A model generated the notes under the pieces. The model was not told where the DNA came from and ran no database searches. It saw only the letters and a list, made by a program, of their open reading frames with translations. The position numbers were made by a program, and so were the translations under genes. From Chiridota heheva (taxonomy: Eukaryota > Echinodermata > Holothuroidea > Apodida > Chiridotidae), in contig JAIGNY010000879.1 of the NCBI GenBank assembly GCA_020152595.1, positions 487,001-551,000 of the forward strand: a stretch of 64,000 bases of DNA, given 5' to 3'. Each line of letters opens with the position of its first letter. Positions within the stretch are counted from its first letter, which is position 1. Shown piece by piece: positions 1 through 64,000 of the stretch.

Positions 1-83
1 AATCTTAAATAACTACAAATAAACATCAAGTATCCTGGCCCATGTTCCTGTAAGCCAACTCGCATGGCAGCTGGAGAACTTAC

Positions 84-115
84 CCAAGCAATTGGGTTCA
101 CTGAGCTTTGAGGCC
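84..115 (-). CDS. unc-104/KIF1: Possible kinesin-3 micro-exon
   Basis: A 32-nt segment between a TTTTTCAG acceptor and a consensus GTAAGT donor. In phase with the previous exon it reads GPQSSVNPIAW; a different frame gives ASKLSEPNCLG, which looks more like the family (PATKL...). The linker here is poorly conserved, so the peptide cannot decide. Length restores phase 0. Splice sites are the main evidence. Confidence 0.35.
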
Positions 116-990
116 CTGAAAAACGGCACTATATAAATTGAATGTGTTTAACAAATATTTAAAAGGTATTAACGTAAATTTAACAAATACAAAATTTTTT
201 TTTCAACATTGAAACATTGAATAAAAATTTGTTTTATAAAAAAATCTGAGAAAGCACAAGGCATGCAAAATATTTGGCAGTATAATTTCTTTATTTTACT
301 ACTAGTTGGCATTAAACAATGATTTTTTCAATTTTTTCTTAAAATATCTGGGTTTATCTCAAATCTAGTAAATTGGTTGATATACTTAAAAAAACTATTT
401 GATTGATTGTTCTTAATGGAAGGCCAGTCTAAGGATTATCTGCAACAAAGAGACAAAGATTCTATCTCATACTTTTTAAGATCTATGGAAATGTAGCACA
501 AATTTGTGCTTAATTGGAATAAAATATGCTATAAACCATAAAAATATGCTATAAACCATAAAGATATGCCATCAACCATGAAGATTTGCTCTAAACCATG
601 AAGATAGCAAAAAGAACATCATAATCGGATAAAAACTGACCATTTTAGAGCAATTGAATTTTAAGACCTTATCATAATAAATTATGCAAAATCTATTGTA
701 ATTTTGTGACATGGGCTTGTGAAGTGCATGTTAAAATTAAACACAAAAAAGTTTCCAAATAATTTAGAAAGAGGTAATTAATTTTCAAAGAAAAACACAA
801 CAATTTTCTTGGAAGTGCAATTATGACATCATTCTGTTGGATTAGACTTACTGAACCTGTCACTTTTTAACACAGGGTGGGAATCTGTGAAATGTGATTA
901 ACTCCCACAAAAAATAAGATATTAACATGATTTTTATCACCAATTTCTTTCTTGAATAGTTGTGTTTCATATAAATCATCGTCATTTCTC
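116..990. other. Intron, old dispersed repeat
   Basis: AT-rich intron sequence with no coding signal. About 700-955 resembles 14230-14460 (shared order of motifs AAAAAGTTTCCAAATAAT, GCAATTATGACATCA and ATTAACATGATTTTTATCACC), so both are probably copies of an unnamed old repeat. A short tandem run of ATATGCTATAAACCATAAA units lies at 525-610. Confidence 0.5.
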
Positions 991-991
991 A

Positions 992-3900
992 TCAGCCACT
1001 GCCCTAGAGCAGCAAGCTTGTTGGCATGGACTCTGTGCCAGATAAGGCTTTGCCCTCCTATCAGCCACTCTTCTAGAGCAGCAAGCTTGTTGGCATGGAC
1101 ACTGTGTCAGAGAAGGCCTTGCCCTCCTATCAGCCACTGTCCTTAAGCAGCAAGCTTGTTGGCATGGACACTGTGTCAGAGAAGGCCTTGCCCTCCTATC
1201 AGCCACTCTTCTAGAGCAGCAAGCTTGTTGGCATGGACACTGTGTCAGATAAGGCCTTGCCCTCCTATCAGCCACTGTCCTAGAGCAGCAAGCTTGTTGG
1301 CATGGACACTGTGTCAGAGAAGGCCTTGCCCTCCTATCAGCCACTGTCCTGGAGCAGCAAGCTTGTTGGCATGGACACTGTGCCAGATAAGGCCTTGCCC
1401 TCCTATCAGCCACTCTTCTAGAGCAGCAAGCTTGTTGGCATGAACACTGTGTCGATAAGGCCTTGCCCTTCTATCAGCCACTGTCCTAGAGCAGCAAGCT
1501 TGTTGGCATGAACACTGTGTCGATAAGGCCTTGCCCTTCTATCAGCCACTGTCCTAGAGCAGCAAGCTTGTTGGCATGGACACTGTGTCAGATAAGGCCT
1601 TGCCCTCATATCAGCCACTGTCCTAGAGCAGCAAGCTTGTTGGCATGGACACTGTGTCAGAGAAGGCCTTGCCCTCCTATCAGCCACTGTCCTAGAGCAG
1701 CAAGCTTGTTGGCATGGACACTGTGTCAGAGAAGGCCTTGCCCTCTTATCAGCCACTGTCCTAGAGCAGCAAGCTTGTTGGCATGGACACTGTGTCAGAG
1801 AAGGCCTTGCCCTCCTATCAGCCACTGTCCTAGAGCAGCAAGCTTGTTGGCATGGACACTGTGTCAGAGAAGGCCTTGCCCTCCTATCAGCCACTGTCCT
1901 GGAGCAGCAAGCTTGTTGGCATGGACACTGTGTCAGAGAAGGCCTTGCCCTCCTATCAGCCACTGTCCTGGAGCAGCAAGCTTGTTGGCATGGACACTGT
2001 GTCAGAGAAGGCCTTGCCCTCCTATCAGCCACTGCCCTAGAGCAGCAAGCTTGTTGGCATGGACACTGTGCCAGATAAGGCTTTGCCCTCCTATCAGCCA
2101 CTGTCCTAGAGCAGCAAGCTTGTTGGCATGGACACTGTGTCAGATAAGGCCTTGCCCTCCTATCAGCCACTGTCCTTAAGCAGCAAGCTTGTTGGCATGG
2201 ACACTGTGCCAGATAAGGCTTTGCCCTCCTATCAGCCACTGTCCTTAAGCAGCAAGCTTGTTGGCATGGACACTGTGTCAGAGAAGGCCTTGCCCTCCTA
2301 TCAGCCACTGTCCTGGAGCAGCAAGCTTGTTGGCATGGACACTGTGTCAGAGAAGGCCTTGCCCTCCTATCAGCCACTGTCCTAGAGCAGCAAGCTTGTT
2401 GGCATGGACACTGTGTCAGAGAAGGCCTTGCCCTCCTATCAGCCACTGTCCTGGAGCAGCAAGCTTGTTGGCATGGACACTGTGTCAGAGAAGGCCTTGC
2501 CCTCCTATCAGCCATTGTCCTGGAGCAGCAAGCTTGTTGGCATGGACACTGTGTCAGAGAAGGCCTTGCCCTTCTATCAGCCACTGTCCTGGAGCAGCAA
2601 GCTTGTTGGCATGGACACTGTGTCAGAGAAGGCCTTGCCCTCTTATCAGCCACTGTCCTAGAGCAGCAAGCTTGTTGGCATGGACACTGTGTCAGAGAAG
2701 GCCTTGCCCTCCTATCAGCCACTGTCCTAGAGCAGCAAGCTTGTTGGCATGGACACTGTGTCAGAGAAGGCCTTGCCCTCCTATCAGCCACTGTCCTGGA
2801 GCAGCAAGCTTGTTGGCATGGACACTGTGTCAGAGAAGGCCTTGCCCTCCTATCAGCCACTGTCCTGGAGCAGCAAGCTTGTTGGCATGGACACTGTGTG
2901 CCAGAGAAGGCCTTGCCCTCCTATCAGCCACTGTCCTAGAGCAGCAAGCTTGTTGGCATGGACACTGTGTCAGATAAGGCCTTGCCCTTCTATCAGCCAC
3001 TGTCCTGGAGCAGCAAGCTTGTTGGCATGGACACTGTGCCAGATAAGGCTTTGCCCTCCTATCAGCCACTGTCCTAGAGCAGCAAGCTTGTTGGCATGGA
3101 CACTGTGTCAGATAAGGCCTTGCCCTCCTATCAGCCACTGTCCTGGAGCAGCAAGCTTGTTGGCATGGACACTGTGCCAGATAAGGCTTTGCCCTCCTAT
3201 CAGCCACTGTCCTAGAGCAGCAAGCTTGTTGGCATGGACACTGTGTCAGATAAGGCCTATCAGCCACTGTCCTGGAGCAGCAAGCTTGTTGGCATGGACA
3301 CTGTGCCACTGCCCTCCTATCAGCCACTGTCCTAGAGCAGCAAGCTTGTTGGCATGGACACTGTGTCAGATAAGGCCTTGCCCCCTATCAGCCACTGTCC
3401 TAGAGCAGCAAGCTTGTTGGCATGGACACTGTGTCAGATAAGGCCTTGCCCTCCTATCAGCCACTGTCCTTAAGCAGCAAGCTTGTTGGCATGGACACTG
3501 TGCCAGATAAGGCTTTGCCCTCCTATCAGCCACTCTTCTAGAGCAGCAAGCTTGTTGGCATGGACACTGTGTCAGATAAGGCCTTGCCCTTCTATCAGCC
3601 ACTGTCCTAGAGCAGCAAGCTTGTTGGCATGGACACTGTGTCAGAGAAGGCCTTGCCCTCCTATCAGCCACTGTCCTAGAGCAGCAAGCTTGTTGGCATG
3701 GACACTGTGTCAGATAAGGCCTTGCCCTCCTATCAGCCACTGTCCTAGAGCAGCAAGCTTGTTGGCATGGACACTGTGTCAGAGAAGGCCTTGCCCTCTT
3801 ATCAGCCACTGTCCTAGTGCAGCAAGCTTGTTGGCATGGACACTGTGTCAGATAAGGCCTTGCCCTTCTATCAGCCACTGTCCTGGAGCAGCAAGCTTGT

Positions 3901-4075
3901 TGGCATGAACACTGTGTCGATAAGGCCTTGCCCTTCTATTAGCCACTGTCCTAGAGCAGCAAGCTTGTTGGCATGGACACTGTGTCAGATAAGACCTTGC
4001 CCTCATATCAGCCGCTGTTCTAGAGCAGCAGGCTTGTTGGCATGGACACTGTGTCAGATAAGGCCTTGCCCTCCT
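992..4075. repeat. 69-bp minisatellite, about 45 units
   Basis: Direct tandem units of 69 bp built on AGCAGCAAGCTTGTTGGC, ATGGACACTGTGTCAGAGAA and GGCCTTGCCCTCCTATCAGC. Because 69 is a multiple of three, long open frames occur on both strands (repeating 23-residue peptides), which is why it can be mistaken for genes. Unit variants (CAGAGAA/CAGATAA/CCAGATAA; TCCTGG/TCCTAG/TCCTTAAG) are ordered non-randomly, and shortened units occur near 3250-3330. It lies in a kinesin intron, is richer in GC than the flanks and carries a HindIII site per unit. Confidence 0.97.
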
Positions 4076-4275
4076 GATGTGTGGGTTCCTCTCAGGTGCC
4101 AGGGGATCTACCAGTCATCCCTGTGCCAGATGGATTGATAGCTTATAACAACATGGGAGTGGGTAACTGCATCAGATCTGGCTGCAGCAGCATGATGACA
4201 TGTAATGACCAACACAGCTCACCATTATTCAAAATTTGAATGAGTGTCAACGAGTCACTAGACTTATGAGATGAA

Positions 4276-4316
4276 TTAATGAATGAATGAATGAATGAAT
4301 GAATGAATGAATGGAA
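4276..4316. repeat. (GAAT)n microsatellite
   Basis: About nine GAAT repeats followed by degenerate GGAATGAAAGAAAGG. Surrounding 4076-4510 holds no recognisable gene. Confidence 0.9.
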
Positions 4317-4514
4317 TGAAAGAAAGGAATGACAAATATCATGGGAATATTCCTTTAATGCAAAATTGTACTCACTCTCCAGATGGTGCAAGCTCACAGA
4401 TTTCAAACCAGATCAGGAGATCATGTTTGGAATGCAGATGACTGGTGCTCGGTGTGTTCACCAACCCAAGCTTTGGTGATGGAACTAAATCATGAGATAA
4501 AAGAAGAATAAACT

Positions 4515-5215
4515 AGATCATGAAAAAAAACAATAATAAACTAGAACTTAAAATAGAAAAAAAAAAAAATAGATCATGAATTCAAAAAATAATCAGCTAG
4601 ATTATGAAATAGAAAAATAATAAACTAGATCATGAAATAGAAAAATAATAAATTAGATTATGAAATAGAAAAATAAATAAGTTATATTATAAAATAGAAA
4701 AATAATAAACTAGATCCTGAATTTAAAAAATAATAAATTAAAGATTATGAAATAGAAATCTAATAAACTAGATCATGATATAGAAAATAATAAACTAGAT
4801 CACGAAATAGAAAAAGATTAAAATAAATAATGAAATAGAAAAATAATAAACTATATTATGAAATAGAAAATTAATAAACTCGATCCTGAATTAAAAAAAT
4901 CAACTAGATTATGAAATAGAAAAATGATAAACTAGATTATAAAATTGAAAATAATAAATAATTATAAAATAGAAAAATAATCAACTAGATTTTAAAATAG
5001 AAAAATAATCAACTAGAACATGAAATAGAAAAATAATAAACTAGATTCTGAAATAGAAAAAAAAAACTAGATCATGAAATAGAAAAATAATAAACTAAAT
5101 AAACTAGATCTTGAATATGAAAAACAATAAACAAGATCATGACATAGAAAATAATAAACTAGATCATAAAATACAAAAATAATAAAATAGATCATGCAAT
5201 GGAAAAGAATAATAA
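4515..5215. repeat. 28-bp AT-rich minisatellite
   Basis: About 25 degenerate units of the form TAGATCATGAAATAGAAAAA plus TAATAAAC, direct orientation, with many small indels. Much more diverged than the 69-bp array beside it, so probably older. Confidence 0.9.
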
Positions 5216-5696
5216 GATTTAGTCCAATACAGGTACTCACATTATTACATAAAATTGTAATATTATTGTACCACAGATCTATGACAATTGATCAATCAAA
5301 GAGGATGCAAAATAACATGCTGAAAAGTTACCCTTCAAGCCTACCCGCACCCGACACCTCAGGTATGACAATTACCAACCCGACTTCCTGTTCAGTGTAT
5401 TGTAGTTCCACTCAAAACAATGATTGTTATATCTGCCATTCCCATGCACACCACAGCTAAGTAGCCCAAGGTTATTTGTGTGCATAAGATTATAACAAGA
5501 GAGCCAGTGCTGAATAATTAAGACACTTTTATTGTGATTGAAATCAATCATCCATGTTAGGCGTCTTAGTGGTAAAAGTTTGTTTCCAAACTGGTGATAA
5601 AATAGCTGTGTATCATATGCCTGAGGGGTGATTTGTGCATTAACCTGTGAATGATTGACAGACAATTTCTCCTTAAGAAAAGATATTGCTTCATGA

Positions 5697-5880
5697 AGGC
5701 TTCTTGGAGTATGGAATTCCAGTCCAATCTTACACTTTATGATTTCATTGTTTTGTTAGGCAATTATGGGCCATTCAAATGGGAAGGGGGGGAGGCTTCT
5801 TGGGGAAGAATTCCAGGGTGGGATCTTACACTTTATGATTTCATTGTTTTGTTAGGGGATGAAAGGGGGATTCAAATGGG
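5697..5880. repeat. ~95-bp tandem duplication beside G-rich array
   Basis: The segment from GGCTTCTTGGAGTATGGAAT through CTTTATGATTTCATTGTTTT to ATTCAAATGGGA occurs twice in tandem (about 5697-5790 and 5791-5880). In the second copy GGGGATGAAAGGGG is inserted just before ATTCAAATGGG, and the large G-rich array follows directly. Confidence 0.85.
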
Positions 5881-6655
5881 AAGATGAAAGGGGGGATGAA
5901 AGGGGGATGAAAGGGGATGAAAGAAGGGATGAAAGGGGGATGAAAGGGGGATGAACGGGGGGATGAAAGGGGGATGAAAGGGGGATGAAAGGAGGGATGA
6001 AAGGGGGATGAAAGGGGGATGAAAGGGAGGCGATGAAAGGGGATGAAAGGGGGATGAAGGGGGAGGGATGAAAGGGGGATGAAAGGGGGATGAAAGGGAG
6101 GGATGAAAGGGGATGAAAGGGGGATGAAAGGGGGGATGAAAGGAGGGATGAAAGGGGGATGAAAGGGGGATGAAAGGGGGATGAAAGGGGATGAAAGGGG
6201 GATGAAAGGGGGATGAAAGGGAGGGATGAAAGGGGGATGAAAGGGGGATGAAAGGAGGGATGGAAGGGGATGGAAGGGGGATGAAAGGGGGTTGAAAGGG
6301 AGGGATGAAAGGGGATGAAAGGAGGAAAGGGGATGAAAGGGGGATGAAAGGGGGATGAAAGGGGGATGAAAGGGGATGAAAGGGGATGAAAGGGGGATGA
6401 AAGGGGGATGAAAGGGGGGATGAAAGGGGGGGGATGAAAGGGGGATGAAAGGGGGATGAAAGGGAGGGATGAAAGGGGGATGAAAGGGGGATGAAAGGGA
6501 GGGATGGAAGGGGGATGGAAGGGGATGAAAGGGGGATGAAAGGGGGATGAAAGGGGGATGAAAGGGGGGATGAAAGGGGGGGATGAAAGGGGGATGAAAG
6601 GGGATGAAAGGGGGATGAAAGGGGGATGAAAGGGGGGATGAAAGGGGGGATGAAA
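5855..6655. repeat. G-rich GATGAAAGGGGG array
   Basis: About 70 units of 10-13 bp, GATGAAAGGGGG with 3-7 G per unit. On the transcript (minus) strand it is a C-rich tract. The plus strand has dense G runs and strong G-quadruplex potential. A Pro/His-rich open frame on the minus strand is a by-product of the repeat. Confidence 0.95.
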
Positions 6656-7004
6656 GAAGGGTGGGGGTGGTATGAATTACTGCTGGCCTGAAATATTTTC
6701 GAAAATTTTGTACAAATAGCAACCTATTAGTTTTTGGAGGCTAAATTTAACTGCATAACAAAAATGAATAAAATAATATCGCCTCAAATTCTGAACCTTT
6801 TAGCATCTTTTCTGGACTTATGAACATGAATTTACTTTTTTCTCCACAGGGTTGAATGACCCCTTGGCTACATGAGAACAGAATAAGTGTGGGGCTGTGA
6901 GGGGGTGGCATATTAATGTACTGTATGTTCATTGTCATTAATCAAATCTTTCTCCTCAAAATGTAAATGAATTACAAATGAGATACATCATCTATGAAGC
7001 TCAC

Positions 7005-7057
7005 CTGGTCTAGCTAGTGGCAAGGTTGGTGGAAAGCTTCTCTTTGATGGTCGAACT
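7005..7057 (-). CDS. unc-104/KIF1: Kinesin-3 exon: RPSKRSFPPTLPLARP
   Basis: A 53-nt exon encoding VRPSKRSFPPTLPLARP, matching the basic-proline linker (R-P-S-R-R..FP..MPLS-P) of KIF1A/KIF1B. Acceptor TTTTTGTAG, donor GTGAGC. The phase fits the previous exon (AG + A = Arg). Confidence 0.88.
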
Positions 7058-7718
7058 CTACAAAAAGAAAAATACAAGAGAAATATTCAAGAGTAATTAC
7101 TTATAGTTTGTACATTGAAAATAAAATCTAGGGTGGTTTATTAACGGGTAATTCACTAAATGATAAACTTCTTTGGTTACCAGTTAACCAATGTATAATA
7201 ACCGGCAACCTGTGAAATTATTACACTAAACATGCATGTAGGCTACAATGCAAAATGCCATGTAAATTTGTACCTCACTCCATGCAAGTTACGCTGTAGA
7301 AATGAATGCCAGAATCACCCAGAAATATCATAATTCATGTTAATTGGGAAAAATAATACTTACTAATTCTAGCATCTAGATTATTATTATTTTTTAATAT
7401 CTTTTTTACCTGGAAATATAGCTGATTCTTTTGTCATTTGTAACCCTTGATCTGTCGGTTAACAATCTATTTACATGGATGCTCCCCTGTTGCTCTTCTT
7501 TATACAAACGTTAGGCAATCAAAGGGTATCAGAGAATTAGCTATAATCTCAGGAATATTACACGAAGCTTGGATAGAAATTCTTGAAATGAAATCGATGA
7601 ACGCTTTATAGTTTTAGAACAAGGTGTGATTATTGTCATATTTTCAATTTTTAGGTGATCAAATTGTTTGTAACATATTAAGTTACAATTTTTGGATAGC
7701 AATTCTAGATAAACGTAC

Positions 7719-7837
7719 CTTGTGTTTTGCTGGCTCTGTGTGTGTAGAGGATGTGCCTGGTAATGACCAAAGACTTCAAACACGATGGGAGATGTATGGA
7801 TGTAGTGAAGGAATGCTTTCGTCACCGTCACTGATAT
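7719..7837 (-). CDS. unc-104/KIF1: Kinesin-3 exon: [11 protein letters not shown]
   Basis: Encodes [34 protein letters not shown] and SQQNTR. [15 protein letters not shown] is diagnostic of KIF1. Acceptor TTTTCAG, donor GTACGT. Enters in phase 0 from either alternative exon and leaves with AG of an Arg codon. Confidence 0.95.
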
Positions 7838-7910
7838 CTGAAAACATGAAACAACAAACCTAGTAGTTGCGATTGTCTCTAACAAATACATACTTTAAAA
7901 CATTGATTTG

Positions 7911-8890
7911 AAAAAATCCCAATTCAACTTAATTTCTTCCATTAAATTGAAATAACCCCAATTCAACTTAATTTCTTCCATTGAATTGAAATAACCCAAT
8001 TCAACTTAATTTCTTCCATTAAATTAAAATAACCCCAATTTAACTTAATTTCTTCCATTGATTTGAAATAACCCCAATTTAACTTAATTTCTTCCACTGA
8101 ATTGAAATAACTCCAGTTTAACTTAATTTCTCCCATTGATTTGAAATAAACCCAATTCAACTTATTTCTTCCATTGAATTATAATAACCCCAATTTAACT
8201 AAATTTCTTCCATTAAATTATAATAACCCCAATTTGTCTGAATTTCTTCCATTAAATTGAAATAATCCCAATTCAACTTAATTTCTTTAATTGAATTGAA
8301 ATAACCTCAATTCAACTTAATTTCTTCCATTGAATTGAAATAACCCCAATTCAACTTAATTTCTTCCATTGATTTGAAATAAACCCAATTCAACTTATTT
8401 CTTCCATTGAATTGAAATAACCCAGTTTAACTTAATTTTTCCATTGAATTGAAATAACCCCAATTCAACTTAATTTCTTCCATTGAATTAAAATAACCCC
8501 AATTCAACTTAATTTCTTCCATTAAATTGAAATAATCCCAATTCAACTTAATTTTTTCCATTGAATTGAAATAACCCCAATTCAACTTAATTTCTTCCAT
8601 TGAATTAAAATAAATCCAGTTCAACTTAATTTCTTCCATTGAAATGAAATAATTTTTCCCATTGATTTAATTCAACTTAATTTCTTCCATTGAATTGAAA
8701 TAACCCAATTCAAGTTAATTTCTTCCATTGATTTGAAATAACCCCAATTTAATTTCTTCCATTAATTTTCAATTTTAACATTGAATTGAAATAATTTCTT
8801 CCATTGAATTGAATTTACTTAATTTCTTCCAATTTCTTAATTTCTTCCACTGAATTGAAATAACTCCAATTTAACTTAATTTCTTCCATT
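7911..8890. repeat. 39-bp AT-rich minisatellite
   Basis: About 25 units of 39 bp containing CCCCAATTCAACTTAATTTC and TTCCATTGAATTGAAATAA. The minus strand reads MEEIKLNWGYFNS repeatedly because 39 is a multiple of three. It begins 73 nt upstream (transcript sense) of the exon at 7719-7837. Confidence 0.95.
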
Positions 8891-9051
8891 GTAAAAAAAA
8901 AAAATACAGTATATATGATGCTTACATTCAATGAAAACTTGCAATTCTTTAGATCACTGTAATCACATACTTCATTAAATGATTTGATGAGAAACCTCAC
9001 ATCATTAACATACCACATATCACTGTGATGCATTATACCTGATGTCAAGTG

Positions 9052-9690
9052 TTTCGGATAATTTCTTTGTTGGGTCTGATTGAGTTAATTTCTTGTTGAG
9101 TGGGAGTTAATTGTTTGCTAGATTGAAGTTAATTTCTTGTTGGTTTGGAGTTATTTCTTTGATTGGGTTGCAGTTAATGTTGTTGGTTTGAAGTTTTTTC
9201 TTTGATTGGGTTGCAGTTGATGTTGTTGGTTTGGAGTTTTTTTTTTTTCAGTTAATTTGTTGGTTTGGAGTTAATTTGTTTGTTGGTTACAGTAAAGTTT
9301 TGGTTTGATTGGGTTGCAGTTGATGTTGTTGGTTTGGAGTTTTTCTTTGATTGGGTTGCAGTTGATGTTGTTGGTTTGGAGTTTTTTCTTTGGTTGGGTT
9401 GCAGTTAATGTTGTTGGTTTGAAGTTATTTCTTTGGTTGGGTTGCAGTTAATGTTGTTAATTTGGAGTTATTTCTTTGGTTGGGTTGCAGTTAATGTTGT
9501 TGGTTTGGAGTTATTTCTTTGATTGGGATGCAGTTAATGTTGTTGGTTTGGAGTTATTTCTTTGGTTAAGTTACAGTTAATGTTGTTGGTTTAGTTGATG
9601 CTTGTTGATTTGTTGGTTATTTTCTTTGGTTGGGTTGCAGTTAATGTTGTTGGTTTGGAGTTATTTCTTTGTTAGGTGGAGTTGCAAATC
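9052..9690. repeat. 43-bp GT-rich minisatellite
   Basis: About 14 units containing GTTGGTTTGGAGTTATTTCT and TTGGTTGGGTTGCAGTTAAT. The first units are degenerate. No gene between here and 10428. Confidence 0.9.
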
Positions 9691-10428
9691 TTTGAATGGA
9701 ATTTACATTGCATGTAGAGCACTTTAGTTCCTTCTGGCAGAAAACTATTTTGCTGGTTTACACAAGTGAACCTTAAATTCCAAGCAGACAAGTTTGAACT
9801 ATCAAGTGATATATGACTACCATACTGAAAGACATGTACAACACATCTCTGTACAAAGTATATCTGCTAGAGAGTTAGTTTGTAGTCAACAAAAATACAT
9901 CACAACTACAAAACAGGATTACTTTATCATTCAAAATGATGAAAACTAGCAAACATGACCATGAAAGGTATGAAACAATTATCAATGAACAGTTTAATAT
10001 ATTGAAGTATGGACTTTCCTTTTCATTATTTATAATTAATTAAAATTGTACTACTTTCAACATCATTGTGTGGCGTTTCTGGGATGGGAGTTAGTGAGGG
10101 ACAAGACAGTTATCCCTCACCCAACATTACTTTTAAACAACATTTTTTTTAACATCTTCTTTCAGAAATTCAAAAAAAAAAAGAAATACCCAAATTTGGG
10201 CCAAGAATATATGAAGTACAACTTCCAACCTTGCATGTACCAATATGTAAATGTTCTTTAAAAACCATTATAGAAAAGGTTCACTTTGTTTGAATTCCCC
10301 TCTCCCCTACACCAGAAGCATAGGAAGCGAGGGAAATTTCAAAAAATGAAGGAGATTTTCCAAAAATAAAGAAAATTTCCTAGAATATTGAAGGGGATCC
10401 CTAATTAGCAGCAACTTTTAATTGAATC

Positions 10429-11504
10429 TTAACCCTTACACTACCAGGGCTTTGAAAAAAGCAAACCCAATTTTCGTAACTTTTTTTTCATATGCATTTT
10501 TGACAACTTTCCTTTCATTACAAGTTTGGTTGGAATAGAGGCTAGATATGTATGTTTTGAGTAATTAAAACCAATTTAGGAAATATGAGACAAAAATATG
10601 CAAATTAAGCAATTTTCGGCTAAATTTGGTCAACAAATGGTCAATCTTTGCAGAAGTATAACTTCTTGACAATATTGAAAACAGAGATTTGTGTTACATA
10701 TTTAGATTCTTTATGAATTTTTTTTTCCAATAATACTAAACTATAAATTTTAGAAAGAAAGGAAAGATGAAAAAACATCAAAAATGATTATAGTCAAAAG
10801 ACCCCTGAAAGCTGCAGCAGAAAAATAGTTATACAGTAGTCATGGTGAGTCTCGAACCTTGAGCGCCCGCGTGCTAGCTGTGTACATTTCCTCCGCCCCA
10901 CGTAGTTGTTCAAATTGGAGAGGTGACATATAATTCTTATAGGAAAGGTTTTAATTAGAAGGGGTATGCCTTTATTTATATGTCAAATGAAAGGAAATTT
11001 GAAGCACTTTCAAATGGCGGTTCGACAAAGCATGTGCGATGTATGGTTTGGGTACACATTTTTTTTAAGGAAAAACAAAATTAGGTGAGAAATGGCAGAA
11101 ATTCATGAAATGTTGAAGAAATTTCTCCAGAACAAAAGATTGCAGGTAGGGATTATACAAATTAGACCAAAAACCAATACTATCATGTCTTAGGACTTGC
11201 ATGTCTAATTTTAAAGCAAAAATGTGATCTTGAAGTTATTGTAAGATTTGAAAGGAAAAAAACAACATTTTTTGTAAAGTTCTTAGTAATTTTTGAGTTT
11301 TACCCATTTTTAATGTACTTTTTCTCAAAATTCTGTAATATGACCCCTATAAAAAAGTTACATTTTGTGAAAGAAATATCCGAGTACTTTAAAATAATAT
11401 TAAGATTACTCCTATAGGACTGTGGTTAAGTCCAAATTTTATTTTTAGAAAAAGGTGGTTTACAAACGGTGATACTATCACCACGTGGTAGAGTAAGGGT
11501 TAAT
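10429..11504. mobile_element. piggyBac-like MITE, ~1.08 kb
   Basis: The left end reads TTAA-CCCTTACACTACCA and the right end is the inverse, TGGTAGAGTAAGGG-TTAA. Inverted termini of about 14 bp starting CCCTT, flanked by TTAA, are characteristic of piggyBac-superfamily elements. The interior has no transposase frame, so it is non-autonomous. It carries a tRNA-like stretch at 10835-10910. Two short elements with the same ends are at 34689-35040. Confidence 0.7.
10835..10910 (-). other. tRNA-like sequence inside the MITE
   Basis: On the minus strand, ACAGCTAGCACGCGGGCGCTCAA is followed by GGTTCGAGACTCACCA, which resembles the anticodon arm, T-arm/B-box (GGTTCGAGAC) and 3' end of a tRNA. The D-arm is degenerate and no convincing cloverleaf was found, so it is more likely a tRNA-derived SINE fragment or tRNA pseudogene than a working tRNA. 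Confidence 0.4.
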
Positions 11505-13189
11505 TTACCCATGCAATTTTTCCACTAGTGTGTCAGTGGGATTAACTTACATTTTTGCCCCCCCTTCCTATGCCCCTGCCTTATACCCACTATAATTTTG
11601 GCCTACAGTAGGTACAACCTTTCTTATCTAGTGGGTAGGATCACTTCGTAATTTGGTCAATTTCTTCAAAATATTATCAAATATTATAATATAAATGGAA
11701 TAATGAAATTGGAATTTTGTTCCATGTGCAAATATTTGAAACTTGTTATCAAATTAAAAAGCACATGAAAAGAAAATAATACTTCAAAATATTCCAAATC
11801 TTTCAAAGTTTAAGTTTGTGACTATGTTGAAATTGATTAATACCTGTGAAAAATATGACGCAAAGGGAACAATTGGAATCCTCTTTATAAGCAAATATTT
11901 CAAACTTTTTAACAAATAATTACTTGAATAAAAAAATCTTTACAAAGATTAACAATCTTTAAAAGTTACATTTTTCTTTTGAAAATTCTGCTTAAAAAAA
12001 TAATTTTCCATACTCAAAATTCAGGAAGAGTAATGCAGTATGATAAACACTACAGAACAGTGGCGTATTCAGCTTCTGGTGCCACGGAAGGAGAAGGGGG
12101 GGGGGAGGGGGGGCAAATGGTACAATATTCTTACAAAAATTTGATAGGGGAAAATTCACAACCAAATTGTGGTGATCATCAAAGTTGGGAAAAATTATAT
12201 AGTAATTGCCCGCATATGTTTTCATGGGTGTAGTTGAGAGGGGGGATAAGGGAAGGTGGGGGGTGGGGTAACAACAAGGTGGGGGTATCGACAGGGTCGT
12301 ATGATCCCCAAAAAAGTAAAATGGTAAAATGGTCCAGAAAATACTGAAAGGTTCAAATATTTCCCTCGGTGACCCCCAATCTGAAAGGCTGGCTACACCC
12401 CTGGTTTTGGTTATTGCATACTGGTATATCCAACTACTTACATTTTACTTACAGAATTTCATAAGGGGAGGGGGGGTCTAAACCCCCCTCTAAATATGTA
12501 ACTGCTACAGAACTAAGTAAACAAAGGGTTACTGAAAGAAAACATGAACAAATTGTACTTCTGAGGCACAAATTAGGATTTCAAACATAAATTCACTTAG
12601 ATTACATGCATAGATTTACACTTGGATAACAAGAATATATCAACACTTAGATCACAAACATAGGTTGAACACTTAGCTTACAGACGAATACCACATACAC
12701 GGAATTTGCATAAAGAAAACAAATGAGAAAAAGTAACCCAAAATGCATCTAGATGATTTAAGAGCACCAACTCTGTATACATCAGCCCAGGGGAAACAAT
12801 TGTTAGGAGTTTTACTCTCAAAGTTGGACTATTTTGTTATTCGTGAGCTATGGAAGCTGTCAATTGTACATTCGTCTTCATTCACTGTAAGGGCCAATCC
12901 CTAAATAGAGCCAAGTGAAAGAGAATGAATATTTATGAGCTTTAATTATGGACTTTTAAAATCCCTCCTGGACTTAGCATAAAATATGTTGTGTGGTCAG
13001 TGCACACATGGTGTAGCTATGGACTGTTCTGTTACAGTAAACATTTTAAATTATTTTGAATACGAATGTGAATCAAATATCACCATAATCATCGGAAGTA
13101 ACAACATACTTTAATTTTTTCTCTTCAGGAAATAATATATGGCAATTTTGATTAAACTTAATGGGTTTGTTTGATGTTGGTAGTCATGT
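11505..13189. other. Intron, no gene; repeat debris
   Basis: AT-rich intron. 12055-12420 has G-rich repeat debris (CAGTGGCGTATTCAG..., runs of G, then GGCTACACCCCTGG) typical of an old DNA-transposon remnant. Nothing coding was recognised. Confidence 0.5.
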
Positions 13190-13211
13190 TCAGACTGTAG
13201 TATATACCACT

Positions 13212-13470
13212 AAGCATGATAAACATGATGTCATGGCAAGCCCATTGTTAAGCATGATGTCATGGCAGCCCCATTGGTAAGCATGATGTCATGGCAACCC
13301 CATTGATAAGCATGATGTCATGGCAACCCCATTGATAAGCATGATGTCATGGCAAGCCCATTGTTAAGCATGATGTCATGGCAAGCCCATTGATAAGCAT
13401 GATGTCATGGCAGCCCCATTGGTAAGCATGATGTCATGGCAGCCCCATTGATAAGCATGATATCATGGTG
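13212..13470. repeat. 29-bp minisatellite
   Basis: Nine units TAAGCATGATGTCATGGCAA + CCCCATTGA. It lies in the intron immediately downstream (transcript sense) of alternative exon version 2. Confidence 0.92.
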
Positions 13471-13639
13471 CATGTACGATGCATAAAATATCTCCAAAAC
13501 TTAGGTATTTTAAAATACTTTATAAATAGAGTTTCTCCCAGGACTGTCTAAAGAAAAATCTCTGCCGTAAAAGAGGGAGTACTTCCACAATGTTTTTAAT
13601 AAAGGAGGCAACACACAGCATCTGCGACAAGACACTTAC

Positions 13640-13739
13640 ATTTTGAACAAAGTAAATTCCGAGAGCCCTTGAAGAGTGTGTATATGGGCCAGCGTTTTCC
13701 ACAGATGGCGTGACAAAAGCCTCATGGCCATGCAGTAAA
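13640..13739 (-). CDS. unc-104/KIF1: Kinesin-3 alternative exon, version 2 (divergent)
   Basis: Encodes LLHGHEAFVTPSVENAGPY and THSSRALGIYFVQN. It aligns with version 1 as H-x-H-(D)-E-A-F at the start and Y/F-x-VQN at the end, with identical exon-end bases GTTCAAAAT|GTAAGT. 100 nt: one completing base plus 33 codons, ending in phase 0. The acceptor TTTCCAG is stronger than that of version 1. Including both versions would give an immediate frameshift and stop, as expected for mutually exclusive exons. Function unknown; it replaces a conserved surface segment of the KIF1-type domain. Confidence 0.88.
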
Positions 13740-14963
13740 CTGGAAAGGAACAGAAATATCTAATTTTTTGACATCAAAAGCTATTTTTTTGTTTTTTTGG
13801 CCAAAAGTAAAACAAAAATACAACTTTTTCACTAACTGCATTTTACTGGACATCATTATGGGACAAAAGAAACAAAATACAAAGAAAAAACTCATTCAAT
13901 TACCAAAAGCTGTTTTTATGAGTAAATTTAAAATAGATTTTCTTATTTTTCTGAAAATAAACTTTTAACCTAATCTGACAGCAGGTGCTAATAAAGGAAT
14001 GTTCCATGAATTTACATTTATATGGTAGAGGACAATTAAAAAAATAAATTAGTGGAAAAAACAAAAACATGTTGACATCTTGTTCCGAGTTATTGTATTT
14101 CAAAGATTACACCAGGGTGTTTATAAGTGACCTTGCAGTGTACAATGTGATGTCATAAGAGCAGATCCAAGAGATTTCTTGATTTATTTCAATAAAATCA
14201 AACTTGATTATTCTTTCATTTAGAGTACATTTGCAAGGTATAAAGTGTATATTATACCCCATCTCATAAATTAAACAAGAAAAGTTTCCAATAATTTATA
14301 AAATAGCAATTAATTATCAATTTTGATCTGCAATGACATCACACTTTCCTTTGCACTTTTCAACACACTTAAGAAATCCTGAAATGCAATAACTTCTAAA
14401 CAGAGTGATATATCAACATGGTTTTTTACCATTTTCTTTCATTAATAGCCTCTCCCATATATATGAAAATTCTTGGGAATATTCCTTAAATATTTAGAAA
14501 CTGCTTAGAGTAGTCAAAGTATGACATCAACCATTTTAAGCAATCCTGATTCAACATGTAAATTGCAATATTTTGTCTTCAATGATGAATTTATGTAAGA
14601 TTTGATTTCAAAAGAAACATTTAAATTTCAAGTATTTTGGTAGATTTTGAGATTTGTAGATTTGAATTCTCACGATGTCACCTGGAAATAAACAAGAGAG
14701 GGAAAAAGTCTGGTCAACCATAATGATGTCCAACGATGCAATACACATATCAATGGCATGCAAACTTAAAAATTAACTAAAAAGCAAAATAACGGAAGAA
14801 ATTATTGGACAAAAAATTTCAAAAAATATTGTTGCCGCTAACAAGGTGCATCTGGTTTGATGGTGGTTATCGCAACACGAAAGGAGACAGCAATAGGAAC
14901 GAAACACGTGGCTTCAAGCACGGCAGGCAAGGACCGTCTCCTCACTTGCTCAGCCAAACTTAC

Positions 14964-15054
14964 ATTTTGAACGTGGTAGAAGCCAAGAGGCGGACCTCCA
15001 ACCGTATTCTTCAGCGGTTCTGTAGAGAATGCTTCATCATGACGATGCATGAAA
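14964..15054 (-). CDS. unc-104/KIF1: Kinesin-3 alternative exon, version 1 (canonical)
   Basis: Encodes [20 protein letters not shown] and [10 protein letters not shown], which matches the invariant [14 protein letters not shown]...FYHVQN of KIF1A/KIF1B/UNC-104. 91 nt: one base completes Asn from the previous exon, then 30 codons, ending in phase 0. Acceptor CCATAAG, with a modest pyrimidine tract; donor GTAAGT. A second exon of the same phases and ending lies 1.2 kb downstream (13640-13739), so the two are predicted to be mutually exclusive. Confidence 0.94.
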
Positions 15055-15744
15055 CTTATGGGAGAGAAATCATGGGGTTAAAAATACATGGCGATGTATG
15101 AAAATCACAGGACCAATTTGGTAATTTTGATAAAAAAATTGTCATGAAGTATTTATAAGTCTTGGAGAAAACTTTGTGAGCAGTCGTAGTCACAACACTT
15201 TGACGGAGAACATCTTCCTTTCAATGACAGAGATGTTATAAACTTATATCCTAGCTACCCCAAACTAAGAAAAGCTAAAAACCTGAAAGACAACTCCTTC
15301 AATATCAATGCACTTATTTCCCTCTGTGCATCGCGACTTTCACAACTAAAATTTTCTCTTACTCTAAAAGGTTTTTTTAACATTTAAAGATGCATGGTTT
15401 CAAGCTCTTTTCACTTGAAAATCAAACAAGATGTTTTCACGTACTCGTATTCCTTTAATTTATTTCAAGGAAATAAAGGAAAGTTTGATTTCAACTGAAT
15501 CCAAAACTGATACCTACAGAATAAGCTAAACAAATCAAGGATTTGTTTCTGTCATGAAACTTGTTCAAACTGTACATCAAATATACTTTCTCCTACAAAT
15601 CTTTACACATCTAATAAATTAGTCCCAAATCTAATCAATACAAAAAATAACCCAAATTATATAGCATTGTCAGATTATGTAAGAACCTCTCTCCTATGCA
15701 TTGTAGTGGGTTAAATCCTTGTGAGCCACTAAAGACTCATTTAG

Positions 15745-16020
15745 GCCTATCCCTTGTTTCCCTTGTATCCCTTGTTTAGGCCTATCCCTTGTTTCCATGG
15801 TGTAAGAGGATGGCAGTACATGACTACCACTGGATGGGGCATCAGTCCATGGCAGGTCAACTCCCCAGCAGGCTGGTACTCATTACAGCTGAGTCGGCTG
15901 GAGCAATCAGAAATGAAGCGTCTTGCTCAAGAACAAAACGTGGTAATCAGAGTGAAAATGGACCCCAGGACCTTTGGAATACAAGTCAGATGCTCCATTG
16001 CTGAGCTACCCTGTTTCCTT
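15745..16020 (-). mobile_element. tRNA-derived SINE
   Basis: The minus strand begins AGGGTAGCTCAGCAATGGAG (tRNA A-box region) and CATCTGACTTGTATTCCAAA, then GGTCCTGGGGTCC near a decayed B box. The tail contains the widespread AGTACCAGCCTGCTGGGGAG motif. Interrupted copy; a second partial copy is at 31437-31590. Confidence 0.7.
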
Positions 16021-16456
16021 ATAAATAAGAAATACCGTATTCGACATATTAGGCATCCCTGAAGAGCCTACCAAACGTGTTTTGACAGATAATTAATTTA
16101 TTTTATCAATTTGAAGAACTAAAATAAGTTTTGTTTCATTATTTGCTATTTTGCATCTGACGTTAATTATGTTGTGGTGGTGGGTATTGTGAGGCTAGTA
16201 TTATAGAACCTGTTTACCCAATACAGGTGGAATGGCAAACTGCATGCAACCAGAGCATGGGTGCTTATCAGAAAGAAACTTTGGGCCCCAAAAGTGAGGG
16301 AATTCTATTTTTGTAAGCGCCCTTATTAGTGGAATACGGTAATCCTACATGATATAGCATTGTTAGGGCATAATATGACCTCTCTCCTATGCAATATGCA
16401 TGATCCTAAAATAGCTGTAAAAGTAAGGTTAACAGAAGAGAGAGACAAAAACTTAC

Positions 16457-16643
16457 TTGAATTGGCAGAAGATGTCTGAATACTCAGATGAAATTCCTGA
16501 TGCCTGTAGGACAGTGACGCGGAACGTGAACGTGGCGCCAATCTGGAGGTGTTCCCCGTACTTCATTTCAGAATTGCTAAATGTCTGTAGGGTATCAATG
16601 TCTGTTGTCGTCGCTTCCGTCTCTCGGGCGCATTCTTCAAGGT
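16457..16643 (-). CDS. unc-104/KIF1: Kinesin-3 exon: [24 protein letters not shown]
   Basis: Starts with the divergent linker [19 protein letters not shown] and ends with [19 protein letters not shown] and [12 protein letters not shown]. The latter half is a hallmark of KIF1 kinesins (C2-like beta-rich region). Acceptor TGGCAG, donor GTAAGT. It ends with AA, which becomes Asn with either of the two alternative next exons. Confidence 0.96.
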
Positions 16644-16934
16644 CTGCCATTCAAAGAAGAGGATTATTGTCAAATAAAAAAAACTATCAAATATGAATCG
16701 GCAATTTCTGGAAAATTAAAATACATACTATGTTTAATGTAATAAGCCCCCAAAGCACCCATGCACTCAACATGTCTTGACATATAGTGTAGCCCAAGAT
16801 CACCAAATAATGAACGCTGTTTATGTGTATTTATGTTCCATACCTTTTTGGTATGCTATCCCTAATCCCTGTTAATACGGCGAGAAATAATTGTGGTAAT
16901 AACAAATTTGCACTGTACGCGACTTCCTGGTCAA

Positions 16935-17115
16935 CAGACCTCCGTGATGTAGTGGTTAGTGCTTTGTCCTCACATCCGCACGGCCCAGATTCGTATGTTG
17001 GTGGGTCTGCGACCAGTGAGTTCACAACTGGTTATCAAAGGGCATGGCCATCTTGATATAATGTCCAGCACTGGATGCTTTGGGAATGTTAAACCTTGCT
17101 TATGCTATGATAAAT
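16935..17115 (+). mobile_element. tRNA-derived SINE
   Basis: CCGTGATGTAGTGGTTAGTG is a clear tRNA A-box/D-arm and CAGATTCGTATG sits at B-box distance. It is followed by a non-tRNA body. Independent of the 15745 family. Confidence 0.6.
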
Positions 17116-17813
17116 GATAACCAGGGGCTGATCGATTCAATGCTCCTAGGATTAAAATAGAGTTTCCCTCTTTACAGCCCCCTTGGATTTTCATCCATGT
17201 AAAAAGCCTGCTGGTAAAAACAAGTTTTACCTAAAAATATTTAGAAGTTTAATTGTCGAGCATTCCAAAGTTTCAATTTCTAAAGACTGTTTTTTTCTGC
17301 TCATAAACCTGAGTACAACAGTCCCAACAATGCTTTATTTCGTTCCTACCATGGAGCAAGTACTCATAATCATGTGGTTCCAACACATCAGGAACACAGA
17401 AATCAGAAGCAGAATTGGCATGAACCTCTGGCATCTCTTATCCTCCAAAAGTCACATCTGAGATGTTATGAGTATGGACACTCTTCAGAACTCTGCTGGA
17501 ATGGAAACCAGAGTCTGTGGCAGGGAAGCAAAAGAGGGGAAGATGCAGGACCCGTTGGATGGATTGCGTGATGCTGACGTGGTGGGAAATAAAAAGAATT
17601 TGCAACCTATTGCTCAAAATCGAAAAGAATGGAGGCATGTGCTTGCACAGTTGACGTCGTAGATGCCATGTTACTAGAGTGAGTGAGTGAGTGTGTGAGT
17701 AATGGAGCAAGTTTTCTGTAACCAGCAAAAATTTCTACAGGAATTTATATACTGATCAAAATGGAAGCAAACTGCCCTGCTTTCAAAAAATCATACAACT
17801 GTTAAACACTTAC

Positions 17814-18124
17814 TGCATTCAGAGTTTTCTCGTTGTCCCTCGACGATTCGCAAATTATCCTCTGACAAATCAGATCGAATCACATTTGATATTCCCACGG
17901 TGTTCCTTTTGAATTTTTTGTTGAAGTAATCTTCGTCGTTGAAGGTGATTTTGGCAGTCCCTGATTGGCGGACGCCTGATCCATACTCAACGATGGTTTC
18001 GTCATCCGTTACATGCTGAACTGCGATGCGGAGATAACCTTTGACATCGCCTCTATCATTGACGATGGCTACTCGATGGACGAGTGGGATGGGGGTGAAA
18101 AGGTTGCTCAAGTAGACGAAAGAT
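17814..18124 (-). CDS. unc-104/KIF1: Kinesin-3 exon: FVYLSNL...[13 protein letters not shown]
   Basis: Longest exon, 104 codons. Motifs: [51 protein letters not shown] and LRIVEGQ, each closely matched in KIF1A/KIF1B and UNC-104. This is the conserved KIF1-type domain that follows the stalk. Acceptor TTACCCAG, donor GTAAGT. Ends ENSEC plus one base. Confidence 0.96.
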
Positions 18125-18179
18125 CTGGGTAAAATTAACATAAACAAAAGTGCTGTGTAATACTATATGATGATGATCA

Positions 18180-19120
18180 CGGGCGGCTGTAAGAGATTTT
18201 AGTTGGAGGGGCAAAGCAAATTAGGGGGGGGGGAGAATACGAACATACTTCAAATGATAATTAGCAATTTTTTTGGGGCAATGATGCATGATGTCATCTG
18301 TTTTGTCTGCAATAATTTTATTTCCACTTCAAAACAGCATAAAATCTGACTAGAGCAGTTTCCAAATTTTGACACGAAAACATCATTGGCATATCAAGTT
18401 ATCCTTTAACATTGTTTGAGGATCAGATGCATTTCAAATGTGTGATGTACACAAATTTGTACCATTTCAAGATAACATTTTTTTATCCAATTTTGATAGA
18501 AATGCTTGCTACTTGTAGATAGACCTTTGAGAGGAAGAAGCTCTAATTGCTAGTTTTTAACTTTTATTAACCTAGGATTAATCTAAGCTGTGTAGGTCAG
18601 TCTAAGTTAGTGCTGTCACGATACATCCATTATCATAATGTGCCATTTTCACAGATAAAATGTATAACATGATGAAATAACCATCCTTATGAAGAATGGT
18701 CCATCAATCATTCATGGGTTTTGCACAAAGTCCTCTCAAGCATATAATGTATATTTTTTATTCAGACTCTGCCAAGGACTAATCTGATTCGCATCACTGA
18801 ACAGTAGTTATGTAGCAAGCTACATAAGATGAATAACTTATTGTGTACAGTGTAACAGTAGCTGGTTGCTAACAAGTGAACTGTGAATAGACTATGAAGA
18901 TGTTATCAGATAAGAAGGTATATATTACCCCTGTCTTGTGTACGGTGTAACAATAGCTGGATGCTAGTCAATGAAGTGTGAAGAGTCTCTTGGGGTAAAT
19001 GGTGTGGATAAGCCCTGATTTTGAGACAATCGGGGTGTCGGGATGGAGGGGATCTAAGGGCCAAAAATTCTTAATGTTACACAAAACAAATAAAAAAATA
19101 AAAAATCAGAAACATTTCAA
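18180..19120. other. Intron, no gene
   Basis: Contains repeat debris: GAACAATAGCTGGATGCTA and related motifs occur twice (about 18835-18890 and 18935-18985). Nothing coding seen. Confidence 0.4.
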
Positions 19121-19338
19121 ATGAATGAGATTTTAACAGAATATTTCCAGAAAATCATGATTCCTTTGGGCTTCCTTCAGATCTTAAAATTTAATGGAAT
19201 TTTTTTAGCCCCGAACAGTTTTCAAAAAATAATAATCATAAGATATCGCAATATTTTTGCCCACGATAATCGATATCTGATTGATCAATATCGTGACAAT
19301 CCTAGTCTAAGAGCAAATCACAGAAAAATCACAGTTAC

Positions 19339-19485
19339 CTGCCAACCAATCTAAACCAAGGAAATCTGTCATAGAAAGGGTCACGGCAGGTCATGCTGTT
19401 TTCAAAGCCACTGGCCGACTCTGGAGTGGTGGGCGTGGTGTCTGCTGCACTGTCATACATCTCCCTCATCAACTCCAAACGCTTC
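19339..19485 (-). CDS. unc-104/KIF1: Kinesin-3 exon: [10 protein letters not shown]...[14 protein letters not shown]
   Basis: Encodes [33 protein letters not shown] and [22 protein letters not shown] and [14 protein letters not shown] are KIF1 signatures. The Thr/Ser/Pro-rich middle is the known variable loop of this region. Acceptor CTGCAG; donor GTAACT (non-consensus at positions 5-6). In vertebrate KIF1B an extra alternative exon can follow this point; none was recognised in the 1.2-kb intron here. Confidence 0.95.
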
Positions 19486-19767
19486 CTGCAGTTGACAAAT
19501 AAAAAAGAAAGAAAAAAGGTAATTACAGATGGTTGTCCCTAAGAGTATTCAAAGTAGAACCAAAAGGTACTTGTGCTATTTCAATTACCTTCCAGCATAG
19601 TTTCAACTAAACATTATCACATTTTCAAAATGATTTGACTTAAGACCTATAATACAGTTCTTATTGAGGTAACATGCAATGCTCACCCTCAATTCATTTC
19701 ATTATCAAAACCGAGAGTAAACAAGTGCTTTTGTATGTGTTGATATAGTGCACTGCTTATATTATGA

Positions 19768-20350
19768 TTACACTTTCGCAATGTACTATTACACTTTCGC
19801 AATGTACTATTACACTTTCGCAATGTACTATTACACTTTCGCAATGTACTATTACACTTTCGCAATGTACTATTACACTTTCGCAATGTACTATTACACT
19901 TTCGCAATGTACTATTACACTTTCGCAATGTACTATTACACTTTCGCAATGTACTATTACACTTTCGCAATGTACTATTACACTTTCGCAATGTACTATT
20001 ACTTTCGCCATGTACTATTACACTTTTGCAATGTACTATTACACTTTTGCAATGCACTATTACACTTTCGCCATGTACTATTACACTTTCGCAATGTACT
20101 ATTACACTTTCGCCATGTACTATTACACTTTCGCCATGTACTATTACACTTTCGCCATGTACTATTACACTTTTGTAATGTACTATTACACTTTCGCCAT
20201 GTACTATTACACTTTCGCCATGTACTATTACACTTTCGCCATGTACTATTACACTTTTGCAATGTACTATTACACTATCGCCATGTACTATTACACTTTC
20301 GCCATGTACTATTACACTTTGCAAAATCAACTGTACTATTACACTTTTGT
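19768..20350. repeat. 21-bp minisatellite, 27-28 units
   Basis: Units TGTACTATTACACTTTCGCA + A. The first eleven or so are identical (CGCAATG). From 19998 on units switch between CGCCATG and TTGCAATG/TTGTAATG. 21 is a multiple of three, giving open frames on both strands. It starts about 280 bp upstream (transcript sense) of the exon at 19339-19485. Confidence 0.97.
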
Positions 20351-21206
20351 TAATTGTTCTCAGCACAATCAAGGCCCATTCACTGAATCAGTGATTGTAA
20401 TTTGAGTCTGGGACTGTAAAAATTGACCAAGCATTTAAATTGGACCAAGCATTGAAATTGACCAAACATTTAATACCCAGTATTTCATGGTCAGGTTTTA
20501 AAGCGACCCTAATAGCGTAATGTAACAAATGATGGCTACAATCTTGGACAAAACTATAGGAACACTGAAGCTAGTTTCTTATATCAATCATGTAATTAAC
20601 TACAATATGCAATTTATTTTGTATACTTCATCCCCCTCCCCTGCCCCAATCAATGTTGAATTGAATATACAAACCAAGTTAAAACTGTCTCAACAATGAT
20701 CAACATTTATTTGGGAGGGGGGGGGGCATGATTTATTCTGGGAAAATGAGAAAAATGTCTATATATACAATTTCTTTTGGACAAAATTTCAGATTGACAC
20801 ATAATTTACCATTTATTTATCATTATGCTCTATGTGGAGGGGGCAGGAAAAAATACTCTGATAATTACTTTTATATTTCAAAAAAATTTCATAAAAGTAA
20901 CCTTAAAATTAAATAACATACAACTGATTAATAGATTGACCTTAGATCAAATTATAAACAAAATCACAACAGACTGTGTTTGTAGTTGTAAGAGAAATTG
21001 TTGCAGAATTTGTAACTGCACGTTTGTAGTATTTCTTTCAAAGTGTGTGCATATTTTCCAGTTCTGTACATTTTGACAGTAATCGAGGGGCACTTTTATT
21101 TCTTAAAGAGACACTTTTGTTATTTTTTAGAAAAGTGTGAGGGCACAGGCAAAGGCCCCCTAGTTCCTACACCAATATCTGACCATCAGAAATTATTTTC
21201 CCTTAC

Positions 21207-21361
21207 TTGAGTTTGTCCAGTGACCAGTAGTGTGTAGCACCATTCTTCTTGTCCACCACCTCGACGGCCACCACCGTCCTTGGAAAGGGTCTCTCAAGAA
21301 AGTCCCTGTGCATCAACTCAGGGGTCAAAGGTGAATATAAGGTGTCAGTCAAGAGCACAAA
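21207..21361 (-). CDS. unc-104/KIF1: Kinesin-3 exon: [12 protein letters not shown]...[10 protein letters not shown]
   Basis: Encodes [35 protein letters not shown] and [17 protein letters not shown]. These are highly conserved kinesin-3 stalk motifs. Donor GTAAGG. The 5' boundary is uncertain. The obvious acceptor (CACAG, exon from 21372) adds GTTGAATTCAG, 11 nt, which puts the exon out of frame. The second AG, 11 nt further, gives the in-frame start used here. The family has four more residues (VQFQ) at this point, which would need 12 nt. Confidence 0.9.
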
Positions 21362-21466
21362 CTGAATTCAACCTGTGAAAAATGAATTTATTTGTCAAGC
21401 ACTTTGAGAGTCCTTAATTAATCAATATTCTTCGTCCCCCAAGCATTTAAAGAAATTTCAAATAAG

Positions 21467-21940
21467 CCTGCTTACTCATTAATATGCATGACATCACCAC
21501 TAAAATCAATAAAATCACCATCCGCAAAATCAATAGGGCACATCTGCAGACCATCAGCTATATGTGTACCATATATGACAAGAATCCAATTTATCAGTCT
21601 TAAAATGTCGAGTTTACAAGCTCTTTTCAGCAAAATCATATTTAGCCCTGCAGATTATGCATATTATTGAAAATTAATGTTTTTATACCTTTGAACATGT
21701 ACACACTAACCAATATAATTATACCACATATGAAATAAAACATACTGTACATACAGTTGTTAAAATATGAGTATTTCAAGATTTTTAAATAAGCCCACCT
21801 ACTTATTAATATGCATGCCATAACCATCAAAATCAATAGGGCACATCTCGAGCCCATGGTCTGTAGATGTGTCCTATTGATTTGAGTGGTTTCAAGATTT
21901 GAACTAAAATGGTAAATACCGTCATGGTTCGCATGCCCAT
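21467..21940. mobile_element. Hairpin-ended non-coding element, partial
   Basis: Member of a dispersed family whose body contains ACTCATTAATATGCATGACA, GGGCACATCTRCAGACCAT and GTGTTTACAAGCTCTTTTCA. Ends near GGTTCGCATGCCCATGC. No coding capacity. Other copies: 23981-24400, 29988-30640, 37502-38541, 48273-49622, 55660-55785. Confidence 0.7.
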
Positions 21941-21993
21941 GCAAATTGACACCCATATTATATAACCCGGCAAATTAAAAAAATGGCATCTAA

Positions 21994-23240
21994 CACTAAG
22001 TCCCACATGGCATCCCATGTACCACATGGCATCTCACCCCATGTCCCACATGGCATCCCACATGGCATCCCATCCCATGTCCCACATGGCATTCCTCCAT
22101 ATCTTCCACATGGCATCCCACCCCATGTCCCACATGACATCCCATGTCCCATGTAGCATTCCATCATATGTCCCACAGGGCATCCCATCCTATGACCCAT
22201 GTGGCATTCCACCCAATGTCCCACATCCCATGTACCAAATGACATCCCACCTCATGTCCCACATGACATCCCATGCCTTGTCCCACATGGCATTCCACCA
22301 TATCTCCCACATAGCAAAGCACCATACAGTGTCTCACATGGCATTCCACCATATGTCCCACATGGCACTCCACGCTATGACCCACATAGATCCTATCCTA
22401 CATGTATGTCCCACATTAATCCAACCATATGTACCACATGACATCCCTCCCTATGTCCCACATGGCATCCCTCCCTGTGTCCCGCATCAGTGGCTTCCCA
22501 CCTGATGTTCCACATAGCATCCCACCATATGTTCCACATGGTATCCCTCCTAATGTCCCAATGACATCCTACTTAATGCCCCACATGGCATCACATCCCA
22601 TGTCCCACATCCCCATGGCCTCCTACCCTATGTCCCACATAGTCTCCTACCCTATGTCACACATGGTATCCTACCTTATGTCACACATGGTATCCTACCT
22701 TATGTCACACATGGCATCCCAACCTATGTCACACTCTGTGTTACTTGTGGCATCCCACCATATCCCACATGGCATTCTACCCTGTTCCACATGGCATCCC
22801 ACCCCATGTCCCACATGGCATCCCATTCCATGTCCCACATGGCATCCCACCCCATGTCCCACATGACATCCCATAGGCTCCATAAGAAGTCTGATCCTAG
22901 CTATCACAGTCCCTGATTGAGCAAACTATGTATGAAAGTGTCAGTTGTTGAAATGGGGTTAGACGCCATGTCCCACATGACACCCCATGTCCCACATGAC
23001 ATTCCATCCCATGGCAATCCACCCTATGTCCTGCATGGCATTCCACCACATATCCTACGTGGCATTCCACCCTGTTCCACATGGCATCCCACCCCATGTC
23101 CCACATGGCATCCCACCCCATGTCCCACATGGCATCCCACTCCATGTCCCACATGGCATCCCACCCCATGTCCCACATGGCATCCCACCCCATGTCCCAC
23201 ATAGCAACCCACCCTATGTCTAACATGACATTCCATAAGC
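21994..23240. repeat. 24-bp hairpin-unit minisatellite with duplicated flank
   Basis: Units CCCACATGGCATCCCACCCC plus ATGT, about 45 copies, each containing CCATGTCCCACATGG, a 6-bp stem with a CCC loop. The array is in two blocks (21994-22870 and 22965-23235). Each block is followed by the same unique segment beginning CTCCATAAGAAGTCT and ending AAAGTGTCAGTT (22874-22945, 23238-23310), so block plus flank was itself duplicated. Confidence 0.93.
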
Positions 23241-23934
23241 TCCATAAGAAGTCTCATCCTAGCTATCACAGTCCCTGATTGAGCATACTATGTATTAAAG
23301 TGTCAGTTCATATAATAACTTCTATGCAAATGAGTTGTTGAATAAGAAAAAAAGGTGAAGTCAAATAATCTTGCCTGATATAGCCCTTGGTGTATACCAC
23401 ATGGTAAATATAAAATCATATGTCCTTTATGGCCCCCATCCATGTCCCACATGGCATCCCTCCCTATGTTTATATGCAATCACATCCTGTCACACTCCCT
23501 GACTAAGCATATTAAATACAAAAGTATGGTCAGGTCATAATACTGTAGCAACTTTATGCAAATGAGCACAATATTAAAGGTGGAGTTTAAAAAATCATGC
23601 CTGATACAACTGTTGGTGCCCAAATATTTTGAAGAATTTTAAGGATTTTAAATCTCAAGTACTACAAGAGAGACTTGAAGATCTCTGAAGAAAATTGGAA
23701 AATTATATCATTTTACAGTTATCTTGGAAGAAAATATCAAATGTTTTGTAGACTTTAGAAGGAAACTAGTCTTCAATCCTGTCCTAAGTGTCTCTGAAAA
23801 ACTTTAACATTTTATGAGGAAATTCTAACCTTCCATAAGGATATCTGAAGAAACTTTAACTTTTTGTGAGGAACTCTGAAGAAACTTTTACATTTTCTGA
23901 GGAATTCTCAAAAAACTTAAACATTTCTCAGGAA

Positions 23935-24400
23935 CGGCCGGCCGGCGGGACAGCCGGCCGGACGTAATCGCTATTACATAGGTTCGCATAATGCTACGCA
24001 TGCGAACCAAAAATAAGCCCTGCCTACTCATTACTCGTTAACATGCATGACATCACCATCGAAATCAATTCGGCACATCTACAGACCATCGGCTATCTGT
24101 ATACCATATATAACATGAATCCATTTCAAGGTTCTTGAGATGTCATGTTTACAAGTTCTTTTCAACAAAATCATGTTAAGCCCTGCCCACTATGCATACT
24201 AATGAAATTCAATGCTTTTATACTACAAACATGTACACAACAGCAAACATCATAATTATACCAAATATTAAACAAAACAGACATGAGGTAATTAAAATAT
24301 GAGTATTTCAAGATCTTTAAAAAAAACCCACCAACTTATTAGTATGCATGACATCACCATCAATATGCAAAACAAAGCTCATATTCTTTTTGTACATAGA
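23935..24400. mobile_element. Hairpin-ended non-coding element, copy with GC-rich end
   Basis: Begins with a GC-rich palindromic tract (CGGCCGGCCGGCGGGACAGC) and the hairpin GGTTCGCAT...ATGCGAACC (23981-24008), then the same body as at 37502 and 48273 with TTAAT, GACATCACCATC and GGCACATCTACAGACCAT motifs. No coding capacity. Confidence 0.7.
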
Positions 24401-24414
24401 ACAAGAGTTCCAAC

Positions 24415-24483
24415 CTTTTTCTTCAGTTCCACACTGATGGCATTTGCTTCTTTCAAGAACTTGGCATTACCCCACAAGTCATC
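24415..24483 (-). CDS. unc-104/KIF1: Kinesin-3 exon: DDLWGNA...[11 protein letters not shown]
   Basis: Encodes [20 protein letters not shown] and [17 protein letters not shown] is nearly invariant in KIF1/UNC-104. 69 nt, in phase 0 at both ends. Acceptor GTTTCAG. The donor AAAAAG|GTTGGA is weak. It sits between the exon-derived array and a hairpin-ended repeat. Confidence 0.95.
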
Positions 24484-24514
24484 CTGAAACATAAAGAGAA
24501 AAGAACTTCAAAAT

Positions 24515-25178
24515 CTAAATGCTTCCATTTTCTAAGCAACCATCAAAAGATGCTATTCAAAGATAAACGGTGCATTCTCAGCCTAATGGATGTAAATCTG
24601 TAATTCTTCCATTTTCAAAGGACCCAAGGAGCTAAAAAATAAATGATACACTTAGCCTAATTGATGTAATGTAAATTTGTAATGCTTCCAATTTCTAAGA
24701 ACCCAAGGAGCTAAAAGACAAAGGTGCACTCAGTGCAATAAATGTAAACTTGTAATGCTTCCATTTTCTTAGAACCTAAGGAGCTAAAATATAAATGATA
24801 CATTTAGCCTAATAGATGTAAATTTGTAATGCTTCCATTTTCTAAGGACCCAAGAAACTAAAATATAAATGATACACTCAGCTTAATTGATGTAATGTAA
24901 ATTTGTAATGCTTCCATTTTCTAAGGACCCAAGGAGCTAAAATATAAATGATACATTCAGCCTAATGGATGAAAATTTGTAATGCTTCCATTTTCTAAGG
25001 ATCCAAGGAGCTTAAATATAAACAATATACTCAGCCTAATTAATGTAAATTTATAATGCTTCCATTTTCTAGAGACCCAAGGAGCTAAAATATAAACAAT
25101 GTACTTGTCCTAATGGATGTAAATTTATAATGCTTCCATTTTTAAGGACCTGAGCTAAAACATAAATGATGCACTCAC
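24515..25178 (-). repeat. Tandem array of kinesin exon fragments
   Basis: About eight units of 69-79 bp plus a partial one. On the minus strand each reads TTTTAGCTCCTTGGGTCCTT, AGAAAATGGAAGCATTACAA, ATTTACATCCATTAGG and CTGAGTG. This matches the 3' half of exon 25179-25255 (GTAGCTACCTGGGTCCTTAA...ATTTACATCCATTAGA), its donor (GTGAGTG) and the adjoining intron (CATCATTTATGTTTTAG). In the exon's frame units read W-V-L-R-K-W-K-H-Y-K-F-T-S-I-R. The donor GT is CT in most units, so they should not splice. Confidence 0.93.
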
Positions 25179-25255
25179 TCTAATGGATGTAAATCTGTAA
25201 TTCTTCCATTTTTTAAGGACCCAGGTAGCTACTTGCTGTTCTGCTTCAGTCCAGG
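25179..25255 (-). CDS. unc-104/KIF1: Kinesin-3 exon: WTE...KWK...FTS helix
   Basis: Encodes WTEAEQQVATWVLKKWKNYR and FTSIR. It matches the conserved kinesin-3 stalk segment with pattern WTERE...W..RKWK.YQFTSLR. Acceptor CCTCCAG, donor GTGAGT. The phase joins the preceding DDDQIE (via Thr) across a 25.6-kb intron and the following DDLWGNA. Its 3' half, donor region and adjoining intron have been copied about eight times immediately downstream in the transcript (24515-25178). Confidence 0.95.
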
Positions 25256-25666
25256 CTGGAGGAAGGAGAAAATAAAATTCAAAATAACAATAGACCTTAT
25301 ATCTGAATCATCAATTTCCAGAAAAGTAATTTAAATAATGTCACATGGCAGAAATTCACATGTCCATAACGGACCAATGAATACTAGGGAGTTCTTTGCC
25401 ATCTCTGCATATTTCACGCACTTCATGGGACGAAATGCATGCTTTCCAATGCTAATCAACATGCACTATACATAAAAGAAATATGCATGCATATTGCTGT
25501 TTTTTCTTTAAGGAACTGATTGGTTGGGTAAGAAAGGGACAATTCCCCCAGCAGTTGATTGGTCAAATACTGAAGGAATAACAATCTGCGAAACTTGGTG
25601 TGAAAAGTTCTATAATTTTTGAAAAAAATAGTATCCCTCTTATGCATCAACTGATGTCACGCATCA

Positions 25667-26612
25667 TGGTAAAATATGATGTACTGCATTATGGTAAAAT
25701 ATGATGTACTGCATCATGGTAAAATATGATGAACTGTCATGGTAATGTATGATGTACTATATCATGGTAAAATATGATGTACTGCATCATGGTAACATAT
25801 GATGTACTGCATCATGGTAAAATATGATGTACTGCATCATGGTAAAATATGAAGTAATGCATCATGGTATCATATGATGTACTGCATCATGGTAAAATAT
25901 GATGTACTGCATCATGATAAAATATGAAGTAATGCATCATGGTAAAATATGATGTACTGCATCATGGTAAAATATGATGTACTGCATCATGGTAAAATAT
26001 GATGTACTGCATCATGGTAAAATATGATGTACTGCATCATGGTAAAATATGATGTACTGCATCATGGTAAAATATGATGTACTGCATCATGGTAAAATAT
26101 GATGTACTGCATCATGGTAACATATGATGTACTCCATCATGGTAAAATATGATGTACTGCATCATGGTAACATATGATGTACTGCATCATGGTAAAATAT
26201 GATGTACTGCATCATGGTAAAATATGATGTTCTGCATCATGGTAACATATGATGTACTGCATCATGGTAAAATATGATGTACTGCATCATGGTAAAATAT
26301 GATGTACTGCATCATGGTAAAATATGATGTACTGCATCATGGTAAAATATGATGTACTGCATCATGGTAAAATATAATGTACTGCATCATGGTAAAATAT
26401 GATGTACTGCATCATGGTAACATATGATGTACTGCATCATGGTAAAATATGATGTACTGCATCATGGTAACATATGATGTACTGCATCATGGTAAAATAT
26501 GAAGTACTGCATCATGGTAAAATATGATGTACTGCATCATGGTAACATATGATGTACTGCATCATGGTAAAATATGATGTACTGCATCATGGTAAAATAT
26601 AATGTACTGTGA
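25667..26612. repeat. 25-bp minisatellite, about 38 units
   Basis: Units GTACTGCATCATGGTAAAAT + ATGAT, very homogeneous, with scattered A-to-C (GGTAACATATG) and GAAGTAATG variants in a semi-regular pattern. It lies 412 bp upstream (transcript sense) of exon 25179-25255. Confidence 0.97.
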
Positions 26613-29600
26613 TGAAAACAGTATTGTTATATCTGCTTGTCAAAATCTACATGAAATATCATTAATGAGCCTTACAGGTCATATTTTTTTTTTAAAGAAA
26701 ACAGTTGAGGGAAACTGCTTGAGCAAAATGTGAGGGGATGGGTTGCAGAGGTTAGGCCCCTCTAGCTGGCTAATAAACATTGTCATTGATCCCTTAAAAC
26801 AGTATTTATACACTTGATGTAACACCAAAACAATTGCCAATAGAGCAACTGTGGACATCGTAAATTAAAGGCCAATTTTTCTAACATGGAGATCAAATTT
26901 GTGTGTTTTGATTGGTTCAAATACAATGGTTCAAATTGTACTAATATTGGTAAGCGAATCAGTACTTGTTTCAAAATAAAATGTATGCCACAACATTCTA
27001 GTCTTGATAAACAGCCTTAACAGATACAAATTTTCACAGAACAAGAATTTTCACAGAACTAGGAATAGGATAGAAATTTTGACAGAACAACACAATCTTG
27101 TATCACTTATGTTTTATAAATATTCTAAAAGCAATTTGGATTGTTACACACATTGCACTTTTGTGTATTTAAAGAAAGAAAGCATTTGAACAACAAAATT
27201 GATTTACGTTTTCACAATTTCCAGAAAAAAACACAGAGCAAACCAGAAGGAGCCGTCAACTCACCTCATCCTAGCATTCCCATCATGCACTTCTCCATTC
27301 ACCTTGCATTAATTTTGTTACCATGGAAACAACTCTTAAATATGATTGAGTTGGATACTCCCTCTAATTTGCTCCTTACAATGCACTCTGTTAGTCATAA
27401 TGCATGCAAATTATATGCAAAGAGGCTTGCATAAAAACAATGCAATTAGAAGGGAAGTAAGAGGGAAGATATTTTAGTATAAAGGGGTATTTTGCAACAT
27501 CATCCAACAAGAGTGATACAAATATTTTACTTTGTGGGACCATAGAAAGTCTTGAAGCATACCACAACAACAATAACAAAACCGAAAGAAAATTGGTATT
27601 TTTGACTTTTCTTGTTTCTTTTCATTCACACCTTTTCTCCATTTCTTTCCATTTTTCTTTGTTCTATTTTCCTTTCTTTTCCCTCTTTTCTTTGCTGGTA
27701 TTTGATTCTTTTCCTCCTCTTTATCTTTCTAAAAACCTGAACAAATTGATGGGACCATTCGTATCATGGTTTGCTATATTTTCCACTCCTGCTATCAACT
27801 TTCTCTTCTTTTTACAGCAGAGTTTATTATTACGGAAGGTAGAATGTGAAACTAGCTTTTAATTCCTTATAGTGCAATGATAATGAAGAACAAATAATGA
27901 AGAACAAAGTAACTTTGCTATTTAAATTTTTATACAAATCATGAAATAAAATACACTGCAAAAAAAAATCATCAAAATGGTAAAAAAATATCATCAATCA
28001 TGACCCAGCAAAATGAGGTGTTTTGAAAAAGAAAAAAAAAATAATTCATTACAATTTATTAGTTAACAAATAATCTCTGTTGCAAATACCGAAAGTAAGA
28101 CAAATAAGAAGATGATCATGACATTAACTAGACGGAAGAATAGGAAAGAAAATTATGAAGAAATTAATACAATGTAAAAGTGAAGATATGCAAAATGTTA
28201 ATTTTGCATAAAGTTAAGTACAACGAAAGCTCACAATAACACCATAAAGCGCAGACTATATCGTGGAATACACACTAATGCATGTAAAAAGAAGGGATTT
28301 CTTGTTCCATAGAACTACTTTGTAGCATGTGCAAAAATACGCTTGTTAGTAAGAGTAAAGAAGCAAATGAGAAGGTATCCATCATGAAATGATTGTTTCC
28401 ATGGCAACAAAAGTGCAATGTAACATCGGACTCCAGACGACAGAGCCATGGTTTATTTGACAGTGAAGCTAGAGCTGGTCCTGCAGTTGCATGATTTTGA
28501 CCACGTGAAAATTTGATGGCACCTTCTGTATCAACAATTTCAATATGCTTTTTCTATACATGCTCTTGAAAGCGTAGACACTTGATTCCATTCAAGAAGT
28601 AAAACGATAAGCCCCTTTAGCCATCTTGTCTTCCGTTCCTCCTGTCACTCCTCTTTTCACTGAGAAGATTTGCTTTTGTCTCAGAATTCCTTTTCTTAAT
28701 TCATTCTACAGTAAAACTAGTTTCATGCAATGATTCAGTGAGAATGTGCTGAACAAGAAAGGGCGATGAACAATAGATTAGAGAAAAATATAAAACAGTT
28801 TTGACAATATTTCCAGTTAATTATTTCTTAAAGATATATCAGATTATTTCAAGTACTAAGTCAGAATTTATCAACAGAAATAAATTTATCGAGGATACAT
28901 ACACATACACACAATTGTTTACTATCTATACCATGTCTGTCTGTTCCTTACAAACATGAAAAACGCAACAATTTTTTTTTCTTTTCTGATATAACTCTTG
29001 AATTACAAACTGCTAAACATTAAAAATGCTAAGGAAACTTAAACCTCAAAAACTACAGCAAAGATATTTTTTCCCTTTTCTGACACAACTCTTGAATTAC
29101 AAACTTGCTTTTTATATACCCTGGAAGTCATGCTTCTTCTATTTCATCCCAGCCATGCCATGGGAAGATTTCTGCCATATATGTGCATAAATTACTCCTA
29201 ACAAGCCATTCCTATTCATTCCATTGCTATCCTATCTTTATTGTCTTTGACTCAAAACTGTACAAATCCATATTTTAACACATCAAACCTTAAACTATAT
29301 TGCATCATACAGAGAAAGTAGTTATTGAACTTCCCCAATTACTATGATGCAGTACTGTATGACTAAGTATACGACTTGCATGATTATCACTCCAAGGCAG
29401 ACAGATGGGGAGAACATATGACTCACAATGACTAACACCTATGGACATCACTTTGACTGCAAGTTATGATCTTGAGCTTCAACAACAACCAATCATGTTC
29501 TAGTTTAATTAAAATGCTGCATTGTGGGTAATTTTGTAAAAAATTGGTAGGTCTGGTACTGTAGTTACTTTTTCTAGGTTAATGAGGGCTTGATTATCAC

Positions 29601-29985
29601 CAAGGGGGACTTTGCCTTATGAATACAACAAAAGAACTAGTTAAAATTTATTAGATTTATAAACACTTGAAAGTGTGTTATCTATATCAAGTCTCAATGA
29701 CAATGTTCAGTTATGACCTAACAAAGATAATCTGCACTACATCAATGTATGCAGTAATGCCAATAAAGGCATGGTGGTTTATATCTCAACACCTATGCAT
29801 AGCATGACAGTGCAAATAAACATACATGTGTTAGTTGACAATAGTAAATATTTGCTCACATTTCTAACTTCGGATTTCGTCAAAGTGCGATTACCTTTGT
29901 ATGTGGCATGATATTCAAAATGTTGTTATGTCAACGGGACATACCTATTTGTTATTCGCTGTAATCGGATGTTCACATTCATTTC
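26613..29985. other. Giant intron, no gene recognised
   Basis: AT-rich. A segment ending TTTTCTGATATAACTCTTGA at about 28980 recurs at about 29075 (TTTTCTGACACAACTCTTGA), a local duplication. 27590-27730 is a pyrimidine-rich (TTTCTTT/CCTTT) tract. A consensus donor near 27265 has no matching exon. Confidence 0.4.
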
Positions 29986-29987
29986 AA

Positions 29988-30640
29988 ACCAGAACCAAAA
30001 GGTTTGTGGTTTCAAAGCTTTTTCATTAGCTGATTAATTTGCAAAATTTGTATTAGCTGTCACATCATTGCATATCATGGAATATTTGTTCCATGATATT
30101 TATTCATAAGCCACACCCACTATGCAAATCAATCAACATAAATCCAACCTGTTGTTCTGGAGATTTCGTGTTTACAAGCTTTATTTGGCAAAACCACTTT
30201 AAGCCCTGCCCACTGCACATAATAATGATATTCAACATTTTTCATACCATGCGCATGTGGACACCAGCTAGCAACATTATCATACCAAAATGAAACAATG
30301 TTGAAATGTGTGCATTTCATGATTTTAACATTTAAGCCCTGCCCACTCATTACACTCATTAATATGCATGACATTACCACCAAAATTAAGAGGGCACATC
30401 TGTGGACCATGGGCTACATGTGTACCACATTCTGGAGATTTCGTGTTTATAAGCTTTATTTGGCAAAACCACTTTAAGCCCCGCCCACTGCACATAAGAA
30501 TGAGATTCAACATTTTTAAACCATATGCAAATACCAAATATGAAACAAAACAGACATTGCGGTTGTTGAATCATATGCATTTCAAGATTTTTACGTTAAG
30601 CCCCACCCACTCATTAATATGCATAGCAAGTACATTTTAA
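29988..30640. mobile_element. Hairpin-ended non-coding element
   Basis: Begins AACCAGAACCAAAAGGTTTG, a self-complementary end. The body contains AAGCCCTGCCCACTGCACAT and GGAGATTTCGTGTTTAC twice (30160 and 30432), so the internal half is duplicated. Ends within the ACTCATTAATATGCATAGC motif. Non-coding. Confidence 0.7.
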
Positions 30641-31436
30641 TCAACAATTCTAATTGAGGTTTCATCTAAAAAAATACAGGAGAAAGAATATCAATTTTTC
30701 ATTAGTGTATTGCTATAAAAATTTCTATTTATATATGCATATTTACAATAATTTTTATAAATATTTTCAATGTAGTACAAGAAATCAACAAAGGAATTAA
30801 GAAGTACTGTTTTTTGCATGACGTAAGGAACTAAAGGTAATAATAACAATCTAAAAGTTCTTAAGAACATTTTATGGATCTTGTAGCATAACTGACATAC
30901 TGGGTTCATACCGGGGCGCAAGAAGGGTGACCTCTCTGCACAGGCAAAGAGTTTCCAAAATTTCCCAACCAAAAGTGTAAAAATTGCACTGGTAAATTAC
31001 GTTTCGAAGACAAAATGCTGCTGGCAGGAAATCTCTTGCAACTTTCGGGAAACCTTTAATTTTCAGAAAAATTCATTCATTATCGGGAATTTTTTAGGAA
31101 ATGTTGCAAAATTTCCATTAATGATAGATACCTCCCAACCGGGCATGTGAAATCTTCTCAGAGGGAAAGCTTGTCCCCCCCCCCTCCCCCTTCTTCCTTC
31201 ATTCCCACGCCTCTTAGGTAATAGCTTACGGGATAAGTTTTACAGTTCTTCATTTCAATTACATGGGATGAAAAGGCAAAGAAACTACTAAGATTAACAA
31301 ATACATTCTTGATCATTATGTTTCTTTTTCTTGGGCTTTCCTTATACGCAATGCAATGCACCTCTAAGCCACTGTAAAATGAGTTCAATTCTTTCCCCAG
31401 CCATAAACTCCCATAAGACTTGTGTTTAACCCTCAT

Positions 31437-31590
31437 TTCTATGGTGCAAGGGGATTAGACTCACCCAGCACATACACCATACCATGGCAGGTTAACTCCC
31501 CAGCAATGCTGGTACTCATTTTAAAGCTGAGTAGACCTGAGACAAGTACAAAAAGTGCTCTTGCTCGAGGAGACAAAGCAGAATAAGAAT
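31437..31590 (-). mobile_element. Partial tRNA-derived SINE
   Basis: Shares GGCAGGTTAACTCCCCAGCA and CTGGTACTCATT...AGCTGAGT with the copy at 15745-16020. The tRNA head is missing. Confidence 0.6.
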
Positions 31591-31964
31591 TTTACTCACT
31601 TTATACCACTGTGTTTCACTAAGTCACTTTAATCTAATTTTATTGATTATGCAGCAGTTTTCATATTGTGCAATCACTTGCACATTCCAAACTATAGGGC
31701 CAAAGGAAAACACCTTGAAAGTGGACCATTTCAGTAGTCACCCCACGATAAGTACCCTAATGTTATTTACTTCTTAATCATCAACTTCCAGCAATATATA
31801 ACTAACTTACACTTTGAAGACCATTATTTTCTAGCAGAGATAAAATCAAACAATTCCCCTTAATCTTTCAAGCTCAAATAAATTGACCATGATTTGCATT
31901 TTTCAACATCAAAAGGGCACATTTCCATTTTCTACCTCTTTTGTTCCTATTAACAAGTTCAACT

Positions 31965-32175
31965 CTTACAATACTTATCTATCTAGCAATGTACTATTGG
32001 CCTCTTTACACGGACATGCAATGGCAACATTAGCTAACTTGGTTTGAAATCTGAACTTACAATACTTATCATGGCAATCTACTATTGGCCCCCTTTATAC
32101 GGACATGCAATGTACTACTGGCCCCCTTTATACCGACATGCAATGGCAACAATAGCTGACTTGGTTTGAAATCTA
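31965..32175. repeat. ~90-bp imperfect tandem duplication
   Basis: CTTACAATACTTATC...CTATTGGCC...TTTAYACGGACATGCAATGG and AACTTGGTTTGAAATCT occur two to three times in tandem. Intronic. Confidence 0.75.
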
Positions 32176-32395
32176 TTAAAAACCATAACAGTAGCAATTG
32201 TTTTAATTTTCATTGCAAGCTAAACATTGAGCACTTTACAGTGTTTATACATCTCAGGCATCAATTTGCATACTATATGCACATTTTGTGAGGTACCACA
32301 GGGCTACCTTTATATTTTCCTTTGATTTTCTAATGTCTATCATAATTCCTTAAAGTGGTGCAGCAAATTCTAATTAAGTGTTTGATTTTTTGTCA

Positions 32396-33400
32396 CGCTC
32401 CCAATACAGTTCCAGTAGGAAAAGGCTTTCCTATCATAGCTATAGTCATGCTCCCAATACAGTTCTAGTAGGAATAGGCTCTCCCATCATAGCTATAGTC
32501 ATGCCACCAATACAGTTCTAGTAGGAAAAGGCTTTCCTATCATAGCTATAGTCACGCTCCCAATACAGTTCTAGTAGAAATAGGCTCTCCCATCATAGCT
32601 ATAGTCATGCCCCCAATACAGTTCTAGTAGAAATAGGCTCTCCCATCATAGCTATGATTATGCCCCCAATACAGTTCTAGTAGGAATAGGCTCTCCCATC
32701 ATAGCTATAGTCATGCCCCCAATACAGTTCTAGTAGGAATAGGCTTTTGCATCATAGCTATAGTCATGCTATAGGCCCCAATACAGTTCTAGTAGGAATA
32801 GGCTCTCCCATCATAGCTATAGTCATGCCCCCAATACAGTTCTAGTAGGAATAGGCTCTCCCATCATAGCTATAGTCATGCCCCCAATACAGTTCTAGTA
32901 GGAATAGGCTCTCCCATCATAGCTATAGTCATGCCCCCAATACAGTTCTAGTAGGAATAGGCTTTTGCATCATAGCTATAGTCATGCCCCCAATACAGTT
33001 CTAGTAGGAATAGGCTCTCCCATCATAGCTATAGTCATGCCCCCAATACAGTTCTAGTAGGAATAGGCTCTCCCAACATAGCTATAGTCATGCCCCCAAT
33101 AGTTCTAGTAGGAATAGGCTTTCCCATCATAGCTATAGTCATGCCCCCAATACAGTTCTAGTAGAAATAGGCTTTTGCATCATAGCTATAGTCATGCCCC
33201 CAATACAGTTCTAGTAGGAATAGGCTCTCCCAACATAGCTATAGTCATGCCCCCAATAGTTCTAGTAGGAATAGGCTTTTGCATCATAGCTATAGTCATG
33301 CCCCCAATACAGTTCTAGTAGGAATAGGCTCTCCCATCATAGCTATAGTCATGCCCCCAATACAGTTCTAGTAGGAATAGGCTTTCGCATCATAGCTTTA
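32396..33400. repeat. 53-bp minisatellite, about 19 units
   Basis: Units CCCAATACAGTTCTAGTAGG, AATAGGCTCTCCCATCATAG and CTATAGTCATGCC. Variants GGCTTTTGCATC/GGCTCTCCCATC and a shortened CCAATAGTTCTAG recur in ordered blocks, suggesting higher-order duplication. Confidence 0.96.
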
Positions 33401-33583
33401 GAATCTGCATGAATTAAAATTGTAAACTTTTATTATCAGCCATAACTCAAAAACTATAAGAGTGTTTTTTCCAAATTCCAAACTGATCAGCTCCGATTCT
33501 ACTACTCTTTCAACCAATATAGAAATTGCTACAGGTGCATAGACCTTAAAAAAGCTGACCCTAATATGGTTAAGGGTTAACCT

Positions 33584-33985
33584 GGGGGGCACTTCCATAT
33601 ATGGGTATATGTATATGTGCTGCCCGAGCAGGTGTCTTTTTTGCACCATATTCGTAGTACAGGTGTCTTTTTTTACTACAAAAAAACAAAACAAATTGTA
33701 CCAAATTTTTTTTTTTTTTTTTTTCTCTCCATCATTTTTATAGTGCAGGTTCCAAAAAATGAGGTTTTACTGTGTTAGTTTTGTACTGCTGGTCTATTTC
33801 TACAATATTATCTTGGATATCTCATACTGCAAGTATCAAAATTGACTTCTTTCATACTGCGGGTATCAAAGTTGTATAATTCATACTGCAGTTACCAAAA
33901 AATCTGTCATAATGCGAGTCGGGTATGTTTTTCGGTTGGAGGGCGCACACCCTACCACTTTTAGTATGTATGGAGTGCCCTCCCC
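33584..33985. mobile_element. MITE-like element, ~0.4 kb
   Basis: Left end GGGGGGCACTTCCATATATG and right end CATACTAA...inverse of GGGGAGGGCACTCCATACAT: about 15 bp of imperfect inverted termini. The interior repeats TCATACTGCRRGTATCAAA three or four times. Non-coding. Confidence 0.55.
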
Positions 33986-34449
33986 CTCCCAAGGGCTAAC
34001 CATATAAATACATAGAATTACCTCAAGAAAACTAAAGTTTGCATTTGATGATTTTCAGTACAAAGGAAGTAAAAACAGTAGCAAACTATGGAGATTGATT
34101 GGTTTCGGATGTAAACTTAAGTACAAATAGGAAACTGTTACACAGATACAAAACATACTGTTAGGTACAAAACACACATGAATAGGAAAACACACACATT
34201 TAGGAAAACACACATGTTGAATGAATATACAGCTTAGTGGATAAACAGACACTTGAAAAGCACCAACAAATTATGTTTTTTGAGACAAAACTCTTTTGGC
34301 ATGGATTAGATCCTGAATTTAAATTGAACCTTATATACAAAATATTCTTGCTTCACACAAAGGCTTATTGAATAGTACTTTAAAGGTGGACCAATATGAG
34401 GGCACCTTTTTGGTGAATGTTTCAAATATTCATTGACCTGTTTTGCCTT

Positions 34450-34562
34450 AGATAACTACTGGGCATAAGTAACTACTGGGCATAAGTAAAACTACTGGGC
34501 ATAAGTAACTACTGGGCATAAGTAACTACTGGGCATAAGTAACTACCGGCATAAGTAAGGTA
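34450..34562. repeat. 17-bp short tandem array
   Basis: Six units of TAACTACTGGGCATAAG. Confidence 0.9.
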
Positions 34563-34688
34563 GAGAAGTGGTGTAGCTGTCCACGTGGGACAAAAAGCTT
34601 TTCTGATTAATGTATGAGTCTCTAGAAAATTGGGTTCTCACGTTTCGGAATAATGCCCCTTTAAGTACTTTAATTAATACTTCACTTT

Positions 34689-35040
34689 AACCTTTAATCT
34701 ACCACGTGGCGATATTATCGCCATTTTGGGTGCCCTGTCTTTGACTCCACCTCCCAGGGGCATTTAAAAAAAAGTGCTGGTAGGGCAAGGGTTAATCAAC
34801 CCGCGACAAGTGTGCCAACTAAAAAATATATGCAGCATGGTCCCAGTGGGCAACCCAGCGCGTCACTGTAGCGGAACAAGCCTGACTTTGCTGCTCGGAA
34901 GACGGAGGACCTTTCAATAATCAGCCTGTACTTAATCCTTACTGTACCACGCGGCAATATTATCGCCATTTTGGGTGCACTGTCTTTGACTCTGCCTCCC
35001 AGGCGCATTTAAAAAAAAAGTGCTGGTAGAGTAAGGGTTA
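34689..35040. mobile_element. Two short piggyBac-like MITEs
   Basis: Two ~110-bp elements (34689-34796 and 34932-35040) have ends TTAACCTTTAATCTACCACG / TTAATCCTTACTGTACCACG and GTGCTGGTAGAGTAAGGGTT + AA. They share the interior GGCGATATTATCGCCATTTT, itself a palindrome (GGCGATA-TTATCGCC), and TCTTTGACTC. The ends match the element at 10429-11504. Confidence 0.7.
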
Positions 35041-35359
35041 ATTAGCATGATAATTAAGAACTTTAATTAGTGTGATGGATTATGCAATACCACAGAGAAC
35101 AGTACTATGCTTTAAGAGTTACACTATCTAGGTAGCATAAAGAATCTGTTATAAGAGCTACTTCAATAGCTTCAGTACTTAAAATATTTCAAAATACTTC
35201 TAGCTGCAGAAATAAATGTTAGGGAAATTTGCAGCTCGAGTACTTTTTGTTATGTGAGCTGATAGTAGGAGGGGTGGGGGAACCCTCCTTAAATATGATT
35301 AAAGGACTTATTCAATAGCTCACAACACTTTAACGGGAGATTCTTCTTTAAGTGTTTTT

Positions 35360-35630
35360 TTTCCAGTTGTTAAAAACTTTTTTCTCTAATTGTTACAAGC
35401 TTTTCTTCAATTGTTATAAGCTTTTCTTCAATTGTTACAAGCTTTTCTCCAATTGTTACAAGCTTTTCTTCAATTGTTACAAGCTTTTCTCCAATTGTTA
35501 CAAGCTTTTCTTCAAATGTTACAAGCTTTTCTTCAGTTGTTACAAGCTCTTCTCCAATTGTTATAAGCTTTTCTCCAATTGTTACAAGCTATCTCCCAAT
35601 TTTTACAAACTTTCTTCTCCAATTGTTACG
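35360..35630. repeat. 21-bp minisatellite
   Basis: About 13 units of TTGTTACAAGCTTTTCTTCA + A. The plus-strand frame repeating FNCYKLF is a by-product of the 21-bp period. Confidence 0.95.
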
Positions 35631-35639
35631 AAGGCACTT

Positions 35640-36640
35640 TTTTATCTGCCAGACCAAATGAAACCAAGAATATGAAAATGCTCTCCTATTTCCCAGTCAC
35701 TCAGATTCAGAAACTTGCATCCGCGCATTACATAGTCAAAAACTGCTAAGTCATAATAATTGTGATAAGGGCAATTAATAGGAAGTCAGGTATGCTCAAT
35801 TCATTGCAAAATTGTATAATCCAGGAAAACAATGTAATTGAAACAACACTTTAAGACAGGATGAACGGGGATGTAGGGGAAGGGGGGGGGGGGGCGTAAT
35901 CATATTAAGAGGGGAAACTTCGGCAGATTTTTCATATTCCTGGTGTTATATTGTTTCTTGAAATTTGAGAAAAAAATATAAATAATTACATTAAAGAATT
36001 TTACCTACATTCCTTTTCAGACATCATCACGTTTGCATATGTATGCTGGAAAATTGATAAAATAAGTCACAAATTACACATAGATGAGCGTAAAAATGGT
36101 CCACTGTGGGGAATCAAAACGTCTCTTTACTAAAAAAAAGAATAATAATCAAGCCAAGAAAATCTTAGCTGGTAATGAATTTTAAACACAAGCAAAATTA
36201 TTGTCTAGTAGGAGTGGAACAAGACTGAATTCTCTTAGACCCCCTAATAATCAAAACATGGCTACACAATATCACATTAAAACTTAGCTAACAACATCTC
36301 AAAACACCCCCTCCCTCCCAAAAGTAACTTCTTAAAATAGATCATAAACAAGCAACAAAATAATGGTAACAAAGCTCACATAAATATCTCCAGAGCAAAC
36401 ATAAAATCTCTAAAAGCAAAATAAAATAATACAATATAACTATAATATAAAACTGGTCATTATTTTATCCTTTTAATTTGGTCAGTTTTAAACTTAAAAC
36501 CAGTAATCATAAATACATCAAAGTAATGTGAAAATACTATTGAAACAAAAACTAATATCTGCAGCTGACAAATAAACATAGCTCTAACTTATGGAGAGAA
36601 TGAAAATAAAGTCTTATAGACAGAATTACTTAAGAATAAA
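35640..36640. other. Intron, no gene recognised
   Basis: AT-rich, with a G run at about 35880. Nothing coding or repetitive was identified beyond simple sequence. Confidence 0.35.
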
Positions 36641-36644
36641 ATAA

Positions 36645-37030
36645 CTTAAAGGATTAGTTCAGGGGTCAAGCAAGTCCATCTTATATAGAATTCAAATGGA
36701 AACAAAATGGTGAAGAAAATATTCAGAAATCGTATTACGTTAAGGAGATAATTAAATTTAATGTTTGGTATCATCTGTATAGAAACGACTGAAATCAAAA
36801 CTAGTTGTGACATCACATACTCAAATTCCTCAAAGTCTTCATGTATTCTATCATACATGTATTTTCCCTATAATTTTGTGAATTAAAAACCATTGAGTAT
36901 GTAAGAAAAGTAGTAAAACAGAATCTAGTATGGGTATTTATAATTTATTTCCTAAAGAAATTTCGAGGAAAAATAATTCAAACAGTAAAAAAGCTACATC
37001 AATTTTCTTCAAAATGCATTAACAATTGTT
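36645..37030 (+). mobile_element. Dispersed repeat, ~0.4 kb
   Basis: Starts AGGATTAGTTCAGGGGTCAA. Contains AGAAACGACTGAAATCAAAA and TAGTTGTGACATCACA, and ends in AATTGTTAAGAATGTGAGGA. Same family at 49873-50275 (+) and, in inverted pieces, at 53470-54025. No coding capacity; class not recognised. Confidence 0.65.
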
Positions 37031-37501
37031 AAGAATGTGAGGATGATGGCGCTAACCTTCTTTAATATAAGATGAACTTGCATGGCTACTCCTGTCAAAT
37101 TAGGTCGCTGACCCACCATGACCTTTCAGTTGGGGTTTTCTAGAATAGTACAGTACTGTATATATGCCAACCAAACAGCAATTGCAGCCCAAGGTTTGTG
37201 GGCTTGGATATTAGTGACTAATTACAATACTCTCCAATCATGACAAAGAGCCTACGGAGGCAGAGTCGGCATACATATCAACTAGCATTATCTTTCACTG
37301 CGGTAAAAACATGTGTGAGTGTATGCTGCAACTGAATAATCCGTGCCCTCATTTCAAAGTTTTTCAAGTCAAACTGAGAAACACTGTACCTTGCTAAACC
37401 CCAAACAGACAGTTCTAGCCCATTTATCAAGATCAAAATTGATCATAAACTTAATTTGAAAATAATGTATTCAACAGTTACAAAGCTACACAAATAAAAT
37501 A

Positions 37502-38541
37502 AACCAGAACCAAAAGGTTTTGTGGTTCCAATGCTTCTTTTTCATAAACTGATTTGATTTGCAAAATTTGTATTTGCTGTCATGTCATTGCATATCATGA
37601 AGTATTTGTTCCAGGATATTTATTAATAAACCACACCCACCATGCAGATCAATAAAAATGTTCACAACATTAGCAACTTGTACAATACTTAACAACATTA
37701 TCATAGACAGTATGATGCAAAACCGATTGCTCATTTATCATATTGCAAGAATTTGTCAGTAAGCCCCACCTACTCATTTATATTCACTACCACAACATTA
37801 GAAAATATGTACAGACCATGACCCATATGTGTACCTGATATAGCATAAATCTGATGTATCGTTCATAGGGTACGGTATGGTGTTTACATTATTTAGCAAT
37901 TTCACATTAAGCCACACCCACCATGCATATCAATGACATATGCTGATAACATAAGTATGTACACAATAACAAACAAAATTATCATGCCCAATATGGCACA
38001 AAATGGACATACACCATTTCAAAATTTTCACTTTAGGCCCTTCCCACTTATCAATATGCATGATATCACCACCAAAAGCAATAGGGCACATCTACAGACC
38101 ATGGGGTTTCTGTGTACCAAATATGACATGAGTTTACAGTTTTTGAGATACCGTGTTTACAAGCTCTTTTCAGCAAAATCAAATTAAGCCCCACCCACTA
38201 CGCATATGCATAAAATTCAACGTTTTTACATCATGAACATGTACACATCAGCTAACATCATAATTATCTCAAATATGAAACAAAACAGACATGCGGTTGT
38301 AAAAATATAAACATTTTCAGATTTTTACACTAAGCCACGCCTACTCATTTATATGCATATCACTACCAAAAACAACAGGGCACATCTATGTACCATGGGC
38401 TATCTGTGTACTACATATGACATTAATCCAGTCTACTGTTCTTGCGATAACGCGTTTACGAGCTGGCTGTCACACACACACATATACCCATACACACTCC
38501 ATCATGACCGCATAGGTTCCTGATGCTATCGCATCGGAACC
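37502..38541. mobile_element. Hairpin-ended non-coding element, complete (~1.04 kb)
   Basis: Starts ACCAGAACCAAAAGGTTTTG TGGTTCC, a self-complementary end, and finishes with a CA-rich run and the hairpin GGTTCCTGATGC-TATC-GCATCGGAACC (38515-38541). The body is four or five diverged tandem sub-repeats, each containing AAGCCMCRCCCACY...ATATGCAT and a GGCACATCT...GACCATG motif. No open frame. The copy at 48273-49622 has both ends as well. Confidence 0.75.
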
Positions 38542-38569
38542 AAAAACAAAACCAAAAACCAAAAATGAA

Positions 38570-39546
38570 TCAGCATTTCAAATCAACAGTGTTTTTTTCT
38601 TCTTCAAAAAGCAGATTTTGATCTCCAGACACGTGGGCTGTAGATGAAAAAAGGTGCTCTTGAAGTTTGCCACACTAATAGACTTCTGGATTTAAAACTG
38701 CAGAATGTAAACTAAGTTCCTACAGGGAAATGTGACCCATGTTTTTGTAAACTGGTTTAAATGTTCTTAAAAGTTATAGGAAAAAGTGCTAAGATGCCAT
38801 CTTTACCCAACAACAGTGGGACTGTCATTTACAGTATGATAGACATTAGGATTTGCAAATGAAAATACCAAGGTATCTCTGTAACACATCACAATATTTG
38901 CATAACATATGCAAATTAATACCTGCAATTTAAAATCGCTGTAAAACGGTGAATGTTTGACCAATTTTGATGGTATTATGATGGTATTTAAAAACAATTT
39001 CGCCATTTTTTGCCTCTACATCTTAAATATCAATGGTACTAATGAATAAGTTTGTTTGTTCGTTTGATGAGGGCTTAACGGCACCACAACAACAAGGATC
39101 AAATTGTGCCTGAGAGGTCAGATCATTTTAGAGATAGGAAGGAAAGGAAACAGGGAGAGAAATTCAAGAACATAAGGTCAGAAAGCTGTGATCGAGAGGG
39201 GAGGTGCATGGTTAAAAAAAAAAAAAGTAGAGAGGGGGTGGAAGAGGAGAATTAAATATGGTTGTAGAGGGAAGCATGGTGATGAAAGGAGATCTTTTTA
39301 TCCAGAGGATTTTTCTGGAAGAACTCAGCAATTGAGTTGTGGGGAGCGAGGGAAGCTCTGGGAAGGTTGTACAGTGGGCAAGCAAGGAGAAAGTGATGGA
39401 TTGTGAGGGTGCAAAGGCAATTGTTGCAGAGGGGTTGGGGGGAGCCAATAAGGAGGTGGGAGTGAGTAAGGTGGGTGTGACCAATTTTAAGACGGGTAAT
39501 ATAAACGTTGTCGATACGAGAGAGGTTGTTGATGGTGGATGGATAA
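38570..39546. repeat. Duplicated block, left copy
   Basis: CAGACACGTGGGCTGTAGAT, GCTCTTGAAGTTTGCC, CACTAATAGACTTCTGG and TTTTTGTAAA recur in the same order at 43984-44190. In both places an RNase H LINE fragment follows. The duplication flanks the LINE at 39549-43985. Confidence 0.85.
39045..39546 (-). mobile_element. RNase H-bearing LINE, 3' fragment 1
   Basis: Minus-strand remnant: a 3' end with (CAAA)-type tail (GTTTGTTTGTTCGTTTGATG on plus), then untranslated sequence, then the frame-broken end of the ORF after RNase H, in a different frame containing ...HCTTFPELPSLPTTQLLSS. Very similar to 44290-44800. Cut off at the junction with the plus-strand LINE. Confidence 0.75.
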
Positions 39547-39548
39547 GA

Positions 39549-42500
39549 TGATAGTCTTTTGATAGGTCAGGTCAGGCAATCTGCTACTGGTAACCATGTG
39601 GACCAGTACTTACTGTTTTGGTCTAGCCATCGGTGACTAAACCGGCACCCCCACCAGGCTTGCTTGGTAAGGAGGGTGTGGCTAAGCACCCAGCAGAACT
39701 AAAAACAAGACCTGTGGAGTCAACAGCCACTTAGCTAAACCTTAGGTGCCCTGTGGTATCTCCTTAAGGGGCGGAGTTATTCTGTACTGCAAAACTCCCG
39801 AGCCAACCACTGCAGTTTTCATTGGACCAGTGTGTCGTGACCAGCTCACGCCTGGAGGAATCATCGCATGATCTGCCAATAGAGTACACCTAGTAATGGC
39901 AAAAGCTTGGATGTACTTTAAACCAAATTGCCAGCAGTCCTGAAAAAATACGTTATCAACCATGGAAAGCGTACAAGTCATTTCAGATACCAGCTCGGTC
40001 GTCGCCTGGGTTAACAAGGACTGCGCCGATCACCTTACGCTCAGGGGGTCAGTAAGAAGTAAGTAAGGATGTAGTAAAACTAGAAAAACAAGAAACCTGA
40101 CAATCGCTCTGTAGAATGTGAGAACGATGCTTAATCGCAACGACTTTTACAGACCACAAAGACGCACTGCTCTGATAGCTAATGAGCTGTCCAGATATCA
40201 GATTGATATAGCTGCCCTTGGTGAAACAAGATTCTTGGATAGTGGTAGTGTGGCAGATGTGAGAGTTTACATTCTTTTGGAGTGGAAAACCAGGTGGAAG
40301 CAAACATGAATCAGGAGCTGCTATTGTCATCAAGACTGCCCTGCTGAAGAGCCTTGAGGAAGGACCAAATGCCATAAGTGGCAGAATCATGTCACTCAGA
40401 ATACCTCTCACAGCCAATCACCACCTTTCAGGGTATCAGTGTATATTCTCCTACCATGACAAACACAGCAGAAGCTAAGGAGCAATTCTACTCTATTCTA
40501 ACACAAAGTCTTTAATAAACACCACAGCAAGACAAACTCCTATTGTTGGGTGACTTTTAATGCTCGATTGGGAAGTGATTGCACGAAGTTGCCCAACGTA
40601 CTGGGAGGGTTTGGAGTCAGAAACACCAACTCAAATGGGGAGATCTCATTGTCTCTGTGAATAGAACATAATCTCACAATCACCAACACCATCTTCAAGC
40701 AGAAACTGGAACGTAGTCACATGGATGCACCCCAGATCAAAACATTGGCATCTTATAGCTTATGTGATAACGCAACAATGTGATAGGATGGACATCTTGA
40801 GCACAAGAGTCATGAGAGGAGCCAACTGTTCAAGAGCTCACCAAATGACAAGAACAAAGGTCAAACTCAGACTGAAACCATCCACAAGAAAAACTGGCCC
40901 TGCAAAACCAAAGAAACTACCAGTCTCAACGCTGAAGTATGACCTCACCAGAGAAATGCTCTTATCAAAGCTAGACAAAGCCTTGTCCACATAATTCATT
41001 GGTGAAATCCACAAATAAAAATTGGATTAAACTGAGGGAGAAAAAAATATAAAACTGCAAGTCAAGTGCTTGGCAAACCAGAACGTAAACACGAGGACTG
41101 GTTCGACCCTGAGGAAGAACAGCTGTTGAAACTTATTGATAACAAAAACAAAGCCCACCAGAGCTTGCTTCAATCCAGAAACACTCGCTCGGCCACAAAA
41201 ACCCTTAGAGAAGCTCGTAACAATCTCCAGAAATACACCTGGAATTTGAAAGAGGCCCGATGGGAAGGCAAAGCAAAGTTGATCCAGATTGCTGCTGACA
41301 CCAACAACATGCAGGCCTTCTATACTGGGTTGAATGAAGTTTATGGATCTTTAAAAGAACCAACATGGTTCTACTCAGAAGATGGCTCAGACTTCATCAA
41401 GGAAAAAAGCAAGGTTGCTGAACGTTTTGCCACCCACTTTAAGAAGCTCCTCAATGTTGATGGGAGAATCAGTGAAGATGCACTCTCAAATGTTACCCCA
41501 CAAACTACAGTTGAAATTATGGATGATCCCCCCAACATGGAAGAGATTAGCATGGCAGCATCAGCCATCTCCATCGGAAAGGCACCAGGTTGTGATGGGA
41601 TACCCGGTGAGATATGGCAAATGGCTGTAAAAAAGCTTTAGGAGTGTCTACATCATCTTATTCTGCGGTGCTGGGAGGATGAGTCCATACCAGATAAATG
41701 GAAAAATGCGAAATTGTGCCGCTATTCAAGAAGGGAGACAAGAAAATTTGTGAAAACTACCGAGGCATATAATAACTGTCAATCGCCAGTAAAGTCTTCT
41801 CTAAAAAATTTTTGAAAGACTGAATGACCACATTGCTCCTGCTGTCCTTCCGGAAACCCAGTCTGGCTTCAGATCAAACTGAAGCACAATCAACATGATC
41901 TACTGTCTGTGTCAGTTGCAAGAAAAAGTATTGAGCAAAATATGCTACTGTACATAGTGTTCATCAATTTTACTTAAGCCTTTAACACAATGGGTCGTGT
42001 AGGATTGTGGCAGCTGTTAAGGAAGTTTGGTTGCTTAAAAAAGTTAAACAATATGATTCATTCTCCACATGATTGAATAATGGCACAAGTATCGGTCCAG
42101 TGGCACAAGTATCGGTCCAGGATGCAAGATCTGAGCAGTTCCAAGTCTCTAAAGACATGAAACAGGGCTGTGTTCTGGCGCCTACCCTGTTCCTCTCTGC
42201 TATGCTTGAAGAAAACTTTTAAAGTGCTGAAGGTGAGGTATACATCCGATGCTGCCAAAATGCAGACCTATTTAAGGTGTCACAATTCGAAGCGAAGTGT
42301 TGGCCAGAGAATTACTGTTTGCGGATGATAGTGCTTTGGTGACATTCTGCACTCTCGAGATAGCATGCAGCATCTCACAGATGCTTTTGCAGTGGCAGCA
42401 AGCAAATATGGACTGCAGATAAATATAGAGAAAACCGAGGTGTTGGTGCAATCACCACAGGAGAATGATGTTGACACAGCAATCACTATATCTGGTCAAG

Positions 42501-43985
42501 AACTGAAGTGTGTAAACCAGTTCACCTATCTCGGTAGTAGCATAACTGATAATGGTAGGATAAATGATGATATTGGCAAGAGAATGGCGAAGGCCAGCTC
42601 ATCTTTTGGGCGCTTATACCAAAGATTGTGGAACAACTCCCATGTGTCAGTGAAGACAAAGTGCCAAGTTTACCGAGCAGTGGTTCTCTCAATCCTATTG
42701 TATAGAGTTAAAGCGTTGACACTATACAGCAAACAAGAGAAGACAAAGTGCCAGGTTTACTGAGCAGTGGTGCTCTCAACCCTATTGTATGCAGTTGAAG
42801 CATGGACACTATACAGCAGCCCTATTGTATGCAGTTGAAGCGTGGACACTATACAGCAAACAAGAGAGAAAACGCCACTCTTTCATGATGCAACACCCCA
42901 GAATAATAATGAAGGTAAAATGGTGGCAGAAAGTGACAAATGTGTCTATACTGAAGTGACAAATGTGTCTATACTGAAGTGACAAATGTGTCTATACTGA
43001 AGTGACAATGTGTCTATACTGAAGCGACAAATGTGTCTATACTGAAGTGACAAATGTGTCTATACTGAAGTGACAAATGTGTCTATACTGAAGTGACAAA
43101 TGTGTCTATATTGAAGTGACAAATGTGTCTATACTGAAGTGACAAATGTGTCTATACTGAAGTGACAAATGTGTCTATACTGAAGTAACAAATGTGTCTA
43201 TACTGAAGTGACAAATGTGTCTATACTGAAGTGACAAATGTGTCTATACTGAAGTGACAAATGTGTCTATACTGAAGTGACAAATGTGTCTATACTGAAG
43301 TGACAAATGTGTCTATACTGAAGTGACAATGTGTCTATACTGAAGTGACAAATGTGTCTATACTGAAGTGACAAATGTGTCTATACTGAAGTGACAAATG
43401 TGTCTATACTGAAGTGACAATGTGTCTATACTGAAGTGACAAATGTGTCTATACTGAAGTGACAAATGTGTCTATACTGAAGTGACAAATGTGTCTACAC
43501 TGAAGTAACAAACGTGTCTATACTGAAGTGACAAATGTGCCTATACTGAAGTGACAAATGTGTCTACACTGAAGTGACAAATGTGTCTATACTAAAGTGA
43601 CAAATGTGTCTATACTATAGTGACAAATGTGTCTATACTGAAGAAAGCCGGACTCCCAAGCACGGAGCAGCTACTGATTCAACGGAATTTACGTTGGGTA
43701 GGTCATGTTCAGAGGATGGACTTACAATGATTGCTGCGCCAGATACTGCTCTCCCAACTGTCATCTGGGACCCACAATCAAGGGAGGCTGAGGCTGCATT
43801 TCAAGGATACTTTGAAGCGGCACTTGGAGCACCGAAACATTGATCCAAAGGATTGGGTATCTCTTTCGAACAATAAATCAACCTGGAGACGGCTAATAAT
43901 GAGGATGATAATGACCTTGAAGGACATGTTTCATCGAGAATCGACTGACTGCATGATGATGATGATGACAGTTTTAGACAGCTGA
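39549..43985 (+). mobile_element. Endonuclease/reverse-transcriptase LINE, degenerate
   Basis: Non-LTR retrotransposon of the type often annotated as craniofacial development protein 2-like. About 550 nt of leader is followed by an endonuclease start (RTMLNRNDFYRPQRRTALIA, ELSRYQIDIAALGETRF), a linker, and RT motifs KAPGCDGIPGEIW, GRVGLWQLLRKFGC and catalytic FADD (LLFADDSALVT at about 42310). The C-terminal segments are VNQFTYLGSSITDNGRI and, after an array, LRWVGHVQRM. It ends with (ATG)n at 43955-43970. Many stops and frameshifts; not active. An internal segment (YRAVVLS...LLY..A.TLYS) is duplicated around 42665-42860. Confidence 0.9.
42940..43645 (+). repeat. 23-bp minisatellite inside the LINE ORF
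   Basis: About 30 units of AAGTGACAAATGTGTCTATA + CTG, some 22 bp. The first unit continues from the LINE codons K-V-K-W-W-Q and the last runs into K-K-A-G-L-P-S-T-E-Q. With one unit the frame reads WWQKVTNVSILKKAGLPSTE, as expected for the family. The array is therefore an in-place expansion of the codons V-T-N-V-S-I-L-K. Confidence 0.93.
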
Positions 43986-44800
43986 TCAACTCACACTCTC
44001 TTTAAAGAAAGGCAGATTCGAGTCTCAAGACATGTGGGCTGTAGATGAAATAGAGAGCTCTTGAAGTTCGCCCACACTAATAGACATACTTCTGGCATTT
44101 GAAACTCTGCAGTATGTAAACCAAGTTCTCACAGAGAAAGTGTTCTAATTTTTTGTAAAATGAGTTAAAAGTTCAACTGTTCAATTGTCAACTGTTATCA
44201 CTACGTGCATGGCCGTACTAGGCGGGAGCGGTAGGCCTCCCCCCTCCCCACCCCGTCAGCTAGATACATATCTTTATAGTCAGGCACAATCAGTTTGTTT
44301 GTTTGTTTGTTTGATGAGGTCTTAACGGCACCACGACAACGAAGGTCAAATTGTGCCTGAGAGGTCAGATCATTTTAGAGGTAGTAAGGAAAGAGACCAG
44401 GGGAAGAATGAGAGAAATTCAAGAACAAAAGCCAGAAAGCTGTGATCGAGAGAGGAGGTGCATGGGTAAAACAAAAAACAAAGTAGAGAGGGGGTGGAAG
44501 AGGAGAATTAAATATGGTTGTAAAGGGATGCATGCTGAAGGAAGGAGACTATTTTATCTGGAGGATTTTTTTGGAAGAACTCAGCAATTGATTTGTGGGG
44601 AGCGAGGGAAGCTCTGGGAAGGTTGTACAGGGGGCAAGCAAGGAGAACGTGTTGGATTGTGAGGATGCAGTGGCAATTGTTACAGAGGGGTTGGGGGGAA
44701 CCAATAAGGAGGTGGGAGTGAGTGAGGTGGGTGTGACCAATTCTAAGACGAGTAATATGAACGTTGTCGATACGAGAAAGGTTGTTGATGGTGGATTTGA
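43984..44800. repeat. Duplicated block, right copy
   Basis: Counterpart of 38570-39546. Shared first part (43984-44190) and RNase H LINE fragment (44290-44800). The middle spacer differs: about 265 bp on the left, about 100 bp on the right. Confidence 0.85.
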
Positions 44801-45500
44801 TCGGGATTGTGGGCTGGATAACATGGAGTTTGTTATCAATTTGGAAGTTCCATAAGGTTTGCCAGCGGTCACGAACAAGAGAAGCGATAAGGGGTTTGAT
44901 GTCAGAGAGGGTTTTGGGAAAAGGGGAAGGGAGGAGGTTAAGGGCAAGCTTAGCGGCTGTATCAGCCCTGTCATTGCCAGGGATGCCAACATGGCTGGGT
45001 ATCCAGAAGAAAAGAGCACTTTTCCTGCAGAGGGTGGGAGAAAAGAGTTTCCGGAGGAGGAGGTGGCAGGTGAGGTTATCCCATTTAAGATTGAGTAATG
45101 AAGTAAGAACAGCCTTTGAGTCAGAGAAAATGGCAAAGTGACTAAGAGGAGAGTACTCAATAAAGTTGAGGGCGAGGAGAATGGCCTTAGCCTCGGCTGA
45201 AAAGATGGATGAGTGGTCAGGAAGTCTGCTACTGAGGGTGATGTCTTGGATGATGGCAGCAGCAGCTGTCTTGTTGCCTTCCTTGGAGCCATCAGTATAG
45301 ATGGAGGTGTAATTTGAGAGTTGGTCTTTGATTTGGTTGTGGAGATTGATGAAGAGATTAGGGTGAGTTTGAGTTTTGTTATAAGTGGAGAGGTCTAGGT
45401 GGACAGAAGGAAGGGGGGTGGCCCAAGGCGGAAAAGTGGGCCAGGAATAGGTGCCGAGAGTGGCGGGGTTGATGCCAAGTTGAAAGAGGTCTGATTTAAT
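44290..45500 (-). mobile_element. RNase H-bearing LINE, 3' fragment 2
   Basis: The minus strand, across frames, carries the C-terminal RNase H domain and tail of a non-LTR element: AEAKAILLALNFIEYSPLS, SDSKAVLTSLL and PSHVGIPGNDRAD, then the tail motif LRIGHTHLTHSHL. Ends in (CAAA)n. The reverse-transcriptase part is missing (5' truncated) and the frame is broken. Confidence 0.8.
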
Positions 45501-45504
45501 GCGT

Positions 45505-46260
45505 AAGCTGCAGAATCAGGCCCAACTCGGCTAGATATCTGGGTCATGCCCTCCCATCTCGGCATGACGTTGACAATGTGATACTTGGGCACCGATCTTA
45601 TATAGTCAGGCAGAGAGGCAAAGTGTACTTTTAAAATCAGTGATTTGTCGGAATCATTCATGCTGTTGCAGTTTTATTTCCCGATACTTAAAAAGAAATT
45701 TCCCAAAATCAAAAAACTACCCAGAAATTTAGGAAAATGTTCTGAAAATGGAAGGAAATTGCACAAAAATGGAAGAAAATTTGTTGAAAATTAAATAAAG
45801 CACCCAAAAATTTCCCTGAAAATACGCTAAATTCCCAAAAATCGAAAAATCTGCACGCAAAATTAAGGAAATTTCCCTAAGAATGCCTGGAAATGAAGGA
45901 ATGATCCTGAATATTGAGGATATTTTCCCAAAATATTTGTGAAAATGCAAAACTTGCCCGAATATGATTTTCTTTCTTTCAAAAATTAAAGAAAATTGCC
46001 CAGAAATTAAGGAAAGCTTCCAAAAACTGAGAAAACTTTCCAGAAAATTGACAACAACTTTGCTGAAATATCCCGAAAATCAAAAAACCTCCCAGAAAAT
46101 TTCTTGGAAATAAAGGCTATTTTCTGAATCCTGCCCCCTCCCCCCTGAAAGCCCAAATCTATGGTGAATTCATTACTCAAAATTAATTGTTCATTCACAG
46201 ATTCACTGCGATTTTCTCTTCGTAATAGGTTTTCGAGTTGGGCAAAAAGTCACCACCCCT
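45505..46260. other. Intron, unrecognised sequence and purine-rich quasi-repeat
   Basis: 45505-45660 is a GC-balanced stretch of unknown origin (minus-strand fragment LILKVHFASLPDYIRSVPKY), possibly another transposon piece. 45670-46110 consists of loose A-rich repeats such as GGAAATTTCCCTAAGAATGC and AAAATTTCCCAGAAATTAAG. No host gene. Confidence 0.4.
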
Positions 46261-46284
46261 TCAAGTAAGATGATCCCGTACGGC

Positions 46285-47585
46285 CATGCTAATGTTTGTT
46301 TGATGAGGGCTTAATGGCACCACAACAGCGAGGGTCAAATTGTACCTGAGAGGTTGAAACATTCCAGAGGTAGGAAGAGAAGAAAATAGGGGGAGGCTGA
46401 GAGAAACACTGGGACTAAAAGCCAAGAAGCTGTAATAAAGAGAGGAAGTGTATGGGTTCAAAAAAGTGGTAAAAGTAGAGAGAGGTGGGTGGGAGAGGAA
46501 GAATAAATATGGTTGTAGAGAGAAGTGTGATGAAGGAAGAAGATAATTTTATCTGGGTTTTTTTTCTGGAAGAGCTTGGCTATTGAGTTGTGGAGGGTGA
46601 GGGAAGCTCTGGGAAGGTTGTTCAGGGGGCAGGCAAGGAGGACGTGGTGTGGACTGTTAGGGTGCAATGGCAATTGTTGAAGAGGGTTGGGGGGAGCCAA
46701 TAAGATGGGAGTGAGTGAGGTGGGTGTGATCTATCTTAAGGCGAGTAATGTGAACCTTGTCGACACGGGAGAGATTATGGATGGTGGGTTTAATCAGAAT
46801 GGTGGGTTTAATCAGAATGGTGGGCTGGATGATGTGGAGTTTGTTATCAATTTGGGAGTCCCATGAGGTTTGCCAGCAGTCATAAACAAGGAAAGCAATA
46901 AGTAGTTTGATGTCAAAAAGGGTTTTAGGAAAGGGGGTAGGAGGGAGGTTTAGGGCAAGCTTAGTGGCTGCATCAGCTCTGTCATTACCGAGGATGCCAA
47001 CATGGCTGGGTATCCAGAAGAAAAGAATACTTTTCCTGCAGAGGAGTTTATGAAGGAGGTGGGACATGAGGTTATCCCATTTAAGATTGAGTAATGAAGT
47101 AAGGACAGACTTGGGAGTCTGAGAAGAAGGCAAAGTGGCTGAGCGGGGAGTACTCAATAAAGTTGAGGGCGAGTAGGATGGCCTTGGCCGAGAAGATGGA
47201 TTAGTTGGGAAGCCTGCTACTGAGGGTGATGTTTTGGATGACAGCAGTATGCAGCAGCTGTCTTGTCGCCTTTCTTGCAGCCATCAGTATAGATGGAGGT
47301 GTAGTTTGAAAGTTAGTCTTTGATTTGGTTGTGGAGGTTGAGGAAGAGGTTGGGGTGGGCTTGGGTTATGTGATGAGTGGAGAGGCCTGGTGGATAGAAG
47401 GAAGGGGGTCGCCCAGGGAGGAATGGTGGGGCAGGAGAAGGTGCCAAGAGTGGCGGGGTTAATGCTGAGATGGTGGAGGTTGGGTTTGATGCGTAAGCTG
47501 AAGGGAGGGGATAAGGTTTTAAACCTATCAAAGAGGGTAGAGAAATTGGGGTACCTACATGTAATGGCAAAATGCTTTACAATCT
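46285..47585 (-). mobile_element. RNase H-bearing LINE, 3' fragment 3
   Basis: Best preserved of the three. Minus strand, with frameshifts: KSVLTSLLNLKWDN, then WIPSHVGILGNDRADAATK (last acidic site and basic pocket of RNase H), DCWQTSWDSQIDNKLH and the tail LKIDHTHLTHSHLIGSPQP. Further 5' is PLHVGTPISLPSLIGLKPYP, which precedes RNase H. 5' truncated, same orientation as the other two. Confidence 0.85.
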
Positions 47586-47589
47586 ATTA

Positions 47590-48270
47590 CCAACCCTCAT
47601 ACTAGCAAAACATTTCTTCCAAATTGATTCAACATTGACCATTTTACAGTGTTTTCACATATTTTATGCAAAATTTGTGATGACAAGGCAACCTTGGTAT
47701 TTTCTTTTGTAAAACCCTTGTTTTTTAAATGTCAATCATAATTCTTTAAAGTGGTACATAATTATTTGATCAGCAGTTTATGAATTTTTGCCCACAACAA
47801 AATTTTATCAAGAAATGACTTTTCCATTACTTGATCAGCTATTACTCAAACACTAAACGTGTTTTTTTGTGTTCAAAATTCAAAAACATGATCAGTTCAG
47901 AAGTAAATACTCGTTTAACAAAAATAGAAATTGTAACATTTTCACAGACTGATACAAGTATGACACATAGGACATTGGACCCATTAGGAACACTTCTCCA
48001 CTTATTTGATGTATTGAAAGGACAGTATTTACTTACACATACTAGTGAGAGACCTTCGCACATTGAAAAAAACTTCCTGAGTTTCATATCTACAAAATGC
48101 AGCAAATATGTCAGTCTTTATTTTGAATTTGATACTAACAGTCAGGTCATACAACTCCCCAAGAAAGTACAATAAGGTAAAAAGATTCAAAATAATACGC
48201 TAATAATGGTCAAACTGTAAACTTTTACCTAAAGGTATCCTGTGCAGAGGTACTTTCTCTACAGGTTTTG
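47590..48270. other. Intron, dispersed repeat pieces
   Basis: 47820-47960 resembles 33420-33530 (GCCATAACTCAAAAACTATA...GTGTTTTTTCCAAATTCCAAA) and, inverted, 51626-51730. No coding signal. Confidence 0.4.
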
Positions 48271-48272
48271 AC

Positions 48273-49622
48273 AACCAGAACCAAAAGGTTTTGTGGTTCC
48301 AATGCTTTTTTCATATGCTGATTGATTTGTAAGTTTTGTATCAGCTGTCATGTCATTGCATATCATGAAATATGTTTCACGATATTCATTTATGAGCCAC
48401 ACCCACCATACAGATCAATAGAAAGGTTGACAACATTAGCATTTGCACAATAACTAACAACAATATCATAGCAAGTATGATGCAAAAACAGTTACTCATT
48501 TATCCAATCTCTAAAAAAATTTCATAAAGCCCCACCCACTCATTAATATTCATGACATCACTACCACAACATTAGAACATATGTACAGACCATGACCCAT
48601 CTGTGTACCAAATATGGCATAAATCTGATATACCATTAATGAGATATGGTGTTTATATCATTTAGCACTTTCACATATGATTAAGCCACACCCACCATGC
48701 ATATTAATGACATCTGTTGATAGTATAAGCATGTACACAATAACCAACAATATTATCATGCCCACTATAATGCAAAACATACAGTTGCTCACTTATTCAA
48801 ACTTTTTGCTTTTAAGCCCACTTATTAATATGCATGGTATTACCAACAAAAACAACAGGGTACACCTATACACCATGGGCTGTGTACCACATATGACATG
48901 AATCCAATTCATAGTTCTTGAGATATCATGTTTACAAGCTTTTTGTTTACAAAATTATATTAAGCCCCGCCCACGATGCATATTAATAAGTAAACATTTT
49001 TATACCATGAACATGTACACACCATCATAATTGTACTGAATATGAAACAAAACCAACATGCTATTGTTGAAATATGAACATTCCAAATTTGTACATTAAG
49101 CCCTGCCTACTCATCAATATGCACAACAACACCACCAAAAACAATAGGGCATATCTACAGACCAAGGGCTATCTGTATACCAAAATGACATGAATTCAGT
49201 TTACTGTTCTTGAGATACCGTGTTTACAAGCTCTTTTCAGGAAAATCATATTAAGCCCTGCCCACTATGCATATTAATGAAATTCAACATTTTTACACAA
49301 TGAACATGTACACACCAGCTTACCTCATAATTACCCCAAATATGAAACAAAACAGATGCGATTATTAAAATATGAGCATTTCCAGATTTTTACATTAAGC
49401 CCCACCTACTCATTAATATGCATGACATCACCATCAAACACAATAGGGCACATCTATGGATCATGGCTATCTGTGTGCCACATATGACATTAATCCAATG
49501 TACCACTTTTGAGATATCGCGTTTATGAGCTGGCTGTCACAAACACACACACATACATACACACATACACACACACATGCCATCATGACCACATAGGTTC
49601 CTGATGTTATCCCATCGGAACC
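48273..49622. mobile_element. Hairpin-ended non-coding element, complete (~1.35 kb)
   Basis: Same termini as 37502-38541: start ACCAGAACCAAAAGGTTTTG, end GGTTCCTGATGTTATCCCATCGGAACC preceded by a CACACA run and GAGCTGGCTGTCACA. The body has one more internal sub-repeat than the other complete copy. Non-coding. Confidence 0.75.
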
Positions 49623-49872
49623 AAAAACAGAAGCTTTACAAATATTTTTTACTTTAAGAGTGAAATCTTATCCCCATCCTTAATTTATTAGAAGCATTAA
49701 AACTTACAAATCTTGAGAAAAGAAATTCTTAGATATTCATACATAATACCCGAGTGCCAAACCAAAAGGTATCTACGACAAGTCTTCATAACACACACTG
49801 TATCTGCATAAAATAGTGCACTATACTTGCATGATAAAGTAGTAATAGTTTGTCCCCTTATATCTCAAAAGC

Positions 49873-50275
49873 TTAAAGGATTAGTTCAGGGGTCAAGCAA
49901 GTTCATCTCATATGAAAAAAAAAAAGGACTTCAAAACAAACAAAATGGTGAAGAAAGCATTCAAAATTGTATTCTGTTAAGGAAGTATCTAAGTTCAAAG
50001 TCCTGTATCATTTGTGTGGAAACGACTGAAATCAGACTAGTTGTGACATCACAGCCTCAGTTTCCTCAAAGTCTGTATGTATTCTATCATATTTTTTTGT
50101 GAATTGAGGCTTTAAAACCATTGGATATGACAGGAAGGTCACAAAACAGAATCTAGTAAGGTAATTATAAGCTACCACCAGAAGTAACTTTGAGGAAAAA
50201 TAGTTCAAACAGAAAAAAGTTAAATCAATATTCTTCAAAACACCTTAACATTTGTTAAGAAAGTGCAGATGAGGT
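49873..50275 (+). mobile_element. Dispersed repeat, ~0.4 kb, second copy
   Basis: Begins AGGATTAGTTCAGGGGTCAA and contains AACGACTGAAATCAGACTAG and GTGACATCACAGCCTCAG. Same family as 36645-37030. Confidence 0.65.
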
Positions 50276-50843
50276 CACCAACTTTCCATAGTAGACTTAC
50301 TACAGCAGTCCTTTGTACCTAGATAAGACGCAGCTTTAATCTTGAATATCTCTATAACGGAATAAGATTTAGGTACTTTTTTTACCATTTTGTTTCTATT
50401 AAAGTCCTCTTTTAGGTAAGATCAAATTGTTTGCACACTGAACTAATACACTTACTAACAAATACTTTGGAATATAAAAACTGAACATTTCATGATGGAA
50501 GAACAAAGTATAGTCTGCGCAATCAACAAACATTGGTGTCTTTTGGATAAGTATATAAAAATCAAACAAATGAAATCCATTCACATTTGATGGCAGCACA
50601 ACCTTTCTTTCTTATCTAAACATGTTTCCTTTTTTCTGAGTACTTTTCTAACACTGAGTACTTTCCTAACACTCTTCAAGACAAATTTCACTACAATGTA
50701 CTGCCCCCAAACCCTATGTCATCTCATTTCGGTGCGTAGTACGAGGTAGCAACTGACTAGGAACAGAAAGGATATGATGAGTAGTGAAAACTGGTAGATG
50801 TACCAGAAGACGACCGCTACAAACAGGATGGTCATGAACTTAC

Positions 50844-50958
50844 TTTCGATTTGGTCATCATCTTCATCGCAGCTGATGCTTCCAGGGGTCGTGTTTCCCG
50901 AGAGAAGACTCACCTCTTCCATTTGCTTCTGCAGAGCTAGCAGTTTGCTCTCGTAATC
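50844..50958 (-). CDS. unc-104/KIF1: Kinesin-3 exon: end of coiled coil and acidic linker
   Basis: Encodes DYESKLLALQKQMEEVSLLS, GNTTPGSISC and the acidic DEDDDQIE. DYESKLxALQKQM is a KIF1/UNC-104 signature and an acidic run before WTE is typical of the family. Acceptor TTTTTCAG, donor GTAAGT; it leaves with one base (A), which with CC of the next exon makes Thr before WTEAEQQ. The frame stays open for 41 codons beyond the donor (see findings). A second consensus donor inside the exon (at 50913) would break the frame. Confidence 0.95.
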
Positions 50959-51036
50959 CTGAAAAATGAAAATACTTAGCATTTATTTATACTCTTTTAC
51001 TTTGCAGTCTGTTCAGAAAACAATTACATGTGAATA

Positions 51037-51165
51037 ACAGTTTGCTTTCGTAATCCTGAAAAGTTATAACAAAAATTGAAGAAGTTGTGTGTTTGAGAGA
51101 AGAGTCAACTCTTTCATCTGCTTCTGAGTTTATTCTATTTATATCCTATTACTTTGGCAGTCCTG
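51037..51165 (-). pseudogene. Degenerate copy of the 50844-50958 exon start
   Basis: Segments of the exon below and of its upstream intron recur here in the same order. The acceptor-side motif (plus strand GCTTTCGTAATCCTGAAAA) and the interior TCATCTGCTTCTGAG match the real exon at TTTGCTCTCGTAATCCTG and CCATTTGCTTCTGCAG. Intron-derived pieces such as TTTATA...TTACTTT...GCAGTC also recur. The pieces are separated and rearranged, so no intact exon remains. It looks like an old local duplication. Confidence 0.65.
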
Positions 51166-51400
51166 CTAAGAATGCAACACATGTGAAGTAACATACAAAA
51201 TTGTCATTTGAATATCTTAAAAAAAGTGAAACAGTAACTAAATAATAACAATAATCTACAAGGACTACAGAGCTTTAAGAGCTCACAAAACTAGCATTTA
51301 CCCATATGGGTAAGAGTCAAGTATTCTCCTAAGAATTAAAGAATGTAAATAATAATGAGATGAGATGAGACAATGCATTGTCTCGTAAAGTCAAACTTAC

Positions 51401-51473
51401 TAGTCTCTGCTGCTCCAGGAGTAAATCTGCTTCTTCCTTTTCTTTCTTAAACTGAGCTTCCATTGCAAGCAAC
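51401..51473 (-). CDS. unc-104/KIF1: Kinesin-3 exon: coiled coil after FHA
   Basis: Encodes LLAMEAQFKKEKEEADLLLE and QQRL, a heptad-rich charged helix matching CC2 of KIF1 kinesins. Acceptor CCCAAAG, preceded on the transcript by a T-rich run; donor GTAAGT. 73 nt, entering with one base that completes Arg and leaving in phase 0, so that QQRL joins DYESKL in the next exon exactly as in the family. Confidence 0.94.
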
Positions 51474-51532
51474 CTTTGGGAAAAAAAAAAAAAACTCAGT
51501 ATAATGATTTAGAGAGAGAAAAATGCAGACAG

Positions 51533-51622
51533 ACTGACTTCAAGGTCTATGGCAAATTGACTTCAAGGTCTATGGCAGATTGACTTCAAGGTCTATGACA
51601 GATTGGCTTCAAGGTCTATAGA
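51533..51622. repeat. 27-bp short tandem array
   Basis: Four units of GACTTCAAGGTCTATGGCAG + ATT(G). Confidence 0.9.
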
Positions 51623-51775
51623 ACATGTAGCAATTTCTGTATTGGTTGAAGAGTATTAAAATCTGACAACATCAATTTTTGAATTTTGAAAATAACACGT
51701 TTAGTTTTTGAGTTGTGACCGACCAAAATGATCAATTTTTAATTTATGCCAAATTTGTGATTTGAAGAAGTTCAT

Positions 51776-51902
51776 TCTGAGCAAAGACCCAATCAGCAGG
51801 CTCGCCATCATCACCGCTGGTGTGGTGTGTGGGGACTTTTCACGCTCCTGACGCGCTTGCTGGAGATGGTTGAAGTAGAAGACATGGTAATGCCCAAATA
51901 TT
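51776..51902 (-). pseudogene. Decayed copy of the 52695-52884 kinesin exon
   Basis: On the minus strand this stretch reads [20 protein letters not shown] followed by REKSPHTTP, nearly identical to the neighbouring exon. Compared with that exon, one C is missing on the plus strand in the ACCGCT(C)GGTGTGG segment, so the second half reads out of frame. The last ~20 nt of the parent exon and its donor are not recognisable. The first codons of the parent exon are also altered and no clear acceptor precedes it. It lies between the real exon and the next one, separated from the parent by the 52130-52685 array. Probably a dead tandem exon duplicate. Confidence 0.85.
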
Positions 51903-52129
51903 ATGACAGCGTGGGCAACCCAAAATCAAAATGTATTTATTTATATTTCTGTCCAAAATGTCAGAATAGTCTATTCCTACTAAAATTTGATTGAAAGTAT
52001 GCATGGTAAACACTCAAAAAGTTTTGATCTGATTATGCTAAACTCCTTCAAAGAATAAAGACAGACATTCAAAAGAGAAAGATAATCAAAATCGAGTATC
52101 AAGTTCACCTTGTAAATGCATCAAAATTG

Positions 52130-52685
52130 GCTTCTTCATGAATATTCAGATGTGCGATAAAACTATTAAGCAACGTTACATTCGCATATAAGTATTCGGG
52201 TAAGTGATAAAGCTTTATCAAACAACATTCAATCCGCATATATAATTATTCGTGTATGTCATAAGGCTATATCAAACAACATTCAATCCGCATATATGAT
52301 TATTCGTGTATGTCATAAAGCTATATCAAACAAAATCAAATCCACATATATGGATATTCGGATATGTGAGAAAGTTATATCAAACAATATCCGCATATAT
52401 GAATTTTCGGATATGGTAATAAAGCTATATCAAACAACATTAAATCGGTGTATGAATATAAATAAGGATACGAGGAAAAGCTATATCGCTGAAACAACAT
52501 TAAATCGACATAAATGAATTTTCAAATATGTGATAAAGCTATATCAAACAATTTAAATCTGCATAGATGAATATTTGGATTGATGATAAAGGTATATCAA
52601 GCAACATTTAATCTGCATATATGAATATTCAAATATATGATACGGCTATATAAAACAACACTGAATCTGCATTTATGAATATTTA
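52130..52685. repeat. ~54-bp minisatellite abutting a splice donor
   Basis: About ten degenerate units containing GATAAAGCTATATCAAACAA, CATTAAATCCGCATATATGA and ATATTCGGATATG. It fills the intron between exon 52695-52884 and its decayed copy, ending within about 10-15 nt of the donor. Confidence 0.9.
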
Positions 52686-52694
52686 TGCTCTCAC

Positions 52695-52884
52695 CTCTGC
52701 TCCATTTCCTCCTTGAGATCAATTCCTTGTTTTTGAAGAAGTTCATTCTGAGCAAACACCCAATCAGCGGGCTCCCCACCATCACCGCTCGGTGTGGTGT
52801 GTGGGGACTTTTCACGCTCCTGACGCACTTGTTGGGGATGGTTGAAGCGAAAGACATGGTAATGTCCAAATATTATTCGGTAGC
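52695..52884 (-). CDS. unc-104/KIF1: Kinesin-3 exon: end of FHA and linker helix
   Basis: Encodes [20 protein letters not shown], then [18 protein letters not shown] and [20 protein letters not shown], ending [14 protein letters not shown] is the last FHA strand of KIF1 proteins; the [16 protein letters not shown] segment starts the next coiled coil. Acceptor TTCCACAG, donor GTGAGA. A tandem array begins within about 15 nt of the donor. A frame-broken copy of this exon lies at 51776-51902. Confidence 0.96.
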
Positions 52885-53469
52885 CTGTGGAAAACATACA
52901 GCAAAGAAAGGCACACATATTGAAAAGTCATTTTTAACTTATTGCTCATATTTGTCAATAGAATTCTGTGTTGAAAATTGAACAATGTAATTTATAATTA
53001 AAACTTAAAGAAAAATCTAAACAGTGGTGATTTTAACTTCAATTCCTTAAAGATAAAACAGAACTTGTATGTTAAATATGACTGTGAATTGTCTTGGAAA
53101 GTGGGAGGCACTCTACGCAAAAAATCACAAACGGTGGGGGAGGGGGCGGGGGCTAGGGAGATACGTGGGAAGCCATGCCCCAGATTGAAAATGTTAAAAG
53201 ATCTGTCCAACTGTGAAAACGTACCAATTTGCTAAAAAGTGAGTTGGAACAGGCACCCCTTCATCCGAGCCACAAAGGAAAGTTTGGTTTCTTCAAGTCA
53301 AGGACTTACACCCACAATTTTGAAACCTATTTAAAGCAGTTTTGTTTGCATCACTGTAATTTCAATGTATTTCTTTATAAATATTAGAGAAAAATAAAAC
53401 AAATTTTGTCAAACTAGTCAAGCTCCACATCAAAGATCCAAACTGGCCTCCAATGCCTTCATTAAGTTA

Positions 53470-54025
53470 TTCAACAGATTAGTTCAGTGGTCATACAAGT
53501 TTATCTTTCATGAAAGCGGACTTTAAAGTAAACAAAATGATGCAGAATGTACTTCAATATTTTCTTCTGTAAAGAGAAATTCAAGCTCTCGCTTATCTGT
53601 GTAGAAATGACTGGTGTAGTAAGTTTACTATGGAAGTTTGGTGTCCTCACATTTTTAACAATTGTTAAATGTATTTTTTTTAATAATATTTTAAACACTT
53701 TTTCACTATTTGAATGATTTTTTCTTGACCTTTCGTCAGGTGGTATCTAATAATTACCCTTAAAAGATTCTGTTTTACTACTTTTCTGACAAATCCAATG
53801 GTTTATAAGCCACCAATTGAAGAACAAAATATGATAGAATACATAAAGAGTTTGAGGAATCTGAGGCTGTGATGTCACAACTAGTCTGATTTCAGTCGTT
53901 TCTACACAAATAATACCAACCTTTAATTTCAATATCTCCTTAACGGAACAAGTTTTTTGAATACTTTCTTCACCATTTTTTCATTTAAGATAAACCTGAT
54001 TGATCCCTGAAGTACTCCTTTAAGC
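53470..54025. mobile_element. Fold-back arrangement of dispersed repeat
   Basis: The left arm (53476-53600) reads GATTAGTTCAGTGGTCATAC...AAACAAAATGATG on plus. The right arm (53860-54025) carries the inverse (CACCATTTTTTCATTTAAGA...CCTGAAGTACTCC), so the two arms face each other. Related to 36645 and 49873. It lies just downstream (transcript sense) of the FHA core exon. Confidence 0.55.
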
Positions 54026-54098
54026 TGAAGATGTTGTTTTCCTTTGGTACCATTGTTTTCCATTGGTACCGTACAAACAATCAGAGAATACACCTTAC

Positions 54099-54265
54099 CA
54101 GTTTTCATTATCATTGGTTCCGTGATTTCTTTCCCGTTCACAAAACAGGTGCAATTCTCCTGCGGGATGAGGACCACCTCTTCATTCTTGTTTTCAAACT
54201 TGCAGTGTTCCTCGCTGATGTTTGTACCGGTCAACTGGATGTCCGATGATGTGCTTTGGCCAATT
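54099..54265 (-). CDS. unc-104/KIF1: Kinesin-3 exon: FHA core
   Basis: Encodes IGQSTSSDIQLTGTNISEEH, CKFENKNEEVVLIPQEN and FVNGKEITEPMIMKTG. FHA domains bind phosphothreonine peptides; in kinesin-3 this one is mainly structural and cargo-adaptor linked. The SxxH (SEEH) and NG motifs are present. The Arg that usually follows the first conserved Gly (GR) is Gln here (GQ). Acceptor TTTGCAG, donor GTAAGG. The exon ends with one base of a Gly codon. Confidence 0.96.
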
Positions 54266-54468
54266 CTGCAAATTCAAACCAAAATATGAGTTGGAAAAGA
54301 ATATCGTAATATATGATAGAAGTCAGTCAACCTCACTATTACTGTATGCCATGCATGCATACCCTTTTCTAGCACTGTACCATCCTTGCATTATTCCTCC
54401 CTCTCAGACATGATATTGATAAAACATTAAATTAATGTCATGTGAGACCAGTACAGCCAATGAGATGA

Positions 54469-54603
54469 GGTGGGATTGGGGGGGGGGGAGGGGAGGTGGG
54501 GAGGGGGAATGGGGATGGGGGAGGGGAGGGGAATGGGGATGGGGAAGGGGAGGGGAGGGGAGGGGATGGGATGGGGAAGGGGAGGGAGGGGGTGAAGGGG
54601 GTA
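54469..54603. repeat. Polypurine G-rich tract
   Basis: About 135 bp of GGGGA/GGGGAT/GGGAGG repeats on plus. On the transcript strand it is a C/T tract about 200 nt upstream of the FHA core acceptor. G-quadruplex and triplex potential. Confidence 0.9.
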
Positions 54604-54804
54604 CATTGCTCCTGGGCCCAGGGTCATAGAAGGCCTGGGCCTTAGGGGGCCCAAGTTGTAGGGGGCCGGGGTCGTATGGGCCTGTCTTAAAGGAGCCCAT
54701 AAAAATGGTGTCAAAAGGAGTCAACCATCTAACAGTCTGTGTAATCAACTTTGGCTTATCAAACGAACTTGTGTGTTCAAGACACCCTCAGGCCTGCATT
54801 AGCT

Positions 54805-55535
54805 CTCAGTGGCCCAGTATGAGACACAGGCACATACATGCTTAAACATAGTATCATGTGGCCCAGTATAAGACACAGGCACATACATGCTTTAACATAG
54901 TACCGTGTGGCCCAGTATGAAACACAGGCACATACATGCTTTAACATAGTATCATGTGATCCAGTATAAGACACCGGTACATACATGCTTTAACATAGTA
55001 TCATGTGACCCAGTATGAGACACAGGCACATACATGCTTTGACATAGTATCATGTGATCCAGTATGAGACACAGGTACATACACGCTTTAACATAGTATT
55101 ATGTGGCCCAGTATGAAACACAGGCACATACATGCTTAAACATAGTATCATGTGGCCCAGTATGAAACACAGGCACATACATGTTTAAACATAGTATCAT
55201 GTGACCCAGTATAAGACACAGGTACATACATGCTTAAACATAGTATCATGTGGCCCAGTATGAAACACAGGCACATACATGTTTAAACATAGTATCATGT
55301 GACCCAGTATGAGACACAGGCACATACATGCTTAAACATAGTATCATGTGACCCAGTATAAGACACAGGTACATACATGCTTTAACATAGTATCATGTGG
55401 CCCAGTATAAGACACAGGCACATACATGCTTTGACATAGTATCATGTGATCCAGTATGAGACACAGGCACATACAAGCTTTAACATAGTATCATGTGACC
55501 CAGTATAAGACACAGGCACATACATGCTTAAACAT
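54805..55535. repeat. 49-bp minisatellite, about 15 units
   Basis: Units CCCAGTATGAGACACAGGCA, CATACATGCTTTAACATAGT and ATCATGTGG, with sub-types (GATCC/GGCCC; GCTTAAAC/GCTTTAAC/GCTTTGAC) in alternating order. Between the two FHA exons. Confidence 0.95.
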
Positions 55536-55659
55536 TTGTGGTAAATTTGGGTTTTTGAGGATGTATATGGCACAGTGACAGTTGGAGGCAAATGTGCCAA
55601 ATTACATCATGGATGCTGATCTCCGGTTTCCATGGCCCAAAGGAGAGCATCTGACTCAC

Positions 55660-55785
55660 CCTGGATCCACTGTGTACCAAATATGACATTTGTACCATGT
55701 AATGTCATGAAATAAGGTGTTTATGAGCATTTTCATATTAAGCCATGCCCACTTAGCATATTAAGCCACACCAACTCACTTTGTG
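55660..55785. mobile_element. Fragment of hairpin-ended element
   Basis: Contains GTACCAAATATGACATTTGT, AAATAAGGTGTTTATGAGC and AAGCCATGCCCACTTAGCAT as in the complete copies. It runs up to the donor of the exon at 55780, whose GTGAGT lies in ACTCACT at its edge. Confidence 0.6.
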
Positions 55786-55935
55786 GTTCCTTCCTTGATG
55801 TAATACAGGAGACACTCGGACATTAGCGGATCCTCATTGAGGTTGACAAGATGGGGCTGGTTCTTAGGGGAGAAGACTCCAAGGGTTTTTCCATCCTCTC
55901 GTATGGCCACGCCCATTTCTGCTAGCATCTCCTCC
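55780..55935 (-). CDS. unc-104/KIF1: Kinesin-3 exon: start of FHA domain
   Basis: Encodes [36 protein letters not shown] and [16 protein letters not shown]. The [20 protein letters not shown] block is among the most conserved parts of kinesin-3 and opens the FHA domain. Acceptor TTTTTAG, donor GTGAGT. The exon ends with AA, completed to Lys by the next exon. A partial copy of the dispersed hairpin-ended repeat lies directly downstream of the donor (55660-55779). Confidence 0.96.
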
Positions 55936-56087
55936 CTAAAAATTAAAGAAGGAATGGCAATAGACTTTTTCAAACAGATTTTAGCTGAATGTGAATTCTT
56001 CAGTACTTTGATCAATCACCTGCTGGGGGTATTTTCCCTTTGTTCCCTATAAACCAATGAGCTGCAGTTGCTGGAGGAAAAGTTGTA

Positions 56088-56222
56088 AGCAACATTGCAT
56101 GCACGTATCACCTTAATTTATAATGCATGCATGATTAGCAACAATGCATGTGCGTATTACCTTCATGTATAATGCATGTATGATTAGCAACAATGCATGT
56201 GCGTAATGCATGTATGATTAGC
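56088..56222. repeat. ~50-bp tandem repeat, three units
   Basis: ATAATGCATGCATGATTAGC, AACAATGCATGTGCGTA and TTACCTTCATGTATAA repeat in order. Confidence 0.85.
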
Positions 56223-56522
56223 GTTTGAGAGCATTTTTTTCATATGCTTGGTCCCATACCATGCATGAATTGTGCAGATGGCAAGAATCCCCCAGTATAT
56301 GATTGGTTTATGAGATTCCCCCGGTATACATACCATGGTCCATTAAATGAATTTCGGCCATGTGGAATTATTTGAATTAGTTTTCCCAAAATAGCCAATT
56401 CAGATTTGAAAAGGCCGTAAGAAGTGCTTATAGTGATCGATAAGATAACCAAGGTAGGCTACTGTGTGAAAGTTGTTTTGTCCACATCTGTAGAAGTCTT
56501 TTTTAAAGCATTTGTGATTACA

Positions 56523-56699
56523 AGTAGTGGCGGTGGTATGAGGGGTATGGGGGGGTTTTTCCCCCCTCCCCCACGAGATCGCTTTGCCTCCCACTTGTCC
56601 CCCAGAAAATTTTGTACGATTTATAGGATTTTGACCAGCCCCCATGAGACAAACTTGCCTCTCTCTTGCCAAGTGACCAAAATCCTGGCACCGTCACTG
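56523..56699. mobile_element. Small MITE-like remnant
   Basis: Ends are imperfect inverted repeats: AGTAGTGGCGGTGGTATG at left, and at right the inverse of AGTGACGGTGCCAGGATTTT. Interior is rich in C and G runs. Non-coding. Confidence 0.45.
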
Positions 56700-56960
56700 A
56701 GTACAAGTTGGCAATTGGAACTTCATATTCAGAAATGTATATGACAACAAAAAAAAGTATTGAAAAATTGCAAGGTGAAAATCTGAAAGAATATTTGTTA
56801 ATGCATATATGTGTATACAGTTGACCAAAGCATATCCGATCAAAACAAAAGCCAATCAATAGTGAGTTCAGTCTTGAGCTTGGTCAACTAAAATGAATAA
56901 TGACAACTTGACCATTGCAATGGTAGTTTATCTCAGCCCCAAAGGTATACACGTTCTTAC

Positions 56961-57040
56961 CTGTTAAGTCTGATGTCTTCTGTTTTCTTCAATTTCTCCT
57001 CCCAAGTTTCATTTAGCTCTGCTATAAGTTTTTCTGACTC
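56961..57040 (-). CDS. unc-104/KIF1: Kinesin-3 exon: coiled coil before FHA
   Basis: Encodes ESEKLIAELNETWEEKLKK followed by TEDIRLNR. This is the short CC1 helix of KIF1-type kinesins, known in the family to fold back on the neck coil in autoinhibition. Acceptor is a long T tract ending CTAG; donor is GTAAGA. 80 nt, entering in phase 0 and leaving with two bases of an Arg codon. Confidence 0.95.
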
Positions 57041-57125
57041 CTAGAAAAAAAAAATCACTAATCTATAACTGCAACGAAAATCAACAATAGTGACTGGACT
57101 CGTGTAAATTTGCAAACATAAACCT

Positions 57126-57435
57126 GTGGGATCATGGATGTGGCCTGGGGTTTCAACAGGGTGTCACAACCCCAGTATGTGGTATCATGGATGTGGCCTG
57201 GGGTGTCAACAGGGTGTCACAACCCCAGTATCATATGTGGTATGGGGTGTCAACAGGGTGTCACAACCCCAGGATGTGGTATCATGGATGTGGCCTGGGG
57301 TGTCAACAGGGTGTCACAACCCCAGTATGTGGTATCATGGATGTGGCCTAGGGTGTCAACAGGGTGTCACAACCTCAGTATGTGGTATCATGCATGTGGC
57401 CTGGGGTGTCAACAGGGTGTAACAACCACAGTATA
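57126..57435. repeat. 53-bp minisatellite, six units
   Basis: Units TGTGGTATCATGGATGTGGC, CTGGGGTGTCAACAGGGTGT and CACAACCCCAGTA. One unit is shortened. Between two kinesin exons. Confidence 0.95.
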
Positions 57436-57595
57436 TATATTCTTTAAAAGAACCAAACAGAACTAAAAGTCCTAATTTTGATGGCCCACTAAAAGAACAG
57501 ATCAAAATGTGATGGGATTTATGCAAAATGTAACTATTCAACTTTCACTCTAATTTCACTCAATTATCAAAATACAACACAAAAGTTATCCTGAC

Positions 57596-57809
57596 CTTTA
57601 ACCTATCCAGAGCATCTTCTTTTGAGGATGATGTTATCTTTGGAATGACATTGGACATGGTGGCGTTGGCATTGTTGACATCGATGCCCTCAGCTTGGAG
57701 CAGCTCTCGTAGTCTGTGCACCTCCTCTTTGAGTTCGCGGATGAGTTTGGCATTGGGATCTTCATTGATGATGGCTTTGCAAACGATGCTCTTTGCTCTG
57801 TCTGCATAT
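57596..57809 (-). CDS. unc-104/KIF1: Kinesin-3 exon: neck linker and neck coil
   Basis: Starts [19 protein letters not shown] and continues with [19 protein letters not shown], the neck-linker and neck-coil sequence of kinesin-3 that governs dimerisation and processivity. The second half ([20 protein letters not shown]) is a less conserved Ser-rich linker ending DRLK. Acceptor CACCAG is normal. The donor reads AAG|GTCAGG, a poor match to consensus, but it is the only one that joins in frame to ESEKLIAELNE in the next exon. Confidence 0.95.
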
Positions 57810-57876
57810 CTGGTGGCAGCAGAAAAATGAAATTGGATTGATTGATTAATCGATTGATTAATCGATTGATTATATG

Positions 57877-58140
57877 ATGATGGTTTGTTTTAACAGCACC
57901 GCAACAGTCAGAATGAAATGTGCCAAGAGGGTGTTAATAAATAATGGTGTAAGAGTTAGGTTAGTGAGGAGATGGAAGGTTTGTAAGGGAGATAAAGGGG
58001 GAAAGGCTGAACGAGGGGGAAAAATTTAGGTGAAAAGAAAGGAGTGTGTAGGGTCAGGTGTAGAAAGGGAGGAGGGGAGAAGATTATGTGTGTACGATGA
58101 GGTCAAAAAGCATCAGAGAGGTTAACTAATATAAGAACTA
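57877..58140 (-). mobile_element. Old relative of the RNase H LINE 3' end
   Basis: GGTTTGTTTTAACAGCACCG CAACAGTCAGAATGAAATGTGCC followed by purine-rich GGGAGATAAAGGGGGAAAGG resembles the 3' regions at 39060, 44310 and 46290. Diverged. Confidence 0.45.
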
Positions 58141-58599
58141 GAATATTAGCACTCTCTAGAGCGCATACCTGCGCCCCATTGCAATTCCAACATGCCTAGA
58201 ATAATTTTAGAGTTCATTTAATTCCCATACCCAATATAGTGTACTGTACCTCAGAAATCCAAGGCCCACCAAGATTCATCCCCAAGTTTTGATCTGTAAT
58301 GAACATTTGCAATCTGAACAACTAAAAATTATCTTCTGACTGGATTTCTTCCATACCATTTGTTTTCCATACCATTGTTTTCAGTTTTATTAAAGTGAAG
58401 CATCATTGTTTGAGCTCTATTCAGCCAAGATTCACATTACATCATTTTTTATTCATGGCAGAAACCAATTGTTTTATTTTCATTGATTCCAGATCCAGAG
58501 AGCACTTGATGTAAGTCTCTTTGGGTCCAGAAAAAATTGATTGTTTGGTTCTTCATTCAGAGTGCAAAGTCATTGTTCAGGACATTTAATTGGAAAGTT

Positions 58600-59310
58600 T
58601 AAACTTATTCTTGACAGATCTCATCCTAAACCATCCCAACCCATCAATTTCTGCCCTTCTCCTCTTCCAATTAGTCTCAAATTTTATTCACATCTTCATG
58701 AAATAGTAACAAAACCACATACCAAATTTAATCCTAATCCAATCATCAGTTCTGGAGATATCTTGATGACAGACAAACTCACCTTAAAATGTCCCCACCC
58801 CTCCAATTGCACCCTTCCCTTGTTCCAATATGTCTCAAATTTTAATCACTTTTTCCTTAAGCATTAACAAAACCACTGACACCAAATTTAACTCAAAACC
58901 AATCATCAGTTCTGGAGATATCTTGATGACAGACAAACAAACAAGAGGCAAAAACATGTCCCCACACCCCCTCCATTTCCACCCTTTATCTGTTCCAATA
59001 TGTCTCAAGTTTTAATCACGTCTTCCTTAAGCAGTAACAAAACCACACATTAAAATTAATCCAAATCCAATCATCAGTACTAGAAATATCTCAATGACAG
59101 ACAAACAGGGTGAAAACATGTCCCCACCCCTCATTTTCACTCTTTCCCTGCTCCAATATGTCTCAAATTGCTATCACGTCTTCCCTAATTGAGCAGTAGC
59201 AAACCAAACACCAAATTTGATCCAAATCCAGTCATCAGTTCTTGAGATATCTTGATGACAAACAAATAGCCAAATAAATTTACAGAGGCGAAAATATAAA
59301 CCCCGTCCAA
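58600..59310. repeat. ~160-bp tandem repeat, four units
   Basis: Each unit has TGTCCCCACCCCTC, TTCCAATATGTCTCAAATTT, TTCCTTAAGCAGTAACAAAA and CAGTTCTGGAGATATCTTGA plus TGACAGACAAAC. The last unit runs into CCAACTTCGTTGGCGGAGGT, a palindrome-containing end that looks like the terminus of a dispersed element. Confidence 0.9.
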
Positions 59311-59575
59311 CTTCGTTGGCGGAGGTAATAAGAAAGACCAAATAGTGCTTTCTTAGACCAAAAGAAAGAAGAGTAATTACAAAAGTGCAGCAATTTGGTT
59401 GAGACACTCTCACCATTTTTGTTTTGAAATTACACAAAGAAATTAAACATTTAAAGACTTCTTCTTTTCAGAATTTCATTCTCTTTTTACGAAAAGACAA
59501 ACTAAGAAAGAAAATGTTTGTAGCTGTCTAAATACCTTTAAAATTCTCATCATTATGATATTCATCAGTGCATAC

Positions 59576-59736
59576 CTTAAAGTAGTGAGGGTCTCCTCGT
59601 AATTAATATCAGCTGGACTGAGGGCAGCAACCATCGCAGTCTTGGAGTTCCCTCCAAGATTTTCCCGAAGAAGCCAAGTCAAGACAGAGTCTCTGTATGG
59701 AATGAAATCCGATTTCTTCTTTCGTTTATGGCTGCT
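59576..59736 (-). CDS. unc-104/KIF1: Kinesin-3 exon: end of motor domain
   Basis: First visible exon, about 53 codons. It begins [17 protein letters not shown], continues with [18 protein letters not shown], and ends at [11 protein letters not shown]. The GGNSKT segment and the following ADINYEETL helix are diagnostic of the last part of the kinesin motor core. Acceptor is TTTTAG at 59737-59742 and donor GTATGC at 59570-59575. It ends with two bases of an Arg codon, completed by the next exon. The lysine-rich start matches a length-variable, alternatively spliced loop in KIF1 proteins, so a micro-exon could lie upstream. Confidence 0.96.
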
Positions 59737-59754
59737 CTAAAAGTACAGAAAGAA

Positions 59755-59865
59755 ATAGAGAGGATACATTAGTAGACTTCCTACAGCCGTTATTTCTAAG
59801 CAGGTAAGAAGAGAGGATACACAAGTAGACTTCCTGCAGCAGTTATTTCTAAGCAGGTAAGACAG
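59755..59865. repeat. 57-bp direct duplication
   Basis: GAGAGGATACATTAGTAGAC...TTATTTCTAAGCAGGTAAG occurs twice in tandem. Each copy ends CAGGTAAG on the plus strand. It lies about 20 bp beyond the acceptor side of exon 59576-59736. Confidence 0.85.
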
Positions 59866-59969
59866 AACTTTAAACTTGAAAAACTCCTGAATGAAATAAA
59901 CTATTGAAGCAATTTCTTTACTGTTTTGTTTCTTTCGATTTCCTCTTTTATAAGATGAACTTGCTTGAC

Positions 59970-61560
59970 CCTTGAACAAATGTTTACGTTTGCCTCTGGC
60001 ACTGACCACCAATGACACTTTCCACAGGTGTGATGGCTTTGGGGTTAATTTGGTTTTTAAATTGACATTTAGAGAAACTTTGGCTACATTTCAGTTTCTC
60101 CTTCATTAAATTTGCTGTTCTAAATATACTTAATGACATTGCAAATGATCTTTTAGAATAAGTGCCAAAAAATTTACCTATCAAGACTCTCAAGAGTGAA
60201 CACAGTATATAGAGAGAATAACCTATATAAAGTGTAGTTCTCGCAAATTCTTTACACATCAATGATATATTTACTTACAAATCAAGCTGGATTCTGTTTT
60301 CAATCATGTTTAAGATGATTATCAATAGTTCTAAAAATATCTAGCCAATTATTTGTTTTAGTTTTTCACATCACAAAAACAATATATTACCTTCTTTACA
60401 ATAACAACATTCATTGAGTCTTGTTTTGTTGCAAAGATACCACCAAAAAATCCTTTCCATTTTTTTTTGTTTGAACATGTCTGGCTTGTGATGAGGTAGA
60501 ATTCAATCTACGATACAAGCTCCCTAAGGAAACCAAAACTTTGAAGTGTGAAAAACTAATTACTGGTAATTTTACTCAGAGGTCTAAATTCCGAGAGTTA
60601 CTGTACATTGTGACTATAGCCTCAAAAACGCAGCTCAAAAATATAGCCCCACTCCCGGCACATTTTAAGTCATCTATAGTAAAGGTATAGGGAAGGGTAC
60701 AAGTAAAATTTGCTACATACATTTAAAATATAATAGCAAATAAGTAAACAGCAAAATAATACATCAAAGTTGGAAAATTTGCCGCTAGCCGCACTTTGAT
60801 TTTCATGAAATTATTTGTACAGAGTTTTGGAAGAATCCTATTACAGCAGTAAAATAGTTTTAAAAATGCTTTTTCTTATTCACGAACAGAAAGACCTCCA
60901 AGTTTCTCAATATTTATTTAAATCTTAGAAAGTGCCACCCTCATAATCTCTGTGCTTAAATCCAAATAAAAACTGCTGGAGGAAAAAGCATTTAGCATAG
61001 CCCAAAAGACGTTTTTATGTATGAAAAAAAGAACTGATTTTTTCTGTTTTAGATCGAAAAGGTGACTATACTATATGTGTACATCCACGTCTCCTAACCC
61101 AACCCGACTGTGCTTTTGTTCAAATATATCAAAATCTCACTCCCCCCCCACACCCCACACACAAAACTGAGCAACTTCCATGATCAAATTTCATGATGAA
61201 GAAGATCTGAGGCCTCATCCTATTCTACAGTTTTTGAAATAATTGCTCCAAATATTATTCTACTTTTGACTCATTCCATGAAATTGTTTCAAGTTCATAA
61301 ACATGCACGGGAAGTCGCCTCAGGGTAACAATAATTTACAATTTTCTGTTTCTTTCTTTATAAAGCAATATATGAACAAATCATGGCGGAGATTAAGATC
61401 AGGATTTCAATTTAAAAAGTAGATCCCATCAATCTTACAACCTCTCATATTGTTTTACGAAAGCATTTTCCTTGGGATTAATTGTATTCTAGGAAAGAAA
61501 ATGTGGTTTTTATTTTAGAGGAGCTTCACAGGTAGATGTTTATGAGCATTGAATTCCAAC
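59970..61560. other. Intron, no gene recognised
   Basis: AT-rich; checked for the preceding motor-domain exon (expected LGKVISALAE-like peptide) and none was found. 61140-61160 has a C run. Confidence 0.4.
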
Positions 61561-61744
61561 TGATTGAAGATAAGATATTGTCTGAGGTTGGATAGAGTTT
61601 GAAACTCATTTCTCAGAGAAAGGACTTAGTAATGATGGCTAAAAATCTCAAGAACCTATTACACTGGGAGGAGTTTCATCCACACTGCAGTAGCAAGTCT
61701 GGAACTGTCTCCCAGACTATGCTGTTGAAGAGATTCACAACAAA

Positions 61745-62388
61745 GGGGCTCAGTCTTACAAAACATGGGGGTTTAGTCTTACAAGACATGGGGGCTCAGT
61801 CTTACAAGACATGGGGGCTCAGTCTTACAAGACATGGGGGCTCAGTCCTACAAGACAGGGGCTCAGTCCTACAAGACATGGGGGCTCAGTCCTACAAGAC
61901 ATGGGGGCTCAGTCCTACAAGACATGGGGGCTCAGTCCTACAAGACATGGGGGCTCAGTCCTACAAGACATGGGGGCTCAGTCCTACAAGACATGGGAGC
62001 TCAGTCCTACAAGACATGGGGCTCAGCTCAAGACATGGGAGCTCAGTCCTACAAGACATGGGAACTCAGTCCTACAAGACATGGGGGCTCAGTCCTACAA
62101 GACATGGGGGCTCAGTCCTACAAGACATGGGAGCTCAGTCCTACAAGACATGGGAACTCAGTCCTACAAGACATGGGGGCTCAGTCCTACAAGACATGGG
62201 GGCTCAGTCCTACAAGACATGGAGGCTCAGTCCTACAAGACATGGGGGCTCAGTCCTACAAGACATGGGGGCTCAGTCCTACAAGACATGGGGGCTCAGT
62301 CCTACAAGACATGGGGGCTCAGTCCTACAAGACATGGGGGCTCAGTCCTACAAGACATGGGGGCTCAGTCCTACAAGACATGGGGGCG
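61745..62388. repeat. 23-bp minisatellite, about 28 units
   Basis: Units GGGGCTCAGTCCTACAAGAC + ATG; variants GGGAGCTC and GGGAACTC, one truncated (GACAGGGGCTC) and one scrambled unit (GGGGCTCAGCTCAAGACATG). All three plus-strand frames stay open because none contains a stop. Confidence 0.97.
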
Positions 62389-62464
62389 TCATCATCTTCT
62401 CTCAGCACCATAATTATTTTCATTCCATTTCTAAACTGCTGTGAACCATTACTTGGCTCATGAG

Positions 62465-63585
62465 GATCGACTCTCATATAGTGCCTTGTTAAGTGCCTTT
62501 ATGTTTGACCTAGTCATACCTGCTCATGTACCATTGTTCACCTTAGCATTTTAGAAAACAAAATGGACCCCAATGGCAAAGTTGGGAGAAAAAACAAGAT
62601 GTATGGTTCCCAGAGTACTGACAGGTAAAAATGTGAACCTTAGCCTTCCCCCGTCCCCTACCCCCCACCATCACAAACAACGGTTTTATAATTTTTACGC
62701 TCCAACCTGAAACCTCCAGCATCTCAGCCATGTGCTCAACCGACTGCATGAATCTCCATTTTGTATGTAAAACAATTTAGTGCAACTGAAAAATTATTTC
62801 TAAATAGAAAGTCACAACATGGAGGACATTACAGTACAGATTTGTAAATATATTAACATCAACCGCAAAAAACAATGCATCTTCCTAAACATTAAATAAC
62901 TGAAGGGCACAATAGAAATGTAAAAAAATAAAAAAATTAATAAACATCAAATTACATCTACATGCAAAACTTAATACTACTTTGTACATGATTGCATTTA
63001 TTTTTTAGAGGAAGAATTACAACATAGCTTTATATATGTGGGTTTTATGCAAATTTATGCATCTTTTTTTAAATCAACACATATGATACTGTTTTACCTA
63101 TCACTAGTATCCACAAAATGTATAAACTATATGTACTGAGGCCAATTCTCATATTTGAAATACAAATCCTGATAAAAAGGAGCTAAATTTTGGTATTCAA
63201 AATGAAAAAAAATGTAGAGAAAAGAATTCATGCAAATCAACAAGTCAGTAACCTACAGAAGCGGTAAGGTGATTCACTTTCCTCTTACTACCAATAGGCT
63301 TACTCACTGCTATCCAATGATATTAATCAATACAACCTCAAGGGTCCGCAGGCGAATTCAAAATTAATTCTTAGGTCTCCCATCTTTGCAGCAGACTCAA
63401 TGCACAATATAGACATGATAAACACAATCACGGTTGCAGGGAGTAAAATAAGATGGAGGTTTACGAAATAACACAGTTCTTACCAGTGGAATTTTTGACT
63501 TTTATAGGGTTAAGAAAGATGCGATGAGAAGAAATATACAAAAAGAAAGATTTGCAAAGGTTAGACGATATGAAGAGTAATAAGC
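62465..63585. other. Intron, no gene recognised
   Basis: AT-rich. TCTACATGCAAAAC and similar simple sequence only. A weak micro-exon candidate at about 63488-63505 is discussed under rejected items. Confidence 0.35.
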
Positions 63586-63589
63586 ATGT

Positions 63590-64000
63590 CAAGAAATTGA
63601 TCAAATTATTAAACATTGTGATGAGCCTCAAAGACTACATTTCAATTAGTTATGTTTCTCCTTAACAACATGAATGTATGAAGTTCCAACATCTGAAGAA
63701 AGTCCATTATCAACAAAGTATATATCAAAAAGATGTGCAAATATCAATAATTGCTCACATTTATTTTCTTTCATTATATTGTATCTTAAATATCAAGAAA
63801 TTTGCCAAATTATTAAACATTGTGATGAGCCTCAACAATACATTTCAATTTTTGTTTCCGCTTAACAACATGAATGTATGGATTTGCAACAGTTGAAAAA
63901 AGTCCATTGTCAACAAAGTATATATTAAAAAGATGTGCAAATATCAAATAATTGCATACATTTATTTTCTTTGATAATATTGTATCTTAAATATCAAGAA
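63590..64000. repeat. ~203-bp tandem repeat, two units and start of a third
   Basis: TCAAGAAAT...AAATTATTAAACATTGTG, ATGAGCCTCAA, CAACATGAATGTATG and AAGTCCATTATCAACAAAGT recur about 203 bp apart. A third unit begins at the window edge. Confidence 0.9.

Follow-up and report, generated by a model that had tools for sequence, protein, structure and literature searches.

Two exons on the minus strand of the window (the whole 64,000-nt stretch of Chiridota heheva DNA analysed here, with positions counted from its first letter) very probably arose by an old tandem duplication of a single exon and serve as mutually exclusive alternatives for the same place in a kinesin-3 protein. Exon A (15054–14964, 91 nt) carries the canonical segment, (N) plus 30 residues, and exon B (13739–13640, 100 nt) a diverged alternative, (N)LLHGHEAFVTPSVENAGPYTHSSRALGIYFVQN. 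B lies downstream of A on the minus strand, the two being spaced by a 1,224-nt GT-AG intron (14963–13740). An earlier note on this DNA had claimed the two as mutually exclusive exons of a kinesin-3 gene. Its coordinates for A and B proved correct to the base, and at the level of DNA anatomy the claim is well supported by homology, phases, splice sites, frame and protein constraint.

Judged by its sequence, the host gene is a KIF1A/UNC-104-type kinesin-3 on the minus strand. The end of the motor was found at 59.7–57.7 kb, with KIF1A as its best match in the Protein Data Bank; specifically, the 91 residues at and just after the motor end gave 157 bits with KIF1A, 127 with KIF13B and 103 with KIF14. 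The domain order was PF00225, then Kinesin_assoc (PF16183) and FHA (PF00498), and the test applied for the KIF1A/UNC-104 subfamily was the arrangement found here, a motor closest to KIF1A with Kinesin_assoc and FHA after it; a PH domain at the C-terminus is a further mark by which the subfamily is known. Stalk exons followed in order down to 7.0 kb, human KIF1A serving as a locator only. With the same protein as query, the first ~300 motor residues gave no match within the 64-kb window, and the missing motor start is presumably located beyond 64,000. A further downstream exon candidate of the gene, LHSKHDLLIWFEICEL, was also located with human KIF1A, at 4485–4324 on the minus strand. The segment encoded by A or B belongs to the stalk, well downstream of the motor and FHA; in agreement with human KIF1A, this HRHDEAF segment is probably nearly invariant in KIF1 proteins.

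The pair sits in a chain of coding exons on the minus strand. The exon two before it (18124–17814, donor GCA/GTAAGT, the slash marking the exon end) joins in frame and resembles human KIF1A, and the exon directly upstream (16643–16457) ends with DIFCQF plus AA, followed by a GTAAGT donor. Downstream of the pair, the exon at 7837–7719 joins in frame, and the next coding exon, VRPSKRSFPPTLPLARP, lies at 7057–7005 (donor CAG/GTGAGC, 3′ end read by eye). Intron lengths are 1,402 nt before A, 1,224 nt between A and B and 5,802 nt after B. Both A and B have AG...GT borders, and each completes the codon AA+T begun by the last two bases of the exon ending at 16457 and leaves in exit phase 0. Across their donors 15 bases are identical, GTTCAAAAT/GTAAGT, comprising the last nine exon bases and GTAAGT. 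The shared entry phase, the exit phase 0 and the identical nine bases before GTAAGT had all been claimed earlier and can be read directly from the sequence. The acceptor of B, TTCTGTTCCTTTCCAG, is pyrimidine-rich and its donor reads AAT/GTAAGT; both are intact, and B is free of stops and frameshifts. Another exon candidate, at 14764–14674, has the phase and length of A but showed no similarity to A by eye and was rejected.

With either exon, the five-exon chain (18124–17814, 16643–16457, A or B, 7837–7719, 7057–7005) forms one open frame that spans SFVYLSNLF to PLARP. When A and B are joined, a stop follows after 5 codons of B, and when both are skipped the reading becomes KYQ*, with a stop three codons after the start of the joining codon. 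Since the lengths of A and B are both 1 modulo 3, the frame is kept only by transcripts with A alone or B alone. The in-frame joins confirmed the claim that both exons together lead to an immediate stop while either alone keeps the frame. Transcripts with both exons or with neither would thus carry an early stop and would then probably undergo nonsense-mediated decay, so that frame would enforce exclusivity at least as a backstop, with trans-acting factors presumably choosing between A and B.

The similarity between A and B exceeds what chance would give. Their global BLOSUM62 score was 51, whereas B shuffled 2,000 times averaged −16.8 and never exceeded 33; the score of 51 corresponds to 29% of the self score of A and 28% of that of B. 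In tblastn searches of the 64 kb, A and B were each other's second-best place after self, with E-values (0.027 with A as query, 0.032 with B) that are modest taken alone; with B as query, an unrelated place came next at 0.12. A scan of phase-matched, stop-free AG...GT segments of 70–115 nt covered 1,498 segments on both strands (754 minus, 744 plus), a count that includes A's and B's own variants, and the best segment other than A or B scored 6, as against 51 for A–B. With wider limits on the minus strand, the two were reciprocal best, B being the best for A among 1,876 segments and A the best for B among 1,929. For the neighbouring exons the same scan gave no second copy, with best relative scores of 0.00 among 431 segments and 0.06 among 1,175, the upstream neighbour having been scanned with one base too many. 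No third copy was found in the 64-kb window by tblastn or by phase-matched segment scans. At the nucleotide level, 48 of 87 aligned bases are identical between A and B, and the indels in the alignment are all whole codons (one codon lost and four gained in B). Two scans of viral contigs and one of prokaryote genomes found no relative with the pair, which is unsurprising given that the gene is eukaryotic.

The pattern of divergence points to selection on B as a protein. Fourteen of the 29 aligned residues are identical, and only six of these 14 use the same codon; identical sites at codon positions 1, 2 and 3 number 15, 22 and 11, respectively, across the 29 codons. Synonymous change has reached saturation, with 17.5 of 20.3 sites different (pS 0.86), but non-synonymous change has not (21.5 of 66.7 sites, pN 0.32), a contrast with a Fisher P of 6e-5 on rounded counts, taken from an alignment that is short (29 codons) and was optimised before counting. 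This indicates that B was kept as a protein, since under constraint on A alone one would expect more similar divergence at synonymous and non-synonymous sites. Over 20,000 simulations of neutral substitution, started from A, carried on to the observed nucleotide difference and holding the alignment fixed, no stop arose in 23%, at least 14 residues were kept in a fraction of 0.00025, and the same number was kept without a stop in a fraction of 0.00015. As far as the sequence can tell, such past constraint on B is no proof of its use today.

Parts of other exons of the same gene also occur in copies. The exon at 52884–52695 (end of the FHA region) is partially copied about 1 kb downstream, at 51904–51761 on the minus strand; 133 of 145 positions are identical (92%), a 1-nt deletion causes a frameshift and splice sites are missing, features that mark the copy as a young broken exon fragment. 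The 3′ part (ATWVLKKWKNYRFTSIR) of the exon at 25255–25179, together with its flank, recurs on the minus strand in eight further tandem copies of ~75 nt each, down to 24559. A stop interrupts the core in three of these copies, GT is absent from the original donor place in all eight (donor read by eye), and from its sequence the array (25255–24559) is a minisatellite grown from a stalk exon. Judged from these copies, partial exon duplication does happen in this gene, its products being damaged or incomplete even though they still resemble their source; B, by contrast, is complete despite a much greater divergence.

Regarding how exclusivity might be achieved, steric crowding is unlikely given the 1,224-nt intron between A and B, and the identical GTAAGT donors of the two exons argue against a U2/U12 mismatch. 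Inside this intron lies a perfect 15-nt inverted repeat (arms at 14732–14718 and 13861–13847, minus strand), chosen from 21 listed pairs. Shuffling gave a repeat of this length in 3 of 500 cases for the intron and in 6 of 300 for the region 13200–16460, and the minimum-energy fold contains all 15 pairs, so that the repeat may be taken as a possible long-range stem and as a lead only; since it would draw A and B together, it does not explain exclusivity. The hexamer TGCATG, which we take to be an RBFOX-type motif, occurs on the sense strand in exon B (13729–13734) and ~200 nt below the A donor (14757–14762). As it is over-represented across the whole window, with 83 matches on both strands versus 59 expected, nothing is claimed from the two sites near A and B. 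A search of Rfam gave no family at gathering score. In a human survey, 377 clusters (60%) had frame-breaking lengths and joining reads were present in only 83 (22%) of them (PMC5740500), which indicates that frame alone is usually not what separates such exons. By analogy, frame is likely to be a backstop behind other control in the A/B pair as well.

The features that speak for an old duplication with exclusive use may be set against other readings of B. B may long have been a working alternative exon and now be a relic, or be becoming one, left intact by inertia and rarely or never spliced in. Such a history would agree with a middle that departs strongly from the canonical peptide and includes a four-codon insertion, and with the partial or broken state of the other exon copies in the gene; however, B has no stop or frameshift, its acceptor and donor are intact, and protein-level constraint is visible despite the saturated synonymous divergence, so that decay seems unlikely. 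Even less probable is that B acts as a poison exon, added after A to break the frame and trigger transcript decay, thereby tuning the level of the motor. The joined form does reach a stop 5 codons into B, and the 15-nt inverted repeat, by bringing the A donor near the B acceptor, would if anything favour A–B joining, but homology to A, matching phases, a separate open frame and an excess of synonymous change, all of them present in B, are not required of a poison exon.

It is hardly credible that B is a chance open segment, or an assembly artefact, that happens to resemble an exon. The peptide match alone is modest, with tblastn E-values of 0.027 and 0.032 in the window, whereas the alignment score of 51 stands against 6 for other phase-matched segments and a shuffle maximum of 33 (n = 2,000), and with 48 of 87 aligned bases identical the two exons are too diverged for an assembly duplicate.

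With A and B read as exclusive alternatives, placing B instead of A turns 30 stalk residues (to FYHVQN) into 33. B keeps the ends H.H..EAF.T and LG.Y.VQN and has a different middle. Kept ends, a changed middle and three extra residues are what would be expected of a loop between secondary-structure elements, and the fold around the swapped segment would probably be kept while an exposed loop is changed. This loop change would affect how the stalk binds adaptors or makes autoinhibitory contacts, probably by cell type. The earlier note had spoken of a motor isoform: the predicted isoform pair agrees with the DNA anatomy, but the word motor is loose, because the segment is in the stalk, downstream of the motor and FHA. 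With the 253- and 256-residue isoforms as queries, no Pfam family was found at E up to 1; shorter queries gave two unrelated sub-threshold matches for A (E 0.086 and 0.13) and none for B. Among solved structures no relative covers the segment, the sole match (E 0.22) being an unrelated enzyme. A beta-rich, C2-like domain was considered for the segment, and since neither domain libraries nor solved structures gave a related match the idea is only a guess and was set aside.

In a review, DENN/MADD, liprin-alpha and calmodulin are described as acting on KIF1A, calmodulin via the stalk (PMC6775250). Contact between the swapped segment and one of these three would be a guess, and we know of no fine map of contacts for this stalk segment. 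As a tentative proposal, the old tandem exon duplication might have given a synaptic-vesicle motor two interchangeable versions of the conserved HRHDEAF segment, forming a cell-type switch by which one gene would have two adaptor/autoinhibition modes. If true, the job of the two modes is perhaps spread over KIF1A, KIF1B and KIF1C in vertebrates. A natural swap of 30–33 residues kept by selection would suggest that a functional switch lies in this segment, and the A and B versions would be ready-made constructs for adaptor-binding and autoinhibition tests.

Tandem duplicated exons spliced exclusively are a well-described class that is mostly ancient (PMC9741552). The predictor of Pillmann et al. 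(PMC3228551; the same in PMC3923563) asks for compatible splice sites and frame and, by default, for lengths within 20 residues and a relative score of at least 15%. A and B, at 91 and 100 nt, are 3 residues apart, share AG...GTAAGT borders and the same phases with an open five-exon frame for either, and have relative scores of 29% and 28%. Like the human and tandem-duplicated exclusive exons covered by PMC5740500 and PMC9741552, they are adjoining homologues with the same phases, similar length and one frame, and, like 377 (60%) of the human clusters, they have lengths that are not multiples of three (PMC5740500). The human clusters are subject to RNA criteria, namely junction reads of either exon that span its partner and an absence of reads joining the two except where joining would break the frame (PMC5740500); the A/B pair is defined by its DNA sequence. 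Conservation in related species counts as support for such a pair and is not part of its definition. The terms “KIF1” and “kinesin” are absent from the main text of both PMC5740500 and PMC9741552.

Alternative exons have been described in related motor genes. Mouse Kif1a exon 13 is, like A/B, an alternative exon in a KIF1-subfamily gene, where it changes motor behaviour, but it is a single exon that is included or skipped, encodes 10 residues at the neck hinge and has no homologous pair (PMC12436618). The neuron-specific microexon of C. elegans unc-104 likewise produces an UNC-104 motor isoform that is cell-type-specific in the worm, as predicted for A/B; unlike A/B, it adds seven residues in the motor domain and has no homologous pair (PMC12084633). 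In addition, a stage-dependent unc-104 splicing event was recorded on an array (PMC2265522). Among the matches listed from open-licence literature, in the portions available, there was no report of an exclusive or duplicated exon pair in a kinesin-3 gene, and the A/B pair may well be annotated already in animal gene annotations. To our knowledge, no other exclusive duplicate exon is known in a KIF1-type gene.

Elsewhere in the window, open frames resembling LINE-type reverse transcriptase and RNase H were seen by eye, on the basis of their motifs, at 41036–41641, 44508–45515 and 46657–47503, and the stretches 44304–45513 and 46293–47503 are ~80% identical. Also noted by eye were long arrays of tandem repeats, containing open frames on a single strand or on both, at 982–4100, 5841–6740, 19689–20405, 21966–23278 and 61596–62463.
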